DNA of 64,000 bases from Pirellulales bacterium. Lineage in GTDB: Bacteria > Planctomycetota > Planctomycetia > Pirellulales > Thermoguttaceae. Below the pieces are notes generated by a model. It ran no database searches, was not told the DNA's origin, and was given only the letters and a program-made list of their open reading frames with translations. Shown piece after piece: positions 1-64,000 of this stretch (position 1 is the stretch's first letter; each line of letters opens with the position of its first letter). Location of the stretch: contig JAFGDS010000079.1 of NCBI GenBank assembly GCA_016931995.1, positions 1 through 64,000 on the forward strand. The letters are read 5' to 3'. A program made the position numbers and the translations under genes.

Positions 1-1584
1 CCTTGCCACTCATGGAATCCTCCTTCGCTTCGGGTTATACTAACCCGCAACAACGAGAATTCCAATTCCGACTGGGGCAGGACAGGGCCGTCCGCTCCTC
101 TTCAGCGGATCTTTTCGCTTGCCCGCGCTTGTGGAGTATCGACTGTCGTCATCGAGGCGCTTTCTGCCGAGAGTGCAGACGATCTTGCACATGAGCAAGA
201 GGATGTCGAGAAGCGCAAGGGAACACCGACAGAGCCAAAGGTCTACCGGCTTAGCTTCTTCGACCACGCCATCATCGCCGAGAGGGAACTCAGCAATCTA
301 GAAGGCACATCCTTTTTGGGATACGCCATCATCAAGAAAGACTCCGTCGGCGGACACGCGGAGCAATTCCGTATCTTTGAGGCGGTGATGCGCATGCCTG
401 AACGTTGCGATGCTTTCATTCGCGGCGCTCAGGAATGGAGGTGCCGGGTTGGCCGCGAGCTGTTTCCCGTACGTGGCTTTCTCTACGCCCAGCAGAACGA
501 CTACACCAATGTGTGCGCGCACGTCGCGTGCCGCACAGCAGCCGCACGGTTTCATCGCAATGGCGACATGACCTACCGGGAGATGAACGATCTCTTGGGA
601 ATCGACCACATTCAGAAGTTCACCGGGGACGGTAAAGGTGGGCTCTCGACTGCACAGATGAGCATCATCCTTGAGGCCGCTGGAGCGCATTGTGAGGTTG
701 GCGCCTACCCACCTGAAGACTCAACGGTTGTAGGTCCACCTTTCCAACGGCTGATCTATGGGAGCATTGAATCCGGTTATCCAGCGATCGTCTGCTTCGC
801 AACAGGACACGGATCATTCCATGCCGTGCCCGTGTTCGGCCACACCTTTAGCCCGGATCTCTGGGTGCATTGCGCTGAACTAGCTTACAGGATCGGACCA
901 AAAACCAGCTACGTTCCGAGTGATTTGTGGCTCAATACGTACATCTCACACGACGACAATTGGGGCCCCAACTACTGCATCCCGCAGCATTTCCTTCACA
1001 CACGACGCCTTTGCGGAGAGTGGTCGGATGGCCCACGGAAATGTACCTCGCAGGAAGACTGTGTTGCTTTCGTTCTCGCTACGTTCCCGAGCGAGACACG
1101 TGTATACTCGCCAGCAGCAGAGGCAATGGGCATGGATTTCTTGTCCAGCATGTTGCCTAAATTGCCTGAACGGACCGAGTCGTGGAAGCGGAGGTTGGTG
1201 GCTTATAGCCAGTCCAATTTGTTGGTGCTTCGTCCGCTTCTGATACGTGGCGATGCCTATCTTGGCCATCTGGAGAAAATGATCGATTGGGAACAACATT
1301 CGATCAACAAGCAGTCCATCATTGGCCTCAAAGCCGAACCAGGATTCTCAGACCGGCTGATGTGGATGGTGGAACTTTCGGTTCCCGAATTGTTCTCGAC
1401 AAATCGACGCAAGGTTGGGGAAATCCTCATTCGCGCGGATCAAGTCCCTTCCGGCGATCGAGATCCCGACAGCTATGTGTTGGCGCGAGTCCCCGGCTAT
1501 TTCGCAGTCTATTTGGGAGACTCGAATTTCAGGTTCTTGACGTCCGGTGCTCAGGGTCACGTGCCACTTTTTGGTTGTGAATGA
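1..1584 (+). CDS. Papain-like-fold (C39-like) protein, 5' truncated by window edge
   Basis: The frame is open from base 1 to the stop at 1584. No ATG or GTG occurs before a TTG at 316, and the residues encoded before 316 look like real protein, so the start lies upstream of the window and at least 527 residues are present. A Gln pair (codons 490-495) followed by Asn-Val-Cys (Cys codon 514-516), then a Ser-Phe-His-Ala-Val segment (His codon 820-822) and a later Asp-Asp-Asn-Trp (about 952-963), match the Gln/Cys/His/Asn order of papain-fold C39-like peptidases. That assignment rests on motif order only. The C-terminal third has no feature I recognise. Substrate and role are unknown. It is convergent with the aspartate kinase gene, with only 39 bases between the stops. 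Confidence 0.6.
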   Translation, partial: PCHSWNPPSLRVILTRNNENSNSDWGRTGPSAPLQRIFSLARACGVSTVVIEALSAESADDLAHEQEDVEKRKGTPTEPKVYRLSFFDHAIIAERELSNLEGTSFLGYAIIKKDSVGGHAEQFRIFEAVMRMPERCDAFIRGAQEWRCRVGRELFPVRGFLYAQQNDYTNVCAHVACRTAAARFHRNGDMTYREMNDLLGIDHIQKFTGDGKGGLSTAQMSIILEAAGAHCEVGAYPPEDSTVVGPPFQRLIYGSIESGYPAIVCFATGHGSFHAVPVFGHTFSPDLWVHCAELAYRIGPKTSYVPSDLWLNTYISHDDNWGPNYCIPQHFLHTRRLCGEWSDGPRKCTSQEDCVAFVLATFPSETRVYSPAAEAMGMDFLSSMLPKLPERTESWKRRLVAYSQSNLLVLRPLLIRGDAYLGHLEKMIDWEQHSINKQSIIGLKAEPGFSDRLMWMVELSVPELFSTNRRKVGEILIRADQVPSGDRDPDSYVLARVPGYFAVYLGDSNFRFLTSGAQGHVPLFGCE

Positions 1585-1623
1585 GTATCACCGCGCCAAA
1601 TCTGTTGTTGGCAAGGAGTCCCC

Positions 1624-3402
1624 TCACACCATCACGTCCCCAAACTCCCGCCGCAGCGCGTCCAGCGCTTTCACGCCCTGGTGGCCGTCGACCACGGCCG
1701 TGACGCACATCTCGCTCGTGTTGATCATCTCGACGTTGATGTCCTGCGCCGTGAGCGACTGGAACATCCGGCTGGCCACCTCCGTGTGGCTCCGCATCCC
1801 AATGCCCGACACCGACAGCAGCGCCACCTGCGAACAACCCAGCGGCTCGGGACAGTGGAACCGCTCGGCCAGCCGGGCCGTGAGATCCAACCCGCGCCCA
1901 TAGTCCTCCTTCGGAAGCGTGAAGCTCAGGTCCGCCCGTTCGTGGCCGGAGAATCCCTGGACGATCATGTCCACCACGATCCCCCCGGCGCCGATCTCCT
2001 CGAACACTTCGGCGGCCAGCCCCGGCGTGTCCGGCACGCCCAGAATCGTCACGCGGGCTTCCGATTCGTCCAGCGTGATGCCTTCGATGATGAGATCCTC
2101 CATGCCCTGCAGCCGGGCGATCATCGCCGCCGCGCTGCGGCCGTTGGTCGGCGCGCGACCCACCGGCCCCGGCACACTTTCCTCCGGTGGTTCCGTCTCG
2201 AGCGAAAACGCCGCGTGCAGCGCCGCAAGCGCGGCCGCCACCGATTCGCGAGCCACGAGCACCGAGATCTTGATCGGGCTGGTGGTGATCATCAGGATGT
2301 TGATCTCCGACTCGGCCAACGCCCGAAACATCCGGTTCGCCACGCCCGGCTGCGTCGCCATCCCCAGCCCCACCACCGAAATCACCGACACGTCGTCGTC
2401 GTAGTTGAACGTCTGGGCGTCCAGCTCCTCGACCGCCTGCTCCACCGCCGTGAGCACGGCCGGCAGGTCCTCGCGAAACACCGTGAACGAAATGTTCGCC
2501 AGACCCCCGTCGCCCACGTTCTGCACGATCATGTCCATGGCGATATTGCGGGCGGCGACCTTCGAGAAGAGCGTCATGGCCGCCCCCGGCCGGTCGGGCA
2601 CCCCCAACACGCTCACCCTGGCCTCGTGCCGCACCACGGCCACCCCGCACACCGGCTGGCTGGCCGACTCCGGCTCCGCCGTGATGATCGTGCCCGGATT
2701 GTCCGTAAAACTCCCCCGCACGTGCACGGGCACGGAAAACCGCTTGGCGAACTCGATCGACCGGTTGTGCATCACGCCCGCCCCCGCGCTGGCCAGCTCG
2801 AGCATCTCGTCGTAGCTGATCTGCCGCACGCGGCGCGCCTCGGGCAGCAGGCGCGGATCGGTCGTGTAGATGCCGTCCACGTCGGTGTATATCTCGCACG
2901 CCTCGGCGCCCAGCGCCGCGGCCAGCGCCACGGCCGTCGTGTCGCTGCCGCCGCGGCCCAGCGTCGTGATGTTGAACCCTCGGTCCACCCCCTGAAAACC
3001 CGCCGCGATGACGATCTTGCCCGCGTCCAGCGCGCGGTGGATCCGATCCGTGGCGATCGACTGAATCCGGGCCTTCGTGTGCGTGCTGTCGGTGACAATG
3101 CCGATCTGCGCGCCGGTCATGCTGATCGCCTCCTGCCCCAGCGAGTCAATCGCCATCGCCATCAAGGCCACGCTCACTTGCTCGCCGGTCGAGAGCAGCA
3201 TGTCCATCTCGCGGGCAGGCGGCGATTCGTGGATCCTCCGCGCCAGCGAGACCAGCTTGTCCGTGTTCTTGCCCATCGCGCTGACGACGACCACAACCTG
3301 ATACCCTTCCTTCCGCGCGAGGATCGCCTTCCGCGCCGCCGCGAGGATCTTGTTGCTGTCGGCCACGCTCGTGCCGCCGAATTTTTGAACGAGGATAGGC
3401 AT
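1624..3402 (-). CDS. lysC: Aspartate kinase with four ACT domains
   Basis: Phosphorylates L-aspartate, the first step toward lysine, threonine and methionine. The protein is 592 residues. It begins with the kinase signature KFGGTSVADS, followed by the amino-acid kinase fold to about residue 240, including GFQGVDRGFNITTLGRGGSD. The usual regulatory pair of ACT domains is duplicated: four repeats of the type V-x-G-x-x-x-x-x-G-x-A run from about residue 250 to the end. Typical single-pair enzymes are about 400-450 residues; four-ACT forms are known in cyanobacteria and planctomycetes. The start is the ATG that places KFGG near the N-terminus. No clear Shine-Dalgarno is visible upstream. Feedback control by end-product amino acids is expected from the ACT array, but the effector cannot be read from sequence. 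Confidence 0.93.
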   Translation of the reverse strand: MPILVQKFGGTSVADSNKILAAARKAILARKEGYQVVVVVSAMGKNTDKLVSLARRIHESPPAREMDMLLSTGEQVSVALMAMAIDSLGQEAISMTGAQIGIVTDSTHTKARIQSIATDRIHRALDAGKIVIAAGFQGVDRGFNITTLGRGGSDTTAVALAAALGAEACEIYTDVDGIYTTDPRLLPEARRVRQISYDEMLELASAGAGVMHNRSIEFAKRFSVPVHVRGSFTDNPGTIITAEPESASQPVCGVAVVRHEARVSVLGVPDRPGAAMTLFSKVAARNIAMDMIVQNVGDGGLANISFTVFREDLPAVLTAVEQAVEELDAQTFNYDDDVSVISVVGLGMATQPGVANRMFRALAESEINILMITTSPIKISVLVARESVAAALAALHAAFSLETEPPEESVPGPVGRAPTNGRSAAAMIARLQGMEDLIIEGITLDESEARVTILGVPDTPGLAAEVFEEIGAGGIVVDMIVQGFSGHERADLSFTLPKEDYGRGLDLTARLAERFHCPEPLGCSQVALLSVSGIGMRSHTEVASRMFQSLTAQDINVEMINTSEMCVTAVVDGHQGVKALDALRREFGDVMV

Positions 3403-3447
3403 GGGAATGTTAGTGAATAGGCGGTAGACAGTAGATTGTGATTCAAA

Positions 3448-3495
3448 CCGCTTGCGGCTTCGCGCATCCGCCCGCGCCGCTTGCGGCTTCGCATC
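3448..3495. repeat. Two copies of the GCCGCAAGCGG dispersed repeat
   Basis: Two close copies of a short unit reading CCGCTTGCGGCTTCGCAT on this strand lie between lysC and the phosphoglycerate mutase gene. Related units occur near 7513, 18213, 26748, 33229 and 61024, always outside recognised genes. Confidence 0.6.
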
Positions 3496-3516
3496 GTGCC
3501 GGCGCCGCGAGCGGGA

Positions 3517-4725
3517 TTACTCGTTCCTTCCCAGGAAAAACCCCATCAGACGCCATCCGGGATCGAACACGAGATCCGACGCCGCGGCCGTCGGCTCGTC
3601 GTAGCGGGTGGCCGCGTCCGGCGCGACGTCCGTGCCCGCCATCGCAAAAGGCACGCTCCCGTGCGCGTGCGTCTTCGTGGTCAACGGCGTGGGATGATCC
3701 GGCGTGACCAGAATGCGATACGCGCCCCGCGCCCGCAGCGCCTCGTGCACCGGACCGACAATGTGTCGGTCCACGGCCTCGAGCGCCCGCACCTTCCCGG
3801 CCGCGTCGCCCTCGTGCGAGGCCTCGTCGGTCGCCTCGACGTGAACGCACACCACGTCCGCCTCGTCCAGCGCGGCTGCCGCGTAACGCCCCTTGGCCGC
3901 GTAGTCCGTGTCGGTGTAGCCGGTTGCCCCGGGCACGTCGATCCGCCGCCAGCCCATCAGTTCGGCCAAACCCCGCAACAAGTCGACCGCCGTGATCATC
4001 GCGCCCCGCTTGCCGTACGCCTCGACAAACGGCCGAAGCCCCGGCTTGCGGCCCTGGCCCCAAAGCCATGCGTGCGTGGCCGCCGGCTTGCCCGCCCGAC
4101 GACGGGCCCGATTCACCGGATGGTCGGCCAAAATCGCCGCGCTGTCGCCCATCAGTTGAACCAGCAGATCGCCGCCCGGCCCTCGCGGATAGTCGTCCAG
4201 CACCGACTTATCCGTCAGGTCGTGCGGCGGCGTGGTCCGCGTGTCGTCGGAGAAGGGCGTCTCCGCGCCGCCAGCCCGACACACCAGCAGATTCCGGTAG
4301 CCCACGCCCGCGTGGAACGCGAGCCGTGGCGAGCCCAACCGCTCCTGAAGCGTCGCCAGCAATGCGGCCACCTCGTCGCTCGAGATGTGCCCCGCGGTGA
4401 AGTCCCGCATCACCTGGTCTTCGATGGTGACCAGGTTGCACCGCACGGCCCAGTCGTCCGGTCCCAGGGCGATTCCCCGCGCGACGGCTTCGAGCGGAGC
4501 CCGGCCCGTGTAGTGCGCCACGGGATCGTAGCCAAACAGGCTCAGATTCGCCACATCCGAGCCTGGTGGAAGGTTGGCCGGCACGTGATCCGCCCGGCCG
4601 ATCCGACCCGCCGCCACCACGGCGTCCATCGCCGGCACGTCGGCCGCGGCCAGCGGCGTCCGGCCCCCCAACGTCTCCTGGGGGTCGTCCGCGCACCCAT
4701 CCGGAATGATAATTGCGTATTTCAC
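3517..4725 (-). CDS. apgM: 2,3-bisphosphoglycerate-independent phosphoglycerate mutase, ApgM type
   Basis: Interconverts 3- and 2-phosphoglycerate without a bisphosphoglycerate cofactor. The product is 402 residues when started at the GTG at 4725, which gives the family N-terminus VKYAIIIPDGCAD. An upstream in-frame ATG at 4842 would add a Cys/Arg-rich leader with no family resemblance. Alkaline-phosphatase-superfamily metal motifs are visible: the N-terminal PDG, NLSLFGYDP, and near the C-terminus TPDHPTPLTTKTHAHGSVPF. The length matches the archaeal-type ApgM/ThrH-like group (about 400) rather than GpmI (about 510). In some genomes such proteins sit with threonine or aspartate-family genes; here lysC lies immediately downstream on the same strand, with a 114-base gap holding repeats. 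Co-transcription is possible but unproven. Confidence 0.88.
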   Translation of the reverse strand: MKYAIIIPDGCADDPQETLGGRTPLAAADVPAMDAVVAAGRIGRADHVPANLPPGSDVANLSLFGYDPVAHYTGRAPLEAVARGIALGPDDWAVRCNLVTIEDQVMRDFTAGHISSDEVAALLATLQERLGSPRLAFHAGVGYRNLLVCRAGGAETPFSDDTRTTPPHDLTDKSVLDDYPRGPGGDLLVQLMGDSAAILADHPVNRARRRAGKPAATHAWLWGQGRKPGLRPFVEAYGKRGAMITAVDLLRGLAELMGWRRIDVPGATGYTDTDYAAKGRYAAAALDEADVVCVHVEATDEASHEGDAAGKVRALEAVDRHIVGPVHEALRARGAYRILVTPDHPTPLTTKTHAHGSVPFAMAGTDVAPDAATRYDEPTAAASDLVFDPGWRLMGFFLGRNE

Positions 4726-4895
4726 GGCGGCCCAAGATAAACGACGGGGTCTCTGCAAAGCCCGCAAGACTATCACGCCCCCGCCCCGCCTGCAAGCGCA
4801 CATGCTTGACACCGCCTCGCCCAATGCCAAGGATGGAATCAACGCCGACCTGGTTCACACCCCGCGATTGACTGAACGAAAGCCCCCTCACTGCC

Positions 4896-6308
4896 ATGTC
4901 TCCCAACCCCCTGCACGGCATCCCTTCGGTCCACGAACTTCTGGAAAACCCGCGGCTAAAGCGGCTCGTCGAACGGATCCACCCCGGCGCGGTCCTCGCC
5001 ACCGTCCGCGCGGTGCTCGAGGAAGTGACCAGCGAGGTCCACGCCGCGGCAACCGAACGAACGTGGCCCAGCGTCACCGAACTAGCCGAGCGGATCGCCC
5101 GGCGGGTAATGGCCTCCGATCCGCCCGGATTGCGGCCCGTCATCAACGCCACGGGTGTCGTCTTCCACCCCGAGCTGGGGCCCCCGCCATTGGCGGATCG
5201 GGTGATCGAGGCCATGGACGCCGCCAGCCGCGAGTACCTGACACCGACCGGATCGCCGGCAGACCACGGCGACCTGGCCGGCCGGCTGTTGGCCGAACTC
5301 ACCGGCGCGGAAGCGGCCCTTGTCGTCTCCAGCCCCTCGGCGGCAACCATGCTCGCCTTGGCTGCCAGCGGCGACGACGGAGAAATCGTCCTCGGCCTCG
5401 CCCACATGATCCGCCGCACGGCCGACCACAATCTCCCAGCCCTGTGTCGCGTCACCGCCCGCGTCCTGCGCGAAGTGGGCGCCGTGAACCACACAACCCT
5501 CGACGACTACGCCGAGGCGTTGGGCCAGTGGGCCAGCGCCGTTTGGGTGGTCGAGTCGCCCTGGGCCCGCCGAGCGGGCGTCGTCTGTCCGACGCTGGCC
5601 GAACTCGTGGAGCTGGCCCGCCAAAAGAACAAAAATCTGCCCGTCGTGCACGATCTCGGTCCCGCGTCGATCCTCGATCTTGCGCCTTTTGGTTTGGCCG
5701 ACGTTCCGCGGGTGGGCCCGAGCGTGGCGACCGGGGCGAGCGTTGTCCTCTTCGGCGCGGAGATGCTCGGCGGTCCCCCGTGCGGTATTCTCGTCGGCCA
5801 ACGCGACGCGTTGGCGCGGATGGCCGCCCATCCGATGGCGGCGCCCCTTCGAGCCACATCGGCAGTGTTGGCCGGCTTGGCCGCCGCGCTCCAACTCCAT
5901 AAGGAGCCGGAACAAGCCCGACTTGCCCTGCCCGCCCTCCAGTTGACGACCACGTCCCCAGACAACCTGGCCGGCCGGGCAAGACGCCTGGCAGAGCAGA
6001 TGGCCGGCTGCGGGGCCATCGCCGCCGCCGAACCCGTCGAGACCACGGTCGCCTGGGGCGGCGATGTGTTTCCAGGCAGCGAATCCCCCACGTGGGGAAT
6101 CTCACTTCGCGGGTCCAGTCTTGCCAGTGCCCAATTGGCCGAGGGCCTCCGGAATGCCCAGCCATCCGTCATCGCCCGAGCCGCGCCGGACCACGTGCTC
6201 CTGGACCTGCGGAGCGTGCCGCCCCGGCACGATCTGAGCCTGGTCCAAGCCGTGCAGGGCCTCGATTCGGCGGCACGCCCCGAGCGGAGTGAAGAGCCGC
6301 GTTCCTAG
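4896..6308 (+). CDS. SelA-like PLP-fold protein lacking the PLP lysine
   Basis: A 470-residue homologue of L-seryl-tRNA(Sec) selenium transferase. The SelA N-terminal domain is present (IPSVHELLENPRLKRLV), then RPVINATGVVFHPELG and the fold-type-I core. In SelA the PLP-binding lysine sits in a G-D-K-L-L-G-G-P motif. Here the aligned stretch is FGAEMLGGPPCG, so the lysine is replaced by Glu289 (GAG at 5760-5762) and the preceding Asp by Ala. Without this lysine, normal internal-aldimine chemistry is not expected. No selB, selD or tRNA-Sec gene was found in the window. It could be a moonlighting paralogue or a relic that stays under selection, since the reading frame is intact. It is divergent from the phosphoglycerate mutase gene. 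Confidence 0.75.
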   Translation: MSPNPLHGIPSVHELLENPRLKRLVERIHPGAVLATVRAVLEEVTSEVHAAATERTWPSVTELAERIARRVMASDPPGLRPVINATGVVFHPELGPPPLADRVIEAMDAASREYLTPTGSPADHGDLAGRLLAELTGAEAALVVSSPSAATMLALAASGDDGEIVLGLAHMIRRTADHNLPALCRVTARVLREVGAVNHTTLDDYAEALGQWASAVWVVESPWARRAGVVCPTLAELVELARQKNKNLPVVHDLGPASILDLAPFGLADVPRVGPSVATGASVVLFGAEMLGGPPCGILVGQRDALARMAAHPMAAPLRATSAVLAGLAAALQLHKEPEQARLALPALQLTTTSPDNLAGRARRLAEQMAGCGAIAAAEPVETTVAWGGDVFPGSESPTWGISLRGSSLASAQLAEGLRNAQPSVIARAAPDHVLLDLRSVPPRHDLSLVQAVQGLDSAARPERSEEPRS

Positions 6309-6506
6309 GGTTCATCCCCGAACCTGTTCGGCTCTAATCCGTTACCACCCGTTGTGCGGGTATCCCGTGGAGTCTCGCCGGCAAATCCGGTATACTGGGT
6401 GCCTGGCCGACGCTTTGATCGTCTTAATCAGCACAGGCGGATCCCGCGCGGCTCGACGCCGTTGTCGGAAAGCTACGCTGTTATATCGTCGAAACCGGAG
6501 CCCGTT

Positions 6507-6585
6507 TACCGGACGCAACCATGAACATCGCCAAACCGCAACGCTGACCCAGGTGGACCGGGCCGTGCTGGTACCGGACGCAACC

Positions 6586-6608
<23 letters not shown>
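6507..6608. repeat. Direct duplication of the translation start of the next gene
   Basis: A 37-base sequence is present twice, at 6507-6543 and 6572-6608, offset by 65 bases. Each copy contains an ATG followed by codons for N-I-A-K-P-Q-R. In the first copy the frame stops at once (ATG at 6521, TGA after eight codons). In the second it opens into the long gene. Confidence 0.85.
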
Positions 6609-10085
<3,477 letters not shown>

Positions 10086-10110
10086 CGGCGGGGCGGGACT
10101 CGGGGTTCGG

Positions 10111-10262
10111 GTGCCATGTCCACGCTCGCCATGGACATGCGCGTTGATGGCAGGATTCTGCGTGCCACTGGCTCCGCCAGTGCCGTGCGCGTGTGTGCCA
10201 CTGGCTCCGCCAGTGTGCGAAACGCGGCCGCGCAGGGCACTGGCAAAGCCAGTGGCACACGC
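10111..10262. repeat. Cluster of dispersed palindromic repeats
   Basis: It holds one copy of the GCCATGTCCACGC family (10111-10140) and three copies of the CACTGGCTCCGCCAGTG hairpin family (10161-10262, the last in inverted orientation). Nothing else is seen between the two flanking genes. Confidence 0.8.
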
Positions 10263-10301
10263 TGAAAACCCTGTCAGCATGAGACACCACGCCAAACGCC
10301 C

Positions 10302-10658
10302 CTATCCGCGTTCATCCGCGTTCATCTGCGGTTCCTGACCGTCTCCTCCCACCTCGCGCCCGTCGCTCAGCTCAAACCGGACCCGATACGCGCGATAACC
10401 GTCCGCCAAACGGTCGCCGTACAGCGCGGCCAACTCCGCCCGTAGGGCGTCGGCCGTCCCAAATCCGTCGGGCAGGGCGTCGGCGTCGGTCAGCTCGTCG
10501 AGCCGCACCTCGTCGACCGCCGTGACGCGGATGTAGCCCGCCCCGGGTATGTAGCTCCGCTGCCCGACGCGCATCCGCCGGTACGGCCACAGCCGCACCG
10601 TTTGCGTTTTCTCCCCCCGCCGGATCGCGTCCAGAAACCGCTTCTTGAACAGCAACAT
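10302..10658 (-). CDS. ASCH-domain protein
   Basis: A 118-residue protein beginning MLLFKKRFLDAIRRGEKTQT, with the ASCH pattern: a basic patch, then RLWPYRRMRVGQRSYIPGAG and a beta-barrel ending YRAYRVRFEL. ASCH domains are PUA-like, are thought to bind RNA, and in one E. coli enzyme hydrolyse N4-acetylcytidine. The role here is unknown. The last eleven or so residues (QEPQMNADERG) are encoded by a dispersed repeat (10303-10334) of the GTTCATCCGCGTTCATCTGCGG family. The native C-terminus has therefore probably been replaced or extended by repeat DNA. Confidence 0.8.
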   Translation of the reverse strand: MLLFKKRFLDAIRRGEKTQTVRLWPYRRMRVGQRSYIPGAGYIRVTAVDEVRLDELTDADALPDGFGTADALRAELAALYGDRLADGYRAYRVRFELSDGREVGGDGQEPQMNADERG

Positions 10659-11059
10659 TCAACACTCCCGTCCGCCGTCATCCCGAGCGAAGTTATCCCG
10701 AGCGCGGCGAAGTCATCCCGAGCGCGGCGAAGGATCTCCCCGGCCAACGGGATTCTTCGCCGCGCTCGGAATGACCGACTTGCCTCGCACGACCGCTTCG
10801 CTCACGACGACCCTTGCGCCCGGAACCACCGCCGCGTTCCGCACGACCGCCGCGCAAGGAACGTCCGTTTTTCCGAAAAAACGGCTTCCGCGCCCAGAAT
10901 AACCCCCGTGACGGGTTCGTCAAGGACGTGGCATGTCAGTCCTGCGGGTTGAATTGCTGGTCCCGCCTGTAGTGCGAACAGGGGATGCACGGCGCCGGCG
11001 CGAATCGCTCAGCGCCCACGCGCGCCGTGGCCGATCGGTGCCAGAGAAAGGCCCGTCAC
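10659..11059. repeat. Intergenic region with CATCCCGAGCG repeats
   Basis: Between 10676 and 10774 there are several copies, in both orientations, of the family TCATCCTGAGCGNAGCGAAG. The rest (10775-11059) has no convincing gene, RNA or promoter that I can see, although the TPR gene must be transcribed from within or before it. Confidence 0.6.
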
Positions 11060-12580
11060 ATGGAGCGCGGGCCGTTTCGCCGTCACGTGCAACGGCCACG
11101 GATGAGACTGATGGATCGCCTGCACTGGATTCTGCTGCCGCGCCGCGCCGCCCCGCTGGCCACGTTGGGCCTCGCCGGGCTGCTCGCCATCGGCCTTCTC
11201 GCCGTGCCGCCGGGCTCGCCGCGGACGGTCGTTTCCCACCCCACGACGCCGCGTCCCCAGTCCGATGCCGCGCCGCGGCCGCCGCGCGTGTTGCCAAGCG
11301 TCGAGCCAGCCGCTTTGGTCGAGCGCCCGCCTCGGCGGGACCAGCCGCTCCAACCGGTCGAGTTCCCGTGCGACGAAACGGCCACCGCCGGGCCGCTTCT
11401 GGTGGCGCCTTCGTCCCCGCCCACGTCGCCGGTCGAGCCCCCGGCCCCGCTGGTCCCGCCGGCCGACGCCAAACCGGCCCGGCCCTCCGAGCCGTCCCTC
11501 GCCGCCACGCCGCCGCCCCCGCCCGCCGCCTCGCCCCTATGGACCGAGTTCGAGCCGCTGGCCCGCTCCGACCAAATGGAGCAGATCGCCCGCGAGGCCG
11601 ATCGCCATACGCGGCACGGCTTCGAGCTGGCCTCGAAAAAGGCGTTTTTCTCCGCCCGCGCCGAGTTCATCCAGGCCCTGCGCCTGATTGCCCAGGGTCT
11701 CGACGTCGAGCGCCGCACCCGCGTCCACGGCCAGTCGCTCGCCGACGCGATTGCCGCCATGGACGAAGCCGACGACTTCCTGCCCACCGGATCCCATCTG
11801 GAAGCCCAGCTCGACCTGCCGGGCATCGTCGCCGGCCATCGCACCCCCGCGCTCAAGGACGTCCGCCCCGAGGATCTCAACGCCTGCGAGGCCCTGCGAC
11901 GCTACTTCCGTTTCGCCCAGGAACAATTCAGCGTCGCGGCCGGGGGCGAGGTGGCCGGATCGATGGCCCTGCACGCCCTGGGCAAACTCAGCGCCGCCCG
12001 CGCTGGCCAGATGCCCGCCGCCGAACCCAAAGCGGTCACCTTCTATCAGGCCGCGCTGGTCGTCTGTCCGGAAAACGCGCTGGCGGCCAACGACTTGGGC
12101 GTCCTCCTGGCCCGCGCCGGCCGGCTCGCCGACGCCCAGGCCGTGTTCCAGCACAGCCTGGCCATCCAGGACCACCCCACCACGCGCCACAACTTGGCCC
12201 TGGTCGCCTCGCGCACGGGCGGCTATCCCCATTTTCGCGCCAGCGATAACGGGACTGTCCCCCTCGATCCCCGCGCGCCCGTCGCCGCGACCTCGCACGC
12301 CGCCGGCGGTCCGCCCTCGCCCGACCCAACGCAACTCGTCCGCTGGATACAACCGGACGAGTTCGCCCGATCATACGGCCAGACGCCCGACGCGCGACAA
12401 CCCCCTCCCCCGGCGCCGCCCGTCGCGACACCATCCCCGCCGCCGTCCGCCCCGGCCTCCCAAGCGGACCGGCCCAGCGGCTTCTGGTCGAAGTTCCTCT
12501 TCGGCGGCAAAAAGAAGCCAATGACCTCCCCTCTCCCTTCAGGGAGAGGGGCCGGGGGTGAGGGCGCAGCGCGATTCTGA
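11060..12580 (+). CDS. Membrane-anchored TPR protein linked to polysaccharide export
   Basis: A 506-residue product. ATG at 11060 is chosen because AGAAAGG lies eight bases upstream; ATG at 11102 and 11111 also precede the membrane helix. Features in order: basic N-terminus, transmembrane helix (about residues 29-50, ATLGLAGLLAIGLLAV), Pro-rich linker to about 165, then an all-helical core with TPR-like units (ALVVCPENALAANDLGVLLA, AQAVFQHSLAIQDHP), then a second Pro-rich low-complexity tail. The next gene is a Wza-like exporter with a 32-base gap, so a scaffold role in envelope polysaccharide export is plausible (inference). Two repeat-derived segments lie in frame: GTVPL near 12250, and the final residues PLPSGRGAGGEG from a hairpin repeat. 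Confidence 0.75.
   Translation: MERGPFRRHVQRPRMRLMDRLHWILLPRRAAPLATLGLAGLLAIGLLAVPPGSPRTVVSHPTTPRPQSDAAPRPPRVLPSVEPAALVERPPRRDQPLQPVEFPCDETATAGPLLVAPSSPPTSPVEPPAPLVPPADAKPARPSEPSLAATPPPPPAASPLWTEFEPLARSDQMEQIAREADRHTRHGFELASKKAFFSARAEFIQALRLIAQGLDVERRTRVHGQSLADAIAAMDEADDFLPTGSHLEAQLDLPGIVAGHRTPALKDVRPEDLNACEALRRYFRFAQEQFSVAAGGEVAGSMALHALGKLSAARAGQMPAAEPKAVTFYQAALVVCPENALAANDLGVLLARAGRLADAQAVFQHSLAIQDHPTTRHNLALVASRTGGYPHFRASDNGTVPLDPRAPVAATSHAAGGPPSPDPTQLVRWIQPDEFARSYGQTPDARQPPPPAPPVATPSPPPSAPASQADRPSGFWSKFLFGGKKKPMTSPLPSGRGAGGEGAARF
12531..12560. repeat. CCCCTCTCCC hairpin repeat inside the 3' end of the TPR gene
   Basis: A perfect 10-bp inverted repeat, CCCCTCTCCC / GGGAGAGGGG with loop TTCA. 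Related copies occur at 14098-14136, 23583-23625, 36053-36088 and 50945-50987. This copy is translated as the C-terminus of the TPR protein. Confidence 0.85.
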
Positions 12581-12612
12581 GAACACCAACCTCTCCCGAG
12601 GAAACCCTATCC

Positions 12613-14091
12613 GTGACGTTCCCGTTCCGTCTGCCCCAACTCGATCGCCGTCACCGCCGGGTGGAAACTGTCCCGATTCTCGCGATGGCGAAAATGGGGC
12701 TGTCCCCTTCGACGCACGAACCGACCCCCTCGGCGAATAGGCCCGCGCGGTCCCGCCGGACACTCGTCCTCGCCGCCAGCCTCGCGTGCGCGGCCGCCTG
12801 CGCCGCGTGGCTGTGCGCGCCCCATGGCCCCGCGCGGCAGATCGATACGGTCGGCGGCGCCGGCTCGCCAGGCCCCACGGCCGGCTTGTCCAGCAGCGAG
12901 GGTTGCCTTGGAGTGCGGCGATTCATCGCCGCTTTCGACCGGCAAACGGGCCATCCTTCCAACGCGTCCAACAAGAAAGCGGCAACAAGTTGCCGCACTC
13001 CAAAGTCCCCGGGCGCGACGGATTCCTTCCGTTTCCCCATCCAGCTCTGCCAAGCCCTCGGACCCGCCGCCCCCTGGGCAATCCGCGGCGTGGACTGCGC
13101 CGCCGGTTGTGGTTGCGGCTGGGAATCCGCCCGGCTGATCCAATGGCAGCAGTTCGCCCAGGGCGAATACTGCGGCCCCGCGCGGACCGAACACGTCCCG
13201 GAATACCGCCTCCGCGTGGACGACGAGCTTGACCTGGTCTACCGCCTCACCCGCGAGGAGCAGCCCAATCCGTACCAGCTCAACGTCGGCGACGAAATCC
13301 GCGTCGAATCAGCCACCGACCCCGATCTGGACCGCGACCTGCTGATCCAGCCCGACGGAACCATCACCCTGCGCCTGCTGGGCCAGGTCCGCGCAACCGG
13401 CCGAACGATCCCCCAATTGCGCGATGAAATCGAGCAGTTTTATACGAAATACTACAAGGGGCCCGCCATCACCGTCTCGCCGTTGCGGGTGAACAGCAAA
13501 CTCGACGACCTGCGCAACGCGGTGGACAGCCGCTTCGGCCAAGGCGGCCAGAACCGCTCCGCCCGCGTCACGCCCGAAGGCACCATTTCCCTGCCCGCTA
13601 TCGGCGTCGTCCAGGCCCAAGGACTCACCCTGCAAGAGCTGCGAGTCGAACTCCGCGAAGCGTACCGCAAGGAAGTCGAAGGGATCGAGGTCATCCCCGT
13701 TCTGGTTAGCCGTGCCCCCCGCTACGTCTATGTGCTGGGCGAGGTGAACACGCCCGGCCGCTACGAACTCACCGGCCCCACGACGCTCATGCAAGCCCTG
13801 GCCATGGCCGGAAGTTGGCGCGTGGGGGCGCAGCTCCGCCAGGTCGTCGTCTTCCGCCGCGGCGACGATTGGCGTCTCTTGGCAACCATGCTCGACATCC
13901 GCCCGGCCCTCTACGCCAAACAACCCTGCCCCCCGGCCGAGATCTGGCTCTCCGACGCCGACGTGATCGTCGTCCCCAAACACCCCATCCTCGTGGCCGA
14001 CGAGTTCATCGAACTCGTCTTCACCTGCGGCATCTACGGCGTCTTCCCCATGAACGTCGCCGTCAACTTCTCCAAGCTCAGCACGCTATAA
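12613..14091 (+). CDS. Polysaccharide export protein, Wza-like with SLBB domain
   Basis: Outer-membrane-type auxiliary exporter of capsule or exopolysaccharide. The 492-residue product starts at GTG 12613, with GAGGAAA ten bases upstream. After a hydrophobic segment (LVLAASLACAAACAAWLC, about residues 51-68), the poly-export domain runs from about residue 198 (YRLRVDDELDLVYRL; QLNVGDEIRV; LIQPDGTITLRLLGQV) and an SLBB domain from about 374 (YVYVLGEVNTPGRYELTG). The N-terminal 30 residues and residues 90-135 are encoded by three different dispersed repeat families, so the leader may be non-native. ATG at 12684 is an alternative start that would skip the first repeat. It forms a probable operon with the upstream TPR gene. 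Confidence 0.88.
   Translation: MTFPFRLPQLDRRHRRVETVPILAMAKMGLSPSTHEPTPSANRPARSRRTLVLAASLACAAACAAWLCAPHGPARQIDTVGGAGSPGPTAGLSSSEGCLGVRRFIAAFDRQTGHPSNASNKKAATSCRTPKSPGATDSFRFPIQLCQALGPAAPWAIRGVDCAAGCGCGWESARLIQWQQFAQGEYCGPARTEHVPEYRLRVDDELDLVYRLTREEQPNPYQLNVGDEIRVESATDPDLDRDLLIQPDGTITLRLLGQVRATGRTIPQLRDEIEQFYTKYYKGPAITVSPLRVNSKLDDLRNAVDSRFGQGGQNRSARVTPEGTISLPAIGVVQAQGLTLQELRVELREAYRKEVEGIEVIPVLVSRAPRYVYVLGEVNTPGRYELTGPTTLMQALAMAGSWRVGAQLRQVVVFRRGDDWRLLATMLDIRPALYAKQPCPPAEIWLSDADVIVVPKHPILVADEFIELVFTCGIYGVFPMNVAVNFSKLSTL
12667..13005. repeat. Three dispersed repeat families inside the exporter gene
   Basis: 12667-12709 is a GACTGTCCC family copy. 12883-12896 is a GGCTTGTCCAGCAG family fragment. 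12906-13005 is a pair of inverted GGAGTGCGGCGA units, translated as LGVRRFIAAF and KAATSCRTPKS. The reading frame of the export gene stays open across all of them. Confidence 0.8.
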
Positions 14092-14549
14092 CGCGCCTCC
14101 CCTCGCCCGCCTGCGGGAGAGGGGTCGGGGGTGAGGGGATCTACTCCGTCGCCTTGTCGGCGAACAACAACCGGAAACGCCGCGGATCCCAGGCGTCGGG
14201 CACGAGCCAATCAGCGCCAATCCAGCGCGGGGAATGAACCAAGTCGCCCGAGGGGTCAACCACCCGAGGTCCGCCCTTCTCATCAAGAGCTAAACCGCCC
14301 AACGCGGCACCCGCAGCGCCAAGCGGAACGTCTCGGGCGTCTCGCACCCGACGAAGTCGGCCCATCCCTATCTTGCCAAACCCCGGCCACCTCCAAATCA
14401 TCCAGTATGCACACCACGTCCCGCGCCCGCCAGACCCTGTCCGCGCGCCCCCGTTGAGTTGCGGTGATTGGTTGCCCCACTCCACAACATGCGATGTTCT
14501 GTCTCCCAACGCCCTCCGCCCGTGGGAAAAGGTGTTATCCACAAGAAAC
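14092..14549. other. Intergenic region with hairpin repeat and possible decayed coding sequence
   Basis: A CCCTCNCCC / GGGAGAGGGG repeat copy lies at 14098-14136. On the minus strand, 14141-14290 translates to a protein-like ending (GADWLVPDAWDPRRFRLLFA). A second protein-like stretch (ETFRLALRVPRWAV) appears in another frame slightly upstream, near 14290-14345. This looks like the remains of a frameshifted gene, but the evidence is impressionistic. Confidence 0.3.
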
Positions 14550-14576
14550 AAAAAAGCCGCCGGGAATCCGACGGCT
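14550..14576 (-). terminator. Rho-independent terminator of the PEP-CTERM gene
   Basis: On the minus strand: AGCCGTCGG, loop ATTC, CCGGCGGCT (nine pairs, one G-U), followed by a run of T. It lies 24 bases beyond the stop of the PEP-CTERM gene. Confidence 0.85.
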
Positions 14577-14600
14577 CGCAATGAAGATTGCCGTTGCCCG

Positions 14601-15443
14601 TTACGCCCTCCAGCGCCGTCCCACGGCGGCCACCAGGCCGAGCCCCCCGAGCATCGCCCAAATCGCCAGCGTTGCCGGCTCGGGAACCGTGTCCAGGGTA
14701 CCGAAGTTGTCCGCGTACACGGCCTCTGGATAGCCGTCATTGTTCCACACGGTGAACCAACTGTGGGCGCTACTCCCGCCCATGTCACTGGAAAGAACCA
14801 GGTTCCAGGTATCGAGCGACTCGGTATAAAGAAGCGCGCCACCCATGTCGTACACGTTGTAGGTCACGCCCGCCAACGTTTGACTCCGGTCCCACACCTC
14901 TTCAAAGGTGTACCACTGACCGGTCGCCAGGGTCACGCCCGGCTCCGTGCTGCCGCCGATCTGGACGTTCCAGCTTCCCTCACCTGTCGTGAATCGGAAG
15001 CTGGACTCGGTGAGGTAGGCGCCGCCTGTTGATCGGATCGTGTTCTGCAGCCAAAAGCCGCCCACATCCGCCAATGGTTCGAAGTAGACGTCGCGGAAGA
15101 CAGTAAAACTGTTTCCCGCCGACGGGAAGTCGTTTCCGGTGGTGCCCACCTTACTGTACGGGGCATTTCGGGCGGCTCCCCCACCGCCGTAAGAGTTCGG
15201 CGGACCAGGCGTGATCTTCACGAAGTTGTTGCCCCCGTTGACACTGGCCAAGACCCCATCCGTACCCGACGCAACAACCTGAACACCTCCGTACCAGCCG
15301 CTATCGCCGTCGTACCACGCATCTGGCTGCGATCCGATAATGTCGGCCTCAAACGTCTGTGTCGTCCCGAAGGCCACGGCGCCCACAGCCGGAGCCGCCG
15401 CCAAGAACACCGCGACCGATGCCAAAAACAACACGTTCTTCAT
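14601..15443 (-). CDS. PEP-CTERM sorted secreted protein
   Basis: A 280-residue exported protein. ATG at 15443 is preceded by AGGAGG at seven bases and opens a signal peptide (KNVLFLASVAVFLAAAPAVGA). The mature part is rich in Gly, Ser and aromatic residues and looks like a beta-sandwich. The C-terminus carries the complete PEP-CTERM sorting signal: VPEPATL, a hydrophobic helix, then RRWRA. In known systems such signals are processed by an exosortase (EpsH/XrtA type), which is not encoded in the window. It has its own terminator and stands alone, divergent from parA. The specific role is unknown. Confidence 0.88.
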   Translation of the reverse strand: MKNVLFLASVAVFLAAAPAVGAVAFGTTQTFEADIIGSQPDAWYDGDSGWYGGVQVVASGTDGVLASVNGGNNFVKITPGPPNSYGGGGAARNAPYSKVGTTGNDFPSAGNSFTVFRDVYFEPLADVGGFWLQNTIRSTGGAYLTESSFRFTTGEGSWNVQIGGSTEPGVTLATGQWYTFEEVWDRSQTLAGVTYNVYDMGGALLYTESLDTWNLVLSSDMGGSSAHSWFTVWNNDGYPEAVYADNFGTLDTVPEPATLAIWAMLGGLGLVAAVGRRWRA

Positions 15444-15751
15444 GTAAGGTCCTCCTCGCTTCAAGGTTGTCTCGCATGCCCGTGACGTAGCCCGTTAGCC
15501 CCGCTCATCCCGCCAGACCACACATCCTACCCTCCGAGTTTAGCCATACAGTCGCGGAATGCAAGGAATTCCAGCATTCTCCATCTCGAAAGGCACCAAT
15601 AAACGCGCCACCCGGAACACGGCTCACCCCATTTTCGGGTGCCATCCGTTCCATTCGTGCCCCCTGTATTGGAGCCTCTCACAGGCTGCATCGACGCCCG
15701 AATCCTGGCAACCTGTTGGGCGTCAGCGACCACTCCCACCCACGCCGATGC

Positions 15752-15767
15752 CGTTTCACGTGACACA
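15752..15767. promoter_or_regulatory. parS-like site 1
   Basis: CGTTTCACGTGACACA matches the bacterial parS consensus TGTTTCACGTGAAACA at 14 of 16 positions, including the central CACGTG. It lies 465 bases before parA, the usual neighbourhood for ParB nucleation sites. Confidence 0.6.
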
Positions 15768-15928
15768 TGTCGCCCCGCCCGTGACGACACCCCCACGATA
15801 GCACCCGTTTGCCGAGACTCACGCGGTCTGGCGACCCCGGGAGTGGCCACATGCGGTTAGGGCCCATCGGCCGCCGTGCCCGCTGCCGATGGTCTTCGCG
15901 TCTAGCCGGCCAATTGGCAAGAGCCCCC

Positions 15929-15944
15929 GGTTTCACATGGAACA
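15929..15944. promoter_or_regulatory. parS-like site 2
   Basis: GGTTTCACATGGAACA matches the parS consensus at 13 of 16 positions. It is weaker than site 1 because the core is CACATG, but it lies only 162 bases away, and clustered sites are typical. Confidence 0.42.
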
Positions 15945-16231
15945 CCGTGGGGTGCCGTTGGGGATCGAAGCCGGCCAAGCCGCCACGGGTGGGAGGTGAG
16001 TGATGCTCGCGGGGGTTCCCGGAGTGCGTGGTGACTGGCGCAAAAACTGCCATTTCGCTCTGACCGCCTCGGTTGGTAGAATGCGCGGCGACTGACTGCG
16101 CCGTCGGTTGGCCTTCGCGCTTTGACGTGGTGAACGCGGCATTGACGGATCGCGCGGGGTAGCGTGGCGTTCATGATCTGCCACGGGCCGCTGGACGTGG
16201 CGGTTACCAGGTCGGAAGCTCGGGACGGGCC

Positions 16232-16978
16232 ATGCGACGAGTCTTTTGCGTAGCCAATCAGAAGGGCGGGGTCGGAAAAACGACCACCGCGATCAATTTG
16301 GCCGCGGCGCTGGCCAAAGCGGGCAGCCGGACTCTGTTGGTGGACTTGGATCCGCAGTGCAACGCAACAAGCGGGTTGGGCTGCGAGCCGTGTGTCGGCC
16401 ACCCACTGGTGACGGGGGCGCCGCTCCGCGAGGCGGTCGTCTCTAGCGGTCCGGGGCGGCTGGACGTGTTGCCGGGCAGCCGCAGCTTCCGCGACATCGA
16501 GGCGATGGCTCGCGAGGATAGTGCCGGTTGTGGCCGGCTTAGGGCGTATCTGAAAGGGGGTATTGGCGGGTACGATTTCGTGCTGATCGACTGCCCGCCG
16601 TCGCTGGGCCAGCTCACCCAGGCGGCATTGGCCGCGTCAACCGAGGTGATCATGCCCATCCAGTGCGAGTATTTCGCCATGGAGGGATTGGCTCAAATGA
16701 TCGAGGTGATCCGCCGGGTGATGGATGAACAGGAGCACGAGTTGCAATTCGGCGGGATTGTGTTGACAATGTACGATCACACGCTGGAGCTGACCCGCGA
16801 GGTGGACGACGAAGTGCGCGAGTTTTTTGGGGAGATCGTCTTCAGCACGGTGATTCCGCGCGACGTGGCCGTGAGCGAGTCGCCCAGCCATGGGAAATCG
16901 GTCATCGACTACGCCCCGCGCTCCCGCGGCGCCAGGGCATACATCGAACTGTGTATGGAGGTGTTGGACGGTGAGTAA
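16232..16978 (+). CDS. parA: Chromosome partitioning ATPase ParA (Soj)
   Basis: A Walker-type ATPase of 248 residues that drives origin segregation together with ParB bound at parS. The deviant Walker A KGGVGKTTTAINLAAALA is at residues 11-28, LLVDLDPQCNATSGLG follows, and the Walker B region is VLIDCPPSLG. There is no N-terminal HTH extension, so it is the chromosomal Soj type rather than the plasmid P1 type. Its 3' end overlaps parB by eight bases, so translation is probably coupled. Two parS-like sites lie upstream. Confidence 0.96.
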   Translation: MRRVFCVANQKGGVGKTTTAINLAAALAKAGSRTLLVDLDPQCNATSGLGCEPCVGHPLVTGAPLREAVVSSGPGRLDVLPGSRSFRDIEAMAREDSAGCGRLRAYLKGGIGGYDFVLIDCPPSLGQLTQAALAASTEVIMPIQCEYFAMEGLAQMIEVIRRVMDEQEHELQFGGIVLTMYDHTLELTREVDDEVREFFGEIVFSTVIPRDVAVSESPSHGKSVIDYAPRSRGARAYIELCMEVLDGE

Positions 16979-18098
16979 GGAAAGACGGCTAGGGCGCGGT
17001 CTGGAGGCGCTATTGGGGCGTGCGCCACGGCGGATTGATCCCCCGAGCGAGGGTGCGGATGATTCGTCTCAGCACCGCCGCGTTGACCCGTCGCATGTGG
17101 GCGAGGACGAAGCGGCTATCCGGCCGCGACCTGTCTCCCTCGATTTGGAGCCGCGCCCCGGCGCCGTCTTGCCCCGATCCATCGCACGGCAGGCCGCCGA
17201 CGAGGCAATGACGGCGGAGCGCGAGGCGGTCGTGCAACTGTCGGTAGGGCCGGACCAGGTCAGGGAACCGGACACGGGCGTCGTCCAGGTGGACGTTCAC
17301 CTCATTGAGGGGAATCCCTATCAACCACGCAAGGAATTCGCGCAGGACGATATCGATGGCCTGGCGGGCAGTATCCGCGAGCATGGGTTACTTCAACCAC
17401 TTGTGGTCCGGCGGGTGGACGAGTCGTACCAACTGATCGCCGGGGAGCGTCGGCTTCGGGCGGCGCAACAGGCGGGCTGCCGGGAGGTGCCGGTCAAGGT
17501 GGTCGAGGCGGACGACCGGCGGATGACCGAACTGGCGTTGGTGGAAAACCTGCAACGCAAGGACCTTGGCCCGCTGGAGAAGGCGGCTTCGTTCCAACGA
17601 TATCTTCAAACCCACGGCTGCGCCCAGGCGGAGCTGGCCGCGCGGCTGCACCTGGACCGGTCGACCGTGGCCAATTTCATCCGACTTTTGGAGCTGCCGT
17701 ATCGGGTTCAGGAGATGCTCCGTTCCGGCGATCTCACGCAGGGCCACGCTAGGGCGTTGCTGCCGCTGGGCGAGGAGGATCTTCAAAACGAGATGTGCCA
17801 GCGGATTATCCGCGAGGGACTCAACGTCCGCCAGGTCGAGCAGCTCGTTCAGGAGATGATCGCCCAGGCCGACACGGAGCCCTTGGCCGCCGTTGAGCCC
17901 ACTCGCCCTCGGTCGTCAGCGCCCACGGCGAAGGACGATCAGATCGCGTCGTTGGAGCAGGAGCTTCGCTCGGCGTTGGGCATGAAGGTGCGGCTGTCGC
18001 ACAACGCCCGTGGTCGGGGGAAGCTGGTGGTCCATTTCTCGAACCACGACGAGTTCGAGCGATTGCGCGAGCGGCTCATCGGCGGCCCACCGAGTTGA
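16971..18098 (+). CDS. parB: Chromosome partitioning protein ParB
   Basis: A parS-binding CTPase of 375 residues. The GTG at 16971 gives the typical start VSKERRLGRGLEALLGRA, preceded by GGAGGTG, and overlaps the parA stop. A charged extension of about 90 residues precedes the ParB N-domain (NPYQPRKEF, then HGLLQPLVVRR and the CTP-binding GERRLRAA). HTH-containing central domain: TELALVENLQRKDLGPLEKA and LHLDRSTVANFIRLLELP. The C-terminal dimerisation segment ends HFSNHDEFERLRERL. The acidic or Arg-rich linker after residue 20 is longer than in Bacillus Spo0J. Confidence 0.95.
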   Translation: MSKERRLGRGLEALLGRAPRRIDPPSEGADDSSQHRRVDPSHVGEDEAAIRPRPVSLDLEPRPGAVLPRSIARQAADEAMTAEREAVVQLSVGPDQVREPDTGVVQVDVHLIEGNPYQPRKEFAQDDIDGLAGSIREHGLLQPLVVRRVDESYQLIAGERRLRAAQQAGCREVPVKVVEADDRRMTELALVENLQRKDLGPLEKAASFQRYLQTHGCAQAELAARLHLDRSTVANFIRLLELPYRVQEMLRSGDLTQGHARALLPLGEEDLQNEMCQRIIREGLNVRQVEQLVQEMIAQADTEPLAAVEPTRPRSSAPTAKDDQIASLEQELRSALGMKVRLSHNARGRGKLVVHFSNHDEFERLRERLIGGPPS

Positions 18099-18279
18099 TG
18101 GGGTATCGGATAGCCCGATTGCAGACCAATTGGCGCGCTCGTACAATGGGTTTGCGGTTGGCTTGTCGCGCACCTCTTAAGAGGGCATGCGCGGGGTACC
18201 TGCGGGTGTTCTTGGTTGCGAAGCCTTAAGCGGCGGGCGAGTTGTGCGACCTGGACGGTTTTTTGTTGCTTAGCATTGA

Positions 18280-18354
<75 letters not shown>

Positions 18355-18401
18355 TTTGCCCTTCGGGCAAATAGAGCAGGAGAGCGGAGAGAGGAGAGAG
18401 G

Positions 18402-18444
18402 AGAGAGGAGAAAGTAGACGAAAGAAGAGTCCTTTCTCCTCTCT
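18402..18444. repeat. Purine tract and 13-bp inverted repeat before the four-helix-bundle gene
   Basis: A (GGAGAGA)n-like purine tract (18374-18414) ends in AGAGAGGAGAAAG. This pairs perfectly with CTTTCTCCTCTCT at 18432-18444 across a 17-base loop. It lies between tRNA-Pro and the start of the next gene and could be a transcript end for the tRNA or a leader hairpin. Confidence 0.7.
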
Positions 18445-18466
18445 GACGTGGCGGCAAGGTGATGCG

Positions 18467-18829
18467 ATGCCTTTCGTCTTCGAGAAACTACTCGTCTACC
18501 AGAAGGCCATCTCATTCGCCGACAACATCTGCACGCTCACGCGGGATCTTCCTCGGAGCTACTTCTTCCTGGCAAATCAGCTCAACCGCGCTGCCCTATC
18601 GATTGCGGCCAACATCGCCGAGGGCAACGGTCGGTTCACCAAGGCGGACCGGCGGAACTTTTTCGGGATCGCCCGCGGCAGCGTTCAGGAATGCGTCCCC
18701 CTGCTGGAATTGGCCGCTCGACAAGGGTTGCTGGAGTCCAAGGGACACGAGCAACTCAAGGCTGACCTTGAGGAGATCGCCAAGATGATTAGTGGCCTCA
18801 TCAACGGGCTGGAGCGTCGGAAGACCTGA
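18467..18829 (+). CDS. Four-helix-bundle protein (23S rRNA IVS-type)
   Basis: A 120-residue protein of the family first found in 23S rRNA intervening sequences. The family pattern is clear: FEKLLVYQKAISFADNI, SYFFLANQLNRAALSIAANI, AEGNGRFTKADRRNFFGIARG, SVQECVPLLELA. Start ATG at 18467 follows AAGG. The family forms pentameric four-helix bundles and its cellular role is unsettled. Here it lies directly after tRNA-Pro and a strong hairpin, not inside rRNA. Confidence 0.92.
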   Translation: MPFVFEKLLVYQKAISFADNICTLTRDLPRSYFFLANQLNRAALSIAANIAEGNGRFTKADRRNFFGIARGSVQECVPLLELAARQGLLESKGHEQLKADLEEIAKMISGLINGLERRKT

Positions 18830-18866
18830 TCGCGTCCGTGAGGCTGGCGGTCTTGCCAGCGCCATC

Positions 18867-19304
18867 TCAAAGGCAACTACGCCAGAACAGGTAAACGGCC
18901 AACATTGCCAACAGCGCGCCACGGAGAAGCGGCATGCTGCGGATGGTAACATGTCCGATCCCGTCCGCGAACGCCTCGTACTTGCCGATGATATGGGCAA
19001 TGCGAGGGCATCGTTTGGCCGTCGGGAGGTCCTTAAACAAGGGGAAATGTTGGGGGTTGTTTCCGGCTTGGTTTATTGCGTGGTTTATCAGGTTGATCTG
19101 CGTCTGCACAAGGAAGATGGCGCCAATCAGGTACATGGTAAGGGCACCAATCAGGTAGTTCCGAAATCCTGAGGGGTCGGCTAGTTCGCGGGCGAATAGC
19201 AGGAGAAAGAACAGGACGACGGCAATGCTAATCGTCTCCTTGAACTGGGGATTGCTGAGGGCTGCCAAGATGCCTTTGGCATTTGTGTCAGATTCGTCTG
19301 CCAT
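18867..19304 (-). CDS. Small integral membrane protein, unknown function
   Basis: A 145-residue product started at ATG 19304, with AGGAG six bases upstream (a longer frame upstream lacks a ribosome binding site). Three membrane segments are visible: ISIAVVLFFLLLFARELA, YLIGALTMYLIGAIFLV, and a C-terminal LLRGALLAMLAVYLFW. The loop between the second and third is amphipathic, with GKYEAFADGIGHVTI. No family is recognised. It is convergent with the four-helix-bundle gene. Confidence 0.7.
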   Translation of the reverse strand: MADESDTNAKGILAALSNPQFKETISIAVVLFFLLLFARELADPSGFRNYLIGALTMYLIGAIFLVQTQINLINHAINQAGNNPQHFPLFKDLPTAKRCPRIAHIIGKYEAFADGIGHVTIRSMPLLRGALLAMLAVYLFWRSCL

Positions 19305-19780
19305 TTTCTTCTCCTGCTTTCTGAAAAAGCGATGGGAGGTCCTGTCTCGATGTGTAGAATTGAACAACCGTGGCTGCCGGTAGTATAGTGGGCAAAATAG
19401 GGCAGGAGAAAGGGTGCGGGTGCTTGCGGGGTAGTACCACGCAGATGGAATCAAGCGTGACGCCGGCAATCGCGGACCTTCTAAGCCACCCCCCCATCAG
19501 AGATGCCCTCTGAGCCCCCTGATCCACTCGTCACAAGCGGTTTTCTTGACGCCGTTCAGATGCCGCGATTCTGCGGCGGGCCCCGTGTTGTACGATTGGG
19601 TATTCCCTGCGCGGGGCGCGGACCAGGCTGGTTCAACGGCGGTGGGCGGGGGTTGGAGCCGGCTGCTGGCTCGGGCTGGGGCGTACAATCCACTTGTGCG
19701 TGCGCCGAAGGGGCGGATGCAACGAAGGGGACAGTCCCCGTTGGCAAGTCCCGGTTGGCGGTTTTCGTTGGCAGCCCTTA
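19305..19780. other. Intergenic region, no gene recognised
   Basis: Apart from one palindromic GGGGACAGTCCCC repeat copy at 19727-19739, I see no gene, RNA or terminator here. Confidence 0.6.
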
Positions 19781-19912
19781 GAGCCTATCCGAGAACCCGG
19801 ATGAAGTCGTCATGCTGAGCAAAGCGAAGCATCTGAACTCCTTTGACGCCAATGAGATCCTTCGCTGCGCTCAGGATGACGCGCGGTCCAGGCGAGATTC
19901 TCGGATAGGCTC
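19781..19912. mobile_element. MITE-like repeat element with 15-bp terminal inverted repeats
   Basis: GAGCCTATCCGAGAA at 19781-19795 is perfectly inverted as TTCTCGGATAGGCTC at 19898-19912. Inside lie two inverted TCATNCTGAGC units (about 19810 and 19855-19880). A partial relative (GCTTATCCGAGAACCCG) occurs at 34681. No coding capacity. Non-autonomous element is an inference. Confidence 0.65.
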
Positions 19913-19933
19913 TCAGTCTTTCTCGCTTGAACG

Positions 19934-20926
19934 ATGATGCACCTGATTCCTCGAGTTCTGTTTGCGGCGCTCGTCATGGCGGCCCCCTGCGCCGGCGACG
20001 ATTGGGCCAACAAGCTGTTTGCGACGCGGACGCACGACTTCGGCACCGTCGCGCGGGGGGCCAAGGCGGAGTACGTCTTCGCGATGGTCAATCCGCTCTC
20101 CGAGGACGTTCACGTCGCCAGCGTCCAGGTGAATTGCGCCTGCGCGTCGCTGCGGATCGAGAAGCCGACGCTTGGTCCACAGGAGCAGGGCGCGATCGTC
20201 GCCAGCGTCAATAGCAAGGTGTTCGTGGGCCCGCTGGGCTCGACCATCACGGTGAAGATCGACAAGCCGAAGCCGGCCGAGGTGCAGTTGTTCATCAAGG
20301 TGAATGTGTACGGCGACGTGCTGTTGGACCCGGCCAGCGCGGCGCTGGGCACGGTCGCCCGGGGAACGCCGGCGGAGAAAACGCTCAGCGTAAAATACGG
20401 GGGCGGCAGCGACTGGAAGATCCTTGAGGTGAGAAGCGACAGCCCCCATTTGACGGGCACGGTGACGGAAACGGCCCGGCGGGCGACGGGCGTGGCGTAC
20501 GACCTGAAGGTCGTCCTGGCCAAGGACGCCCCGGTGGGCTACGTGAACCAATACGTCTGGCTGGTGACAAACAACCCCCAGGCGAAGCAACTGCCCGTGC
20601 TGGTCGAAGGGCAGGTCCAGGCCGACGTCTCGGTGAGCCCGGCGTCGTTGTTCTGGGGTGTTTTGCAGCCGGGCCAGAACGTGACGAAGCGGATCGTCGT
20701 GCGGGGGACCAAGCCGTTTCGGATCAAAGCGATTCGCGCCGACGGCGAGGGTTTTCGGGCCAGTGCGCCCCCCGGCGCGGAGGCCAAACCGCTTTTCGTC
20801 GTGCCCGTCACGTACACTGCCGGGCAGAAGACCGGCAGAATCGAGCAGACGATCGAGGTCGAGACGGACTTGGAGGGCACCGTTTTGAAGGTGCCCGCGT
20901 ACGCGGTCGTCGAGTCGCCGCAGTAG
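19934..20926 (+). CDS. DUF1573-domain exported protein
   Basis: A 330-residue protein with a signal peptide ([18 protein letters not shown]). The DUF1573 pattern occurs at the start of the mature part ([28 protein letters not shown]), and Ig-like beta-sandwich units seem to follow ([17 protein letters not shown]). DUF1573 proteins are abundant in planctomycetes and Bacteroidota and are predicted to act in the periplasm or at the cell surface. No specific substrate is known. It is followed by pncB with a repeat-filled gap. Confidence 0.88.
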
Positions 20927-20934
20927 AGAGACCA

Positions 20935-21009
20935 ACACTGGCGGAGCCAGTGGCACACGGTCGGGCCGCCGAAGTAGAGGCTAGTACTGGCGGAGCCAGT
21001 GGCACACGC
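20935..21009. repeat. Two direct copies of the CACTGGCGGAGCCAGTGGCACACG hairpin family
   Basis: Each copy is the inverted form of GTGCCACTGGCTCCGCCAGTG. They end 52 bases before the chosen pncB start and argue against the upstream in-frame start at 20950, which would translate them. Confidence 0.85.
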
Positions 21010-21060
21010 GGGGCGCTACCCCACGACGTGAATTCACGCCAAGAAATCGGAGAACTTGCC

Positions 21061-22533
21061 GTGGCCGAAGCGCTGGGAATCCACGGAACGTCGCTGGCGC
21101 TTCTGACCGACCTGTACCAGTTGACCATGGCCTTTGGCTATTGGCGGCTTGGGCGAGCGGACCGGGAGGCGGCGTTCCACCTGTTCTTCCGCCGTAATCC
21201 GTTCGGCGGCGGCTACGCCGTCGCGGCGGGGCTGGGGCCGCTCTTGGCGTTCGTCCGGGAATTCCGCTTCCGGCCGGACGACCTGGCCTACCTGGCCACC
21301 TTGCAGGGCAATGACGGGCGGGCGCTGTTCGACCAGGCGTTTCTCGACTATCTGGCCGCCTGGCGGCCGCGGGTGGACGTGGACGCCATGCCGGAGGGAA
21401 CCGTGGCGTTTCCGCAGGAGCCGCTCGTGCGGGTCAAGGGGCCCATCCTCGATTGCCAGCTTCTGGAAACGCCGCTGTTGAATCTGGTGAACTTCCCCAC
21501 GCTCGTGGCCACGAAGGCGGCACGGGTGTGCCGGGCGGCGGGCGATGCGCCGGTGCTCGAATTTGGGTTGCGGCGGGCGCAGGGGATCGACGGGAGCCTG
21601 TCGGCCAGCCGTGCGGCGTACCTGGGGGGCTGCGCGGCCACGTCGAACGTGTTGGCCGGGCGGATGTTCGGAATTCCCGTGCGGGGGACCCACGCCCACA
21701 GTTGGGTCATGTCGTTCGACGACGAGCTGGCGGCCTTCGAGGGCTACGCCGAGGCGATGCCGAACAATTGCGTGTTCCTGGTGGACACGTACGACACGCT
21801 CGACGGAGTGCGCCACGCCATTGCGGTGGGCCAGCGGCTCCGCGAACAAGGCCACAAGATGGTCGGGATACGCCTGGACTCGGGCGATCTGGCCTATTTG
21901 AGCGCGGAAGCCCGGCGGATGCTCGACGCGGCGGGCCTGACCGACGCGATGATCGTCGCCAGCAACGACCTGGACGAGCATTTGATCGCGAGTTTGAAGG
22001 ATCAGGGCTCGGCGATTGGCGTTTGGGGCGTGGGCACGAAGCTGGTCACCGCCTACGACGAGCCGGCCCTGGGCGGCGTGTACAAGCTCGGGGCGATGAA
22101 GTCGGACGACGGCGCGTGGCAGCCGCGGGTGAAGGTGTCCGAGCAGGCGATCAAGACCACGACGCCGGGCGTTTTGCAGGTGCGACGCTACGGCGGACCA
22201 GCCGGGGCCGCGGCGGATATGATCTACAGTGAGCTGGCGCCACCGGTGGGCGAGGCCGTGCTCGTGGATCCGCTCGACCCGACGCGGCGCCGGACAGCCA
22301 AGCCGGACGATCCGTGGGAAGACTTGCTCGTGCCGGTGGTCCGCGGCGGGGAGGTAACCTACGATTCGCCGCCGCTAGCGGCGATCCGCGACCACGCGCG
22401 GCGGCAGTTGGCCCTGTTTCACCCCGGCGTGCTGCGGTTCGACCATCCGCATCAATACCCCGTGGGCCTGGAAAAGGGGCTTTTCGACTTGAAGACCGAT
22501 CTGGTGCTCCGCGCCCGCGGCGCGGCGGAGTGA
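21061..22533 (+). CDS. pncB: Nicotinate phosphoribosyltransferase
   Basis: Converts nicotinate and PRPP to nicotinate mononucleotide, in the Preiss-Handler NAD salvage route. GTG at 21061 gives 490 residues, the normal length. GTG at 21028 is an alternative, and a still longer frame would translate repeat DNA. Family motifs: [32 protein letters not shown], the active-site region [31 protein letters not shown] with the catalytic His, and [10 protein letters not shown]. The next gene on the strand, 274 bases on, is the nicotinamidase that supplies its substrate. Confidence 0.95.
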
Positions 22534-22537
22534 GGCC

Positions 22538-22790
22538 CTTTGGAGTGCGGCGACTCGTCGCCGCTTTCGGTGGAGTGCCACTGGCTCTACCAGTACCCGT
22601 GTGAAAAAGCACTGGCAGAGCCAGTGGCACACTCGGCAAATCCGATGGCACGCGCGCGTCATCCTGAGCGTAGCGAAGGATCCCTTCGGCGTTGCGACAA
22701 CGGAGATGCTTCGCTTCGCTCAGCATGACGGAGAGCTTCGCTCAGCATGACGGGGTGGCCAAAGCGGCGACAAGTCGCGGCACTCCAAAG
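22538..22790. repeat. Cluster of three repeat families between pncB and pncA
   Basis: GGAGTGCGGCGACTCGTCGCC (22538-22575) and its inverted partner (22761-22790) flank two CACTGGC-type hairpins (22575-22632) and a pair of inverted TCATCCTGAGCG units (22658-22752). Confidence 0.8.
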
Positions 22791-22807
22791 GGATGGAGGC
22801 GAGGGAA

Positions 22808-23431
22808 ATGAAGGCGTTGGTGCTGGTGGACATCCAAAACGACTTCCTGCCGGGCGGGGCTCTGGTGGTTCGCCAGGGCGACGAGGTCGTGCCCGTGGCC
22901 AATCGGCTCATGCGGGCGTTCGAGCTGGTCGTGGCCACGAAGGACTGGCACCCGGCCGATCACTTGAGCTTCGCCAGCCAGCACCCCGGCCGGCGCGTGG
23001 GCGACGCGATCGACCTGGAGGGGCTGCCTCAAGTGCTCTGGCCGGACCATTGCGTGGCCGACACGCCCGGGGCCGAACTGGCCGCGGGCCTGGATCGGAC
23101 GCGGATCCACCGCGTCTTCGAGAAGGGAACCGATCGGACGGTGGACAGCTACAGCGGCTTCTTCGACAACGGCCGCCGCCGGGCCACCGGCCTGGACGCC
23201 TACCTGCGCGAGCGCGGCGTGGACGAGGTCTTCGTGATGGGCCTGGCCACGGATTACTGCGTGAAATTCACCGTGCTGGACGCGGTCGGGCTGGACTTGG
23301 CCACGCACGTGGTGCTCGACGGCTGCCGCGGCGTGGAGCTGAGGCCGGGCGACGTGGAGCGGGCCGTGGAGGAGATGCTTGCCGCGGGGGCGAGCGTCGT
23401 CCAGAGCGCGGCGGCTGGTGGCACGCTCTGA
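22808..23431 (+). CDS. pncA: Nicotinamidase
   Basis: Hydrolyses nicotinamide to nicotinate and ammonia. The 207-residue cysteine hydrolase of the isochorismatase fold has catalytic Asp in LVDIQNDFLPGGAL, the metal-binding D-W-H-P (TKDWHPADHLSF), Lys in FEKGTDR, and the nucleophile in GLATDYCVKFTVLDA. ATG at 22808 is chosen for its position and the GAGG upstream; ATG 22793 is possible but touches repeat DNA. It pairs functionally with pncB. Confidence 0.94.
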   Translation: MKALVLVDIQNDFLPGGALVVRQGDEVVPVANRLMRAFELVVATKDWHPADHLSFASQHPGRRVGDAIDLEGLPQVLWPDHCVADTPGAELAAGLDRTRIHRVFEKGTDRTVDSYSGFFDNGRRRATGLDAYLRERGVDEVFVMGLATDYCVKFTVLDAVGLDLATHVVLDGCRGVELRPGDVERAVEEMLAAGASVVQSAAAGGTL

Positions 23432-23460
23432 GCGTAGCGAAGGGCGTGGTGTTTCACCTG

Positions 23461-23625
23461 TGTGCCACTGGCTTTGCCAGTGCCCTGAGGAGGACGCACA
23501 CGGGCCGCACTGGCGGAGCCAATGGCACACGTTGTTGAGAGCGTACCACCCCATTGCCGCAATTGAGAGCGCTCCGTCCAATCCCCCTCACCCCCGGCCC
23601 CTCTCCCGCTCGGCGGGAGAGGGGA
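23461..23625. repeat. Repeat cluster after pncA
   Basis: Two CACTGGC-type hairpins (23461-23530) and one perfect CCCCTCTCCCGC / GCGGGAGAGGGG hairpin with flanking CCCTCACCCCCGG (23583-23625). Confidence 0.8.
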
Positions 23626-23635
23626 GACGTGGGAC

Positions 23636-24574
23636 TCAACCCGCCTCGGTCAGGTACTCCGCCAACGCTTCCTCCCAGCCGGGCATGGGGGGCGCACTGG
23701 GGAGGGCGTGGTACTTGGCGGTGTCGAGAACGCTGTAGAGCGGGCGGGGCGCGGGGGTGACGTATTGGGTGGTCGGGATGGGCTGGAGGTTCACGCGGAG
23801 GCCGGCCAGGCGGAAGATCTCGCGGGCGAACTCGTACCACGTGGTCGCGCCGCGGTCGACGACGTGGTACGTGCCCCAGGCGGTCGTGCCGGCCAGGTAG
23901 CGGATCGCCCGGGCGACGTGGCGGACGTAGCTGGGCGTGCAGTGCTGATCGGCCACCACGCGCAGCGGCTCCGTGCCGCGTGCCCGCCGGAGCATGGTGG
24001 CGACGAAGTGATTGTCGCCCCGCCCGTAGAGGCCGCACGTTCGCACGATGAAGTGTTTTTCCCAACCGGCCGCGCGGCGCTCGCCGGCCAGTTTGGTCCA
24101 GCCGTAGACGTTCACCGGGCTGGGCGGGTCGGTCTCGCGATAGGGCGCGTCGCGCCGCGGGTCGCCGCCGAAGACGTAGTCGGTGCTCACGTGGACCAGC
24201 GGGCAGTCCAAGGCGCGGCACACGTCGGCCAGGTTTTCCACGCCGAGCGCGTTGACGGCCATGGCCGCGTCGGACTCGGTCTCGGCCGCGTCCACCTGGG
24301 TGAAGGCGGCCGCGTTGACGATGAGGTCCGGCTCGCTATCCGTCAGCCGCAGGACCACTTCGGCGCGATCGGTCAGGTCGAAGTCGGGCAGGTCGAGGGC
24401 GACGACTTCGGGGGGGTTTGCGTCATGGGGCGTGAAGGGGACAGTCCCATTTTCGCTTGGACGAAAATCGGGACAGTCCCCGGCGCGAAAATCGGGACAA
24501 TCCCCGTGCTGGCGGAAGAGTTCGACGAGTTCGGCGCCGAGTTGGCCGCGGGCGCCGACGACGGCGACTTTCAT
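23636..24574 (-). CDS. rfbD: dTDP-4-dehydrorhamnose reductase with repeat-derived insertion
   Basis: Last step of dTDP-L-rhamnose synthesis, NAD(P)H-dependent. The 312-residue SDR-fold protein begins MKVAVVGARGQLGAELVELF. Catalytic features are STDYVFGG and the YGWTKLAGE motif (Tyr and Lys of Y-x-x-x-K), and the substrate region is DQHCTPSY. Between the first helix and the second strand (about residues 24-52), an in-frame insert reads GDCPDFRAGDCPDFR and ENGTVPF. It is encoded by dispersed repeat DNA at 24437-24505 and has no counterpart in normal RfbD. The ATG overlaps the rfbB stop (ATGA). Whether the enzyme folds with this loop is uncertain, but the frame is intact. Confidence 0.9.
   Translation of the reverse strand: MKVAVVGARGQLGAELVELFRQHGDCPDFRAGDCPDFRPSENGTVPFTPHDANPPEVVALDLPDFDLTDRAEVVLRLTDSEPDLIVNAAAFTQVDAAETESDAAMAVNALGVENLADVCRALDCPLVHVSTDYVFGGDPRRDAPYRETDPPSPVNVYGWTKLAGERRAAGWEKHFIVRTCGLYGRGDNHFVATMLRRARGTEPLRVVADQHCTPSYVRHVARAIRYLAGTTAWGTYHVVDRGATTWYEFAREIFRLAGLRVNLQPIPTTQYVTPAPRPLYSVLDTAKYHALPSAPPMPGWEEALAEYLTEAG
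24437..24505. repeat. GGGACAGTCCC repeat copies inside rfbD
   Basis: Three tandem or inverted units of the GGGGACAGTCCCATTTTCGC family sit in the coding sequence and keep the frame. Confidence 0.9.
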
Positions 24575-25638
24575 GGGGTTCTCCCAAGGCCCAGACGCCG
24601 GCCGCGGTATTCGCCCGAGAGGATCCGCGCGACCCAATCGGCATGGTCCAGATACCACTGGACGGTTTGGTCCAAACCGACCTCGAAATCCACGGTCGGC
24701 CGCCAGCCCAGCTCGCGGCGTAGCTTCGTCGCGTCGACGGCGTAGCGGCGGTCGTGGCCGGGCCGGTCGGGCACGAACTCGATGAGCGACTCGCACGGCG
24801 CGAGGGCAAACCCGGGGCACAGCCGGTCGATCGCGCGGCACACCGCGCGGACGACGTCGAGATTGGTCCGCTGGCAGTCGCCGCCGATGACGAATTCGCT
24901 GCCGGGAGCGGCGCGCTCGAGAATCATGCGGATTGCCCGGCAGTGGTCCTCGACGAAGATCCAGTCGCGGACGTGCCGTCCATCGCCATAGACGGGCAGG
25001 GGCTTGCCGGCCAGGGCATGGAGAATCGCCAGCGGAATCAGCTTCTCGGGGAACTGATACGGTCCGTAGTTGTTCGAGCAGTTGGTCAGCAGGACCGGGA
25101 GGCCGTAGGTGCGGAAATACGCCCGGACGAAGTGGTCGGCGGCCGCTTTCGAGGCGGCGTAGGGCGAATGGGGCCGGTAGGGGCTCGTTTCGGTGAACCG
25201 GCCGTCGGCGGAGTCGAGCGAGCCAAAAACCTCGTCGGTCGAGACGTGCAGGAAGCGGAACCGCTCGCGCCGGGGCGGGGCGAGGTTGGTCCAATAGTGC
25301 CACGCGGCTTCGAGCAGTTGGAACGTGCCCAGCACGTTGGTCTGGACGAACGGCGCCGGCGCGTCGATCGACCGATCGACGTGCGACTCGGCGGCGAAGT
25401 GGACGATCGCCTCGGGCTGGTGCTCGGCCAAGAGCCGGCCCACGAGGGGCCCGTCCACGATGTCGCCCTGGATGAAGACGTGGTCGGGGTCGCCGGCCGC
25501 GTTGGCCAGGGAGTCGAGGTTGCCGGCGTAGGTGAGCTTGTCGAGGTTGACCACCCGCGCGAAGCGGTCGGCCAGGCACTGCCTGACGAAACAGCTTCCG
25601 ATGAACCCGGCGCCGCCGGTGACGAGAATGGTCGGCAT
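24571..25638 (-). CDS. rfbB: dTDP-glucose 4,6-dehydratase
   Basis: Converts dTDP-glucose to dTDP-4-keto-6-deoxyglucose. The 355-residue SDR protein has a Rossmann GGAGFIGSCF, LDKLTYAGNLDSL, HFAAESHVDRSI, the STDEVFG active site, YAASKAAADH (Tyr and Lys) and SNNYGPYQFPEKLIPL. The start at 25638 gives MPTILVTGG; the longer frame lacks homology. It is translationally coupled to rfbD by a 4-base overlap. rfbA and rfbC are not in the window. Confidence 0.97.
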   Translation of the reverse strand: MPTILVTGGAGFIGSCFVRQCLADRFARVVNLDKLTYAGNLDSLANAAGDPDHVFIQGDIVDGPLVGRLLAEHQPEAIVHFAAESHVDRSIDAPAPFVQTNVLGTFQLLEAAWHYWTNLAPPRRERFRFLHVSTDEVFGSLDSADGRFTETSPYRPHSPYAASKAAADHFVRAYFRTYGLPVLLTNCSNNYGPYQFPEKLIPLAILHALAGKPLPVYGDGRHVRDWIFVEDHCRAIRMILERAAPGSEFVIGGDCQRTNLDVVRAVCRAIDRLCPGFALAPCESLIEFVPDRPGHDRRYAVDATKLRRELGWRPTVDFEVGLDQTVQWYLDHADWVARILSGEYRGRRLGLGRTP

Positions 25639-25678
25639 GACTTGGGATCCAGGCGGTCGGCGGTTGAGGCGGGCACCC

Positions 25679-25741
25679 TGTGGCACAGCCGCCCTCGGCT
25701 GTGCAAACGGCCCAGCACAGCCGAGGGTGGCTGTGTCACAA
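25679..25741. repeat. Inverted pair of ACAGCCGCCCTCGGCTGTG repeats
   Basis: Two palindromic units in opposite orientation lie upstream of rfbB. Related tandem units lie at 28733-28802. Confidence 0.75.
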
Positions 25742-25803
25742 AGGGACCGTCACCTCATCCGTTCCATCACGCGTTACACAGGGCCCAGTATAGCGGTTGT
25801 GGG

Positions 25804-26292
25804 CTAGCGGGTCTTCAGGAGGCGGCGTTCGAGGGGGCGTTTGAGGCGGGTGAACCAGGGTTCTTGCTCGGGGTGGATGGGCTCGACGAGGATGGTGAAC
25901 AGCCCGGCCAGGCGGCCCGCCACGACGTCGGCAAAAAGCTGGTCGCCCACCATGGCGGTATGTGTCGGATCGAGAGCGAGTTTGCGGATCGCCCTGCGGC
26001 AGCCACGGGGCAGGGGTTTGAGCGATTGGGCCACGTGGGGCAAGTCCAACGACTTGGCAAGCCGCCGGATCCGCGGCCCCCGGCCGTTGGAAACAAGACA
26101 AAGGGCAATTCCGGCTTGGCGAAGCCGGGCGAGCCACGCGGCCACCTCGTCGGAGATCGAGGGCGATCGGTAGGCTTTGAGCGTGCAATCCACGTCCAGA
26201 AGCAGCGCGGTCAAACCGAACTCCGCCAGTCGCTCCGGCGAGAGCTCGAGGACCGACGCGACGCGCAAGTCTGGCAGGATCCAGCGGAACAT
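25804..26292 (-). CDS. YqeG-family HAD IIIA-type phosphatase
   Basis: A 162-residue haloacid-dehalogenase-superfamily protein started at ATG 26292. Motif I is LLLDVDCTLKAY (DxD, with Cys in place of the usual Asn), motif II is LVSNGRGPR, and motif III is AMVGDQLFADVVAGRLAG. The length fits the YqeG family (about 170), whose members act on small phosphates and include mitochondrial phosphatidylglycerophosphatase relatives. The substrate cannot be decided here. It is transcribed away from galU, across a repeat-rich gap. Confidence 0.88.
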   Translation of the reverse strand: MFRWILPDLRVASVLELSPERLAEFGLTALLLDVDCTLKAYRSPSISDEVAAWLARLRQAGIALCLVSNGRGPRIRRLAKSLDLPHVAQSLKPLPRGCRRAIRKLALDPTHTAMVGDQLFADVVAGRLAGLFTILVEPIHPEQEPWFTRLKRPLERRLLKTR

Positions 26293-26805
26293 GGGGAAAG
26301 ATGCACGAGAGTTGGGTGATCCGGGAGAACGAAATGTCGTGTGCCACGGGCTCCGCCAGTGCGTCGAACGCAGGCATCGCCAAAGCACTGGCGAAGCCAG
26401 TGGCACGCAAAATACCCCCCCTGTGGTGTTATATTGCGGTCTGGTCCAGTTGTTCCGAGCCCCGTAAGTGTCTTTCGTCCGTCGCTTTGGCCCCCTATAC
26501 TTGCGAGGCGGTCGAGGGGATTCTAGGGGCACGAGACAGCGGAATCCCCCCTTTGGCGGGTCCATCCAAAGCCGAGTGTCCCTGGTTTGGCCAGTGTGAT
26601 GGAGACTCCTGACTCTGCCAGGGCGATGGACGAGTGCCACTGGCTCTGCCAGTGTGATGGACGAGTGCCACTGGCTCTGCCAGTGTGTGGAGTCGTCGCT
26701 AGGGCACTGGCGAAGCAGTGGCACGCGGCGGGTAGTGCGAATCCGCAAGCGGCTTGGGTGGTGGATTGAAGACGCTCGTGGCGTGAACGAAGGAAGGACG
26801 CGACG
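26293..26805. repeat. 513-base intergenic region dominated by CACTGGC hairpin repeats
   Basis: An inverted pair of hairpin units lies at 26340-26408. A run of three to four GTGCCACTGGCTCTGCCAGTGTG units and one inverted copy lies at 26630-26725, with direct repeats of GATGGACGAGTGCCACTGGC at about 22-28 base spacing. Between them (26410-26625) I see nothing. The galU promoter must lie here but is not evident. Confidence 0.75.
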
Positions 26806-27714
26806 ATGACGGTGCAGATGGCGGTGGTGCCGGTGGCGGGACGGGGAACGCGGCTGTTGCCGTTGGCCAAGAGCCAGCCGAAGGAGATGCTGCCGGTTGG
26901 GCGCAAGCCGGTCGTGCAGTACGTCGTCGAGGAGTTGGCCCGCTGCGGCGTGAGCCGGCTCTTGTTCGTCACCGGGCCAGGCAAGACGGCCATCGAAAAC
27001 CATTTCGACATCGACGCCGAGTTGATTGCCCATCTGCGCGAGACGGGCAAGGAAGAGCTGCTCGAGGAGCTGGCCTTTGAGCGGGCGGACATCGAGTATT
27101 TCTACACGCGGCAGCGGCGGCAGCTTGGGCTGGGCCACGCCGTGCTCTGCGCCAAGGCGGTGGTGGGACGGGAGCCGTTCGTGGTGGCGTTGGGCGATTC
27201 GATGATCGGGCTGCACGCCCAAAGCCGCGTCGTCCGCGTGATGATCGACCAGTTCGAGGAGACCGGCGCGGACGCCGTGGTCGCCCTGGAGGAAGTCCCG
27301 CTGGAAGACGTGGTCCGCTACGGGATCGCCGTGCCGCGGGACGGGGCGGCCGAGGTCTTCGAGCTGGCCGATCTGATCGAGAAGCCGGCGATGGGCGAGG
27401 TGCCCAGCACGTTGGCCGTGGCCGCGCGGTACGTTTTCAGCCCGCGGATCTTCGATTGTCTCGCGCGGACCGCGCCGGGCAAGAACGGCGAGATCCAGCT
27501 TACCGACGCGATCCGGATGCTCATCCAGCAGGGGCGCAAGGTGTTGGGCGTGCGATTGAGCGCGGAGCAGCGGCGGTTCGACATCGGCAACTTCCAGAGC
27601 TATTTCGAGGCGTTCGTCGATTTCGCCCTGGCGGATCCGCAATGCGGCCGCGCGCTGCGCGAGCATCTGCGCGAGTGGTTGGCCGCCACCGAGGAGGCCC
27701 CGCCGTGCTCCTGA
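26806..27714 (+). CDS. galU: UTP-sugar-1-phosphate uridylyltransferase (GalU type)
   Basis: A 302-residue nucleotidyltransferase transferring UMP to glucose-1-phosphate or a related sugar-1-phosphate. Motifs: VVPVAGRGTRLLPLAKSQPK (G-x-G-T-R), EMLPVGRKPVVQYVVEEL, FVTGPGKTAIENHFD, LGLGHAVLCAK and FVVALGDSMIG (usual GalU has GDD or GDV here). Start ATG 26806 follows GAAGGAAGG. It overlaps the following GHMP kinase by ten bases, so the pair probably makes and activates one sugar-1-phosphate. The exact sugar may therefore be uronic acid rather than glucose. Confidence 0.9.
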   Translation: MTVQMAVVPVAGRGTRLLPLAKSQPKEMLPVGRKPVVQYVVEELARCGVSRLLFVTGPGKTAIENHFDIDAELIAHLRETGKEELLEELAFERADIEYFYTRQRRQLGLGHAVLCAKAVVGREPFVVALGDSMIGLHAQSRVVRVMIDQFEETGADAVVALEEVPLEDVVRYGIAVPRDGAAEVFELADLIEKPAMGEVPSTLAVAARYVFSPRIFDCLARTAPGKNGEIQLTDAIRMLIQQGRKVLGVRLSAEQRRFDIGNFQSYFEAFVDFALADPQCGRALREHLREWLAATEEAPPCS

Positions 27715-28715
27715 TACGCAAAAGGGCTTACGCCCGGGCCGGACTGGTGGGCAATCCGTCGGACGGGTACTTCGGCAAGACGATCGCCCTGATCGTGCGC
27801 AACTTCCACGCCGAGGTGACGCTCTACGAGTGGGACCAGGTGGAGTTGGTCTGGGGCGAGAACGACCAGGTGCGGTTCCGATCGGTGGACGACCTGGTGC
27901 ACGACGTGCGGCTGCACGGCTACTACGGCGGCATTCGGCTGGTCAGGGCGACGATCAAGAAGTTCGTCGAGTATTGCCGCGGCCGGGGCATTCCGCTGCG
28001 CGAGCAGCCGTTTTCGATCCGCTATCAGACGAGCATTCCGCGGTTGGTGGGCCTAGCCGGCTCCAGCGCGATCATCGTGGCGACGCTCCGCTGCCTGATG
28101 GAGTTCTACGACATCGTGATTTCGAAGGAGGTGCAACCGTCGTTCATTTTGTCGGTCGAGACGGAGGAGCTGGGCATCGCGGCGGGTCTTCAGGACCGCG
28201 TGGTGCAGGTGTACGAGGGCGTGGTGTACATGGATTTCGCCCGGGAGAGAATGCGATCGATCGGCGGCTTCTCCTGCGGCGTGTACGAGCCCTTGGACCC
28301 GGGGCTGTTGCCTCCGCTTTACGTGGCCTACAACGCCCAGGTGAGCAACCCGACGGAGGCGATCCACAACGATCTGCGGGCGCGGTTCAACCAGGGCGAG
28401 CCGAAGGTGCTCGAGGCGATGGCGCGGCTGGGGGCGCTGACCGAGGCCGCGCGCGAGGCGCTCGCGTCGGGCCACCCGGAGCGGCTGGGGCCCTTGATGG
28501 ACGAGAACTTCAACATCCGGCGTTCGATCCTGCGGCTGCCGACGGGTCAGGTGGACATGGTCGAGCGGGCGCGCCGGGCCGGGGCCACGGCGAAGTTTTC
28601 CGGCTCCGGCGGCGCGATCGTCGGCACGTACCCGGACGCGGCCACGCTGGAGCGCCTCCGTGCGGAGCTCGAGCCGGTCGGGTGTAGGGTGATCGAGCCG
28701 AAGGTGGTTGGGTGA
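27705..28715 (+). CDS. GHMP kinase, glucuronokinase-like
   Basis: A 336-residue GHMP-superfamily kinase. GTG at 27705 is supported by GAGGAGG upstream and the 10-base overlap with galU. The N-terminus RAGLVGNPSDGYFGKTIALIV resembles plant glucuronokinase. The ATP-binding motif 2 is LVGLAGSSAIIVATL, and motif 3 is AKFSGSGGAIVG. The family makes a sugar-1-phosphate from the free sugar. With a UTP-dependent uridylyltransferase directly upstream, a salvage route from glucuronate (or a related sugar) to the UDP-sugar is the best inference. L-fucokinase or other GHMP sugar kinases are alternatives. Confidence 0.78.
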   Translation: MLLIRKRAYARAGLVGNPSDGYFGKTIALIVRNFHAEVTLYEWDQVELVWGENDQVRFRSVDDLVHDVRLHGYYGGIRLVRATIKKFVEYCRGRGIPLREQPFSIRYQTSIPRLVGLAGSSAIIVATLRCLMEFYDIVISKEVQPSFILSVETEELGIAAGLQDRVVQVYEGVVYMDFARERMRSIGGFSCGVYEPLDPGLLPPLYVAYNAQVSNPTEAIHNDLRARFNQGEPKVLEAMARLGALTEAAREALASGHPERLGPLMDENFNIRRSILRLPTGQVDMVERARRAGATAKFSGSGGAIVGTYPDAATLERLRAELEPVGCRVIEPKVVG

Positions 28716-29789
<1,074 letters not shown>

Positions 29790-30067
29790 GACGTGGAAGG
29801 AAACGGAAGGAACCGCGAATGCACGCGAAGGAACACGAATGATTGAGGGATTAAGAAACCGCAGATGAACGCGGATGAACGCAGATACGCGCGGACAGAT
29901 TAAGAACTTGTGTCAATACGTCTTCCAGCAAGTCGTTGCGACAGCATCGACGAGCTGTTCGCGGCTTTGCAACGGAATGCTTCGCGTTAATTCGCGTCTA
30001 TTCGCGGTTCCCTTTCTCTTCGCTCACTATCTGCGTTCATCTGTGTTCATCTGTGGTTTCATCCCCC
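29790..30067. repeat. Intergenic region with GATGAACGCGGATGAACGC repeats
   Basis: Copies of the CCGCAGATGAACGCGG family lie at 29858-29887 and, inverted, at 30022-30060. Nothing else is recognised. Confidence 0.7.
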
Positions 30068-30994
30068 TTACCGTGAACGGAACGCGTGGTCCAGCCGGGC
30101 GCGGTTGGCCAGGTCGCGGACGGTCCAGCGGTATTGGCGGCAGCCGATGAGACGCTCCGGGCGGTGGAAGTACCGGGCAAGCTCGTCCAGGTCCACTTGC
30201 TCGATCAGACTGCCTTCGGGGCGATTCGCTTTCGCCGAGACCAGAAGCACGTTGTAACGCCCTCGGTCCGGAAGAACGACCGAAAACGTCCCCTGCCGAT
30301 CCGCGCGGGCGTAAACCCCGCCCAACTCGCGGATCCGCGCCACGGCGGGTAGATCGCTCGGCGGCGCGGGAGCGTCGGGCCCCAGACCAGCAGTGGAGAT
30401 CTTCACGTCGGGCCGGCGGGTCTGCGGAAGGAAGACGACCACGGCGCCCCAATCGTCCGTGGCATGGCCGCCGGCGTCGCGGGCGGTGAGCTTGCCCTCG
30501 ACGAGAACGGGTTGCCGGGCGGAGTCGCGATGGTTGGCGACCAGGTCGACCGAGGCGTCGAACCGGCCCATGAAGTAGCCGGCCAACAGGCCCACCAGAC
30601 CGACCGCCGCGATCAAGCCGGCCTGCAGGTAGAGCGTGCGGCGTCGGAGGAGGAGCCACTCGGGGCCGATGGGGGTACCCGTGAAGGGAGTGTCGGTGAA
30701 GGGGACAGTCCCATTTTCGCTTAGACGAAAATTGGGACAGTCCCCAGGGCGGGGACGCGAAGGGGCGTCCAGAAGCGGCGGGATCTCGTCGTAGACCATG
30801 ATGGTCTCCGGCTCGGCCGCGTCGTCCTCGGGCGTGGGCAAAGGCGGCGGCACAGCGCCGGCCCCTGGCGGCGCCGCGGGCGGGGGCACGATCTGCTCCT
30901 GGCCGCACTTGGGACAGGCCACCTGCGTGCCGGCCTTCCGCCGACCAATCGCCAGGGTCTTGCCGCACCGGAGGCAGCAGAAGCGGATGGGCAT
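30068..30994 (-). CDS. Zinc-ribbon, single-pass membrane protein with repeat-derived linker
   Basis: A 308-residue product. The N-terminal zinc ribbon has Cys7-x2-Cys10 and Cys27-x2-Cys30 (FCCLRCGKTLAIG, VACPKCGQEQ), of the MJ0042 or planctomycete type. A Pro-rich linker follows, then a membrane helix at about 122-143 (YLQAGLIAAVGLVGLLAGYF) and an extracytoplasmic beta domain resembling a carboxypeptidase-regulatory (CNA_B-like) fold (ARADRQGTFSVVLPDRGRYN). Residues 83-108 (GDCPNFRLSENGTVPF) are read from a dispersed repeat at 30701-30745. Its start is two bases after the stop of the next upstream gene, so they form an operon. Function unknown. Confidence 0.8.
   Translation of the reverse strand: MPIRFCCLRCGKTLAIGRRKAGTQVACPKCGQEQIVPPPAAPPGAGAVPPPLPTPEDDAAEPETIMVYDEIPPLLDAPSRPRPGDCPNFRLSENGTVPFTDTPFTGTPIGPEWLLLRRRTLYLQAGLIAAVGLVGLLAGYFMGRFDASVDLVANHRDSARQPVLVEGKLTARDAGGHATDDWGAVVVFLPQTRRPDVKISTAGLGPDAPAPPSDLPAVARIRELGGVYARADRQGTFSVVLPDRGRYNVLLVSAKANRPEGSLIEQVDLDELARYFHRPERLIGCRQYRWTVRDLANRARLDHAFRSR
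30701..30745. repeat. GGGACAGTCCC inverted repeat inside the zinc-ribbon gene
   Basis: GGGGACAGTCCCATTTTCGC followed by its near-perfect inverse. It is translated in frame as GDCPNFRLSENGTVPF. Confidence 0.9.
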
Positions 30995-30996
30995 GG

Positions 30997-31251
30997 CTAC
31001 GGCTCGTCGCGGGGCGGATCGCCGTCGGCCAACGCGTTGACGCCCAGGGCCAAAACGAGACACACCAGATCGGCCAGCCAGAGGAGCCCCACGCCCAGGG
31101 CGACCGAATCGAGCACCTGCCGCCCCACCGCGTCGCCCAGCGCCCCGACCACGCGCCCGGCCACCAGGAGCACTGCGAGACACACCGCCAGGACCAGCGC
31201 GACCGCGACCAAGGGCGTGAGCACGCGGCGCGAGACGGGCTTACGGTCCAT
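30997..31251 (-). CDS. Small two-helix membrane protein
   Basis: An 84-residue product started at ATG 31251 (MDRKPVSRRVLTPLV). Two hydrophobic helices are visible (LTPLVAVALVLAVCLAVLLVA and LLWLADLVCLVLALGV). It is immediately followed by the zinc-ribbon gene, suggesting a shared transcript and perhaps a complex. No family recognised. Confidence 0.7.
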   Translation of the reverse strand: MDRKPVSRRVLTPLVAVALVLAVCLAVLLVAGRVVGALGDAVGRQVLDSVALGVGLLWLADLVCLVLALGVNALADGDPPRDEP

Positions 31252-31318
31252 GGCGTCTTCTCCAACTTCCCCAATTTTGCCCGCCCCAGTACTCGGCGTC
31301 AATGGGCCCAAACGTCCT

Positions 31319-31957
31319 TCACCGCAGTGGTAGCTTCTCTCTCACGAGGGCGCGGAACGCCAGCCAGTCGGCGTCGGTCTCGAACATGGAGTGGGCGAAG
31401 ACCTGTCCAAAGCCAGACGGTTTGTTGAACAAGAGCACAACTACCCCGTTGTTCCACCGCCGGGCGGAAAAGACGCTCCACGGCAACACAGTCACATGCC
31501 CGTCTGACCGGAGATGAACCGCGTCAGGACTGATGTACCCCTCGATGTGGAAGAAAGGGCCGCGTCCCAGACGACGGAACCGAGCGGCCAGACGATATCG
31601 AGGAAACCAGAGATGGAAGCCAATTGCAGCAACACCAAGGCAAAGAACCGCAACCAACGGCGGAAGCTGGAACGCCAGTTGTCGACCGGTCAGGGCATCA
31701 AAAAGGGGAGCCCCGAATGTCAGAAACACCGACACCAGGCAAACGAACAAGATGATGCTGAAGACAACACGGTGCCACGAGGCCCGCATCAACCCCGCGG
31801 CATCCCAACACGCGTTCCCCGAGGCCGTGCCGCGAAAGGGGATGGTCCCATCGGGGCGCGTCGTGGGCTCCGGTGCCACAGGTTCGCCGGGAGGAAGGGG
31901 CGACTGGTAGGGATTGGGCGGCTCGGACACGTGGGGTTCCGTTGCGTCGAGAGGCAT
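31319..31957 (-). CDS. Two-helix membrane protein with C-terminal YcxB-like region
   Basis: A 212-residue product beginning MPLDATEPHVSEPPNPYQSP, where the NPYQSP segment is common in planctomycete membrane proteins. Two membrane helices follow (VVFSIILFVCLVSVFLTF, LPPLVAVLCLGVAAIGF). The C-terminal cytoplasmic region (HIEGYISPDAVHLRSDGHVT, LPWSVFSARRWNNGVVVLLF) has the PH-like look of YcxB domains. It is 67 bases upstream of the two-helix protein gene, on the same strand. Residues PDGTIPF may again derive from the GGGACAGTCCC repeat family. Confidence 0.7.
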   Translation of the reverse strand: MPLDATEPHVSEPPNPYQSPLPPGEPVAPEPTTRPDGTIPFRGTASGNACWDAAGLMRASWHRVVFSIILFVCLVSVFLTFGAPLFDALTGRQLAFQLPPLVAVLCLGVAAIGFHLWFPRYRLAARFRRLGRGPFFHIEGYISPDAVHLRSDGHVTVLPWSVFSARRWNNGVVVLLFNKPSGFGQVFAHSMFETDADWLAFRALVREKLPLR

Positions 31958-32015
31958 GCGGCAGGTATCCTAGTGCTCTGTCAAGGTGCCCTGCCGAGAT
32001 TATGGATTGGGGTTG

Positions 32016-32090
32016 GGTGCCATGTTCACGCTTGCGTGGACATGCCGTAACCTTGGTTAACATGCCCACGCAAGCGTGGGCATGGCACCC
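32016..32090. repeat. Inverted pair of GCCATGCCCACGC repeats
   Basis: GGGTGCCATGTTCACGCTTG is followed by its inverse, 30 bases later. It is the same family as 10111-10140 and 51231-51310. Confidence 0.8.
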
Positions 32091-32178
32091 CAATTTTCAA
32101 TTCTAACGAACCACTAGAAAAACCCTTTCGGGGTAATCGCTTTCGGATGCCGCACCGCGCAAAACAACCTCATGGCGG

Positions 32179-32868
32179 TTAACGCGGTGGCGGCTCGGCG
32201 GGAGCCTCGCCCTCCCGGTTGGGCATCGGCTCGCTGAGCCCCTCGCCGTTCGTGCGGCCCAAACCCGCGGTGGTCAGGTGGTCCGTGTTGTCGAAGTCCA
32301 GAAGCTCGGCGGTGCCGTGGCCGTTGACGGACAGCCGCGTGATCGAGGCGTTGGCCATGTCGTGGGGCGGCTCGGTCGAGTGCAGACCGAGCAGTTCCTT
32401 GAGCCCGGCTAAAAGCAGACCGCCGTGGGCGACGATTGCGACATGGCCATGGCCCGCGCGGCAAACGGCCGTGAAGGATTCCCGTCCGCGGCGGATGACG
32501 TCCACGCGCGACTCGCCGCCGGGAAACGCGAAGTCGAGCCGGCCGCTTCGCCAATGGGCAATTGTCCCCGGATACTCGGCGAGGATCTCGTCGCGCACCC
32601 GGGCCTCGAACGCGCCGGCGTGGACTTCCTTGAGGAGCGGGTCGTACCGCACGGGCAGGCCCAGCGCGGCGGCGAGGAAGTCGGCCGTTTCGCTCGCGCG
32701 GCGCAAGGGGCTGGCGTAGATCGCCTCGATGGGCTCGCGGGCGAGCGAGTCGGCCATCGCTTGGGCCTGGCGCCGCCCCAGCTCCGACAGCGGCACGTCC
32801 GATTGGCCCTGGATGCGACCCGTCGCGTTGTAGGTGCTTTCGCCGTGGCGGATGAGGTAGAGGATCAT
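32179..32868 (-). CDS. Histidine phosphatase superfamily protein (phosphoglycerate-mutase-like)
   Basis: A 229-residue product started at ATG 32868: MILYLIRHGESTYNATGRIQ with the catalytic R-H-G, then IYASPLRRASETA, FPGGESRVDVIRR and the second histidine in AIVAHGGLLLAGL. The substrate is unknown; annotation as alpha-ribazole phosphatase or phosphoglycerate mutase would be over-reading. The last residues REGEAPAEPPPR come from a dispersed GGCTCGGCGGGAGCCTCGCC repeat (32191-32220), so the native C-terminus is probably altered. Confidence 0.9.
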   Translation of the reverse strand: MILYLIRHGESTYNATGRIQGQSDVPLSELGRRQAQAMADSLAREPIEAIYASPLRRASETADFLAAALGLPVRYDPLLKEVHAGAFEARVRDEILAEYPGTIAHWRSGRLDFAFPGGESRVDVIRRGRESFTAVCRAGHGHVAIVAHGGLLLAGLKELLGLHSTEPPHDMANASITRLSVNGHGTAELLDFDNTDHLTTAGLGRTNGEGLSEPMPNREGEAPAEPPPR

Positions 32869-33296
32869 GGCGGGCGTAGGTCGCTGGGTTGTCGCCGAGC
32901 CGCTGGCGGCCTCGCAGCCGCGCCGGCCCACGAGCACTGGGGCAAAGCCAGTGGCACACGGGTGGGCCACACTGGCAAAGCCCGTGGCACACAAGACGGC
33001 CATAAAACGACTATACCCACCACGGCAGCCGGGTGCAAAGGGTGTCCACCGGCGAGGGGAAGCATTAGGGGACTGTCCCCTTTTGAACAACGGCCGACAC
33101 AACAAACACGTGCCGGGCCCGGCACTGGCGGAGCCAGTGGCACACGGCCCGCCCCCCGCACGGTTGACCCGGCGGGGGGCGGCGGACAGAATGGAAGGTG
33201 GGGCGGAGTGGCTTGTTGGCGCGTCGGGGTTGCGAAACCGCGAGCGGCTCCTTTATTATCCCGCCTGTTAGCCTGCCTTCTTGTTGGAGCCTGCCG
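32869..33296. repeat. 428-base intergenic region with repeats
   Basis: CACTGGC-type hairpins at 32936-32992 and 33123-33145, a perfect GGGGACTGTCCCC at 33068-33080 and a GCGAAACCGCGAGCGGCTC unit at 33229-33252. No gene recognised. Confidence 0.75.
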
Positions 33297-34589
33297 ATGA
33301 AGACTTTCTTCGAGCGATGTTCTTGCCGGGTCTTGCGACTGGCGACGTTCGCGTTCGTTGGCGCCGCGGTTTTTGTTGTGAGCGTATTCGGCACAAACGT
33401 ATTTGCCGCGGAATTGCGCTGGTACAAGGGCTGCACGCACGCGCATTCGTACTGGAGCGACGGGGACGAGTTCCCCGAGATGGTCGTCGACTGGTTCAAG
33501 AGCCACGGCTACGACTTCTTCGCCCTGAGCGACCATAACGTGCTTATGGAAGGCGCACGTTGGGTTCCGCTGAAGACCGACAAGCGGCGGATCCCCGACC
33601 GCGTGGTCGAGGCGTGCCAGAAGCGCTTTGGCGACGATTGGGTCGACCTGCGCGGCCAGGGCGACCAGCGCGAGGTCCGGCTAAAGACGTACGACGAAAT
33701 CCGGAAGCGGCTGGAGGAGCCGGGCCGATTCCTCATGATCCAAGGCGAGGAAATCACCGGCGAATGCAACGACAAACAGGTCCACGTCAACGCGATCAAT
33801 CTGGTGAAACTCATCGAGCCGCAGCAAGGCAAGACCGTGGCCGAGACGATCCGGGCCGATCTGGCGGCCGTGCGGCGGCAGTCCGAGGAAACGGGCCGGA
33901 CCATCCTCGCGCACGTGAACCATCCGAACTGGAAACACTACGACATCACGGCCGACGATCTGGCCGAAGTGGTCGAGGCGAAGTTTTTCGAGCTGTGCAA
34001 CAACAGCGACGTGAACCACCACGGCGACGCAACCCATCCGAGCACCGAGCGGCTTTGGGACCTGGCCAACACGATCCGCCTGGCCAAGCTGAAGGCCGCT
34101 CCTCTGTTGGGCGTGGGCACGGACGACTCGCACCACTATCAACACTGGCAGCCCGACAAGCTCAACCCCGGCCGCGCGTGGATCGTCGTCCGCGCCGATT
34201 CGCTGGCGATCGCCCCCATCCTGGCGGCGATGGAGCGGGGCGATTTCTACGCCTCGACCGGCGTGGTGCTCAAGGACGTCGCCTTCAGCGCGGAGGCCGG
34301 CGCGCTGCGGGTCGAGGTCGATCCCAAGCCGGGCGCGAAGTACACGATCGAGTTCATCGGCACGAAGATCGGCGTGGATCCGAAGACCGATCCGGCGAAG
34401 GTCGGCCAGGTGTTCGCCCGGCACGAAGGCACGTCGGCCGAGTATCGCCTGCAGGGCGACGAGCTATACGTTCGCGCGGCGATCCGTTCCGACCGGAAGC
34501 TCGAAAACCCCCCGGCCGACGGCGTCACGACCGAGACCGCCTGGACCCAGCCCGTCGGCTGGCAGGGCTGGGTTACGGGGACCAAATAA
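33297..34589 (+). CDS. Secreted PHP-domain metallo-phosphoesterase (CehA/McbA-like)
   Basis: A 430-residue product. ATG at 33297, with GGAG eight bases upstream, opens a signal peptide (LRLATFAFVGAAVFVVSVFG...AAE). The PHP metal-binding motif is CTHAHSYWSDGDEFPEMV, then DFFALSDHN, EEITGECNDKQVHVNAI, ILAHVNHPNW and VGTDDSHHYQHW; these supply the expected His and Asp ligands. The C-terminal beta domain (about 340-430) may bind carbohydrate. The closest named relatives are CehA/McbA carbamate hydrolases, but PHP proteins of this type in planctomycetes have no proven substrate. Likely periplasmic. Confidence 0.87.
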   Translation: MKTFFERCSCRVLRLATFAFVGAAVFVVSVFGTNVFAAELRWYKGCTHAHSYWSDGDEFPEMVVDWFKSHGYDFFALSDHNVLMEGARWVPLKTDKRRIPDRVVEACQKRFGDDWVDLRGQGDQREVRLKTYDEIRKRLEEPGRFLMIQGEEITGECNDKQVHVNAINLVKLIEPQQGKTVAETIRADLAAVRRQSEETGRTILAHVNHPNWKHYDITADDLAEVVEAKFFELCNNSDVNHHGDATHPSTERLWDLANTIRLAKLKAAPLLGVGTDDSHHYQHWQPDKLNPGRAWIVVRADSLAIAPILAAMERGDFYASTGVVLKDVAFSAEAGALRVEVDPKPGAKYTIEFIGTKIGVDPKTDPAKVGQVFARHEGTSAEYRLQGDELYVRAAIRSDRKLENPPADGVTTETAWTQPVGWQGWVTGTK

Positions 34590-34897
34590 ACAACGATCCG
34601 CCAGAGACAGGATTTGGCTCGGGAATTCAAATGGGGAATTCACCACGGAGACACGGAGGAACAAGGGATCGGCCGCACGGGCTTATCCGAGAACCCGCAC
34701 AACATTGTCATCCTGAGCGCAGCGAAGGATCTCGGTGGCAAGGGAGATTCTTCGCTGCGCTCGGAATGACGGTATCGGTTGCCCCCGAAATGTGGTGCTA
34801 CTGACCCTGCGGTGCGCGATAGAATCATCTCCGTACTCTCCGTACTCTCCGTGTCCTCCGTGTCTCCGTGGTGATATCCCTTTCTCTCGTTTTCATC
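34590..34897. repeat. Intergenic region with CACGGAGACACGGAGG and TCATCCTGAGCG repeats
   Basis: CACCACGGAGACACGGAGG at 34640-34660 and inverted copies at 34835-34873. A TATCCGAGAACCCG partial element at 34681 and inverted TCATCCTGAGCG units at 34709-34770. No gene recognised. Confidence 0.75.
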
Positions 34898-35980
34898 ATG
34901 TCGCGAGTCGTTCTGGCAATGTCGGGCGGGGTGGACAGCAGCGTGGCGGCTTGGCTGCTGGCGCGCGAGGGCCACGATGTCGTGGGACTCTTCATGCGGC
35001 ACGGCCAGGCCGACGCGCCGGCGCGTTCGCCCGACCAACACACTGGCTGTTGCAGCGCGGCCGACGCCGCCGACGCACGCCGGGTGGCCGACGGGATCGG
35101 CATCCCCTTCCACGCCCTGAATTTCGAGCGGGAGTTCGACCGCGTGGTCGATTACTTCGTCGATGAATACGCCGCCGGCCGCACGCCCAATCCGTGCATC
35201 GTCTGCAACACCTGGCTGAAGTTCGGCAAGCTGTTCGAGTACGCCGACGCCGTGGGGGCCGAGTTCGTGGCCACCGGCCACTACGCGCGGCTCGCGCCGG
35301 GCAAAGACGGCGTCGCGCTTTGCCGCGGCGTGGATACGGAGAAGGACCAGTCGTACGTCCTGTTCGGCATCGACCGCGACGTGCTCGGGCGGCTGCGGTT
35401 TCCCGTGGGCGAGTATCGCAAGGAGGCGATTCGCGAGATGGCCCGCGAGCAAGGATTGCTGGTGTCGGACAAGCCGGACAGCCAGGAGATCTGCTTCGTG
35501 CCGGATCGGGACCACGCGGGCTTCGTCCGTCGCCGGCGGCCCGGGCGGGACACGGCTGGCGAGATCGTCACCCCCGACGGCGCCGTGGTCGGCCGGCACG
35601 ACGGCTTCGAGCGATTCACGGTAGGCCAGCGCAAGGGGCTCGGCGTCGCGCTGGGCGAGCCGTATTTCGTCGTGCGGATCGAGCCCGAGTCGCGCCGGGT
35701 GGTGCTCGGCCGGCGCGAGGAGCTTGCCCGGCGGACGCTGACTGCCCGGGGGGCCAACTGGTTGGTTCCACCACCCGACGGGCCGTTCCGCGCGGCGGTG
35801 AAGATCCGCTACCGCAGCCGCGCGGTCGAGGCCGTGGTCACTCCGCTGGGCGAGGACCGCTTCCGCGTCGATTTTGACGAGCCCCGCCACGGCGTCGCCC
35901 CCGGCCAGGCCGCCGTCTGCTACCGGGGTGATCGCGTGCTCGGCGGCGGGTGGATCGAGGCGGAGCCAGTGACACTCTGA
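34898..35980 (+). CDS. mnmA: tRNA-specific 2-thiouridylase MnmA
   Basis: Thiolates U34 of tRNA-Lys, -Glu and -Gln using ATP and a persulfide relay. The 360-residue product started at ATG 34898 has the P-loop AMSGGVDSSVAAWLL, NPCIVCNTWLKFG with the first catalytic Cys, ATGHYARL, KDQSYVLF, DSQEICFVPD with the second Cys, and FTVGQRKGLG. The C-terminal residues (EAEPVTL) coincide with a partial CACTGGC repeat (GGCGGAGCCAGTG), hinting at 3'-end remodelling. An upstream ATG at 34868 is inside repeat DNA and is not chosen. Confidence 0.96.
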   Translation: MSRVVLAMSGGVDSSVAAWLLAREGHDVVGLFMRHGQADAPARSPDQHTGCCSAADAADARRVADGIGIPFHALNFEREFDRVVDYFVDEYAAGRTPNPCIVCNTWLKFGKLFEYADAVGAEFVATGHYARLAPGKDGVALCRGVDTEKDQSYVLFGIDRDVLGRLRFPVGEYRKEAIREMAREQGLLVSDKPDSQEICFVPDRDHAGFVRRRRPGRDTAGEIVTPDGAVVGRHDGFERFTVGQRKGLGVALGEPYFVVRIEPESRRVVLGRREELARRTLTARGANWLVPPPDGPFRAAVKIRYRSRAVEAVVTPLGEDRFRVDFDEPRHGVAPGQAAVCYRGDRVLGGGWIEAEPVTL

Positions 35981-36009
35981 GGGGGTGGACCAGACGGTTC
36001 GGGTTGGGG

Positions 36010-36015
36010 TATAAT
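36010..36015 (+). promoter_or_regulatory. Candidate ssrA promoter -10 box
   Basis: A perfect TATAAT with a TGGACC (4/6 to TTGACA) 18 bases upstream at 35986-35991, located 119 bases before the mature tmRNA 5' end. One of the clearest sigma-70-type boxes noticed in the window. Confidence 0.5.
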
Positions 36016-36052
36016 GTTGATGGGCGCACGGAGTCCATCGTTTGGCTTCGCG

Positions 36053-36088
36053 TGCCCTCACCCTGACCCTCTCCCCGAGGGAGAGGGG
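36053..36088. repeat. CCCTCTCCCC hairpin repeat between promoter and ssrA
   Basis: A GCCCTCACCCTGACCCTCTC copy of the GGGAGAGGGG family. If the promoter at 36010 is real, this hairpin is transcribed in the pre-tmRNA leader. Confidence 0.75.
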
Positions 36089-36133
36089 ACTTGTGTTAGG
36101 CCTCTCGGAAGGAGGCCGACTGTTGTTGCAGCC

Positions 36134-36496
36134 GGGGGCGAACTGGATTCGACCGGGCAGCTAGAAGCGAAGGTGGCGTGCCGTGGTTGGTCAGCAGGCC
36201 ACGTTAAAAGCCGACCAAATAATCAATTGCCGAGGAAAACCTCGCAATGGCCGCCTAAATAAAGGCGTCCCCGGCCCAGAGCTTTCGCCAGAGAGGCTCG
36301 AAGGCCGGCCATCAATTCTGGCTCGTCCCGGGTCGACGCCGGCCACGCCCGAGACTAAACCAAGCTGCCGACTAGCCCGCCGGGGACCCCGTCGGTTGGG
36401 GCCCCAAAAGGCGAAGACGCGGAAATGATCCGACTACGCACGTAGAAGCCTTCGTGGAAATGTCGCGGGACGCGGGTTCGATTCCCGCCGCCTCCA
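36134..36496 (+). ncRNA. ssrA: Transfer-messenger RNA, tag AEENLAMAA
   Basis: Rescues stalled ribosomes. The 5' end GGGGGCGAACTGGATTCGAC is the standard tmRNA start. Acceptor GGGGGCG (36134-36140) pairs with CGCCTCC (36489-36495), discriminator A at 36496, and the T-arm is GCGGGTTCGATTCCCGC. The tag frame starts at GCC 36229 and ends with TAA at 36256-36258, reading A-E-E-N-L-A-M-A-A, close to the planctomycete-type tag. One-piece form, 363 bases, no encoded CCA. Its last 20 bases form the core of the attachment site for the adjacent element, which restores the sequence. Confidence 0.95.
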
Positions 36497-37886
36497 CTCC
36501 CCCCGTTGTGACTATCTGGACAGAACTGGACTGTTTGGACAAGTCGTGACTGGGGAACACGTTAGGGAGACTGAGATTTTCGGGGGGTGTCCAGTTTTTA
36601 CCCTCCTGTCCGGTGGATTCGGGGTTTGGGCGCGCCGCATTGCGCGCCGCCTTGGAGCCCGTCAAAGGCGTGGCGGCGTCCGGGGATGCGGCGAGGGGAG
36701 GCGCGCCAGGGGACACCACGTCGAGGGAAGCGCCGGCCGGGGACGTGTCCCCGGTGGCCGTGCCGGCGGCCCGCCGGAAGTCTTCGTCGGTCACCTGGAC
36801 GTAGTGCCGGGCGGCAATCGCCACGGTGTTCCCGATCCACTTGCAGACCGTGGTGATCGGGTACTCCCTGGCCAGGTCCGTTTCGCAGGACGCCCTCAGG
36901 GCGTGGAAGAGGCGGGGCCAGGGGGTCAGGCCGGCCCGCTTGACGATCTTCTCAAACGTGGTCCGCAGGTTGCAGTTCACCCACCCCCTGGGGCCGAGGG
37001 CGGCGGGCAGGTAGCGGTCCTCGGGCACGACGTGCGTCTGGCCCTCGGCGGCCATGGTCCACGCCTCCTCCAGGTAGGGCCGCAGGCGCGGGAACATGGG
37101 CACGCCGCGGTGGCCCTGGCCGTGCCGCTCCGTCTTGGGTGAGGTGACGGTCATGGCCCCATGGGCCCAGTCCAGGTCCGCCAGGCGCAAGCTGAGCGTC
37201 TCGGAGGGCGTCCGCAGGCCGCCGAATCGGGCCAGGGCGATGATCGTCCGCCAGACCCAATCCGGGGCCGCGTCGATCAGCCGCAGCGTGTCGGCCTCGG
37301 TGACGTAGTGCTGGCGTTTCCGCGGGTCGCCCCCGGCGTGGGAAACGTGGTCAAAGGGGTTGCGGTCGAGCCACTCCAGCATGACCGCATGGCCAAAGAA
37401 CTGCCGGGCGAACTGGAGACGCTTGTGGATGGTCGAATCGGCCAGGCCCTCGCCCTGGAGGTACTGGCGGAAACCCTCCGCCTCGGCCCGGCCGATCGAC
37501 CGGATCGACCGGCCGGCGCCGAAGTGGGTTTTGAGGCACCGGGCGACCTGGCCCCACACGACGAGCGTGGCGGGCTTGGCCTTGGGCCGGGCGGCCTTGA
37601 AGGCGTCGACCAGGGTGGCGACGGTGGCCCGGTGCCGCTCGGGGATCAGACCCGCGGCGGCCAGCTTGCGGGCCAAGGGGTCGGGCAGCTCCACGATCCG
37701 CCCGGTGGTCTTGGCCGAAAGGGGCTGGCCCAGCCGGCGGGACTCGAGGATGGATTCGACGAGGAGCTTGACCGAATCGGCCGCGTGCTGGGGCGTCTTG
37801 CCCAACCGCACCGCCCGCCGGCGTCCCTCCACGTCGGTAAAGACGATCCTCTTCGCCCCGCGGGCGTCTCTAATCACGCTGGCCAT
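36372..37886 (-). CDS. int: Tyrosine integrase 1, C-terminus read through attL into antisense ssrA
   Basis: Site-specific recombinase that presumably integrates the element at ssrA. Started at ATG 37886 it is 504 residues in the integrated state. Catalytic residues visible: Arg225 (GGLRTPSE), Lys251 (TSPKTERHG), His328 and Arg331 (FHALR), Tyr362 (AARHYVQV). A core-binding domain spans about 85-190. Residues 464-470 (VEAAGIE) are encoded by the attachment core. The final 34 residues (PASRDISTKASTC...) are antisense to the tmRNA. In the excised circle the frame would continue instead into 47868-47674 (64 residues). It overlaps the small upstream gene by 17 bases. Confidence 0.93.
   Translation of the reverse strand: MASVIRDARGAKRIVFTDVEGRRRAVRLGKTPQHAADSVKLLVESILESRRLGQPLSAKTTGRIVELPDPLARKLAAAGLIPERHRATVATLVDAFKAARPKAKPATLVVWGQVARCLKTHFGAGRSIRSIGRAEAEGFRQYLQGEGLADSTIHKRLQFARQFFGHAVMLEWLDRNPFDHVSHAGGDPRKRQHYVTEADTLRLIDAAPDWVWRTIIALARFGGLRTPSETLSLRLADLDWAHGAMTVTSPKTERHGQGHRGVPMFPRLRPYLEEAWTMAAEGQTHVVPEDRYLPAALGPRGWVNCNLRTTFEKIVKRAGLTPWPRLFHALRASCETDLAREYPITTVCKWIGNTVAIAARHYVQVTDEDFRRAAGTATGDTSPAGASLDVVSPGAPPLAASPDAATPLTGSKAARNAARPNPESTGQEGKNWTPPENLSLPNVFPSHDLSKQSSSVQIVTTGGVEAAGIEPASRDISTKASTCVVGSFPRLRLLGPQPTGSPAG
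36477..36498. repeat. attL core, 22 bases
   Basis: The 3' end of tmRNA (T-arm right half plus acceptor strand and two more bases), duplicated exactly at 47869-47890. Confidence 0.93.
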
Positions 37887-38121
37887 GGTTGGATTTGTCC
37901 ATGGAGTGGTGGAGTTTGCCCTTCGCCTTCTTAAAAAACCCCCAACTGAAGTCTGGGTCATTCGATTCCGGGACGTTATGACCCTCCTCAATAAGGTCAG
38001 TGAGGGTGTGACCGTACTCAAAACCACTTCCTACAAGGTTAATCAGTTCCTGGTTTGAAACGGTTTCCATCCAATCCCTCGCGGCCAGTGCTCCAGCCTT
38101 TTTTTGCTCACCCTGATTCAT
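37870..38121 (-). CDS. Small acidic protein upstream of integrase 1
   Basis: An 83-residue product. ATG 38121 is preceded by GGGAGGT at eight bases. Content: a charged N-terminus (MNQGEQKKAGALAARDWM), a central segment TVSNQELINLVGSGFEYG and a basic end. It overlaps the integrase start by 17 bases, so the two are probably co-translated; a recombination-directionality or regulatory role is possible, but there is no recognisable motif. Confidence 0.6.
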   Translation of the reverse strand: MNQGEQKKAGALAARDWMETVSNQELINLVGSGFEYGHTLTDLIEEGHNVPESNDPDFSWGFFKKAKGKLHHSMDKSNHGQRD

Positions 38122-38155
38122 CGCGGTTGACCTCCCAAATTCAATTTGAAAAACT

Positions 38156-38398
38156 CCCGGGGGCCGGTCTCAGGCCCCGGCCCCCGGGGTGGCGACGCGC
38201 GGGCCGGGTGACTACTCCGGCCCCGCGCCCGGCCGGCTTGAGAAACCGGCTCTTGGGCCACTACAACGTCCTTCCTCTTGTTTCAATTCCCCGGGGGCCG
38301 GGTGAGTGGTCCGGCCCCCGGGGTTGCGACGCGGGGCCGTTTCTAACCTCGGTCCCGCGCCACGGACATCCGGGCCGAATACAACGTCCTTCCTCTTG
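38156..38398. repeat. Two tandem 118-base modules with GC hairpins between the integrase genes
   Basis: Each module has a strong palindrome (38156-38188; 38289-38323, the latter a perfect 13-bp CCCCGGGGGCCGG inverted repeat with a 9-base loop), followed by variable GC-rich DNA and an identical ACAACGTCCTTCCTCTTG box (38263-38280 and 38381-38398). On the transcribed minus strand the box reads CAAGAGGAAGGACGTTGT. No frame of useful length. Possible recombinase arm sites, or transcript-processing signals. Confidence 0.75.
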
Positions 38399-38400
38399 GT

Positions 38401-39624
38401 TCAAACCATCGGCACCGCGTTCATCGCGCCGGCGACCATGTCGGGCCGAACGTAGTGGTTCATGGTCGTGCTGTTGATCGTGTGGCCCAGGGCCATTTGG
38501 GCCGCGCCCGGGTCGATCCGCCACAGCTCCGTGCCCAGGGCCTTGCGCAGTGCGTGGAACCCGAACCGGCGCGCCGGCGGAATCCTGGCCAGGCCAACGA
38601 GGGCCCGGCGAGGATCCTGCAGAGCCGGCAAACCATAGGGCCAGCCGATTATTGTGTCGCGGCGTCCGATGAGCCGCTCGAACGAGGCCAGGGCCTCCAG
38701 GGCGCCCGCGGAGAGGAAAAACCGATGGGGCTGGCCACCCTTGTACAAATCACCCGGAACGACAAGCCAATCATTCCCGAACTCGTCGCGCTCGACCCAA
38801 TCCCACTTGGCGGCCAGCACGCTGCCAATCCGCAGGCCGGTGTAAAACACAAACCGAATCAGTGCCTGCCACCACGCGCCACGCCTTGCGTCCCATTCCG
38901 CGCCGGCCAGGTCGCCCAGCCGCGCCGGGCTGGTCATCCTGTCGCAGGCGTCGATGATCCGGCGGATCTCGTCCACGGTGAAGGCGTCGAGCGTGATCTT
39001 CTTGCGGGCGCGGGGCACGCGGATGTAGGGCGCGTCGGGCAGGAGCCCGGCGGCGTCCGGAGAGTAACGGTTCCGCGGCCCGGCGCGGTCGAGGATGAAC
39101 TGGATATTTCGGCCGTGCCGGCGGATGGTGTTAGGAGAAATGGGTCTGGGTTCGGTCACCAAAATCCCCGGGCCTCGGCGCGAAGTTCTGTGGGAAAGAC
39201 CCATGATGAACGCCGCGCAGGTCTCGGCGCCGATGTTGGCCAGCGGTGGATTGCCGGTGTATTTGGCCCAAAACTTGAGCGACTCTTCGTATAGGTCGAT
39301 CGTGCGGGGCTTTGTGCCTGACGGATCGAGAAGGCAAGGCCGGATAAAGGACCGAAAAAACTCGGGCAAGGTCATTGTGACCGAAGGCGGCATTCGGGGT
39401 TCCGGCTCGGGCGCCCCGTCGATCGGCTCGAACGCGATATCCTCGACCGCCTCGGCAAGGAGCTTTTGCCATTCCTTTTTGTGGCGCTTGGTCCAATTCT
39501 TGACCGCGTCGTGGGTGACGCCCAGCTCGGCGGCCACGTCCCGCAGGACCATGCCCGTGGCGTGCAGCGTCGCGGCCCTGTGCATTTTGAGCCGGGTCAG
39601 AAAGCAGATCGTACCCGCCCGCAT
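38401..39624 (-). CDS. Tyrosine recombinase 2 with N-terminal HTH
   Basis: A 407-residue product; ATG 39624 follows GGGAGGGAG. The N-terminal helix-turn-helix (about residues 25-50, VLRDVAAELGVTHDAVKNW) is unusual for integrases. The SAM-like core-binding region is about 85-195. Catalytic set complete: Arg265 (YTGLRIGSVL), Lys295, His357 and Arg360 (FHALR), His381 (LGHTIN), Tyr391 (MNHYV). It is highly diverged from integrase 1. Its target may be element resolution or another site. It follows, on the same strand, the two small genes at 40344-39835. Confidence 0.9.
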   Translation of the reverse strand: MRAGTICFLTRLKMHRAATLHATGMVLRDVAAELGVTHDAVKNWTKRHKKEWQKLLAEAVEDIAFEPIDGAPEPEPRMPPSVTMTLPEFFRSFIRPCLLDPSGTKPRTIDLYEESLKFWAKYTGNPPLANIGAETCAAFIMGLSHRTSRRGPGILVTEPRPISPNTIRRHGRNIQFILDRAGPRNRYSPDAAGLLPDAPYIRVPRARKKITLDAFTVDEIRRIIDACDRMTSPARLGDLAGAEWDARRGAWWQALIRFVFYTGLRIGSVLAAKWDWVERDEFGNDWLVVPGDLYKGGQPHRFFLSAGALEALASFERLIGRRDTIIGWPYGLPALQDPRRALVGLARIPPARRFGFHALRKALGTELWRIDPGAAQMALGHTINSTTMNHYVRPDMVAGAMNAVPMV

Positions 39625-39834
39625 TGCTCCCTCCCCGCCGCGCCCGGTCAGCTCGAGCGCAGCAAAAAAGCCGCAGGCCCCGACCATCTGTGTTGAGGCA
39701 CTACGAGGAGTGCCCGCGCGTCTTCGCAGAACGCGCCAGGTGGTCGAGGCTTGCGGCCTTTTTCCGACATGCTGTTACCTCGTATCCGCCGAAGCGGTTT
39801 CAACACCCGCATTATCATCCCGTCCTGGAATCCG
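39625..39834. other. Gap, no supported gene
   Basis: Between the small zinc protein stop and recombinase 2. A possible 64-residue frame (39648-39842) has no ribosome binding site and no coding character. Confidence 0.5.
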
Positions 39835-40098
39835 TCAACCACCCCCGGCCGATTTTCGGGCCGCCTCGGCCCGGCACGCCAGGCAGGGCCAGACCTCCAT
39901 CCAACGCTGGCAAACTGGGCAACAGTAGGGAACCACGTAAAAATGGCCCGGCGGCGTCCGGCGGTAGTGTTTTTCGACGCAAATGGCCAGGCCGGCGGCC
40001 CGGGCCAGCCGGGCCAGCTCGCGACTCCAGCCGGCCATGCCCGCCCGTTGGATCAGGGCGGCCAGTTCACGAAAGGTTGGCAGCCGGCCCACGGTCAT
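39835..40098 (-). CDS. Small protein with two CxxC motifs
   Basis: An 87-residue product ending with a zinc-ribbon-like pair: YCCPVCQRW and PCLACRAEAA. The N-terminal half is helical (TFRELAALIQRAGMAG). It starts three bases after the preceding gene's stop. Probable DNA- or RNA-binding phage accessory protein (inference). Confidence 0.65.
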   Translation of the reverse strand: MTVGRLPTFRELAALIQRAGMAGWSRELARLARAAGLAICVEKHYRRTPPGHFYVVPYCCPVCQRWMEVWPCLACRAEAARKSAGGG

Positions 40099-40101
40099 GG
40101 G

Positions 40102-40344
40102 TCAGTTTCTCCGGGCCACGATCAGCCGGGTCAACCGCCGGGCATCGTCCACGATCGACTGGATCTCCTCGGCCCAACGCCGGGCCGGGGCCACGGGCTC
40201 GTCCAGGGTCCAGGTAAGGACCTTCGCCACGTCGCGGGCCGTCATCGCCATGCAGTGGAGATCCCCGCAGGGCTCGTCCGCCGCGGCCAGCGCGAACTCC
40301 ATCATGGCGTCCCGCGCCGCCTGGATATCTTCCTCCGGTCGCAT
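40102..40344 (-). CDS. Small helical protein of unknown function
   Basis: An 80-residue, largely helical product (MRPEEDIQAARDAMMEFALA; PARRWAEEIQSIVDDARRLT). It is tightly linked to the zinc-motif gene downstream and 39 bases after the long coiled-coil gene. No recognised family. Confidence 0.6.
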   Translation of the reverse strand: MRPEEDIQAARDAMMEFALAAADEPCGDLHCMAMTARDVAKVLTWTLDEPVAPARRWAEEIQSIVDDARRLTRLIVARRN

Positions 40345-40383
40345 GGCAACCCCCGGTCCCCAATCCGCAATACCTTACCAAAA

Positions 40384-42246
40384 CTACTGGAAAATGTCCT
40401 CCGGCCGGCGTACCCGCTCGTTGACCGCCGGGGCCACGCTCCGGCCCGGGGCGGCCGGCGTCGACCCGGGCGCGGCGGCCTGGGTCTTGTCGGCCAGCGC
40501 GTGGGTGAGCGCTTCGAGCTTGTCCCCGTTTGATTTGAGCTGGTCGATGAGCCGGCGGGTTTCGTCGCTCTGGATGAACGACGATTCCAGGCCCCGTTGC
40601 GCTTCGCGGACGGTGGCCAGGGTCTTGCCCGGCGCGGCCAGGCGCTCTTGCTCGACCACCAGCCGCTCTTTCTCGGTGTCGAGCCGCCGCATATTCGCGA
40701 GCTGGTCCTCGAGGATTTGCGCTTGCTGGAGCCGGCCGGGGTCGGTGGTCAGGTCGGGCCCCGTGCGGGGATCGGTTCCGCCGATGGGGATTTCGCTCGG
40801 CATGGCCCGCCGGCGCGACGGGAACCGCAGCGAGAGCATTTGCTGGCGGAGCCGTTGCTCGAACACGTCGCGGCCCGTCTTGCCGCCGGGGATGTTTTCG
40901 GCCAGGGACCAATCCAGGCCCGCTTCGGTGCGTTCCACGTAGCTCGCGCCCGCCTCGGCCAGCAATTCATCCATTTTCTCTTTCGACCAGTCGGCCGACG
41001 CGGCCCGCTCCATGCCGGCCTTGGTCGAGCGGAGCTTGCCGAGAGTGGCTTCGTGCTGAATCTGGCTTTCCACCACCTTCGCGCGGAACGTGCCGGCGAT
41101 TTCCTTCTCGAGGTCCCGCACGCCGCGGGCCAGCTCCTTGGGCGGGCGCTGCATCGCGGGCAACGACTCCTCAAAGTACTTCCGGGCGTAGAGCGGGCGC
41201 CCGCCCTCCTCCTGCATCAGCTCTTGCGAGGGCGTCCCGCCGGCCATGCTGATTGCCGCGGCCTTGCCCTTCACGCGCATTTCGAGCCCTTGCGTGAATT
41301 CCTCGCGCTCGAGCGGGTGGGCCGAGAGGTACTCTTGGCGCTCCTTGACAGTGCGGAGCCCCGTCCCTTTCCGGAGGAGCCGCCGCTTGCCCTTCTTCAC
41401 CTCGAAGGTGTCTTTCTCGGGCAGGAACGCGCGGAGCTGCTGTTCGTACTGTTCGGCCGCCTGGGTGGAAATGTTGCCCTCGGGATCCTCCATCGCTTGC
41501 GAAAACGCGGTCGCCAGGGCCAGGGCCTCGGGCAGGGCGACGTTCCCGCCGGCGGCCATGCGGACCGCGCCGGGGATCGTGTTCGTGGCGACCTTCTCCG
41601 TGGACGTGCTCCGCGATTGGGCGACGGTGGCCATAAGATAGCCGGCGTTGACTCGCGGGTCTTTCGTGCCCGACGCTTTTTCCATGCCCGCGATTGCCTT
41701 GGCCACGGCCAAGCGCTCCTCGGGATTGTCGGGGACCAGGCGTTGGGATTCGTGCAGGATGTCCAGGACGCGGTCGTAGCCGGCGCGGTCCTTCGCGCCG
41801 GTCGCGCTAATGACCTCGCCCGCCTCGCGACGGAGCTGGTCGAGCCCGCCGGAGCGCGGCGCGCGGGCTTGCATGGCGGCCAGCTCTTTCTCGAACCAGG
41901 CACGATCCTCCTTCGTTGCCCCGCCCATCATCCGTTTGAGATTCGCTTCCGACGTGAAGCCGGCGGCAAAGTGTTCCTGAGCCTTCTTGGCCAGCTCGGC
42001 GCGCTCTCGCTCGGCGGCCATGACCATGCGGATTGCGGAATGAACGGACAGATAGCCGGCGGCCGTGGCGGCCAGGCCCTTCACCCAGTTGGCCATGCCC
42101 TCGACAGCCGAGGTCGATCCGCTCCGGCTCGCCTGTGCCAGCCGTCGATTCTGCTCGATGAGCTTCGTGTTTTCCTTCTCCAGCCGGTGCATGGCCGATT
42201 CGACCTGCTCGATCCGGGCGGAAAAGGTGAGATCTACGTTACCCAT
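40384..42246 (-). CDS. Long coiled-coil structural protein (tape-measure-like candidate)
   Basis: A 620-residue product started at ATG 42246 (MGNVDLTFSARIEQVESAMH). Order of features: heptad-rich helix with KENTKLIEQNRRLAQ (about 20-45), hydrophobic segment (WVKGLAATAAGYLSVHSAIRM), long alpha-helical body, and a C-terminal helix (LQQAQILEDQLANMRRLD). An N-terminal coiled coil, a hydrophobic stretch and a helical rod are typical of tail tape-measure proteins, but no tail genes are nearby and the length is short. The start is directly preceded by a 39-base CGAATCCCGAACCCC repeat, so no ribosome binding site is seen. Confidence 0.55.
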   Translation of the reverse strand: MGNVDLTFSARIEQVESAMHRLEKENTKLIEQNRRLAQASRSGSTSAVEGMANWVKGLAATAAGYLSVHSAIRMVMAAERERAELAKKAQEHFAAGFTSEANLKRMMGGATKEDRAWFEKELAAMQARAPRSGGLDQLRREAGEVISATGAKDRAGYDRVLDILHESQRLVPDNPEERLAVAKAIAGMEKASGTKDPRVNAGYLMATVAQSRSTSTEKVATNTIPGAVRMAAGGNVALPEALALATAFSQAMEDPEGNISTQAAEQYEQQLRAFLPEKDTFEVKKGKRRLLRKGTGLRTVKERQEYLSAHPLEREEFTQGLEMRVKGKAAAISMAGGTPSQELMQEEGGRPLYARKYFEESLPAMQRPPKELARGVRDLEKEIAGTFRAKVVESQIQHEATLGKLRSTKAGMERAASADWSKEKMDELLAEAGASYVERTEAGLDWSLAENIPGGKTGRDVFEQRLRQQMLSLRFPSRRRAMPSEIPIGGTDPRTGPDLTTDPGRLQQAQILEDQLANMRRLDTEKERLVVEQERLAAPGKTLATVREAQRGLESSFIQSDETRRLIDQLKSNGDKLEALTHALADKTQAAAPGSTPAAPGRSVAPAVNERVRRPEDIFQ

Positions 42247-42374
42247 GGTTCGGGACTCGGGGTTCGGGATTCGGGGCTTGGGGTTCAAAGGGGCCCGCCG
42301 CGGCGCTCTTCCAACACCGCGGCGGGCGGGCGCGGCCCGTCGATGCACTCCTTTTGGAGCCGGGCCGCTCGCGA

Positions 42375-43970
42375 CTACTCTTCGCTGCCGGTTCCGTCGT
42401 TGCGAACGACGCCTCTGAAATCGTTCATCGCGACCGCAAACCTGCCTTCAACTTGGAAAACCCGGCAGTTATTCTGCGGGCTGAAGTAGGAGCGCTGGCG
42501 CATCACCTCGAAACCTTCCTGGTACACGTAGACGATCGAACGTCCGGCACGCGGGGGAGCAAAGCCGTAATAGGCTGTGGCCGAAACCGCGTCCAGGCCC
42601 GTTTCGACCACGTAATCGACCTCGCCTCGGAACGGGTTGGCGGCGCCGGCCGACGTGGGCGTCACGTTCAAATCGACTCGCAAGAGCTTTTGCGTCGTGG
42701 TCTCCAGCGCGGAGGGAACGAGAAGCAAACTCAGCGGCAGCCCCGCGCGGCGCTTGCCGGCCAGGCCCATTTGCTGCCGAAGAAGAAGCCGCATGGCGTC
42801 CAGTTGCGCGACGCTGGGCGGCGCGCCGGGCGTCTGGAGGTTGGTGTGCTCGGCGTCAATAAGCGGATAGCCGTCGATGCATTCTTCGTTGCCGGTTAGG
42901 AGCCGGAGGCACAATGAATTGAGTGTGTGGTCGTGCGCGGCCACCTTGTCGGCCAGGGCCTCGGCGAACGCGCCCAGGTTATCGTCGAGGATCATCCGCG
43001 GGGTGAGCGCGAACTCGTCCCCATAGCTCTCGACTTGGATCGATTGGTAGCTCTCGGGGAAGGTGGATTGCTCGAAGTCGTGGCCGTCGACGTGCTGGGG
43101 CAACTCCCCGAACTCGCCCAGCCGCAGGATCGTGGCCGGCTTGAAATTGGGGACGCTCTTGAGCTGGTGGGCCCAGCGGCGGAACGTCGTGCCGGTGTAC
43201 TGCATCGCGCCCTCCACGATTTTGTTCGCGGCGGCCGAGAGGATGTTCGGAAAATCGCCCGGCGTGCCGTAGGGCACGTCCGCCCCGTACACCTCGCGGA
43301 CGGCCTCGGGGTCGCCCAGGCACGCCGCGGCGACGGTGTGCCGGGGAACGGACACGTACCGGCCCGTCTTGGCCTCGGCCAACTCTTTCATCGCGCTTAT
43401 CGGGCCAATCGCGCGCTCGGCCAGCCGGCCGGCGAAGTGGTCCCGAACCTTTTCCGCCTCGCTCGGGCCGACCGGCCGCGGCGCGTCCGCCTGGAAATTG
43501 CGGCGGCCGTGCGGGTAAAGACGATCCTCGCGTTGGATCACGGTTTCGTTCGCCGCGAGATACTCTTGATTCGCGCGCTCGACCTGGGCCGCGCGCTCGG
43601 GTGAAATCGTTGTGGACATGTCGGTTTCCTTTCCGCCGGTGGCTGCCGGCGCACGGTGATGGTTGCGACCCGCCGCGCCCATCGCGGAGGTCATGTTTGC
43701 TTCGGCGCGGATCGGCTCGACCGAAACGCCCGCCTCGGCCAGCTCGTTTTCGAGCGCGGCGATTTCTTGTTGCCCGCGCAAGCGGGCCCTCGCGCGAATC
43801 AATTGGTTAAGGTAGTCCTCCTGGCCGGCTGTCACGATCATCTTCTCGGCGTGCGGTCTCACGTCGGACGATGGGTACTCCTCGCGGATCAGCTCGGTCT
43901 CTTGGTTCGTGCTGCTGGTTTGTACCGCGACATTTGGAGCAAGGTAACGGACGTTCGTGGGCGTGCTCAT
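42375..43970 (-). CDS. Major capsid protein candidate, Mu gpT-like, with N-terminal extension
   Basis: A 531-residue product. Residues from about 180 on fit gpT/HK97-type major head subunits: the segment QSIQVESYGDEFALTPRMIL followed by DDNLGAFAEAL and then ADKVAAHDHTLNSLCL is the most typical; a spine-helix and the C-terminal FEVMRQRSYFSPQNNCRVF follow. Residues 40-85 are charged and helical (QEDYLNQLIRARARLRGQQE), like a scaffolding or delta domain. ATG 43970 has AGAGGGG upstream. An in-frame ATG at 43619 (residue 118, MSTTISPERAAQ) also has a strong site (GGAAAGGAAA), so a shorter capsid may be made from the same gene. Function is inferred, not proven. Confidence 0.6.
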   Translation of the reverse strand: MSTPTNVRYLAPNVAVQTSSTNQETELIREEYPSSDVRPHAEKMIVTAGQEDYLNQLIRARARLRGQQEIAALENELAEAGVSVEPIRAEANMTSAMGAAGRNHHRAPAATGGKETDMSTTISPERAAQVERANQEYLAANETVIQREDRLYPHGRRNFQADAPRPVGPSEAEKVRDHFAGRLAERAIGPISAMKELAEAKTGRYVSVPRHTVAAACLGDPEAVREVYGADVPYGTPGDFPNILSAAANKIVEGAMQYTGTTFRRWAHQLKSVPNFKPATILRLGEFGELPQHVDGHDFEQSTFPESYQSIQVESYGDEFALTPRMILDDNLGAFAEALADKVAAHDHTLNSLCLRLLTGNEECIDGYPLIDAEHTNLQTPGAPPSVAQLDAMRLLLRQQMGLAGKRRAGLPLSLLLVPSALETTTQKLLRVDLNVTPTSAGAANPFRGEVDYVVETGLDAVSATAYYGFAPPRAGRSIVYVYQEGFEVMRQRSYFSPQNNCRVFQVEGRFAVAMNDFRGVVRNDGTGSEE

Positions 43971-44309
43971 TTGCTATCCCCTCTTTGGGTCAAAACCCAA
44001 AAAAACGACCCTGATGATGATGACGCGCGAACCTTCCCCCCCGCGCCTCGGCGACCCACCCCCGTCAAAAAAACGACCATGGTGGTGGTGGCATGGAAAA
44101 AACTCGTCGCGCGCCAAAACGGCGCCATCCCGGGGGTCCCGTTCGGCCGCACACCCCCCCGGGTAGGACCCAGGAGGGTCGGGTTGGCGGGCCGGGTCGG
44201 GATGGTCGCAAGTGCTTGCATGGCAACGTGTTAAGTGAAATAACAGCCGGCGGGGAAACGATCGGGAAACCCCGCCGGCTGGATCGACGGGGCGCGCGAC
44301 CGCCCCGGA
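43971..44309. terminator. 339-base gap with an 11-bp inverted repeat
   Basis: AGCCGGCGGGG (44245-44255) and CCCCGCCGGCT (44270-44280) form a strong hairpin just after the coiled-coil gene stop on the minus strand. There is no T-run, so it may be a processing or attenuation structure upstream of the capsid gene. The rest (43971-44244) shows no supported gene. Confidence 0.4.
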
Positions 44310-45113
44310 TCAGGGCTGGAGCTGTTGGGCCTCGAGCTGGCGGATCCGATCGGTGAACCCGTCGATGCGCGACTGGAGGCGGTCAATTTCCTGGGCGGCC
44401 CGGGCGGCCACGGAGCCGCCGGCCTGGGCCCGGGATAGTTCGTTCTTGGCCAGGTCGATCAGTTGCCGCTGGAGCTTCGACCGGAGGGCGAGGGCACGTT
44501 GGCGCCGTTGCTCGACGCCGGCCGGATCGCCCGCTGGCCAGCTTCCGGCGGCCAAGTGGGGATTGGCTTCTCGGATTGCGGGGTGGGGCAAGCGGAGGAA
44601 TCTTACGAAGTCATCGTCGCTCACCTCGCCGGCCTCCCACCGTGCAAGCCGCGCTCGCCACTCGTCCGCGGTGTCGGCCGCGCCGACTTGGGATTGCCAA
44701 TACGCGAGTTGCTCGTGGGTCTTTGCGATTTGCCGTTTCAAGTGGTGGATTTCGGCGGCCAACTCGGCCGGGGCCGTGTCGAGCAACTCGCGGCGGGCGC
44801 GGTCGATCCGGTCGCGGGCGGCCACCTCGGCCTTTGCCCTCGGCGGAGTCACGTCGGTCTTTCCGCGCTCGATATTGAGCTTGTCGAACAGCTCGAAGAG
44901 GTCGTACAGGTGGGCCTCGCCCTTGACCAGGTCGGCCAGCTTTGGGCCGCGGGGCAGCTCGATTCGGTTGGGCAAACTCTCCGCGGCCTCGAGCGCGGCC
45001 TCTGCCGCGTGCAGCTCGTCGACCAGCTTTTGCCGGGCCTCTTTGCCGGGCCTCTTTGGCGGGTTTTCCGCGCGTTTCGCGGTCTGGGCTTTGATCGGTG
45101 TCGCGGTTGCCAT
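44310..45113 (-). CDS. Coiled-coil protein, scaffold-like
   Basis: A 267-residue product; ATG 45113 follows AAAGGA. Almost entirely charged helix: KEARQKLVDELHAAEAALEA; AEIHHLKRQIAKTHEQLAYW; and a C-terminal LQSRIDGFTDRIRQLEAQQL. Its position immediately upstream of the capsid gene suggests a scaffolding or head-maturation role (inference). Confidence 0.65.
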   Translation of the reverse strand: MATATPIKAQTAKRAENPPKRPGKEARQKLVDELHAAEAALEAAESLPNRIELPRGPKLADLVKGEAHLYDLFELFDKLNIERGKTDVTPPRAKAEVAARDRIDRARRELLDTAPAELAAEIHHLKRQIAKTHEQLAYWQSQVGAADTADEWRARLARWEAGEVSDDDFVRFLRLPHPAIREANPHLAAGSWPAGDPAGVEQRRQRALALRSKLQRQLIDLAKNELSRAQAGGSVAARAAQEIDRLQSRIDGFTDRIRQLEAQQLQP

Positions 45114-45167
45114 GTTGTCGGGTCCTTTCGTCGTGGGATGGTGGTGACGCGCCCAAAAACTGGGCGG

Positions 45168-45518
45168 TCATGTTGGTGGTTCGGCCGGCGGTCGGGCGAC
45201 CCAAACGGTCGCCCACCTGCCGGACTGTGTTTGTCGGCGGCGGCCCGAGTCCACGACCACGCCGGCTTGGACCAGCTCGACCCGCCGGGCACGGCTCGTA
45301 TCGCTCAGCAGGCCCGTGGTGATCGAAACCTCGGGGTCGGTCATCCCCTCGGCGCCGGCGGCCCGAATCGCGTGGTAAACCACGCTGCGGAGCCGATTGC
45401 CTTCGGGGCGGATTCGTCGCTGCGCCTCGGCCCGGCACCCGCCCGGCCCCGCCCGCGCCGGCAACGGCGGCGGTGGCGCCTCGGGCGCGAACGGCAATGT
45501 GGTTTGGTGCTCGGTCAT
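45168..45518 (-). CDS. Winged-helix-like small protein
   Basis: A 116-residue product. Pro-rich N-terminus, then a winged-helix pattern (MTDPEVSITTGLLSDTSRAR, RVELVQAGVVVDSGRR, QTQSGRWATVWVA). Its ATG overlaps the stop of the preceding gene (ATGA), so translation is coupled. Probably DNA-binding. Confidence 0.7.
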   Translation of the reverse strand: MTEHQTTLPFAPEAPPPPLPARAGPGGCRAEAQRRIRPEGNRLRSVVYHAIRAAGAEGMTDPEVSITTGLLSDTSRARRVELVQAGVVVDSGRRRQTQSGRWATVWVARPPAEPPT

Positions 45519-46384
45519 ACTACGGCCTCCTGCTTCGCGCGGCCGTTCGCGCCGGGCGCGGCCAGCGGTTCGCGCAACTCGATCTGGCTCAAGAGCTGGC
45601 CCCAGGAGGTGGGCGGGGAGAGCCGCGTCGCGGACCGCTTGAGAACGCGGGTAAGGTAAGCGATGGGCGCGGCCAGGTCGTCGCCCCGCCGCTTCCGCAT
45701 GGCCTCCAGGCCGCCGACGAGCCAGCTCTCGGGCGCCACATGCCGAAGATGGATCGCCGCGAGCTTCAGCAGAACCTCCCGGTCCTCGGCCGTTTTGTAC
45801 GGCACGAGTCCGCAGAACGTCTTGCGCGCGAACTCTCTTACAAGATCCAACTCCTCTCCTGTTATCACATATACATGGTCGACACGACTCGACCCGACCT
45901 CGGGCTCGGGCTCGGGCTCGGGCTCGGGTTCGGGCTCGGGTTCGGGCTCGGGATTCGCCATAGTCTTTCGAGAGGCTTCGGCGAAGGCTTTGCCAAAGCC
46001 TTCCGCAAAGGCTTTAACCTGTTGTGCCAGTTCATCTTTTAGCCGGCATTCGGGCAGCAAATCCATCAGGCCGGCCCACGATTTCACCACGTTAGGTGAC
46101 TCGGGCTTGTTGTATTTCAAAAAGTTGGGGACCCCAACGAAACAAGCCCTTTCGTCATGCTTCACCAAACCCTTCGCCAAGCCTTCCATAAAGGCTTCGG
46201 CGAAGGCTTCGGGCTGCCACCCCAACTCAGCGGCCAGCCCGGGAAGGGTCGCCCGCATCGCCCCCAGGGACGTGAGATGCGGGTGCGTCAAGACGAACAG
46301 GAAGGCGAGCTTTCCGCGATCCGACAGACCGCGGAATTTCTCGTCGTTCCATATTCTGGGATCAATCTTCCTGAAGCGGCCCAT
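45515..46384 (-). CDS. Phage replication-initiation-like protein with Pro-Glu linker
   Basis: A 289-residue product. N-terminal winged-helix-like domain (RIWNDEKFRGLSDRGKLAFL, TSLGAMRATLPGLAAELGW, CFVGVPNFLKYNKPESPNVV) resembles phage replisome organiser proteins. A (Pro-Glu)n linker of about nine dipeptides, from a hexanucleotide repeat at 45898-45955, separates it from a C-terminal helical domain (LVREFARKTFCGLVPYKTAE; WLVGGLEAMRKRRGDDL). It could load a host helicase. The linker length is likely variable between strains. Confidence 0.65.
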   Translation of the reverse strand: MGRFRKIDPRIWNDEKFRGLSDRGKLAFLFVLTHPHLTSLGAMRATLPGLAAELGWQPEAFAEAFMEGLAKGLVKHDERACFVGVPNFLKYNKPESPNVVKSWAGLMDLLPECRLKDELAQQVKAFAEGFGKAFAEASRKTMANPEPEPEPEPEPEPEPEPEVGSSRVDHVYVITGEELDLVREFARKTFCGLVPYKTAEDREVLLKLAAIHLRHVAPESWLVGGLEAMRKRRGDDLAAPIAYLTRVLKRSATRLSPPTSWGQLLSQIELREPLAAPGANGRAKQEAVV

Positions 46385-46387
46385 GGG

Positions 46388-46639
46388 TCACTCCGGACGG
46401 CGGCGCGGACGCCCGGCGGCGAGCCGCTTGCGGCCATTGGTTTTGCTGGTTGCGGCCGCGGACATGGGCAACTGCCGCCCGACGAACTCTCGGAGATCGA
46501 CCGCGCGAATCCGAATTCTCGACCGGACGCGGATGCCCGCTAAATCGCCGGTTTCAACGAGGCGATGGACGGTGCGCGGATGAACTCTCAGTTCTTCGGC
46601 CGCTTCCCCGACAGTCAAAACATCAAGACCAATCTTCAT
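46388..46639 (-). CDS. Excisionase/MerR-type HTH protein
   Basis: An 83-residue product; ATG 46639 follows GGGGAGGT. The fold pattern LTVGEAAEELRVHPRTVHRL, then VETGDLAGIRVRSRIRI, is that of the helix-turn-helix family used by excisionases and small regulators. Basic C-terminus. It starts the leftward cluster and is separated from the next gene by three bases. Confidence 0.82.
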   Translation of the reverse strand: MKIGLDVLTVGEAAEELRVHPRTVHRLVETGDLAGIRVRSRIRIRAVDLREFVGRQLPMSAAATSKTNGRKRLAAGRPRRRPE

Positions 46640-46805
46640 CAGAATGACCTCCCCTAGAAAAAAAGTGCGAATTGGAACGACGCGACCTAAAATGACGAGG
46701 GCGCGGCCGCGATGCAATCCGAATCCGCGCGCGACTTGCGCAACGATGCGCAACGATGCGCGTGGCGCTCGGGGAAAACCCCAGAAAAGTGCGTTGCGCC
46801 TGGCG
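46640..46805. promoter_or_regulatory. Candidate operator/promoter region of the element's leftward operon
   Basis: 166 bases before the excisionase-type gene. Direct repeats GCGCAACGAT / GCGCAACGAT near 46738-46760 and a GCGTTGCGCCTGGCGC stretch could bind the HTH protein. No clear -10 or -35 box. Confidence 0.35.
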
Positions 46806-47570
46806 CTAGAATCGTTCCCAATGGAACCGGTCCGGGCCGGTCCGAAAGGAGAACTTCATGCCGGTCAGCGCGCGATTCAGCGCGGACGCCATGCCGCGCA
46901 GTTCCTTCGGTCCCTTGAACTCCGCCAGAGGGCTCGGCAGGTCCGCCGGCCAACCGGCGCGCTGGAAGGCGTCCAGCACGGTGAATTGCTCCGGCGCGTC
47001 GCGCGGGTACTTCCGGGCCACCTTGCCACGGAAACTCAGCGTGCGGCCCTCGCGATTCCACGCGGGCGTGGAGGCATCGACGGGCGCGGGGCCTCTGGCC
47101 AACTCGAATTCCCGCCGGAGCATCGCCTCCACCGGGACTAATTCGTCGTGGCGCAGGCGGTCCAGGGCGCCGCCGGACAGACGTTCCCGCAGGGCCGCCG
47201 CGTCCCCGACGTGCCGACGCAAAAGCGCCTGGGCGAGGTACAGCACGTCCCCGGTCAACTCAAAGACCGCTTCGTGCGCCGACGTGCCGGCCTGCCCGCC
47301 GAGAACCACGGCCCGGGGCGCCGCGCGAAGAAACCGCCCACGGACCGCCGCGGACACGCTCTGGACCTGGGGCAAGACCTCGACCAACCGATTAAGGCTG
47401 TTGCGGACGCGCTGGGCCACCATGGGCGGCACGGCGGGATCGTCTTTGCCCGATCCATCCCGAAGGAACTGAATCCCATCGGCCAGCCAACGGAGGTTCT
47501 CCGCACAGACGAGAGCCAGTCGATGAGCCGTTTCCAACTCGTCCGGCTCGGGGCGACGAGACTTTGCCAT
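46806..47570 (-). CDS. Element protein of unknown function, C-terminal winged-helix-like
   Basis: A 254-residue product; ATG 47570 follows AGGGTAGG. The N-terminal half is helical (ETAHRLALVCAENLRWLADG; VRNSLNRLVEVLPQVQSV). The last 80 residues (FRGKVARKYPRDAPEQFTVL, DAFQRAGWPADLPSPL) look like a winged helix that I associate with planctomycete mobile regions. Role unknown. It is the rightmost complete gene of the element. Confidence 0.6.
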   Translation of the reverse strand: MAKSRRPEPDELETAHRLALVCAENLRWLADGIQFLRDGSGKDDPAVPPMVAQRVRNSLNRLVEVLPQVQSVSAAVRGRFLRAAPRAVVLGGQAGTSAHEAVFELTGDVLYLAQALLRRHVGDAAALRERLSGGALDRLRHDELVPVEAMLRREFELARGPAPVDASTPAWNREGRTLSFRGKVARKYPRDAPEQFTVLDAFQRAGWPADLPSPLAEFKGPKELRGMASALNRALTGMKFSFRTGPDRFHWERF

Positions 47571-47673
47571 GATCCTACCCTTTCAAGCGCCGGTCCAGCC
47601 GGCGGGCTCGGGAAGGGTAGGCGACCCGAAGCCGCGCCGGCCGGCAAGGGGTAGCTAGCCCCGACCGACAAAA

Positions 47674-47868
47674 TCAGTCTACCGACCGTCCCTCCTCCGT
47701 CGATGCCCCGGGGGCAAGAATCCCCAACCGCTGGAGAATCGCGCGGACGTTCTCGGGCACGTTTTCGAGCGCGTGGACCTCCTCCTCCGACAGCCACCTT
47801 TGGGGCGCGCCGGATTGCGCGCCGCCTGGACAAGAAAGGTGCCGTTTTCCCGAGGTTTCTTGCGATAA
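47674..47868 (-). pseudogene. Severed 3' coding end of integrase 1, stranded at attR
   Basis: This is an orphan protein-like stretch (QRWLSEEEVHALENVPENVR, AILQRLGILAPGAS) with no start of its own inside the element. It is in the same frame as the attachment core (VEAAGIE, then LSQETSGKRHL), and its stop is at 47674. In the circular form, the integrase gene (37886 down to 36477) would join it in frame at the core to give a 534-residue integrase. In the chromosome it can only be entered from host sequence to the right. Confidence 0.7.
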
Positions 47869-47890
47869 TTCGATTCCCGCCGCCTCCACT
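47869..47890. repeat. attR core, 22 bases
   Basis: Exact duplicate of 36477-36498. The left neighbour bases differ (GATAA instead of CGGG), so the match is limited to the core. Confidence 0.93.
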
Positions 47891-47893
47891 GAA

Positions 47894-47930
47894 AACGCCG
47901 CCGGCAGGCAGAACGCTTGCAGGCGGTGTT
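47894..47930 (+). terminator. Possible original ssrA terminator, displaced by the element
   Basis: AACGCCGCC pairs with GGCGGTGTT (nine pairs, one G-U) directly after attR, where the tmRNA 3' flank would lie in the empty site. A GGGGTTTCTT follows, a weak T-run. Position makes it interesting; the structure alone is modest. Confidence 0.35.
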
Positions 47931-48152
47931 GGGGTTTCTTGGGGCAGGACGTGGCAGAGAAACACCTGCCACGAGCGAGGAGTCTGAGCAAAGTAGGCGT
48001 CTTCCCTGCTTGAAGGTGGTACTGCTGCCAGCTATACTAGGGGCGACCTTCACCGCAGTAAAAACGGCCCTGCGGATCCACCCGGTTCTTTGAAACTCCC
48101 TACCCTTTTCAAAAACACCTTCCTTCTCGAATGGCACGGGAGGCACACGTCC
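47931..48152. other. Intergenic region, no gene recognised
   Basis: Host DNA between attR and the dockerin gene. No repeats or RNA seen. Confidence 0.5.
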
Positions 48153-50888
48153 ATGTCCAATGCGCCTTTCGGCCCCGCGCGATATAGGAATCTCGGTCGG
48201 AGGTTTTCGTCGCGGCGGTTCGGCGTTGCGACACGCCGGTTGGGGGTTGAGCCGTTGGAGGATCGGCGGTTATTGACGGCCGCGGGCTCAACAACGCTTG
48301 ACGAGGCGATCCAACTGATGGACGTATCGCCGGCGTTGTTTGTCGAGAACCGGGGCCAGTGGGCCGACGCGTCGGTGCGCTACGCCTTCTTCGGCTCTGG
48401 GGCCAACGTGTTGCACACGGACGCAGGCCCGGTCATTCAGCTATTCAAGGAGGAGACAGTCGCCGGACCGGTTGCGAACGACGATCCGATGGCGCCTAGC
48501 CGGGGACTGTCCCGGCTTTCGCACAACGAGAATGGAACTGTCCCCTTCGAGGAACCACAGGAGACCGTGACCCGCTCGATCCGTCTCGCAGTCACCTTCG
48601 ACGGCGCGGCGGCGGTCGAGCCGCTGGGCACCGATCCCGCCGAGACGGTAATGAACTATTTCCTTGGCGAGGAGTCCAACTGGCGCGAGGCCGTCGCCTC
48701 GTTCGAGACGGTCACCTACCCCGGCCTGTACGAGGGCATCGACCTGGTGACCTTCGGCCAGCGGCGGAGCCTGAAATATGAGTTTCACGTAGCACCCGGC
48801 GCCGACCACCGGCAGATCGAAATCAGCTACGCCGGCGCCGGTGCGCTGTGGCTTGACGAGGAAGGCCAATTGCACGTTCCCACGGAGTTCGGCGACCTGG
48901 TGGACGACGCGCCGTACATCTACCAGATGATCGACGGCGAACAAGTTGAGGTCGCCGGGTGTTTCGAGCTTGTCGACGCCGATACGTACACCTTTGCGAT
49001 CACGGGCACCTTCGATCCAGAGGTCGAATTGGTGGTCGATCCCAACGTCGAATGGGGCACCTACCTGGGCGGATCGGCTATGGACAATTCCTGGGGCGTT
49101 GCCACCGACAGCTCGGACGACGTCTACGTTTGTGGATCGACCAAGTCGATTGACTGGGGCATTTCCGATGGGTGGGATGCGTCGCTTGGAGGATCAAGTG
49201 ACGGTTTCGTTGTCAAATTTTCCAGCTCAACAGGCGATCACCTCTGGAGCACCTACCTGGGCGGCTCGAATGCCGAGACTGCATGGGACGTCGCCACAGA
49301 CACCTCGGGCAACGTCTACGTCTGCGGGTCAACCGAATCGTCTGACTGGAACATCTCGGGCGGATGGGACACATCGCTTGGAGGGGCCAGTGACGGTTTC
49401 GTCGTCAGACTTTCCGGCTCAACGGGTACTCACGTCTGGAGTACGTACCTAGGTGGATCAAGCGCCGAGAGTGCGTGGGGCGTTGCCACAAACAGCTCGG
49501 GTGACGTCTACGTCTGTGGACAAACCTATTCGTCCGATTGGGGCTTCTCTGGCGGATGGGACACATTGCATAGTGTGTATGATGACGGATTCTTGGTCAA
49601 ACTCTCCGGCTCCGAAGGCGCTCACCTCTGGAGCACGTACCTGGGTGGGGACAATCACGACGAAGCCAGCGCGGTGGCCACCGACGGTGAGAACAACGTC
49701 TACGTCTGTGGAACCACCTACTCCACTAGCTGGGCCGTTGCCGGTGGGTGGGATACGTCATACGCAGGGTCCAGCGACGGCTTTGTCGTTAAGCTCTCCG
49801 ACTCCACGGGTGCTCACCTTTGGAGCACGTACCTGGGTGGGGCAAGTGGCGAGTGGGCCCGCTCTGTTTGCACGGACATTCAGAATGACGTCTTCGTCTG
49901 TGGATCCAGTTGCTCCGCAGGCTGGGGCATTGCCGGCGGATGGGATACCACGGCGGGTGATCCACAGGGGTGGTCCGATGATGGTTTTGTCATCAAATTG
50001 TCTGGCTTGACCGGTGCTCACCTCTGGAGCACGTACCTCGGGGGCACGAGTTCTGAAATTGCGTGGGGCATTGCCACAGATGACGGGGGCAACGTCTTCG
50101 CTTGCGGAGAAACCAACTCGACAGGCTGGGGCATCGCCGGCGGCTGGGCCACATCATTTGCCGGGTCTGGCGACGGTTTCGTCGTCAAGCTCTCCGGCTC
50201 CACGGGTGCACATCTCTGGAGCACGTATCTGGGCGGATCGAATACGGACCGTGCCTCCTACATTGCCACGGATGGCGCAGGCAACCTTTTCATCTGTGGA
50301 CTCACATACTCTCCGGACGCGGGTATGTCCGGCGGATGGGCTTCGACGTACGGTGGTATTGCTGATGGCTTCCTAATCAAGGCCAACGACTCGCCCGCCC
50401 TCCCCGGCGACGCCAACAGGAGCGGAACAGTCGACGCGGCCGACGCGGCAATCCTGGCGGCGCATTGGTGTATGTCCGGTATGTCGTGGGCTGACGGCGA
50501 TTTCAACAATGACGGCCTTGTGGACGACCTAGACCTGGCTATTCTCGCGGCGAATTGGGGATCGCAAGTCGGCACGTCGCAAGCCGCTGGTGTCGTCGTC
50601 CCAACCGGCAAGCAGGAAACTCCCGAAGCGGACAGGCGTTTCATTGGACCACGACAATTGGCTGCGGGAGCACCGGCCAGGAGAATCGCACTGCGGCGAT
50701 TGGACACGGAGCAAGAGACGGCAGCAACCGATGCGACAACGCCGACGAGAACGGAACGACCGGCGAACGTAGTCATCGGTCCGATCGCGTGGGCGTACGA
50801 ATTTGAGCACGCCCGGCGCCAGGGGCGTCCGCCGCGGGCGTTGTGGCCGCGGGTTGTCGATGCGGTTCTGACGCACGATGCCCGGTGA
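48153..50888 (+). CDS. Surface SBBP-repeat protein with dockerin domain
   Basis: A 911-residue product; ATG 48153 follows GGGAGG. The N-terminal planctomycete export motif is RRLGVEPLEDRRLLTA (about 28-43). A domain with FVENRGQW and YEGIDLVTFGQR (about 60-290) follows, then seven SBBP repeats of about 62 residues (LWSTYLGG...VATD...VYVCG), from about residue 298 to 745. Next is a type I dockerin with two calcium loops (DANRSGTVDAADAAILAAHW; DFNNDGLVDDLDLAILAANW) and a charged tail. Residues 116-132 (GLSRLSHNENGTVPF) come from a dispersed repeat at 48502-48545. Dockerins pair with cohesins; no cohesin is encoded here. Likely cell-surface or extracellular beta-propeller. Confidence 0.88.
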   Translation: MSNAPFGPARYRNLGRRFSSRRFGVATRRLGVEPLEDRRLLTAAGSTTLDEAIQLMDVSPALFVENRGQWADASVRYAFFGSGANVLHTDAGPVIQLFKEETVAGPVANDDPMAPSRGLSRLSHNENGTVPFEEPQETVTRSIRLAVTFDGAAAVEPLGTDPAETVMNYFLGEESNWREAVASFETVTYPGLYEGIDLVTFGQRRSLKYEFHVAPGADHRQIEISYAGAGALWLDEEGQLHVPTEFGDLVDDAPYIYQMIDGEQVEVAGCFELVDADTYTFAITGTFDPEVELVVDPNVEWGTYLGGSAMDNSWGVATDSSDDVYVCGSTKSIDWGISDGWDASLGGSSDGFVVKFSSSTGDHLWSTYLGGSNAETAWDVATDTSGNVYVCGSTESSDWNISGGWDTSLGGASDGFVVRLSGSTGTHVWSTYLGGSSAESAWGVATNSSGDVYVCGQTYSSDWGFSGGWDTLHSVYDDGFLVKLSGSEGAHLWSTYLGGDNHDEASAVATDGENNVYVCGTTYSTSWAVAGGWDTSYAGSSDGFVVKLSDSTGAHLWSTYLGGASGEWARSVCTDIQNDVFVCGSSCSAGWGIAGGWDTTAGDPQGWSDDGFVIKLSGLTGAHLWSTYLGGTSSEIAWGIATDDGGNVFACGETNSTGWGIAGGWATSFAGSGDGFVVKLSGSTGAHLWSTYLGGSNTDRASYIATDGAGNLFICGLTYSPDAGMSGGWASTYGGIADGFLIKANDSPALPGDANRSGTVDAADAAILAAHWCMSGMSWADGDFNNDGLVDDLDLAILAANWGSQVGTSQAAGVVVPTGKQETPEADRRFIGPRQLAAGAPARRIALRRLDTEQETAATDATTPTRTERPANVVIGPIAWAYEFEHARRQGRPPRALWPRVVDAVLTHDAR

Positions 50889-50944
50889 ATCGGCGACGGG
50901 AGTCGCCTCCTACAGGGGCAGGTTCGCGCCGACTGTGTCGAGAT

Positions 50945-50987
50945 CCCCTCGCCCCCTGCCCCTCTCCCACGCTCGCGGGAGAGGGAA
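50945..50987. repeat. CCCCTCTCCC hairpin repeat before tRNA-Leu
   Basis: CTCGCCCCCTGCCCCTCTCC followed by the inverse GCGGGAGAGGG. Same family as the copy at 12531. Confidence 0.8.
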
Positions 50988-50999
50988 GACGCTTGTCAA

Positions 51000-51083
51000 T
51001 GGCCGAGGCGGGACTCGAACCCGCACGGGCGTGTGCCCACGGGATTTTAAATCCCGAGCGTCTGCCGATTCCGCCACTCGGCC
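51000..51083 (-). tRNA. tRNA-Leu (TAA anticodon)
   Basis: An 84-base class II tRNA with long variable arm. Acceptor GGCCGAG / CTCGGCC; anticodon stem CGGGA/TCCCG with loop TTTAAAA; T-loop TTCGAGT. CCA not encoded. Confidence 0.95.
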
Positions 51084-51394
51084 GGTCGTTCGTCACCTCA
51101 AAAGGTCGAGATCACCACGGAGACGCGGAGGGCACGGAGACGGGCATTGGATGCACGGTGCAACCGTCGGCCGTTTTGGACCATCAATCATTCAACGCTC
51201 CGCCAGAGCGCATCTCGTGAAATCGTGGCGGGCGCCATGGCCACGCTTGCGTGGCCATGCATCGGATTCCTCGATGGAACATACCCACGACAAGCGTGGG
51301 CATGGCGCCCGGCCAGCAGTGGCACCCTGGCGCCAACGTCTAGCCCGTCTTCCTTCTCCGTGTTCTCCGTGTCTCCGTGGTGAAATCCTCATCG
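51084..51394. repeat. Intergenic region with two repeat families
   Basis: CACCACGGAGACGCGGAGG at 51113-51140 and its inverse at 51352-51382 flank an inverted pair of GCGCCATGGCCACGCTTG units (51231-51310). No gene recognised. Confidence 0.75.
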
Positions 51395-52960
<1,566 letters not shown>

Positions 52961-52999
52961 GGTACGCGCGGAATTCTTTGGGAAGTGAGGTTGGGCCAC

Positions 53000-53033
53000 A
53001 AAAAAACCCCAACGCCTTCGTTTGGCCTTGGGG
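53000..53033 (-). terminator. Attenuator-type terminator in the leuA leader
   Basis: On the minus strand: CCCCAAGGCC, loop, GGCGTTGGGG, then seven T. It lies 40 bases before the leuA start and 36 bases after the leader peptide stop, the expected position of an attenuator. Confidence 0.85.
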
Positions 53034-53069
53034 TCGCTAGGTTCACGGTTTGTCTGCGACGTATCGCCC

Positions 53070-53126
53070 CTAAGGCCGGCGTCCGGCTAGCGCTAAAAGC
53101 AACGCCAATAGGAGCAAATGCCGCAT
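53070..53126 (-). CDS. leuL: leuA leader peptide, leucine-rich
   Basis: An 18-codon frame reading M-R-H-L-L-L-L-A-L-L-L-A-L-A-G-R-R-P, stop TAG. Eight of 18 codons are leucine, using TTG, CTC, CTA, CTT and TTA, and none CTG. Stalling at leucine codons when charged tRNA-Leu is scarce would favour readthrough of the downstream hairpin. It fits classical amino-acid attenuation; the anti-terminator pairing was not modelled. Confidence 0.75.
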   Translation of the reverse strand: MRHLLLLALLLALAGRRP

Positions 53127-53274
53127 GGGAATACCACCCGAATTGCTGGGCCCTCGCCTCGACGGGGGACAGGCGCCAGATACTCAAAGGATAGCCGGTT
53201 CGCCGGGGCGGGTCAAGACGAGGGGTGGGTGGCCTATACCGTACGCCCACATTTGCCTCCCCCGCGGGGGTATT

Positions 53275-54414
53275 TTACTGGATATCCCGCCATTCCTTCA
53301 GGTCGATCAGGCGACTCAGGAAGGCTTCCGCCTTCGCGACATCGACCAAGCCGCGATAGGAAGGCTCGAAGATGTGGGTGAGATCACCCGTCAACTGAGT
53401 CACTCCACGAGAGTCGCGACCAGCCCAATGGGGTTGGACGCGTGTAGCCGAGAGGATCGTGCAGTCAAGCACGGGCACAAGGCGAGTCAGGACGCGCCCG
53501 CGATCTATGCCCACGAAGAAGAAGCAAAACACGGTGTTGCCCTTCGCCAGGAGGCGCAGGGCTTTGTCGATGTTGTACGCTTTTGGATTCGACGCCCGGT
53601 CCAGCAGTTTGGTTTTGATGTCGATTCGGAGTTTTGTCCCAGAGGCGAGATCTCGTGCGAGATCCTCAAGCGAGTGGAGGTTCTCGGCTTCGGTGATGAT
53701 TCGCTCGATCTGGTCACCTCGTTCCTTGCCGTTCTTGTTTTGCGCGGCCTGTAAGATCGCGTCGCGCCGTGTCTCCACAATGCTTGACAATTCTCTTTCG
53801 AATTCAAGATACTCGGGACTTCCAATCACGGCTTCTGCAAGCCTTGCGGAATCGAGTATTCTACACCGCTCCTCCGCGCTCGGCTCGAATCGGCGTCCTG
53901 TCGCAGCTATGGCATGGGTGCACTCAACAATACACGCCAGGTTTTCCTCCCACGTGAACTCCTGATGAATGGCGAAGAGCGTGTCGAAGTTCTCGGGCTT
54001 ATTCTCGATATCCGAATACTCGCGGAGTATGTCGCTTCCGTTGATGCTGCCACGAATCTTGTTGATTGTGAGTTGTTGGGAATCGTGGCTGACTTTCTTC
54101 AGGAAAGTCGCGTTCGCAAGAAGGGCTTCCACACCGTATGGTCGCACCACACATACGATAAACGGCAGATGGTTGTACTGCTTGATCTTGGATAGGGCGA
54201 CCACTGTGTTCGAAAACGAGGCCCCGCTTGCTTTGGAGAAGCAAACAAAAAAGTCCGTTCCGACATAGACCGACCGCTTCTTCTCCAAGCGGAAACGATC
54301 GGCGGTGGCCCTGGCGAGAGCGTCCTTTGTGCATTCAGGATGCTCCCGGCTATACGCGCACAAGAACGCGACAAGTTCGGAAAGTACGTTGGCGCTTGTT
54401 TTCTCGCTTTCCAT
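53275..54414 (-). CDS. Type II restriction endonuclease candidate
   Basis: A 379-residue product started at ATG 54414. It is directly downstream of a DNA methyltransferase gene on the same strand, the classical restriction-modification arrangement. A PD-(D/E)xK-like core is visible at about 252-269 (LARDLASGTKLRIDIKTK), and a second conserved-looking stretch is NPKAYNIDKALRLLAKGNTV. I cannot assign recognition specificity or an isoschizomer. The base composition looks clearly less GC-rich than the flanks, indicating transfer. Alternatively it may be a non-restrictive partner protein. Confidence 0.65.
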   Translation of the reverse strand: MESEKTSANVLSELVAFLCAYSREHPECTKDALARATADRFRLEKKRSVYVGTDFFVCFSKASGASFSNTVVALSKIKQYNHLPFIVCVVRPYGVEALLANATFLKKVSHDSQQLTINKIRGSINGSDILREYSDIENKPENFDTLFAIHQEFTWEENLACIVECTHAIAATGRRFEPSAEERCRILDSARLAEAVIGSPEYLEFERELSSIVETRRDAILQAAQNKNGKERGDQIERIITEAENLHSLEDLARDLASGTKLRIDIKTKLLDRASNPKAYNIDKALRLLAKGNTVFCFFFVGIDRGRVLTRLVPVLDCTILSATRVQPHWAGRDSRGVTQLTGDLTHIFEPSYRGLVDVAKAEAFLSRLIDLKEWRDIQ

Positions 54415-54483
54415 AGCGGCGCGGACTATAGCGAGAAGCACTCTTCGCTACAACGCCGATTTGGAAGGAAACAAGCGGTCTGG

Positions 54484-55467
54484 TCAAAAAAGGACGCGTT
54501 CAGCCAAGCTGGGCTTCGTTTTGTCACGCTGCAATGCGAGCGTGTTACGCTCCCAGAAGACGCCATCGGAGAATCCCTGAATTCCCTTTTCGCTCTCCGC
54601 CATCTCAAGTCGCTTGGCTGCAAGCAGGGCGTAGGTTTCGTCGCACTCGATCCCCAGAAACCGCCGTCCCAACTTCTTTGCCACAACGGAAGTTGTCCCA
54701 CTGCCAAGGAACGGGTCTAGCACAAAGTCGCCTGGATTGGAGCTGGCAAGAATAAGCTTCGCGAGCAGTTTCTCGCTCTTCTGGGTCGGATGGTTCGTGT
54801 TCTCCGGCATTGACCAGAACGGAATCGTGATGTCGGTCCATAAATTGGAGGGATGGGTATCACGGTATCCGCCATTGTGAGACCTGACCCAATCCTTCGG
54901 GGAACCGCTTGAGTCCGTGTACGGCGCCAGAACCTTTCTCCGCAACTTAACTGCATCGACATTGAACGTATATTCTTCCGACACCGTGCAATACCAGATG
55001 TCCTCGCTTGCGTTCTTCCAATTCCGTTTGGCCCCTCGCCCTTTCTCGCGTTCCCACGATATCCGGTTTCTCACAGTCAAATGACGCGAGGCCGCCGAGA
55101 AGACGGACACGGATGTCAGCCAGTCACCGCAGATATAGACAGTTGCGGTCGGTTTTAGTAGCGGCAACAGAAGGGCGATGATCCCATCCAGCCACGCTGT
55201 ATACTCGCCAACGTCTTTCCGGGAGAATCGCCTGCCGTTGAACTCCTTGTCCAGATTGTAGGGTGGGTCCAAAAAGAGCAGGTCAACGTGGTTGCGCGGA
55301 AGCAAACCCACCCAGTCGCGGAAGTCGCCAAGAATCGTTCCTTCAGCCGGCGCTGCCAACGGGGTCTTGGGCCGTTGGACGGTCAACTTGGACAGTAGCC
55401 ACGGGCGTTCATCGGGGCTCACCATGAGCGTGCGGTTCCGCGGCGATCGTTTTCTCGTGTTTGCCAT
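54484..55467 (-). CDS. DNA methyltransferase, beta-class (DPPY before FxGxG)
   Basis: A 327-residue AdoMet-dependent amino-methyltransferase (N6-adenine or N4-cytosine). ATG 55467 follows GGAAGG. Catalytic motif IV LFLDPPYNLDKEF is at 65-77, and AdoMet-binding motif I FVLDPFLGSGTTSVV is at 248-262, preceded by HPTQKSEKLLAKLI. The order IV...X-I defines the beta class. The target-recognition region lies between about 80 and 220. It protects against the adjacent nuclease (inference from pairing). Confidence 0.92.
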   Translation of the reverse strand: MANTRKRSPRNRTLMVSPDERPWLLSKLTVQRPKTPLAAPAEGTILGDFRDWVGLLPRNHVDLLFLDPPYNLDKEFNGRRFSRKDVGEYTAWLDGIIALLLPLLKPTATVYICGDWLTSVSVFSAASRHLTVRNRISWEREKGRGAKRNWKNASEDIWYCTVSEEYTFNVDAVKLRRKVLAPYTDSSGSPKDWVRSHNGGYRDTHPSNLWTDITIPFWSMPENTNHPTQKSEKLLAKLILASSNPGDFVLDPFLGSGTTSVVAKKLGRRFLGIECDETYALLAAKRLEMAESEKGIQGFSDGVFWERNTLALQRDKTKPSLAERVLF

Positions 55468-55522
55468 CGTCGGGTCCTTCCTTTGGCTTTTTGGCCGGTG
55501 GCTGTTCACCAGGCACCCAAAA

Positions 55523-55595
<73 letters not shown>

Positions 55596-55839
55596 GCGCC
55601 GTTCAAGTCTACCCAAAAGCCGTTTGACGACAAAGCCGGCTAAAGCCCGGGAAGGTGGGTTTGCCGTGCCACGTCCACGTGGCGGAAGGTGGGCCATGAC
55701 CATTCGAGGCGAGACTTGTCGTTTCGGCGTTCGGGCCGATCCTGCCAGAGTGAGGGCGGTCACACCCTGGTCAACCCCCTCCCGTCGGAGGATCGGGGAG
55801 GGAAACCCAACGAATCCGCGCGGCGCAACAGGTCGAGGC
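55596..55839. other. Intergenic, nothing recognised
   Basis: Sequence between tRNA and the next terminator. No gene, repeat or RNA seen. Confidence 0.5.
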
Positions 55840-55871
55840 AAAAAAAGACCCGCGCCGGATTCGACGCGGGT
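55840..55871 (-). terminator. Terminator of the second PEP-CTERM gene
   Basis: On the minus strand: ACCCGCG, loop, CGCGGGT, and then a run of seven T after one C. It lies 30 bases past the stop. Confidence 0.85.
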
Positions 55872-55900
55872 TTCCGTGTGTAATACAAACGGCACTTGGA

Positions 55901-56581
55901 TCAACCGACCCTGCGCCGCAACCAGCCCAGACCGATGGCCAGCGTGCCGAGCAGCGACCAAATGACGAAGGTGGCAGGCTCAGGAATAGGCGCTCCCACG
56001 ACATTGTCCATGGCAAACGCTTCCACGGTGCCTGAGATCGTCTTCTGAGGCACGAAGGTGATAGACTCGATCCACTCCATGGGATTGGTCGTGAATCCGA
56101 AGAAGAATGGGTCGCTCGGGTTGGGCACGGCAATGGTCTCTTCCGCACCGCCCGCATGCTTCACCACCGCCAGCAGTTCACCCTGAAGCCCCAGGTTGAA
56201 CTCGGCTCCCCACGCCCAAATGGGAGCGTCGAAGACCATATCGACCGTGGTATCCGTGGCGTCGTGATTCACGAGCACCAGGGCATAGGGCGAAGCGTCA
56301 ATGTTCACGTAGAAAAACGGCGCGACATCGATGCGATTGTAGCTGGTACCGAAGACATCCGGTCCGTCTTGCTGCAAGGTGAACTCCCCAAGATCGACCG
56401 GTCCGGTTCTGAACTCCGTGTCTGTGAGAAAACTGTTGAAGTCCTCCTCCCAGAACCAGCCGCTTCCACCGACAGCGGCTTCCCACGAAGCTCTTGTGTT
56501 ATACGTTGTGATGGCGCCCTGGGCTTGCGCGAGGCCGATCAGGATCACGACCGCGGCGGATACAGCAATCAAACGCTTCAT
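55901..56581 (-). CDS. PEP-CTERM sorted secreted protein
   Basis: A 226-residue product; ATG 56581 follows GGGAGGGAG. Signal peptide KRLIAVSAAVVILIGLAQAQ, then a beta-rich domain with ITTYNTRASWEAAVGGSGWF and EDFNSFLTDTEFRTG, which resembles the PEP-CTERM-associated domain found in many such proteins. Sorting signal IPEPATFVIWSLLG...GWLRRRVG at the C-terminus. No exosortase nearby. Role unknown. Confidence 0.88.
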   Translation of the reverse strand: MKRLIAVSAAVVILIGLAQAQGAITTYNTRASWEAAVGGSGWFWEEDFNSFLTDTEFRTGPVDLGEFTLQQDGPDVFGTSYNRIDVAPFFYVNIDASPYALVLVNHDATDTTVDMVFDAPIWAWGAEFNLGLQGELLAVVKHAGGAEETIAVPNPSDPFFFGFTTNPMEWIESITFVPQKTISGTVEAFAMDNVVGAPIPEPATFVIWSLLGTLAIGLGWLRRRVG

Positions 56582-57072
56582 TTTTGCCACTCCCTCCCGA
56601 CTACTCCGGTATTCCGGAGAGCGTAATGCCCACCATACCACAGCTACTATTGCTTAGCCGCCCAATGCTGATTCCTGACACAACGGAGCTGGAATTCCGG
56701 CGATTTTCCCCGGAGGGGTAAAGGGGTAAAGCAAGAACAGCCCTCGGTTTCACTCCCGTCGATTCGCTCACCCGAACCAGCACTCTCGGGGGGGTGGCGG
56801 GGCTGTTGATCTTCTCAAGGCATCTCGACATCTCCAAACGGCGGTGTTCGGCGTCAACGTCCGAGACTTGGGGGCGCGTGTTGTGGGATCGGCGGGCGTG
56901 TGACAGAATCGGGCAGCGGGGGACAGGGAACGGCACTGCTGGGCAAGCCAGTAGTGGAACCCCGACCAACGAGGACGCACCGGCGAACGAGATCCTTCGC
57001 TTCGCTCAGGATGACGTGGCAACGAATCAGGATGACGTGGCGACAGATCAGGTGTCTTCGGGAGCAAACGGC
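56582..57072. repeat. Intergenic region upstream of hemL
   Basis: CACTGCTGGGCAAGCCAGTA repeat at 56934-56957 and a GATCCTTCGCTTCGCTCAGG unit at 56990-57016. A longer hemL frame (from 56794) would translate both and is rejected. Nothing else is recognised. Confidence 0.7.
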
Positions 57073-58362
<1,290 letters not shown>

Positions 58363-58470
58363 TCGCGCCGTGACGCCCGAAACGGGCGAAAAACCCGCCG
58401 CGCCGGTTGGCGGAGCGGACGCGGCGCGTTACATTCTAGCCAATGGTCAAACCGGAGCGGGGGAGAACGC

Positions 58471-60630
58471 ATGATGACTTCAGCGTCGAGGAGCGTGCCA
58501 ATGGAGCCTCGGGCCGCCGGCGCCACGCATCCCTTGGACGCCGTTTTCAGTCCGCGGAGCGTGGCGGTTTGCGGGGTCACGCCCACGCCGGACACGGTGC
58601 CCTACGATATCTTCCACAACATCTTGACGAGCGGTTTTCAGGGGACGGTGTACCCCATTGCGCCGGGCAAGCGCAGCATCTGCGCCGTGAAGGCGTACCG
58701 CTACGTGGTCGATATCCCCGACGACGTCGATCAGGCAGTCATCGTCTTTCCCGCCAACGTCGTCGAGCGGGCTCTCCAGCAGTGCGGGCAGAAGGGAATC
58801 AAGTCGGTCATTGTCATTTCGGCCGGATTCCGCGAGGTGGGCCCGCAGGGCGTCGCGCGCGAGGAGCGGCTGAAGGCCATCTGCCGCGAGTACGGCATGG
58901 CGATGATCGGTCCGAACTGCCTGGGCGTGATCAACACCGATTCCGCGGTAATGCTCAACGCCTCGTTCGCGCGGAAGATGCCCGACGCGGGGCGGATCGC
59001 GTTTTTGAGCCAGTCGGGCGCGCTGTGCACGGCGGTGCTCGATTACGCCAGGGAGAAAGCCATCGGGTTCTCGAAGTTCGTGAGCTTCGGCAACAAGGCG
59101 GGCGTCACCGAAATCGAGCTTTTTGACTACCTGCACCACGACCCGCAAACGGACGTGATCCTGCTGTACCTCGAGGAGTTGCGCGACGGGCGTGGGCTGA
59201 TCGAGGCGGCGCGGCGGGTGACGCGGGGCGCGGGAGCGAAACCGATCCTGGCGATCAAATCGGGCCGGACGCCGCAGGGGGCCGACGCGGCCAGCAGCCA
59301 TACCGGCTCGCTGGCCGGCGAGGACGCCGTGTGCGACGCCGTGTTCCGCGAGGCGGGCATCATCCGCGTCACCAGCATCGAGCAGATGTTCAACTCGGCC
59401 GTGCTCTTGACGTACGAGCCCTTGCCCGCGGGCGACCGGCTGGCGATTGTGACCAACGCGGGCGGTCCCGGCGTGATGGCCACGGACGCGGCGGTGCGGA
59501 TGGGCCTGTCCATCCCGCGGTTCGAGCCGGCCACCACCGCCCGGCTCCGCGACGCGCTTCCCGCCGCGGCCAACGTGAAGAACCCGGTGGACGTGATCGG
59601 CGACGCCCGGTCGGACCGTTACAACGCGGCGCTCGAGGCCGTGCTCGACGACCCGAACGTCGATCAGGCGCTGGTGATCCTGACGCCGCAATCCATGACC
59701 GACATCGACGCCATTGCCCGGGGGATTTGCGACGTGCACGAGGGCGCCGCGAAACCCATCGCGTGCTCGTTCATGGGCGCGGCCGACGTGGGTTCGGGCA
59801 TCCGGCTGTTGCAGGACGCGCGCATTCCGCATTACATCCTGCCGGAATGGGCGTGCGACGCGATGGCCGACGTGCAACGGGTCCGCCGGTGGCGCGAGCA
59901 GCCGGTGGCGCGGCCCGCGCCGATCGCCGTCGACCGCGAAGCCGTGGCGGCGATTCTCGACCGCGCGCCGGCGGGTTACCTCAACGAGGATCAGGCGCTG
60001 GCGGTGCTGGGCGTGTACGGCCTTCCCGTGCCCTCGTGCCGGCTGTGCGCGTCGGCGGACGAGGCCGTGGCCTTCGCCGACCAGATCGGCTATCCCGTGG
60101 TGCTCCGCGTGGTCAGCCCCGAGATCGTGCACAAGTCGGAAGTGAAGGGCATGGCCTTGGACCTCCGCTCGGCCGACGCGGTCCGCGAGGCGTACGCCCG
60201 GATCCTCCGGCACGTGGGCCAGATCGCGCCGGAGGCGCGGATCGTCGGCCTTCTGGTCCGCGGGATGATCCCGCAGGGATACGAAATCATTCTCGGGGCC
60301 AAGCGGGATCCGTCGTTCGGCCCGACGGTGATGTTCGGGCTGGGTGGGATCTACGTCGAGCTGTTCAAGGACGTGACGTTTGGCCTGGCGCCGCTCGACG
60401 AGCACACGGCCGCGCGGATGGTCCAGCAGGTGACGGCGTATCATCTGCTGGAAGGCGCCCGGGGCGGCGCGTGCGCCGATCTGGAGGGCATCAGCCAGTC
60501 GTTGGTGCGGGTGGGGCAGTTGATCAGTGATTTCGACCGGATCGTCGAGCTGGACGTTAACCCGATGATCGCCGGCCCGGCCGCGGTGGGCAACATGGTG
60601 GCCGACGTGCGGATTCGGTTGAGCGAATAG
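58471..60630 (+). CDS. ADP-forming acyl-CoA synthetase (acetyl-CoA synthetase, fused alpha-beta)
   Basis: Interconverts an acyl-CoA plus ADP and phosphate with the free acid plus ATP. The 719-residue product carries a CoA-binding Rossmann domain (about 20-145; FSPRSVAVCGVTPTPDTVPY), a succinyl-CoA-ligase-like domain (SQSGALCTAVLDYAREK) with the phospho-histidine region SSHTGSLAGEDAV, and a C-terminal ATP-grasp (about 500-710; VVLRVVSPEIVHKSEVKGMA, FGLGGIYVELFKDVTFGLAP). No GNAT acetyltransferase domain is present, unlike Pat-type proteins. An acyl carrier protein gene follows. Substrate unknown: acetate, or a longer acid transferred to the carrier. Confidence 0.9.
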   Translation: MMTSASRSVPMEPRAAGATHPLDAVFSPRSVAVCGVTPTPDTVPYDIFHNILTSGFQGTVYPIAPGKRSICAVKAYRYVVDIPDDVDQAVIVFPANVVERALQQCGQKGIKSVIVISAGFREVGPQGVAREERLKAICREYGMAMIGPNCLGVINTDSAVMLNASFARKMPDAGRIAFLSQSGALCTAVLDYAREKAIGFSKFVSFGNKAGVTEIELFDYLHHDPQTDVILLYLEELRDGRGLIEAARRVTRGAGAKPILAIKSGRTPQGADAASSHTGSLAGEDAVCDAVFREAGIIRVTSIEQMFNSAVLLTYEPLPAGDRLAIVTNAGGPGVMATDAAVRMGLSIPRFEPATTARLRDALPAAANVKNPVDVIGDARSDRYNAALEAVLDDPNVDQALVILTPQSMTDIDAIARGICDVHEGAAKPIACSFMGAADVGSGIRLLQDARIPHYILPEWACDAMADVQRVRRWREQPVARPAPIAVDREAVAAILDRAPAGYLNEDQALAVLGVYGLPVPSCRLCASADEAVAFADQIGYPVVLRVVSPEIVHKSEVKGMALDLRSADAVREAYARILRHVGQIAPEARIVGLLVRGMIPQGYEIILGAKRDPSFGPTVMFGLGGIYVELFKDVTFGLAPLDEHTAARMVQQVTAYHLLEGARGGACADLEGISQSLVRVGQLISDFDRIVELDVNPMIAGPAAVGNMVADVRIRLSE

Positions 60631-60651
60631 GAACGTGAATTGACATGGGGC

Positions 60652-60748
60652 GCCACTGCTGGCTTGTCCAGCAGTGCCCGGCAAATTCAGCGGGAGAACA
60701 GGGCGGATTCCGAGGGAGAAACACTGCTGGACAAGCCAGCAGTGGCGC
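60652..60748. repeat. Two CACTGCTGG-type hairpin repeats
   Basis: GCCACTGCTGGCTTGTCCAG (60652-60676) and an inverted, slightly different copy (60722-60748), separated by 45 bases. Family shared with 12883-12896 and 56934-56957. Confidence 0.85.
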
Positions 60749-60774
60749 CCGAGAGGTTAGCACAGGAGAAGACC

Positions 60775-61017
60775 ATGGACAAAGCGGAAGTGGAACGACG
60801 CGTCCGGAAGGTGATCCGCCACGTGCTGGGCGTGTCGGACGACATGATCTTGCCCGAAAGCCATTTCGTGTTCGATCTGGGCGCGGAGAGCACCCAATCG
60901 GTTGAACTCGTGGCCGCCTTCGAGGCCGAATTCGGCATCGAGATGGACGACGAGGCGGCGTTGTCCGTCGATACCGTCGGCGGCGCGGTCGATTTCATCG
61001 CTAAATACGTCTCTTAG
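60775..61017 (+). CDS. Acyl carrier protein
   Basis: An 80-residue product; ATG 60775 follows AGGAG. Four-helix ACP pattern with the 4'-phosphopantetheine serine in FDLGAESTQSVELVAAFEAE (the usual D-S-L is E-S-T here), then FGIEMDDEAALSVDTVGGAV. It is 144 bases downstream of the acyl-CoA synthetase. A partner synthase is not in the window; the main fatty-acid ACP normally sits with fabF, so this is probably a secondary carrier. Confidence 0.88.
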   Translation: MDKAEVERRVRKVIRHVLGVSDDMILPESHFVFDLGAESTQSVELVAAFEAEFGIEMDDEAALSVDTVGGAVDFIAKYVS

Positions 61018-61078
61018 CAGGTTCGTGCGAAGCCGCGAGCGGTTTTGAATCCCGAATCCCAATCCCCGAGTCCCAACG

Positions 61079-61855
61079 ATGGAAGTCATTGTCACGCAAA
61101 ACGCCCAGGACATGAGTTTGACGGCCGCGCGGGTCGTGGCCAAGGTTCTCAACACGAAGCCCAACGCCGTATTGGGGCTGGCCACCGGTTCGACCCCGCT
61201 AGGGCTCTACCAGGAGCTCGTGCGGATGCACCAGGATGAAGGGCTGGACTTCTCCCAGGTGACCACCTTCAACCTCGACGAATACGTCGGCCTGACGCGG
61301 AAACACCCGCAAAGCTACCACTACTTCATGTACGAGAACCTGTTCAAGCACATCAACATCCCGAAGCAGAACATCTTCATCCCCTCCGGCACGACGGACA
61401 ACTACGAGGCGTTTTGCCAGTGGTACGAGCAGCGTATCGTCGAATGCGGCGGGATCGACCTTCAGATCCTTGGGATCGGGAGCGACGGGCACATCGCCTT
61501 CAACGAGCCCTCCAGTTCGCTGGGCTCGCGGACGCGGATCAAGACGCTGGCCAAGCAAACCATCGACGACAACGCCCGGTTCTTCGACGCGCCGGAGCAG
61601 GTGCCCATCTACGCGATCACGATGGGCGTGGGCACGATCCTGGAGGCCCGGCGGTTGCTGCTTTTGGCCAACGGCGTGAACAAGGCGGCCGCCATCGCCG
61701 CGACGATCGAGGGCCCCGTGACCAGCATGATCACGGCCAGCGCGTTGCAGTTGCACCGCAACGCCATGGTCATCGTCGACCGGGACGCGGCGAGCCAACT
61801 GAAGATGCTCGACTACTACGAGTGGATCCAGGCCAAGATGCCCGACGCGCCGTAG
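61079..61855 (+). CDS. nagB: Glucosamine-6-phosphate deaminase
   Basis: Converts glucosamine-6-phosphate to fructose-6-phosphate and ammonia. The 258-residue product has VLGLATGSTPLGLYQELVRM, TFNLDEYVGLTRKHPQSYHY with the catalytic Asp, LGIGSDGHIAFNEPSSSLGS with the His/Glu relay, and NKAAAIAATIEGPVTSMITA. The C-terminal allosteric-loop residues are not obvious. Together with the GlmU-like enzyme on the same strand it frames amino-sugar nucleotide metabolism. Confidence 0.96.
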   Translation: MEVIVTQNAQDMSLTAARVVAKVLNTKPNAVLGLATGSTPLGLYQELVRMHQDEGLDFSQVTTFNLDEYVGLTRKHPQSYHYFMYENLFKHINIPKQNIFIPSGTTDNYEAFCQWYEQRIVECGGIDLQILGIGSDGHIAFNEPSSSLGSRTRIKTLAKQTIDDNARFFDAPEQVPIYAITMGVGTILEARRLLLLANGVNKAAAIAATIEGPVTSMITASALQLHRNAMVIVDRDAASQLKMLDYYEWIQAKMPDAP

Positions 61856-61862
61856 GGACCGA

Positions 61863-61938
61863 GCCGTCATGCTGAGCGCGGCGAAGCATCTCGGCTGGTA
61901 CCACGCCAACGAGATCCTTCGCCGCGCTCAGGATGACT
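61863..61938. repeat. Inverted pair of TCATGCTGAGCG / GCGCTCAGGATGAC repeats
   Basis: Same internal unit as the MITE-like element at 19781-19912, without its terminal repeats. Confidence 0.8.
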
Positions 61939-61972
61939 CATTGCGCGGCGTCAGGATGGAGGAGACTGCTCG

Positions 61973-63256
61973 ATGCGATTGATTCTTATTGATCTTCCCG
62001 GCCCAAAACGGTTCCATTTCGATCCGGTCGCCCTGTCGCGGCCGATTTGGGAGCTGCGGTGCGGGATCACGTCGCTGGGCGAGAAGCTCGTGGCGGCCAC
62101 CAAGCCGGCCAGCGTGGCGTGCTTCTGTCCGCCCTACATGGCCGACGCCTATCGGGCGCGGACGGCGTGGCCGGTGAACGATCCCACAACGCTCGCCGGC
62201 GACGACCTGTTCGTGGTTCACGCCCGCGCGAAAGCCGACGCCATCGCCAAACAGGCGACCGGCCCCAGCCGCATCCAGTTGGACGAGGACGGCGAGTGCC
62301 TGTTTCTCCGCGTCGGGCGGGAAGACCTGGCCAAGCTCAACGCGGGCTCGATCGACGCCCTGATCGAGTCGGCCAAGAAGACGCTCCAGCCGTGTTCGTG
62401 CGACATGCCCACGTGGAACTACACGTGGGAGTTGGTTCTGGAAAACCCGGCGCAATTGACCCGGGACTTTGCCGCGGCCGGTCGAAGCGGCATCGAGGGC
62501 GCGGTCGAGGATCCCTGCGCGATTCGCGGGAGCAAGAACGACGTCTTCATCGCCCCGGGCGCGAAAATCCATCCGATGGTCGTCCTCGACGCCGAGCACG
62601 GCCCCATCTACCTGGACGAAGGCGTCGAGGCACACCCCTTCACCCGGATCGAAGGGCCCTGCTACGTCGGCCCCAAGTCGATCCTGCTGGGCGCGAAGTG
62701 TCGCGAGGGCATGTCCATCGGGCCGGTCTGCCGGGTGGGCGGGGAAGTCGAGGAGTCGATCATCCAGGGCTACTCGAACAAATACCACGACGGATTCCTC
62801 GGCCACGCCTACGTCGGCGAATGGGTCAATCTCGGGGCCATGACCACCAACAGCGACCTCAAGAACGATTACTCCAGCGTGTCCGTCATCCTCGACGGTC
62901 GCCGGCCCATCGACACCGGCTCGACCAAGGTCGGCTCGCTCATCGGCGATCACACGAAGACGTCCATCGGCGTCCTCTTCAACACTGGCGCGTACGTCGG
63001 GGCCATGTCGCTGATCGCCACGACTGGCAAGCTCCTGCCGAAGTTCATCCCGAACTTCGCCTGGTTCGTCGAGGGCGCGGTGACCAAGGGCTTCGGCAAG
63101 CGGAAGCTCTACGAGACGGCGGCGGCGGCCATGCCGCGGCGCGGCGGCCGGTGGACCGAGGCCGACGAGGCCATGTGGGACGCCATCCATGACTTGACCG
63201 AACCCACCCGCACCCCCGCCGTCGAAAAAGGCCGCCGCCTCCTCGCCGGCGGGTAA
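61973..63256 (+). CDS. GlmU-like sugar nucleotidyltransferase / acyltransferase
   Basis: A 427-residue product of the alternative bacterial GlmU family. The N-terminus MRLILIDLPGPKRFHFDPVA, then LSRPIWELRCGITSLGEKLV, is typical of that group, whose N-terminal nucleotidyltransferase is degenerate relative to E. coli GlmU. The C-terminal left-handed beta helix has hexapeptides (IAPGAKIHPMVVLDAEHGPI, GPCYVGPKSILLGAK, FLGHAYVGEWVNLGAMTTNS). Predicted role: UDP-GlcNAc formation or N-acetyl transfer to a sugar-1-phosphate; exact donor unknown. 117 bases downstream of nagB. Confidence 0.85.
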   Translation: MRLILIDLPGPKRFHFDPVALSRPIWELRCGITSLGEKLVAATKPASVACFCPPYMADAYRARTAWPVNDPTTLAGDDLFVVHARAKADAIAKQATGPSRIQLDEDGECLFLRVGREDLAKLNAGSIDALIESAKKTLQPCSCDMPTWNYTWELVLENPAQLTRDFAAAGRSGIEGAVEDPCAIRGSKNDVFIAPGAKIHPMVVLDAEHGPIYLDEGVEAHPFTRIEGPCYVGPKSILLGAKCREGMSIGPVCRVGGEVEESIIQGYSNKYHDGFLGHAYVGEWVNLGAMTTNSDLKNDYSSVSVILDGRRPIDTGSTKVGSLIGDHTKTSIGVLFNTGAYVGAMSLIATTGKLLPKFIPNFAWFVEGAVTKGFGKRKLYETAAAAMPRRGGRWTEADEAMWDAIHDLTEPTRTPAVEKGRRLLAGG

Positions 63257-63261
63257 TCCGC

Positions 63262-63420
63262 CGTGTGCCACGGGCTTCGTCCGTGCCGGATTCTCGGTGT
63301 GCCAGGGCACTGGCTCCGCCAATGCCCTCAAAAGACGCGTCACGTCCCGCCGTTGGCTCACCACGGAGGCGCGGCGTGGCTTGTCGGAGCGTTCGCACTG
63401 GCGGAGCCAGTGGCACACCC
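63262..63420. repeat. CACTGGC-type hairpin cluster
   Basis: Two or three copies in both orientations, with a CACCACGGAGGCGCGG unit at 63360-63375, between the convergent GlmU-like and transglutaminase-like genes. Confidence 0.75.
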
Positions 63421-63426
63421 CGGCTC

Positions 63427-64000
63427 CTACTTCTTCGCTTCCGGCTCCAGCGGCGTCCACTCGCCAAAGCGCTCCGTGACGATCTTGCACGGGCCCTTCG
63501 ATTTCCACGTCGCCGAGGAGTTGTAGTCCCACTGGAGATAGTCGGAGGGGCCGCCGCCGTGCGTGGTAATCAGGTAGCCGTTGCGGCGGTTGCCGATGGC
63601 GGCCGCCACGTCGGCCGGCGTCTTGAAGACGCCGCGGCCCGTGGACGGATCCATGGGTACCCAGCCGTAGCCGGGTAGATAGACCTCGGGCCAGCGGTGG
63701 AACACGCCGTAGTCGGTCGAGGCGTCGTCGCCGCGGACCACGATCGAGCCGACGTATCGGGCGGGCAGTCCCGCCGCGCGGCACAGCGCGATGAACGCGA
63801 ACGAATACTCCGAGCACGAGCCCGTCCCGCGCCGCAGCACCTCGGGAGCCACCTCCCAACTGTCGTCCAGAACGTACCGCGTGTTCTTGATGACGTGGTC
63901 GAAGATGTCCATCGCGATCTCGTGACAGTTGGTCTTGGAGCCCGCGATCTGCCGGGCCGTTTTCGCAATCCGCTCGTCGGTGATGCGGAACTTCGTGCCG
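63427..64000 (-). CDS. Transglutaminase-like protein, 5' end beyond window
   Basis: The frame is open past the right edge; 190 residues of the C-terminal part are seen. The catalytic triad of the transglutaminase fold is visible: Cys in RRGTGSCSEYSFAFIALCRA, His in GVFHRWPEVYLPGYGWVPM, and Asp in the following DPSTGRG. The N-terminal section (RITDERIAKTARQIAGSKTN) precedes the core. Such proteins are often exported proteases or cross-linkers; its start and any signal peptide are outside the window. Confidence 0.85.
   Translation of the reverse strand, partial: GTKFRITDERIAKTARQIAGSKTNCHEIAMDIFDHVIKNTRYVLDDSWEVAPEVLRRGTGSCSEYSFAFIALCRAAGLPARYVGSIVVRGDDASTDYGVFHRWPEVYLPGYGWVPMDPSTGRGVFKTPADVAAAIGNRRNGYLITTHGGGPSDYLQWDYNSSATWKSKGPCKIVTERFGEWTPLEPEAKK

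Follow-up and report, generated by a model that had tools for sequence, protein, structure and literature searches.

An 11.4 kb element in the tmRNA gene of a planctomycete very probably carries its attachment site, attP (left arm repeat, core and right arm repeat), inside the coding sequence of its own integrase, and integration exchanges the C-terminal tail of the enzyme. The element lies in the window, the whole 64,000-nucleotide stretch of DNA that was analysed, and its integrase gene, int1, belongs to a family in which the same arrangement recurs.

The element and its integrase gene

The element is bounded by two exact copies of a 22-bp core, TTCGATTCCCGCCGCCTCCACT, located at positions 36477-36498 (attL) and 47869-47890 (attR), and the match cannot be extended on either side. 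The left core is the 3' end of the integration target, the tmRNA gene ssrA, as ARAGORN places this gene at 36134-36497 on the forward strand. In its integrated form int1 (36372-37886, reverse strand) encodes a tyrosine recombinase of 504 amino acids. Residues 195-367 match PF00589 (Pfam, 6.3e-9), the catalytic tyrosine is residue 362, and H361 and Y362 are invariant in a three-member alignment. Int1 therefore has the catalytic domain and C-terminal nucleophilic tyrosine of a phage integrase, and the model of a relative (L057) also matches lambda Int, whose structure 1z1b is its closest solved fold (Foldseek E 1.7e-11). Searches of phage records with Int1 returned no match, and those of plasmid records returned only a Sinorhizobium protein (27.5% over half of the protein). 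The element also encodes an excisionase-like HTH_17 protein (46388-46753, reverse strand; Pfam HTH_17 6e-13; PHROG excisionase and transcriptional regulator 2.4e-7), which is a candidate directionality factor.

An earlier note on this DNA had proposed that the core is read as VEAAGIE and that the frame then passes into antisense ssrA for 34 residues. Both points are borne out: VEAAGIE forms residues 464-470 of Int1, and the last 34 residues are antisense tmRNA. Beyond attR, 64 codons and a stop (47674-47868, reverse strand) would continue int1 in the excised circle. The excision product proposed in that note is also in order, as joining 37886-36477 to 47868-47674 stays in frame and gives a 534-residue integrase; a frame break at the joined attP was looked for and none was found. 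Tyr362 is indeed upstream of the core, and it remains with the enzyme body in one ORF after integration. Matching arm repeats are present on both sides of the core, inside the gene. One is located in the int1 linker (36633-36652, placed by its distance of -154 from the core) and has 19 of 20 bases in common with the other, which is located in the tail (47808-47827, placed by its distance of +41). By eye, the arm unit reads GCGGYGCA N4 GCGGYGCA with a period of 12, whereas an 11-bp period gave no signal, and translation of the repeat gives GGAESGA, which recurs.

The reality of the window's tail rests on its relatives, since the evidence from the window (openness, GC3 and hairpin score) is weak. 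We rejected openness as evidence because 64-codon stretches drawn at random from the window are open in 46% of cases. GC3 is 0.71 in the tail versus 0.90 in the int body. A profile of the whole tail yields 15.5 bits in frame, part of it owed to arm-repeat codons, as compared to 0.1 and -3.4 bits in the other frames, and a hairpin-only profile yields just 0.9 bits in frame (0.7 and -0.7 in the others). Neither Pfam nor PHROGs names a family for this tail. Two of six other tails touch DUF1289 at E 0.11 and 0.17, which is not credible.

Recurrence of the exchange among related integrases

Among the 392 genomes sampled from the phylum, 49 contain the integrase family, and 60 regions were taken from its listed occurrences. 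Removal of 5 ORFs without an alignable tyrosine and 9 near-copies from a total of 112 left 98 non-redundant integrases, a set that excludes L002 and L003 and includes three viral-contig loci (L056, L058 and L059). Full proteins were aligned without the tail fragments, which are misplaced when mixed in. An antisense tRNA or tmRNA gene is found near the ORF end in 82 of the 98, and the int frame reads into it in 78 of these 82, whereas the counts of open frames are 9 and 7 for the remaining two. At the 41 loci with a linker GC below 58%, the int frame is open in 38 and the others in 4 and 1. In these ORFs the att core is located inside int, and integration gives int another 3' end. All three phases occur in the reading of the core (34, 28 and 16 cases), and the linker from the tyrosine to the core mostly spans 43-103 residues. 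The tDNA is not reached by L096, L119, L144 and L145. The C-terminus of L119 resembles antisense tRNA at a place where ARAGORN makes no call. On a FastTree tree with rough labels the trait changes 15 times, as compared to 25.2 times in shuffles; a single origin is not claimed.

The tail of L057, the one free-form protein modelled, is predicted to form a hairpin of two helices that follows a disordered linker: pLDDT is below 50 for residues 391-460, and helices at 463-474 and 477-489 have block means of 80-94. The whole-tail profile exceeded 10 bits in 12 of the 78 integrated ORFs, at profile positions 9-33, and since these positions are arm codons a hairpin-only profile was built. It omits the arm region and was applied to 30 reconstructed attPs, each element being left out in turn. 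In 24 of them the tail was detected, always in the int frame, and in the other 6, which include the window, it was detected in no frame; none of the 78 integrated ORFs scored above 5 bits. Joined tails of at least 49 codons, core included, occur in 26 of the 30 attPs. In 24 of the 30, the match between the arm repeats is equalled in no more than 1 of 100 shuffles. Tails kept out of the training set, from the genomes that carry the near relatives L011 and L012, scored 29.7 and 55.4 bits, respectively, in the VEAAGIE frame and below 0 in the other frames. A 14-bp core for L011 is below our 15-bp limit and was taken as chance; the distal core is likely on another contig. Over 18 overlapping pairs, all selected for an identity of 45% or above, tail differences add up to 356, 295 and 510 at the three successive codon positions.

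Uninterrupted tails are present in 8 of 71 viral-contig integrase ORFs, with a tRNA called beside none of the eight, and many related viral-contig integrases stop shortly after the tyrosine and have no tail. The tail of L226 passes with the whole-tail profile (14.2 bits) and fails with the hairpin profile (0.7 bits). Within the window's own genome, partner tails have a core (20, 23 and 21 bp) and reading frame in common with L003, L005 and L006, respectively; L246 has an 11-bp core in common with L002 and was counted as a partial partner, and no pairing is claimed for L248 and L249. According to the earlier note, homologous integrases at other sites that lack any such tail would speak against the proposal. 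Such a tail was looked for, and the 24 attPs and eight viral-contig ORFs possess one, with some exceptions. The joined frame stops early in L100, L108 and L134, all with matching arms; either some lineages can do without the tail or decay has affected these elements. The L144 integrase ends upstream of its own core.

Proposed role of the tail and alternative explanations

The explanation that we favor as a whole, and consider reasonably probable, combines an attP inside int, an exchanged tail and a gene structure that biases direction. The sequence shows that int, in the circle, consists of a tyrosine-recombinase body, a linker and the C-terminal tail. When a tRNA or tmRNA gene serves as target, recombination takes place at its 3' end; attL then keeps the body together with the left arm, and the ORF there runs out in antisense tDNA. 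The tail is stranded at attR, separated by the length of the element from the start codon of int, and excision would rejoin the two into the full-length gene. The hairpin would act in the free state, most likely by aiding full-length Int in integration or in assembly on attP. Int in the lysogen would be tail-less, keep its active site and be weaker or altered, serving excision together with the HTH_17 protein. The gene structure itself would report integration and bias direction, and we infer that the tail is a controller of direction. The earlier note had suggested a state sensor, a role that the tail may have. For this functional step (hairpin use in the free state, a tail-less Int in the lysogen and a direction bias) the chances appear evenly balanced. 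More tentatively, the whole attP may be written in codons of the disordered linker between the body and the conserved hairpin, making the gene itself a directionality switch that yields the hairpin enzyme only from free DNA. Because the linker tolerates all three antisense-tDNA frames, the family could then use many different tRNA genes as well as tmRNA as targets and keep the switch.

The exchange could also be real and have no regulatory role, with a 3'-terminal attP in int serving compactness and co-travel and the tail being simply the natural protein end. Three attPs with good arms and no tail are consistent with this account, as are the integrated forms, which at many tDNAs end in unrelated antisense sequence, so that no integrated-form tail is conserved; an archaeal review likewise suggests that an att site inside int forms a compact, exchangeable module (PMC8371274). 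However, the in-frame tail is kept in 24 of 30 attPs even though the lysogen separates it from the start of int, and the integrated form of Mx8 is reported to differ in specificity (PMC6070905). We regard this account as unlikely. It seems quite improbable that the tail, as a degradation or partner-binding signal, sets how stable or abundant Int is, and not the direction, with integration changing the Int dose. Mycobacteriophage BPs reportedly offers a precedent in which integration removes a degradation signal, but the tail here is predicted to fold as a hairpin and has a W..L motif. Finally, chance open frames in GC-rich DNA, with the likeness of the tails arising from arm repeats, would fit the frequency of open stretches in the window, the arm-coded GGAESGA and the low score of the window's hairpin. 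This account is contradicted for the family by the frame bias at loci of low linker GC, by the hairpin-only counts (24, 0 and 0 of 30 in the three frames), which omit the arm, and by the existence of uninterrupted viral ORFs, and it is highly improbable.

The family appears to rewrite its own integrase C-terminus at integration. Its many naturally occurring pairs of an integrated and a full-length form make it testable whether the direction of recombination is set by gene rearrangement as well as by excisionase. There is also a warning for annotation, as integrase C-termini that end in AAGIEP, GIRT or similar antisense-tRNA strings are chimeric.

Comparison with known systems

The element resembles phage lambda in having arm sites around the core, and lambda Int is the closest fold to the modelled relative; in lambda, attP is located outside coding sequence. 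In mycobacteriophage BPs, attP is said to lie in the repressor gene, and integration to remove a C-terminal degradation signal, so the likeness consists of an attP in a coding gene and a protein C-terminus changed by integration. The earlier note had compared int1 to archaeal SSV-type integrases. The comparison stands in that attP is inside the integrase gene, which is changed by integration as in these 'suicidal' enzymes. It does not extend to the splitting of the gene, which in the SSV type places the catalytic part in a C-terminal fragment (PMC8371274), whereas int1 keeps its body and Tyr362 in a single ORF and exchanges nothing but the tail.

Myxococcus phage Mx8 is the more apt parallel, as only the 3' end changes. 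According to a review, attP of this phage falls within the int coding sequence, and the new 3' end created by integration modifies the enzyme in specificity and does not inactivate it, with a similar principle for Mx9 (PMC6070905). These phages are the bacterial precedent that we found described; a 2021 review states that self-disrupting recombinases are exclusively archaeal (PMC8371274). Like Mx8 Int/IntP, int1 contains attP and has only its 3' end changed, and the deposited Mx8 Int contains STGLEPV, which resembles antisense tRNA, followed by 112 further residues. The two proteins match weakly (BLASTP E 0.004, 28% over 106 residues), differ in their central Pfam domain, and the Mx8 tail does not match the profiles built here (0.6 and 1.5 bits). 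By analogy, int1 would work like Mx8 Int; kinship is not shown by sequence. The principle is already known from Mx8, but unlike Mx8 the arrangement described here recurs across many elements and tDNAs, and what is new is its phylum-wide planctomycete version, with a conserved tail predicted to form two helices.

An att core within the integrase frame

Exact 22-bp cores at 36477-36498 and 47869-47890 bound an 11.4-kb element in the window, the left core forming the 3' end of the tmRNA gene (36134-36497). The element's integrase, Int1, is read on the minus strand from 37886 and is a tyrosine recombinase by its domains (PF00589, 6.3e-9; Phage_int_SAM_5, 1.5e-5). Integrated Int1 has 504 residues, as its frame crosses the core (VEAAGIE) and then continues through 34 antisense-tmRNA residues to a stop. 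Once the cores are joined to mimic the excised circle, the frame crosses into 64 different residues, referred to as the tail (47674-47868), for a total of 534 aa; the catalytic Tyr362 sits before the core. The earlier note had proposed this exchange, and its coordinates and arithmetic (cores, VEAAGIE, 34 versus 64 residues, 534 aa, Tyr362 before the core) are correct. By itself the window carries little weight, because random 64-codon stretches are open in 46% of cases in its GC-rich DNA and AAGIEP-like strings are no more than the ends of antisense tRNA or tmRNA; relatives were therefore required.

A second tyrosine recombinase gene (38401-39687, minus strand; 428 aa, PF00589 3.6e-9) adjoins int1 in the same element, which also carries a capsid/protease-like gene (42375-43970; PHROG major head and protease, 9.9e-58), a DnaD-like gene (45515-46384; 9.1e-16) and a gene for an HTH_17 protein (46388-46753), a candidate partner in excision. 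No terminase or portal was matched among the ten proteins scanned in the element (36499-47868), which is perhaps a capsid-bearing satellite or reduced prophage. Immediately right of attR, the distal core, lies a strong stem-loop (47894-47930, plus strand; -30.5 kcal/mol and z -2.9 for the 65-nt stretch) that may represent the terminator originally used by the tmRNA gene, from which it is now separated by 11.4 kb.

Related integrases and their target genes

Int1 was aligned with two of its paralogs, and scans with this alignment located 45 loci on genome contigs and another 4 on viral contigs; the family is present in 49 of the 392 genomes sampled from the phylum (E 1e-40 or better). Sixty regions of up to 20 kb each were fetched, and 98 of 112 integrase ORFs were kept after leaving out 5 that lacked an alignable Tyr and 9 that were near-copies. 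Antisense tDNA lies at most 450 nt from the ORF end in 82 of these 98 integrases; ARAGORN called the targets as 76 tRNA genes, representing 12 amino acids, and 6 tmRNA genes, with the lone Thr call, at locus L119, probably being the wrong gene. In 78/82, the ORF continues in frame into the tDNA, and a median of 70 codons separates the Tyr from a point 12 nt within the tDNA. This interval is open in 9/82 when read in the +1 frame and in 7/82 when read in the +2 frame, and at the 41 loci with GC below 58% it is open in 38 (int frame), 4 (+1) and 1 (+2). All three reading phases of the core are used (34, 28 and 16 integrases). The ORFs that do not run in frame are L096, L119, L144 and L145; the L119 C-terminus resembles an antisense tRNA missed by ARAGORN, and L145 is a paralog within the window's own genome. 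Two family integrases lie ~8.8 kb apart at L102 (G216:C39) and ~14 kb apart at L108/L120 (G385), a pairing that suggests tandem elements; the inner L102 integrase uses a different frame across the core and terminates early.

The integrases closest to Int1 are L011, L012, L013 and L014, the first three of which are likewise in tmRNA genes. The L011 and L012 genomes contain an extra core copy on another contig, after which the VEAAGIE frame leads into a tail (29.7 bits for L011, 55.4 for L012; remaining frames below 0 or unscored). These copies lie on separate, unjoined contigs and are likely the distal ends of the L011 and L012 elements. A tail profile search also revealed orphan tails in the window's own genome, three of which follow cores matching the tRNAs of paralogs (L003, Ser, 20 bp; L005, Val, 23 bp; L006, Val, 21 bp), each in the frame used by the matching paralog. 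A fourth, L246, is in frame with L002, where the core match is just 11 bp, and the ORF of a fifth own-genome paralog, L004, stops before its tDNA. Closely similar integrase halves (L005, L006, L007 and L008) are positioned at contig ends, and thus repeated elements probably break the assembly of this draft genome.

Tails in reconstructed and uninterrupted forms

Reconstruction of attP required a distal core copy of at least 15 bp, which was identified in 30 elements. Their joined tails span at least 49 codons, core counted, in 26 cases. With whole-tail profiles trained on the other elements, the int frame scored best in 29/30 (L100 was unscored), including some low or negative scores (L134, -2.0; L144, -0.1; L133, 4.7). 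As the recurring GGAESGA is itself encoded by the right arm repeat, the test was repeated on the post-arm part only. This hairpin-only profile, with each element left out in turn, exceeded 3 bits in the int frame of 24/30 attPs, in either other frame of 0/30 and in no frame of six (the window, whose own tail is divergent, at 0.9 bits, and L133, L100, L108, L134 and L144). If the frame were random, 24/24 in the int frame would have a probability of ~4e-12, kinship among elements being ignored. True attPs without a tail do exist, as the arm repeats of L100, L108 and L134 are good even though the joined frame stops early; the L144 integrase stops before reaching its core.

Two further viral scans yielded 70 loci and 71 integrase ORFs, second copies of contigs having been removed. 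A tail profile trained solely on reconstructed integrated elements matches the C-terminal part of 8/71 contiguous ORFs (L057, L162, L210, L211, L176, L158, L226 and L177; 13.8 to 51.6 bits), and no tRNA was called beside these eight. L210 and L211, identical in length, score and C-terminus, are probable copies, leaving seven distinct ORFs. The hairpin-only profile scores seven of the eight at 15.4-43.3 and L226 at 0.7, and exceeds 5 bits in none of the 78 integrated ORFs. The tail is absent from the six viral ORFs with adjacent antisense tDNA (L059, L156, L157, L163, L166 and L204); L059 reaches 9.6 bits, but at the arm codons within the linker, and its hairpin score is -1.0. The L057 record (35.7 kb, classed linear) contains its 17-bp core once, as a free attP should.

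Arm repeats, predicted fold and possible roles of the tail

A 20-bp repeat common to both arms is matched by at most 1/100 shuffles in 24/30 attPs, where it is located 92-158 bp before the core on one side and, apart from one outlier at 166, 36-62 bp after it on the other. By eye, it consists of two GCGGYGCA octamers, 12 bp apart. As the two copies occupy different reading frames in 15/24, their likeness in these 15 attPs is kept at the DNA, not the protein, level, and the repeats are putative integrase arm-binding sites.

The natural L057 integrase was modeled with AlphaFold2 (38-row alignment, seven rows full-length). The model has a mean pLDDT of 84 and a confident body whose fold matches lambda Int (1z1b, E 1.7e-11); residues 391-460 fall below 50, after which confidence returns in helices 463-474 and 477-489 (block means 80-94). 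From this low-pLDDT stretch followed by two confident helices, attP looks to code for an apparent flexible linker and the tail is predicted to be a small hairpin. A 268-aa ORF without a Pfam match in the window's genome (L249:790-1593) has a similar helical motif at its C-terminal end (..DLVRVIELWPTLAPRIRDAILALVDAAK); the hairpin may be a more widespread module.

At the sequence level, we have shown that the C-termini are exchanged, that the tail is conserved and that arm repeats lie within the gene. In the integrated state, the length of an element separates the tail from the start codon of int, and selection is therefore most likely to act on the tail during the free phase; in the window, a tail fragment could start only at in-frame GTG/TTG codons late in the tail or at a TTG in the flanking chromosome. 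In the simplest reading, the tail would aid full-length Int in integrating or assembling on attP, and the lysogen's tail-less Int would either serve excision with the HTH_17 protein or be weakened. The rivals to such a tail-driven role in recombination are neutral compactness and a tail that controls Int stability.

An archaeal review describes self-disrupting recombinases as exclusively archaeal (PMC8371274), and the Islander paper states that attP is spanned by some integrases, with Mx8 and SSV as examples (PMC4383910). Within the portions of the open-licence literature covered, no planctomycete case or in-gene attP was recognised as this arrangement, and we do not claim its absence from print. 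Mx8 is the clear precedent: attP likewise lies in int and integration likewise gives a new 3' end, leaving an enzyme that is modified, not inactivated (PMC6070905).
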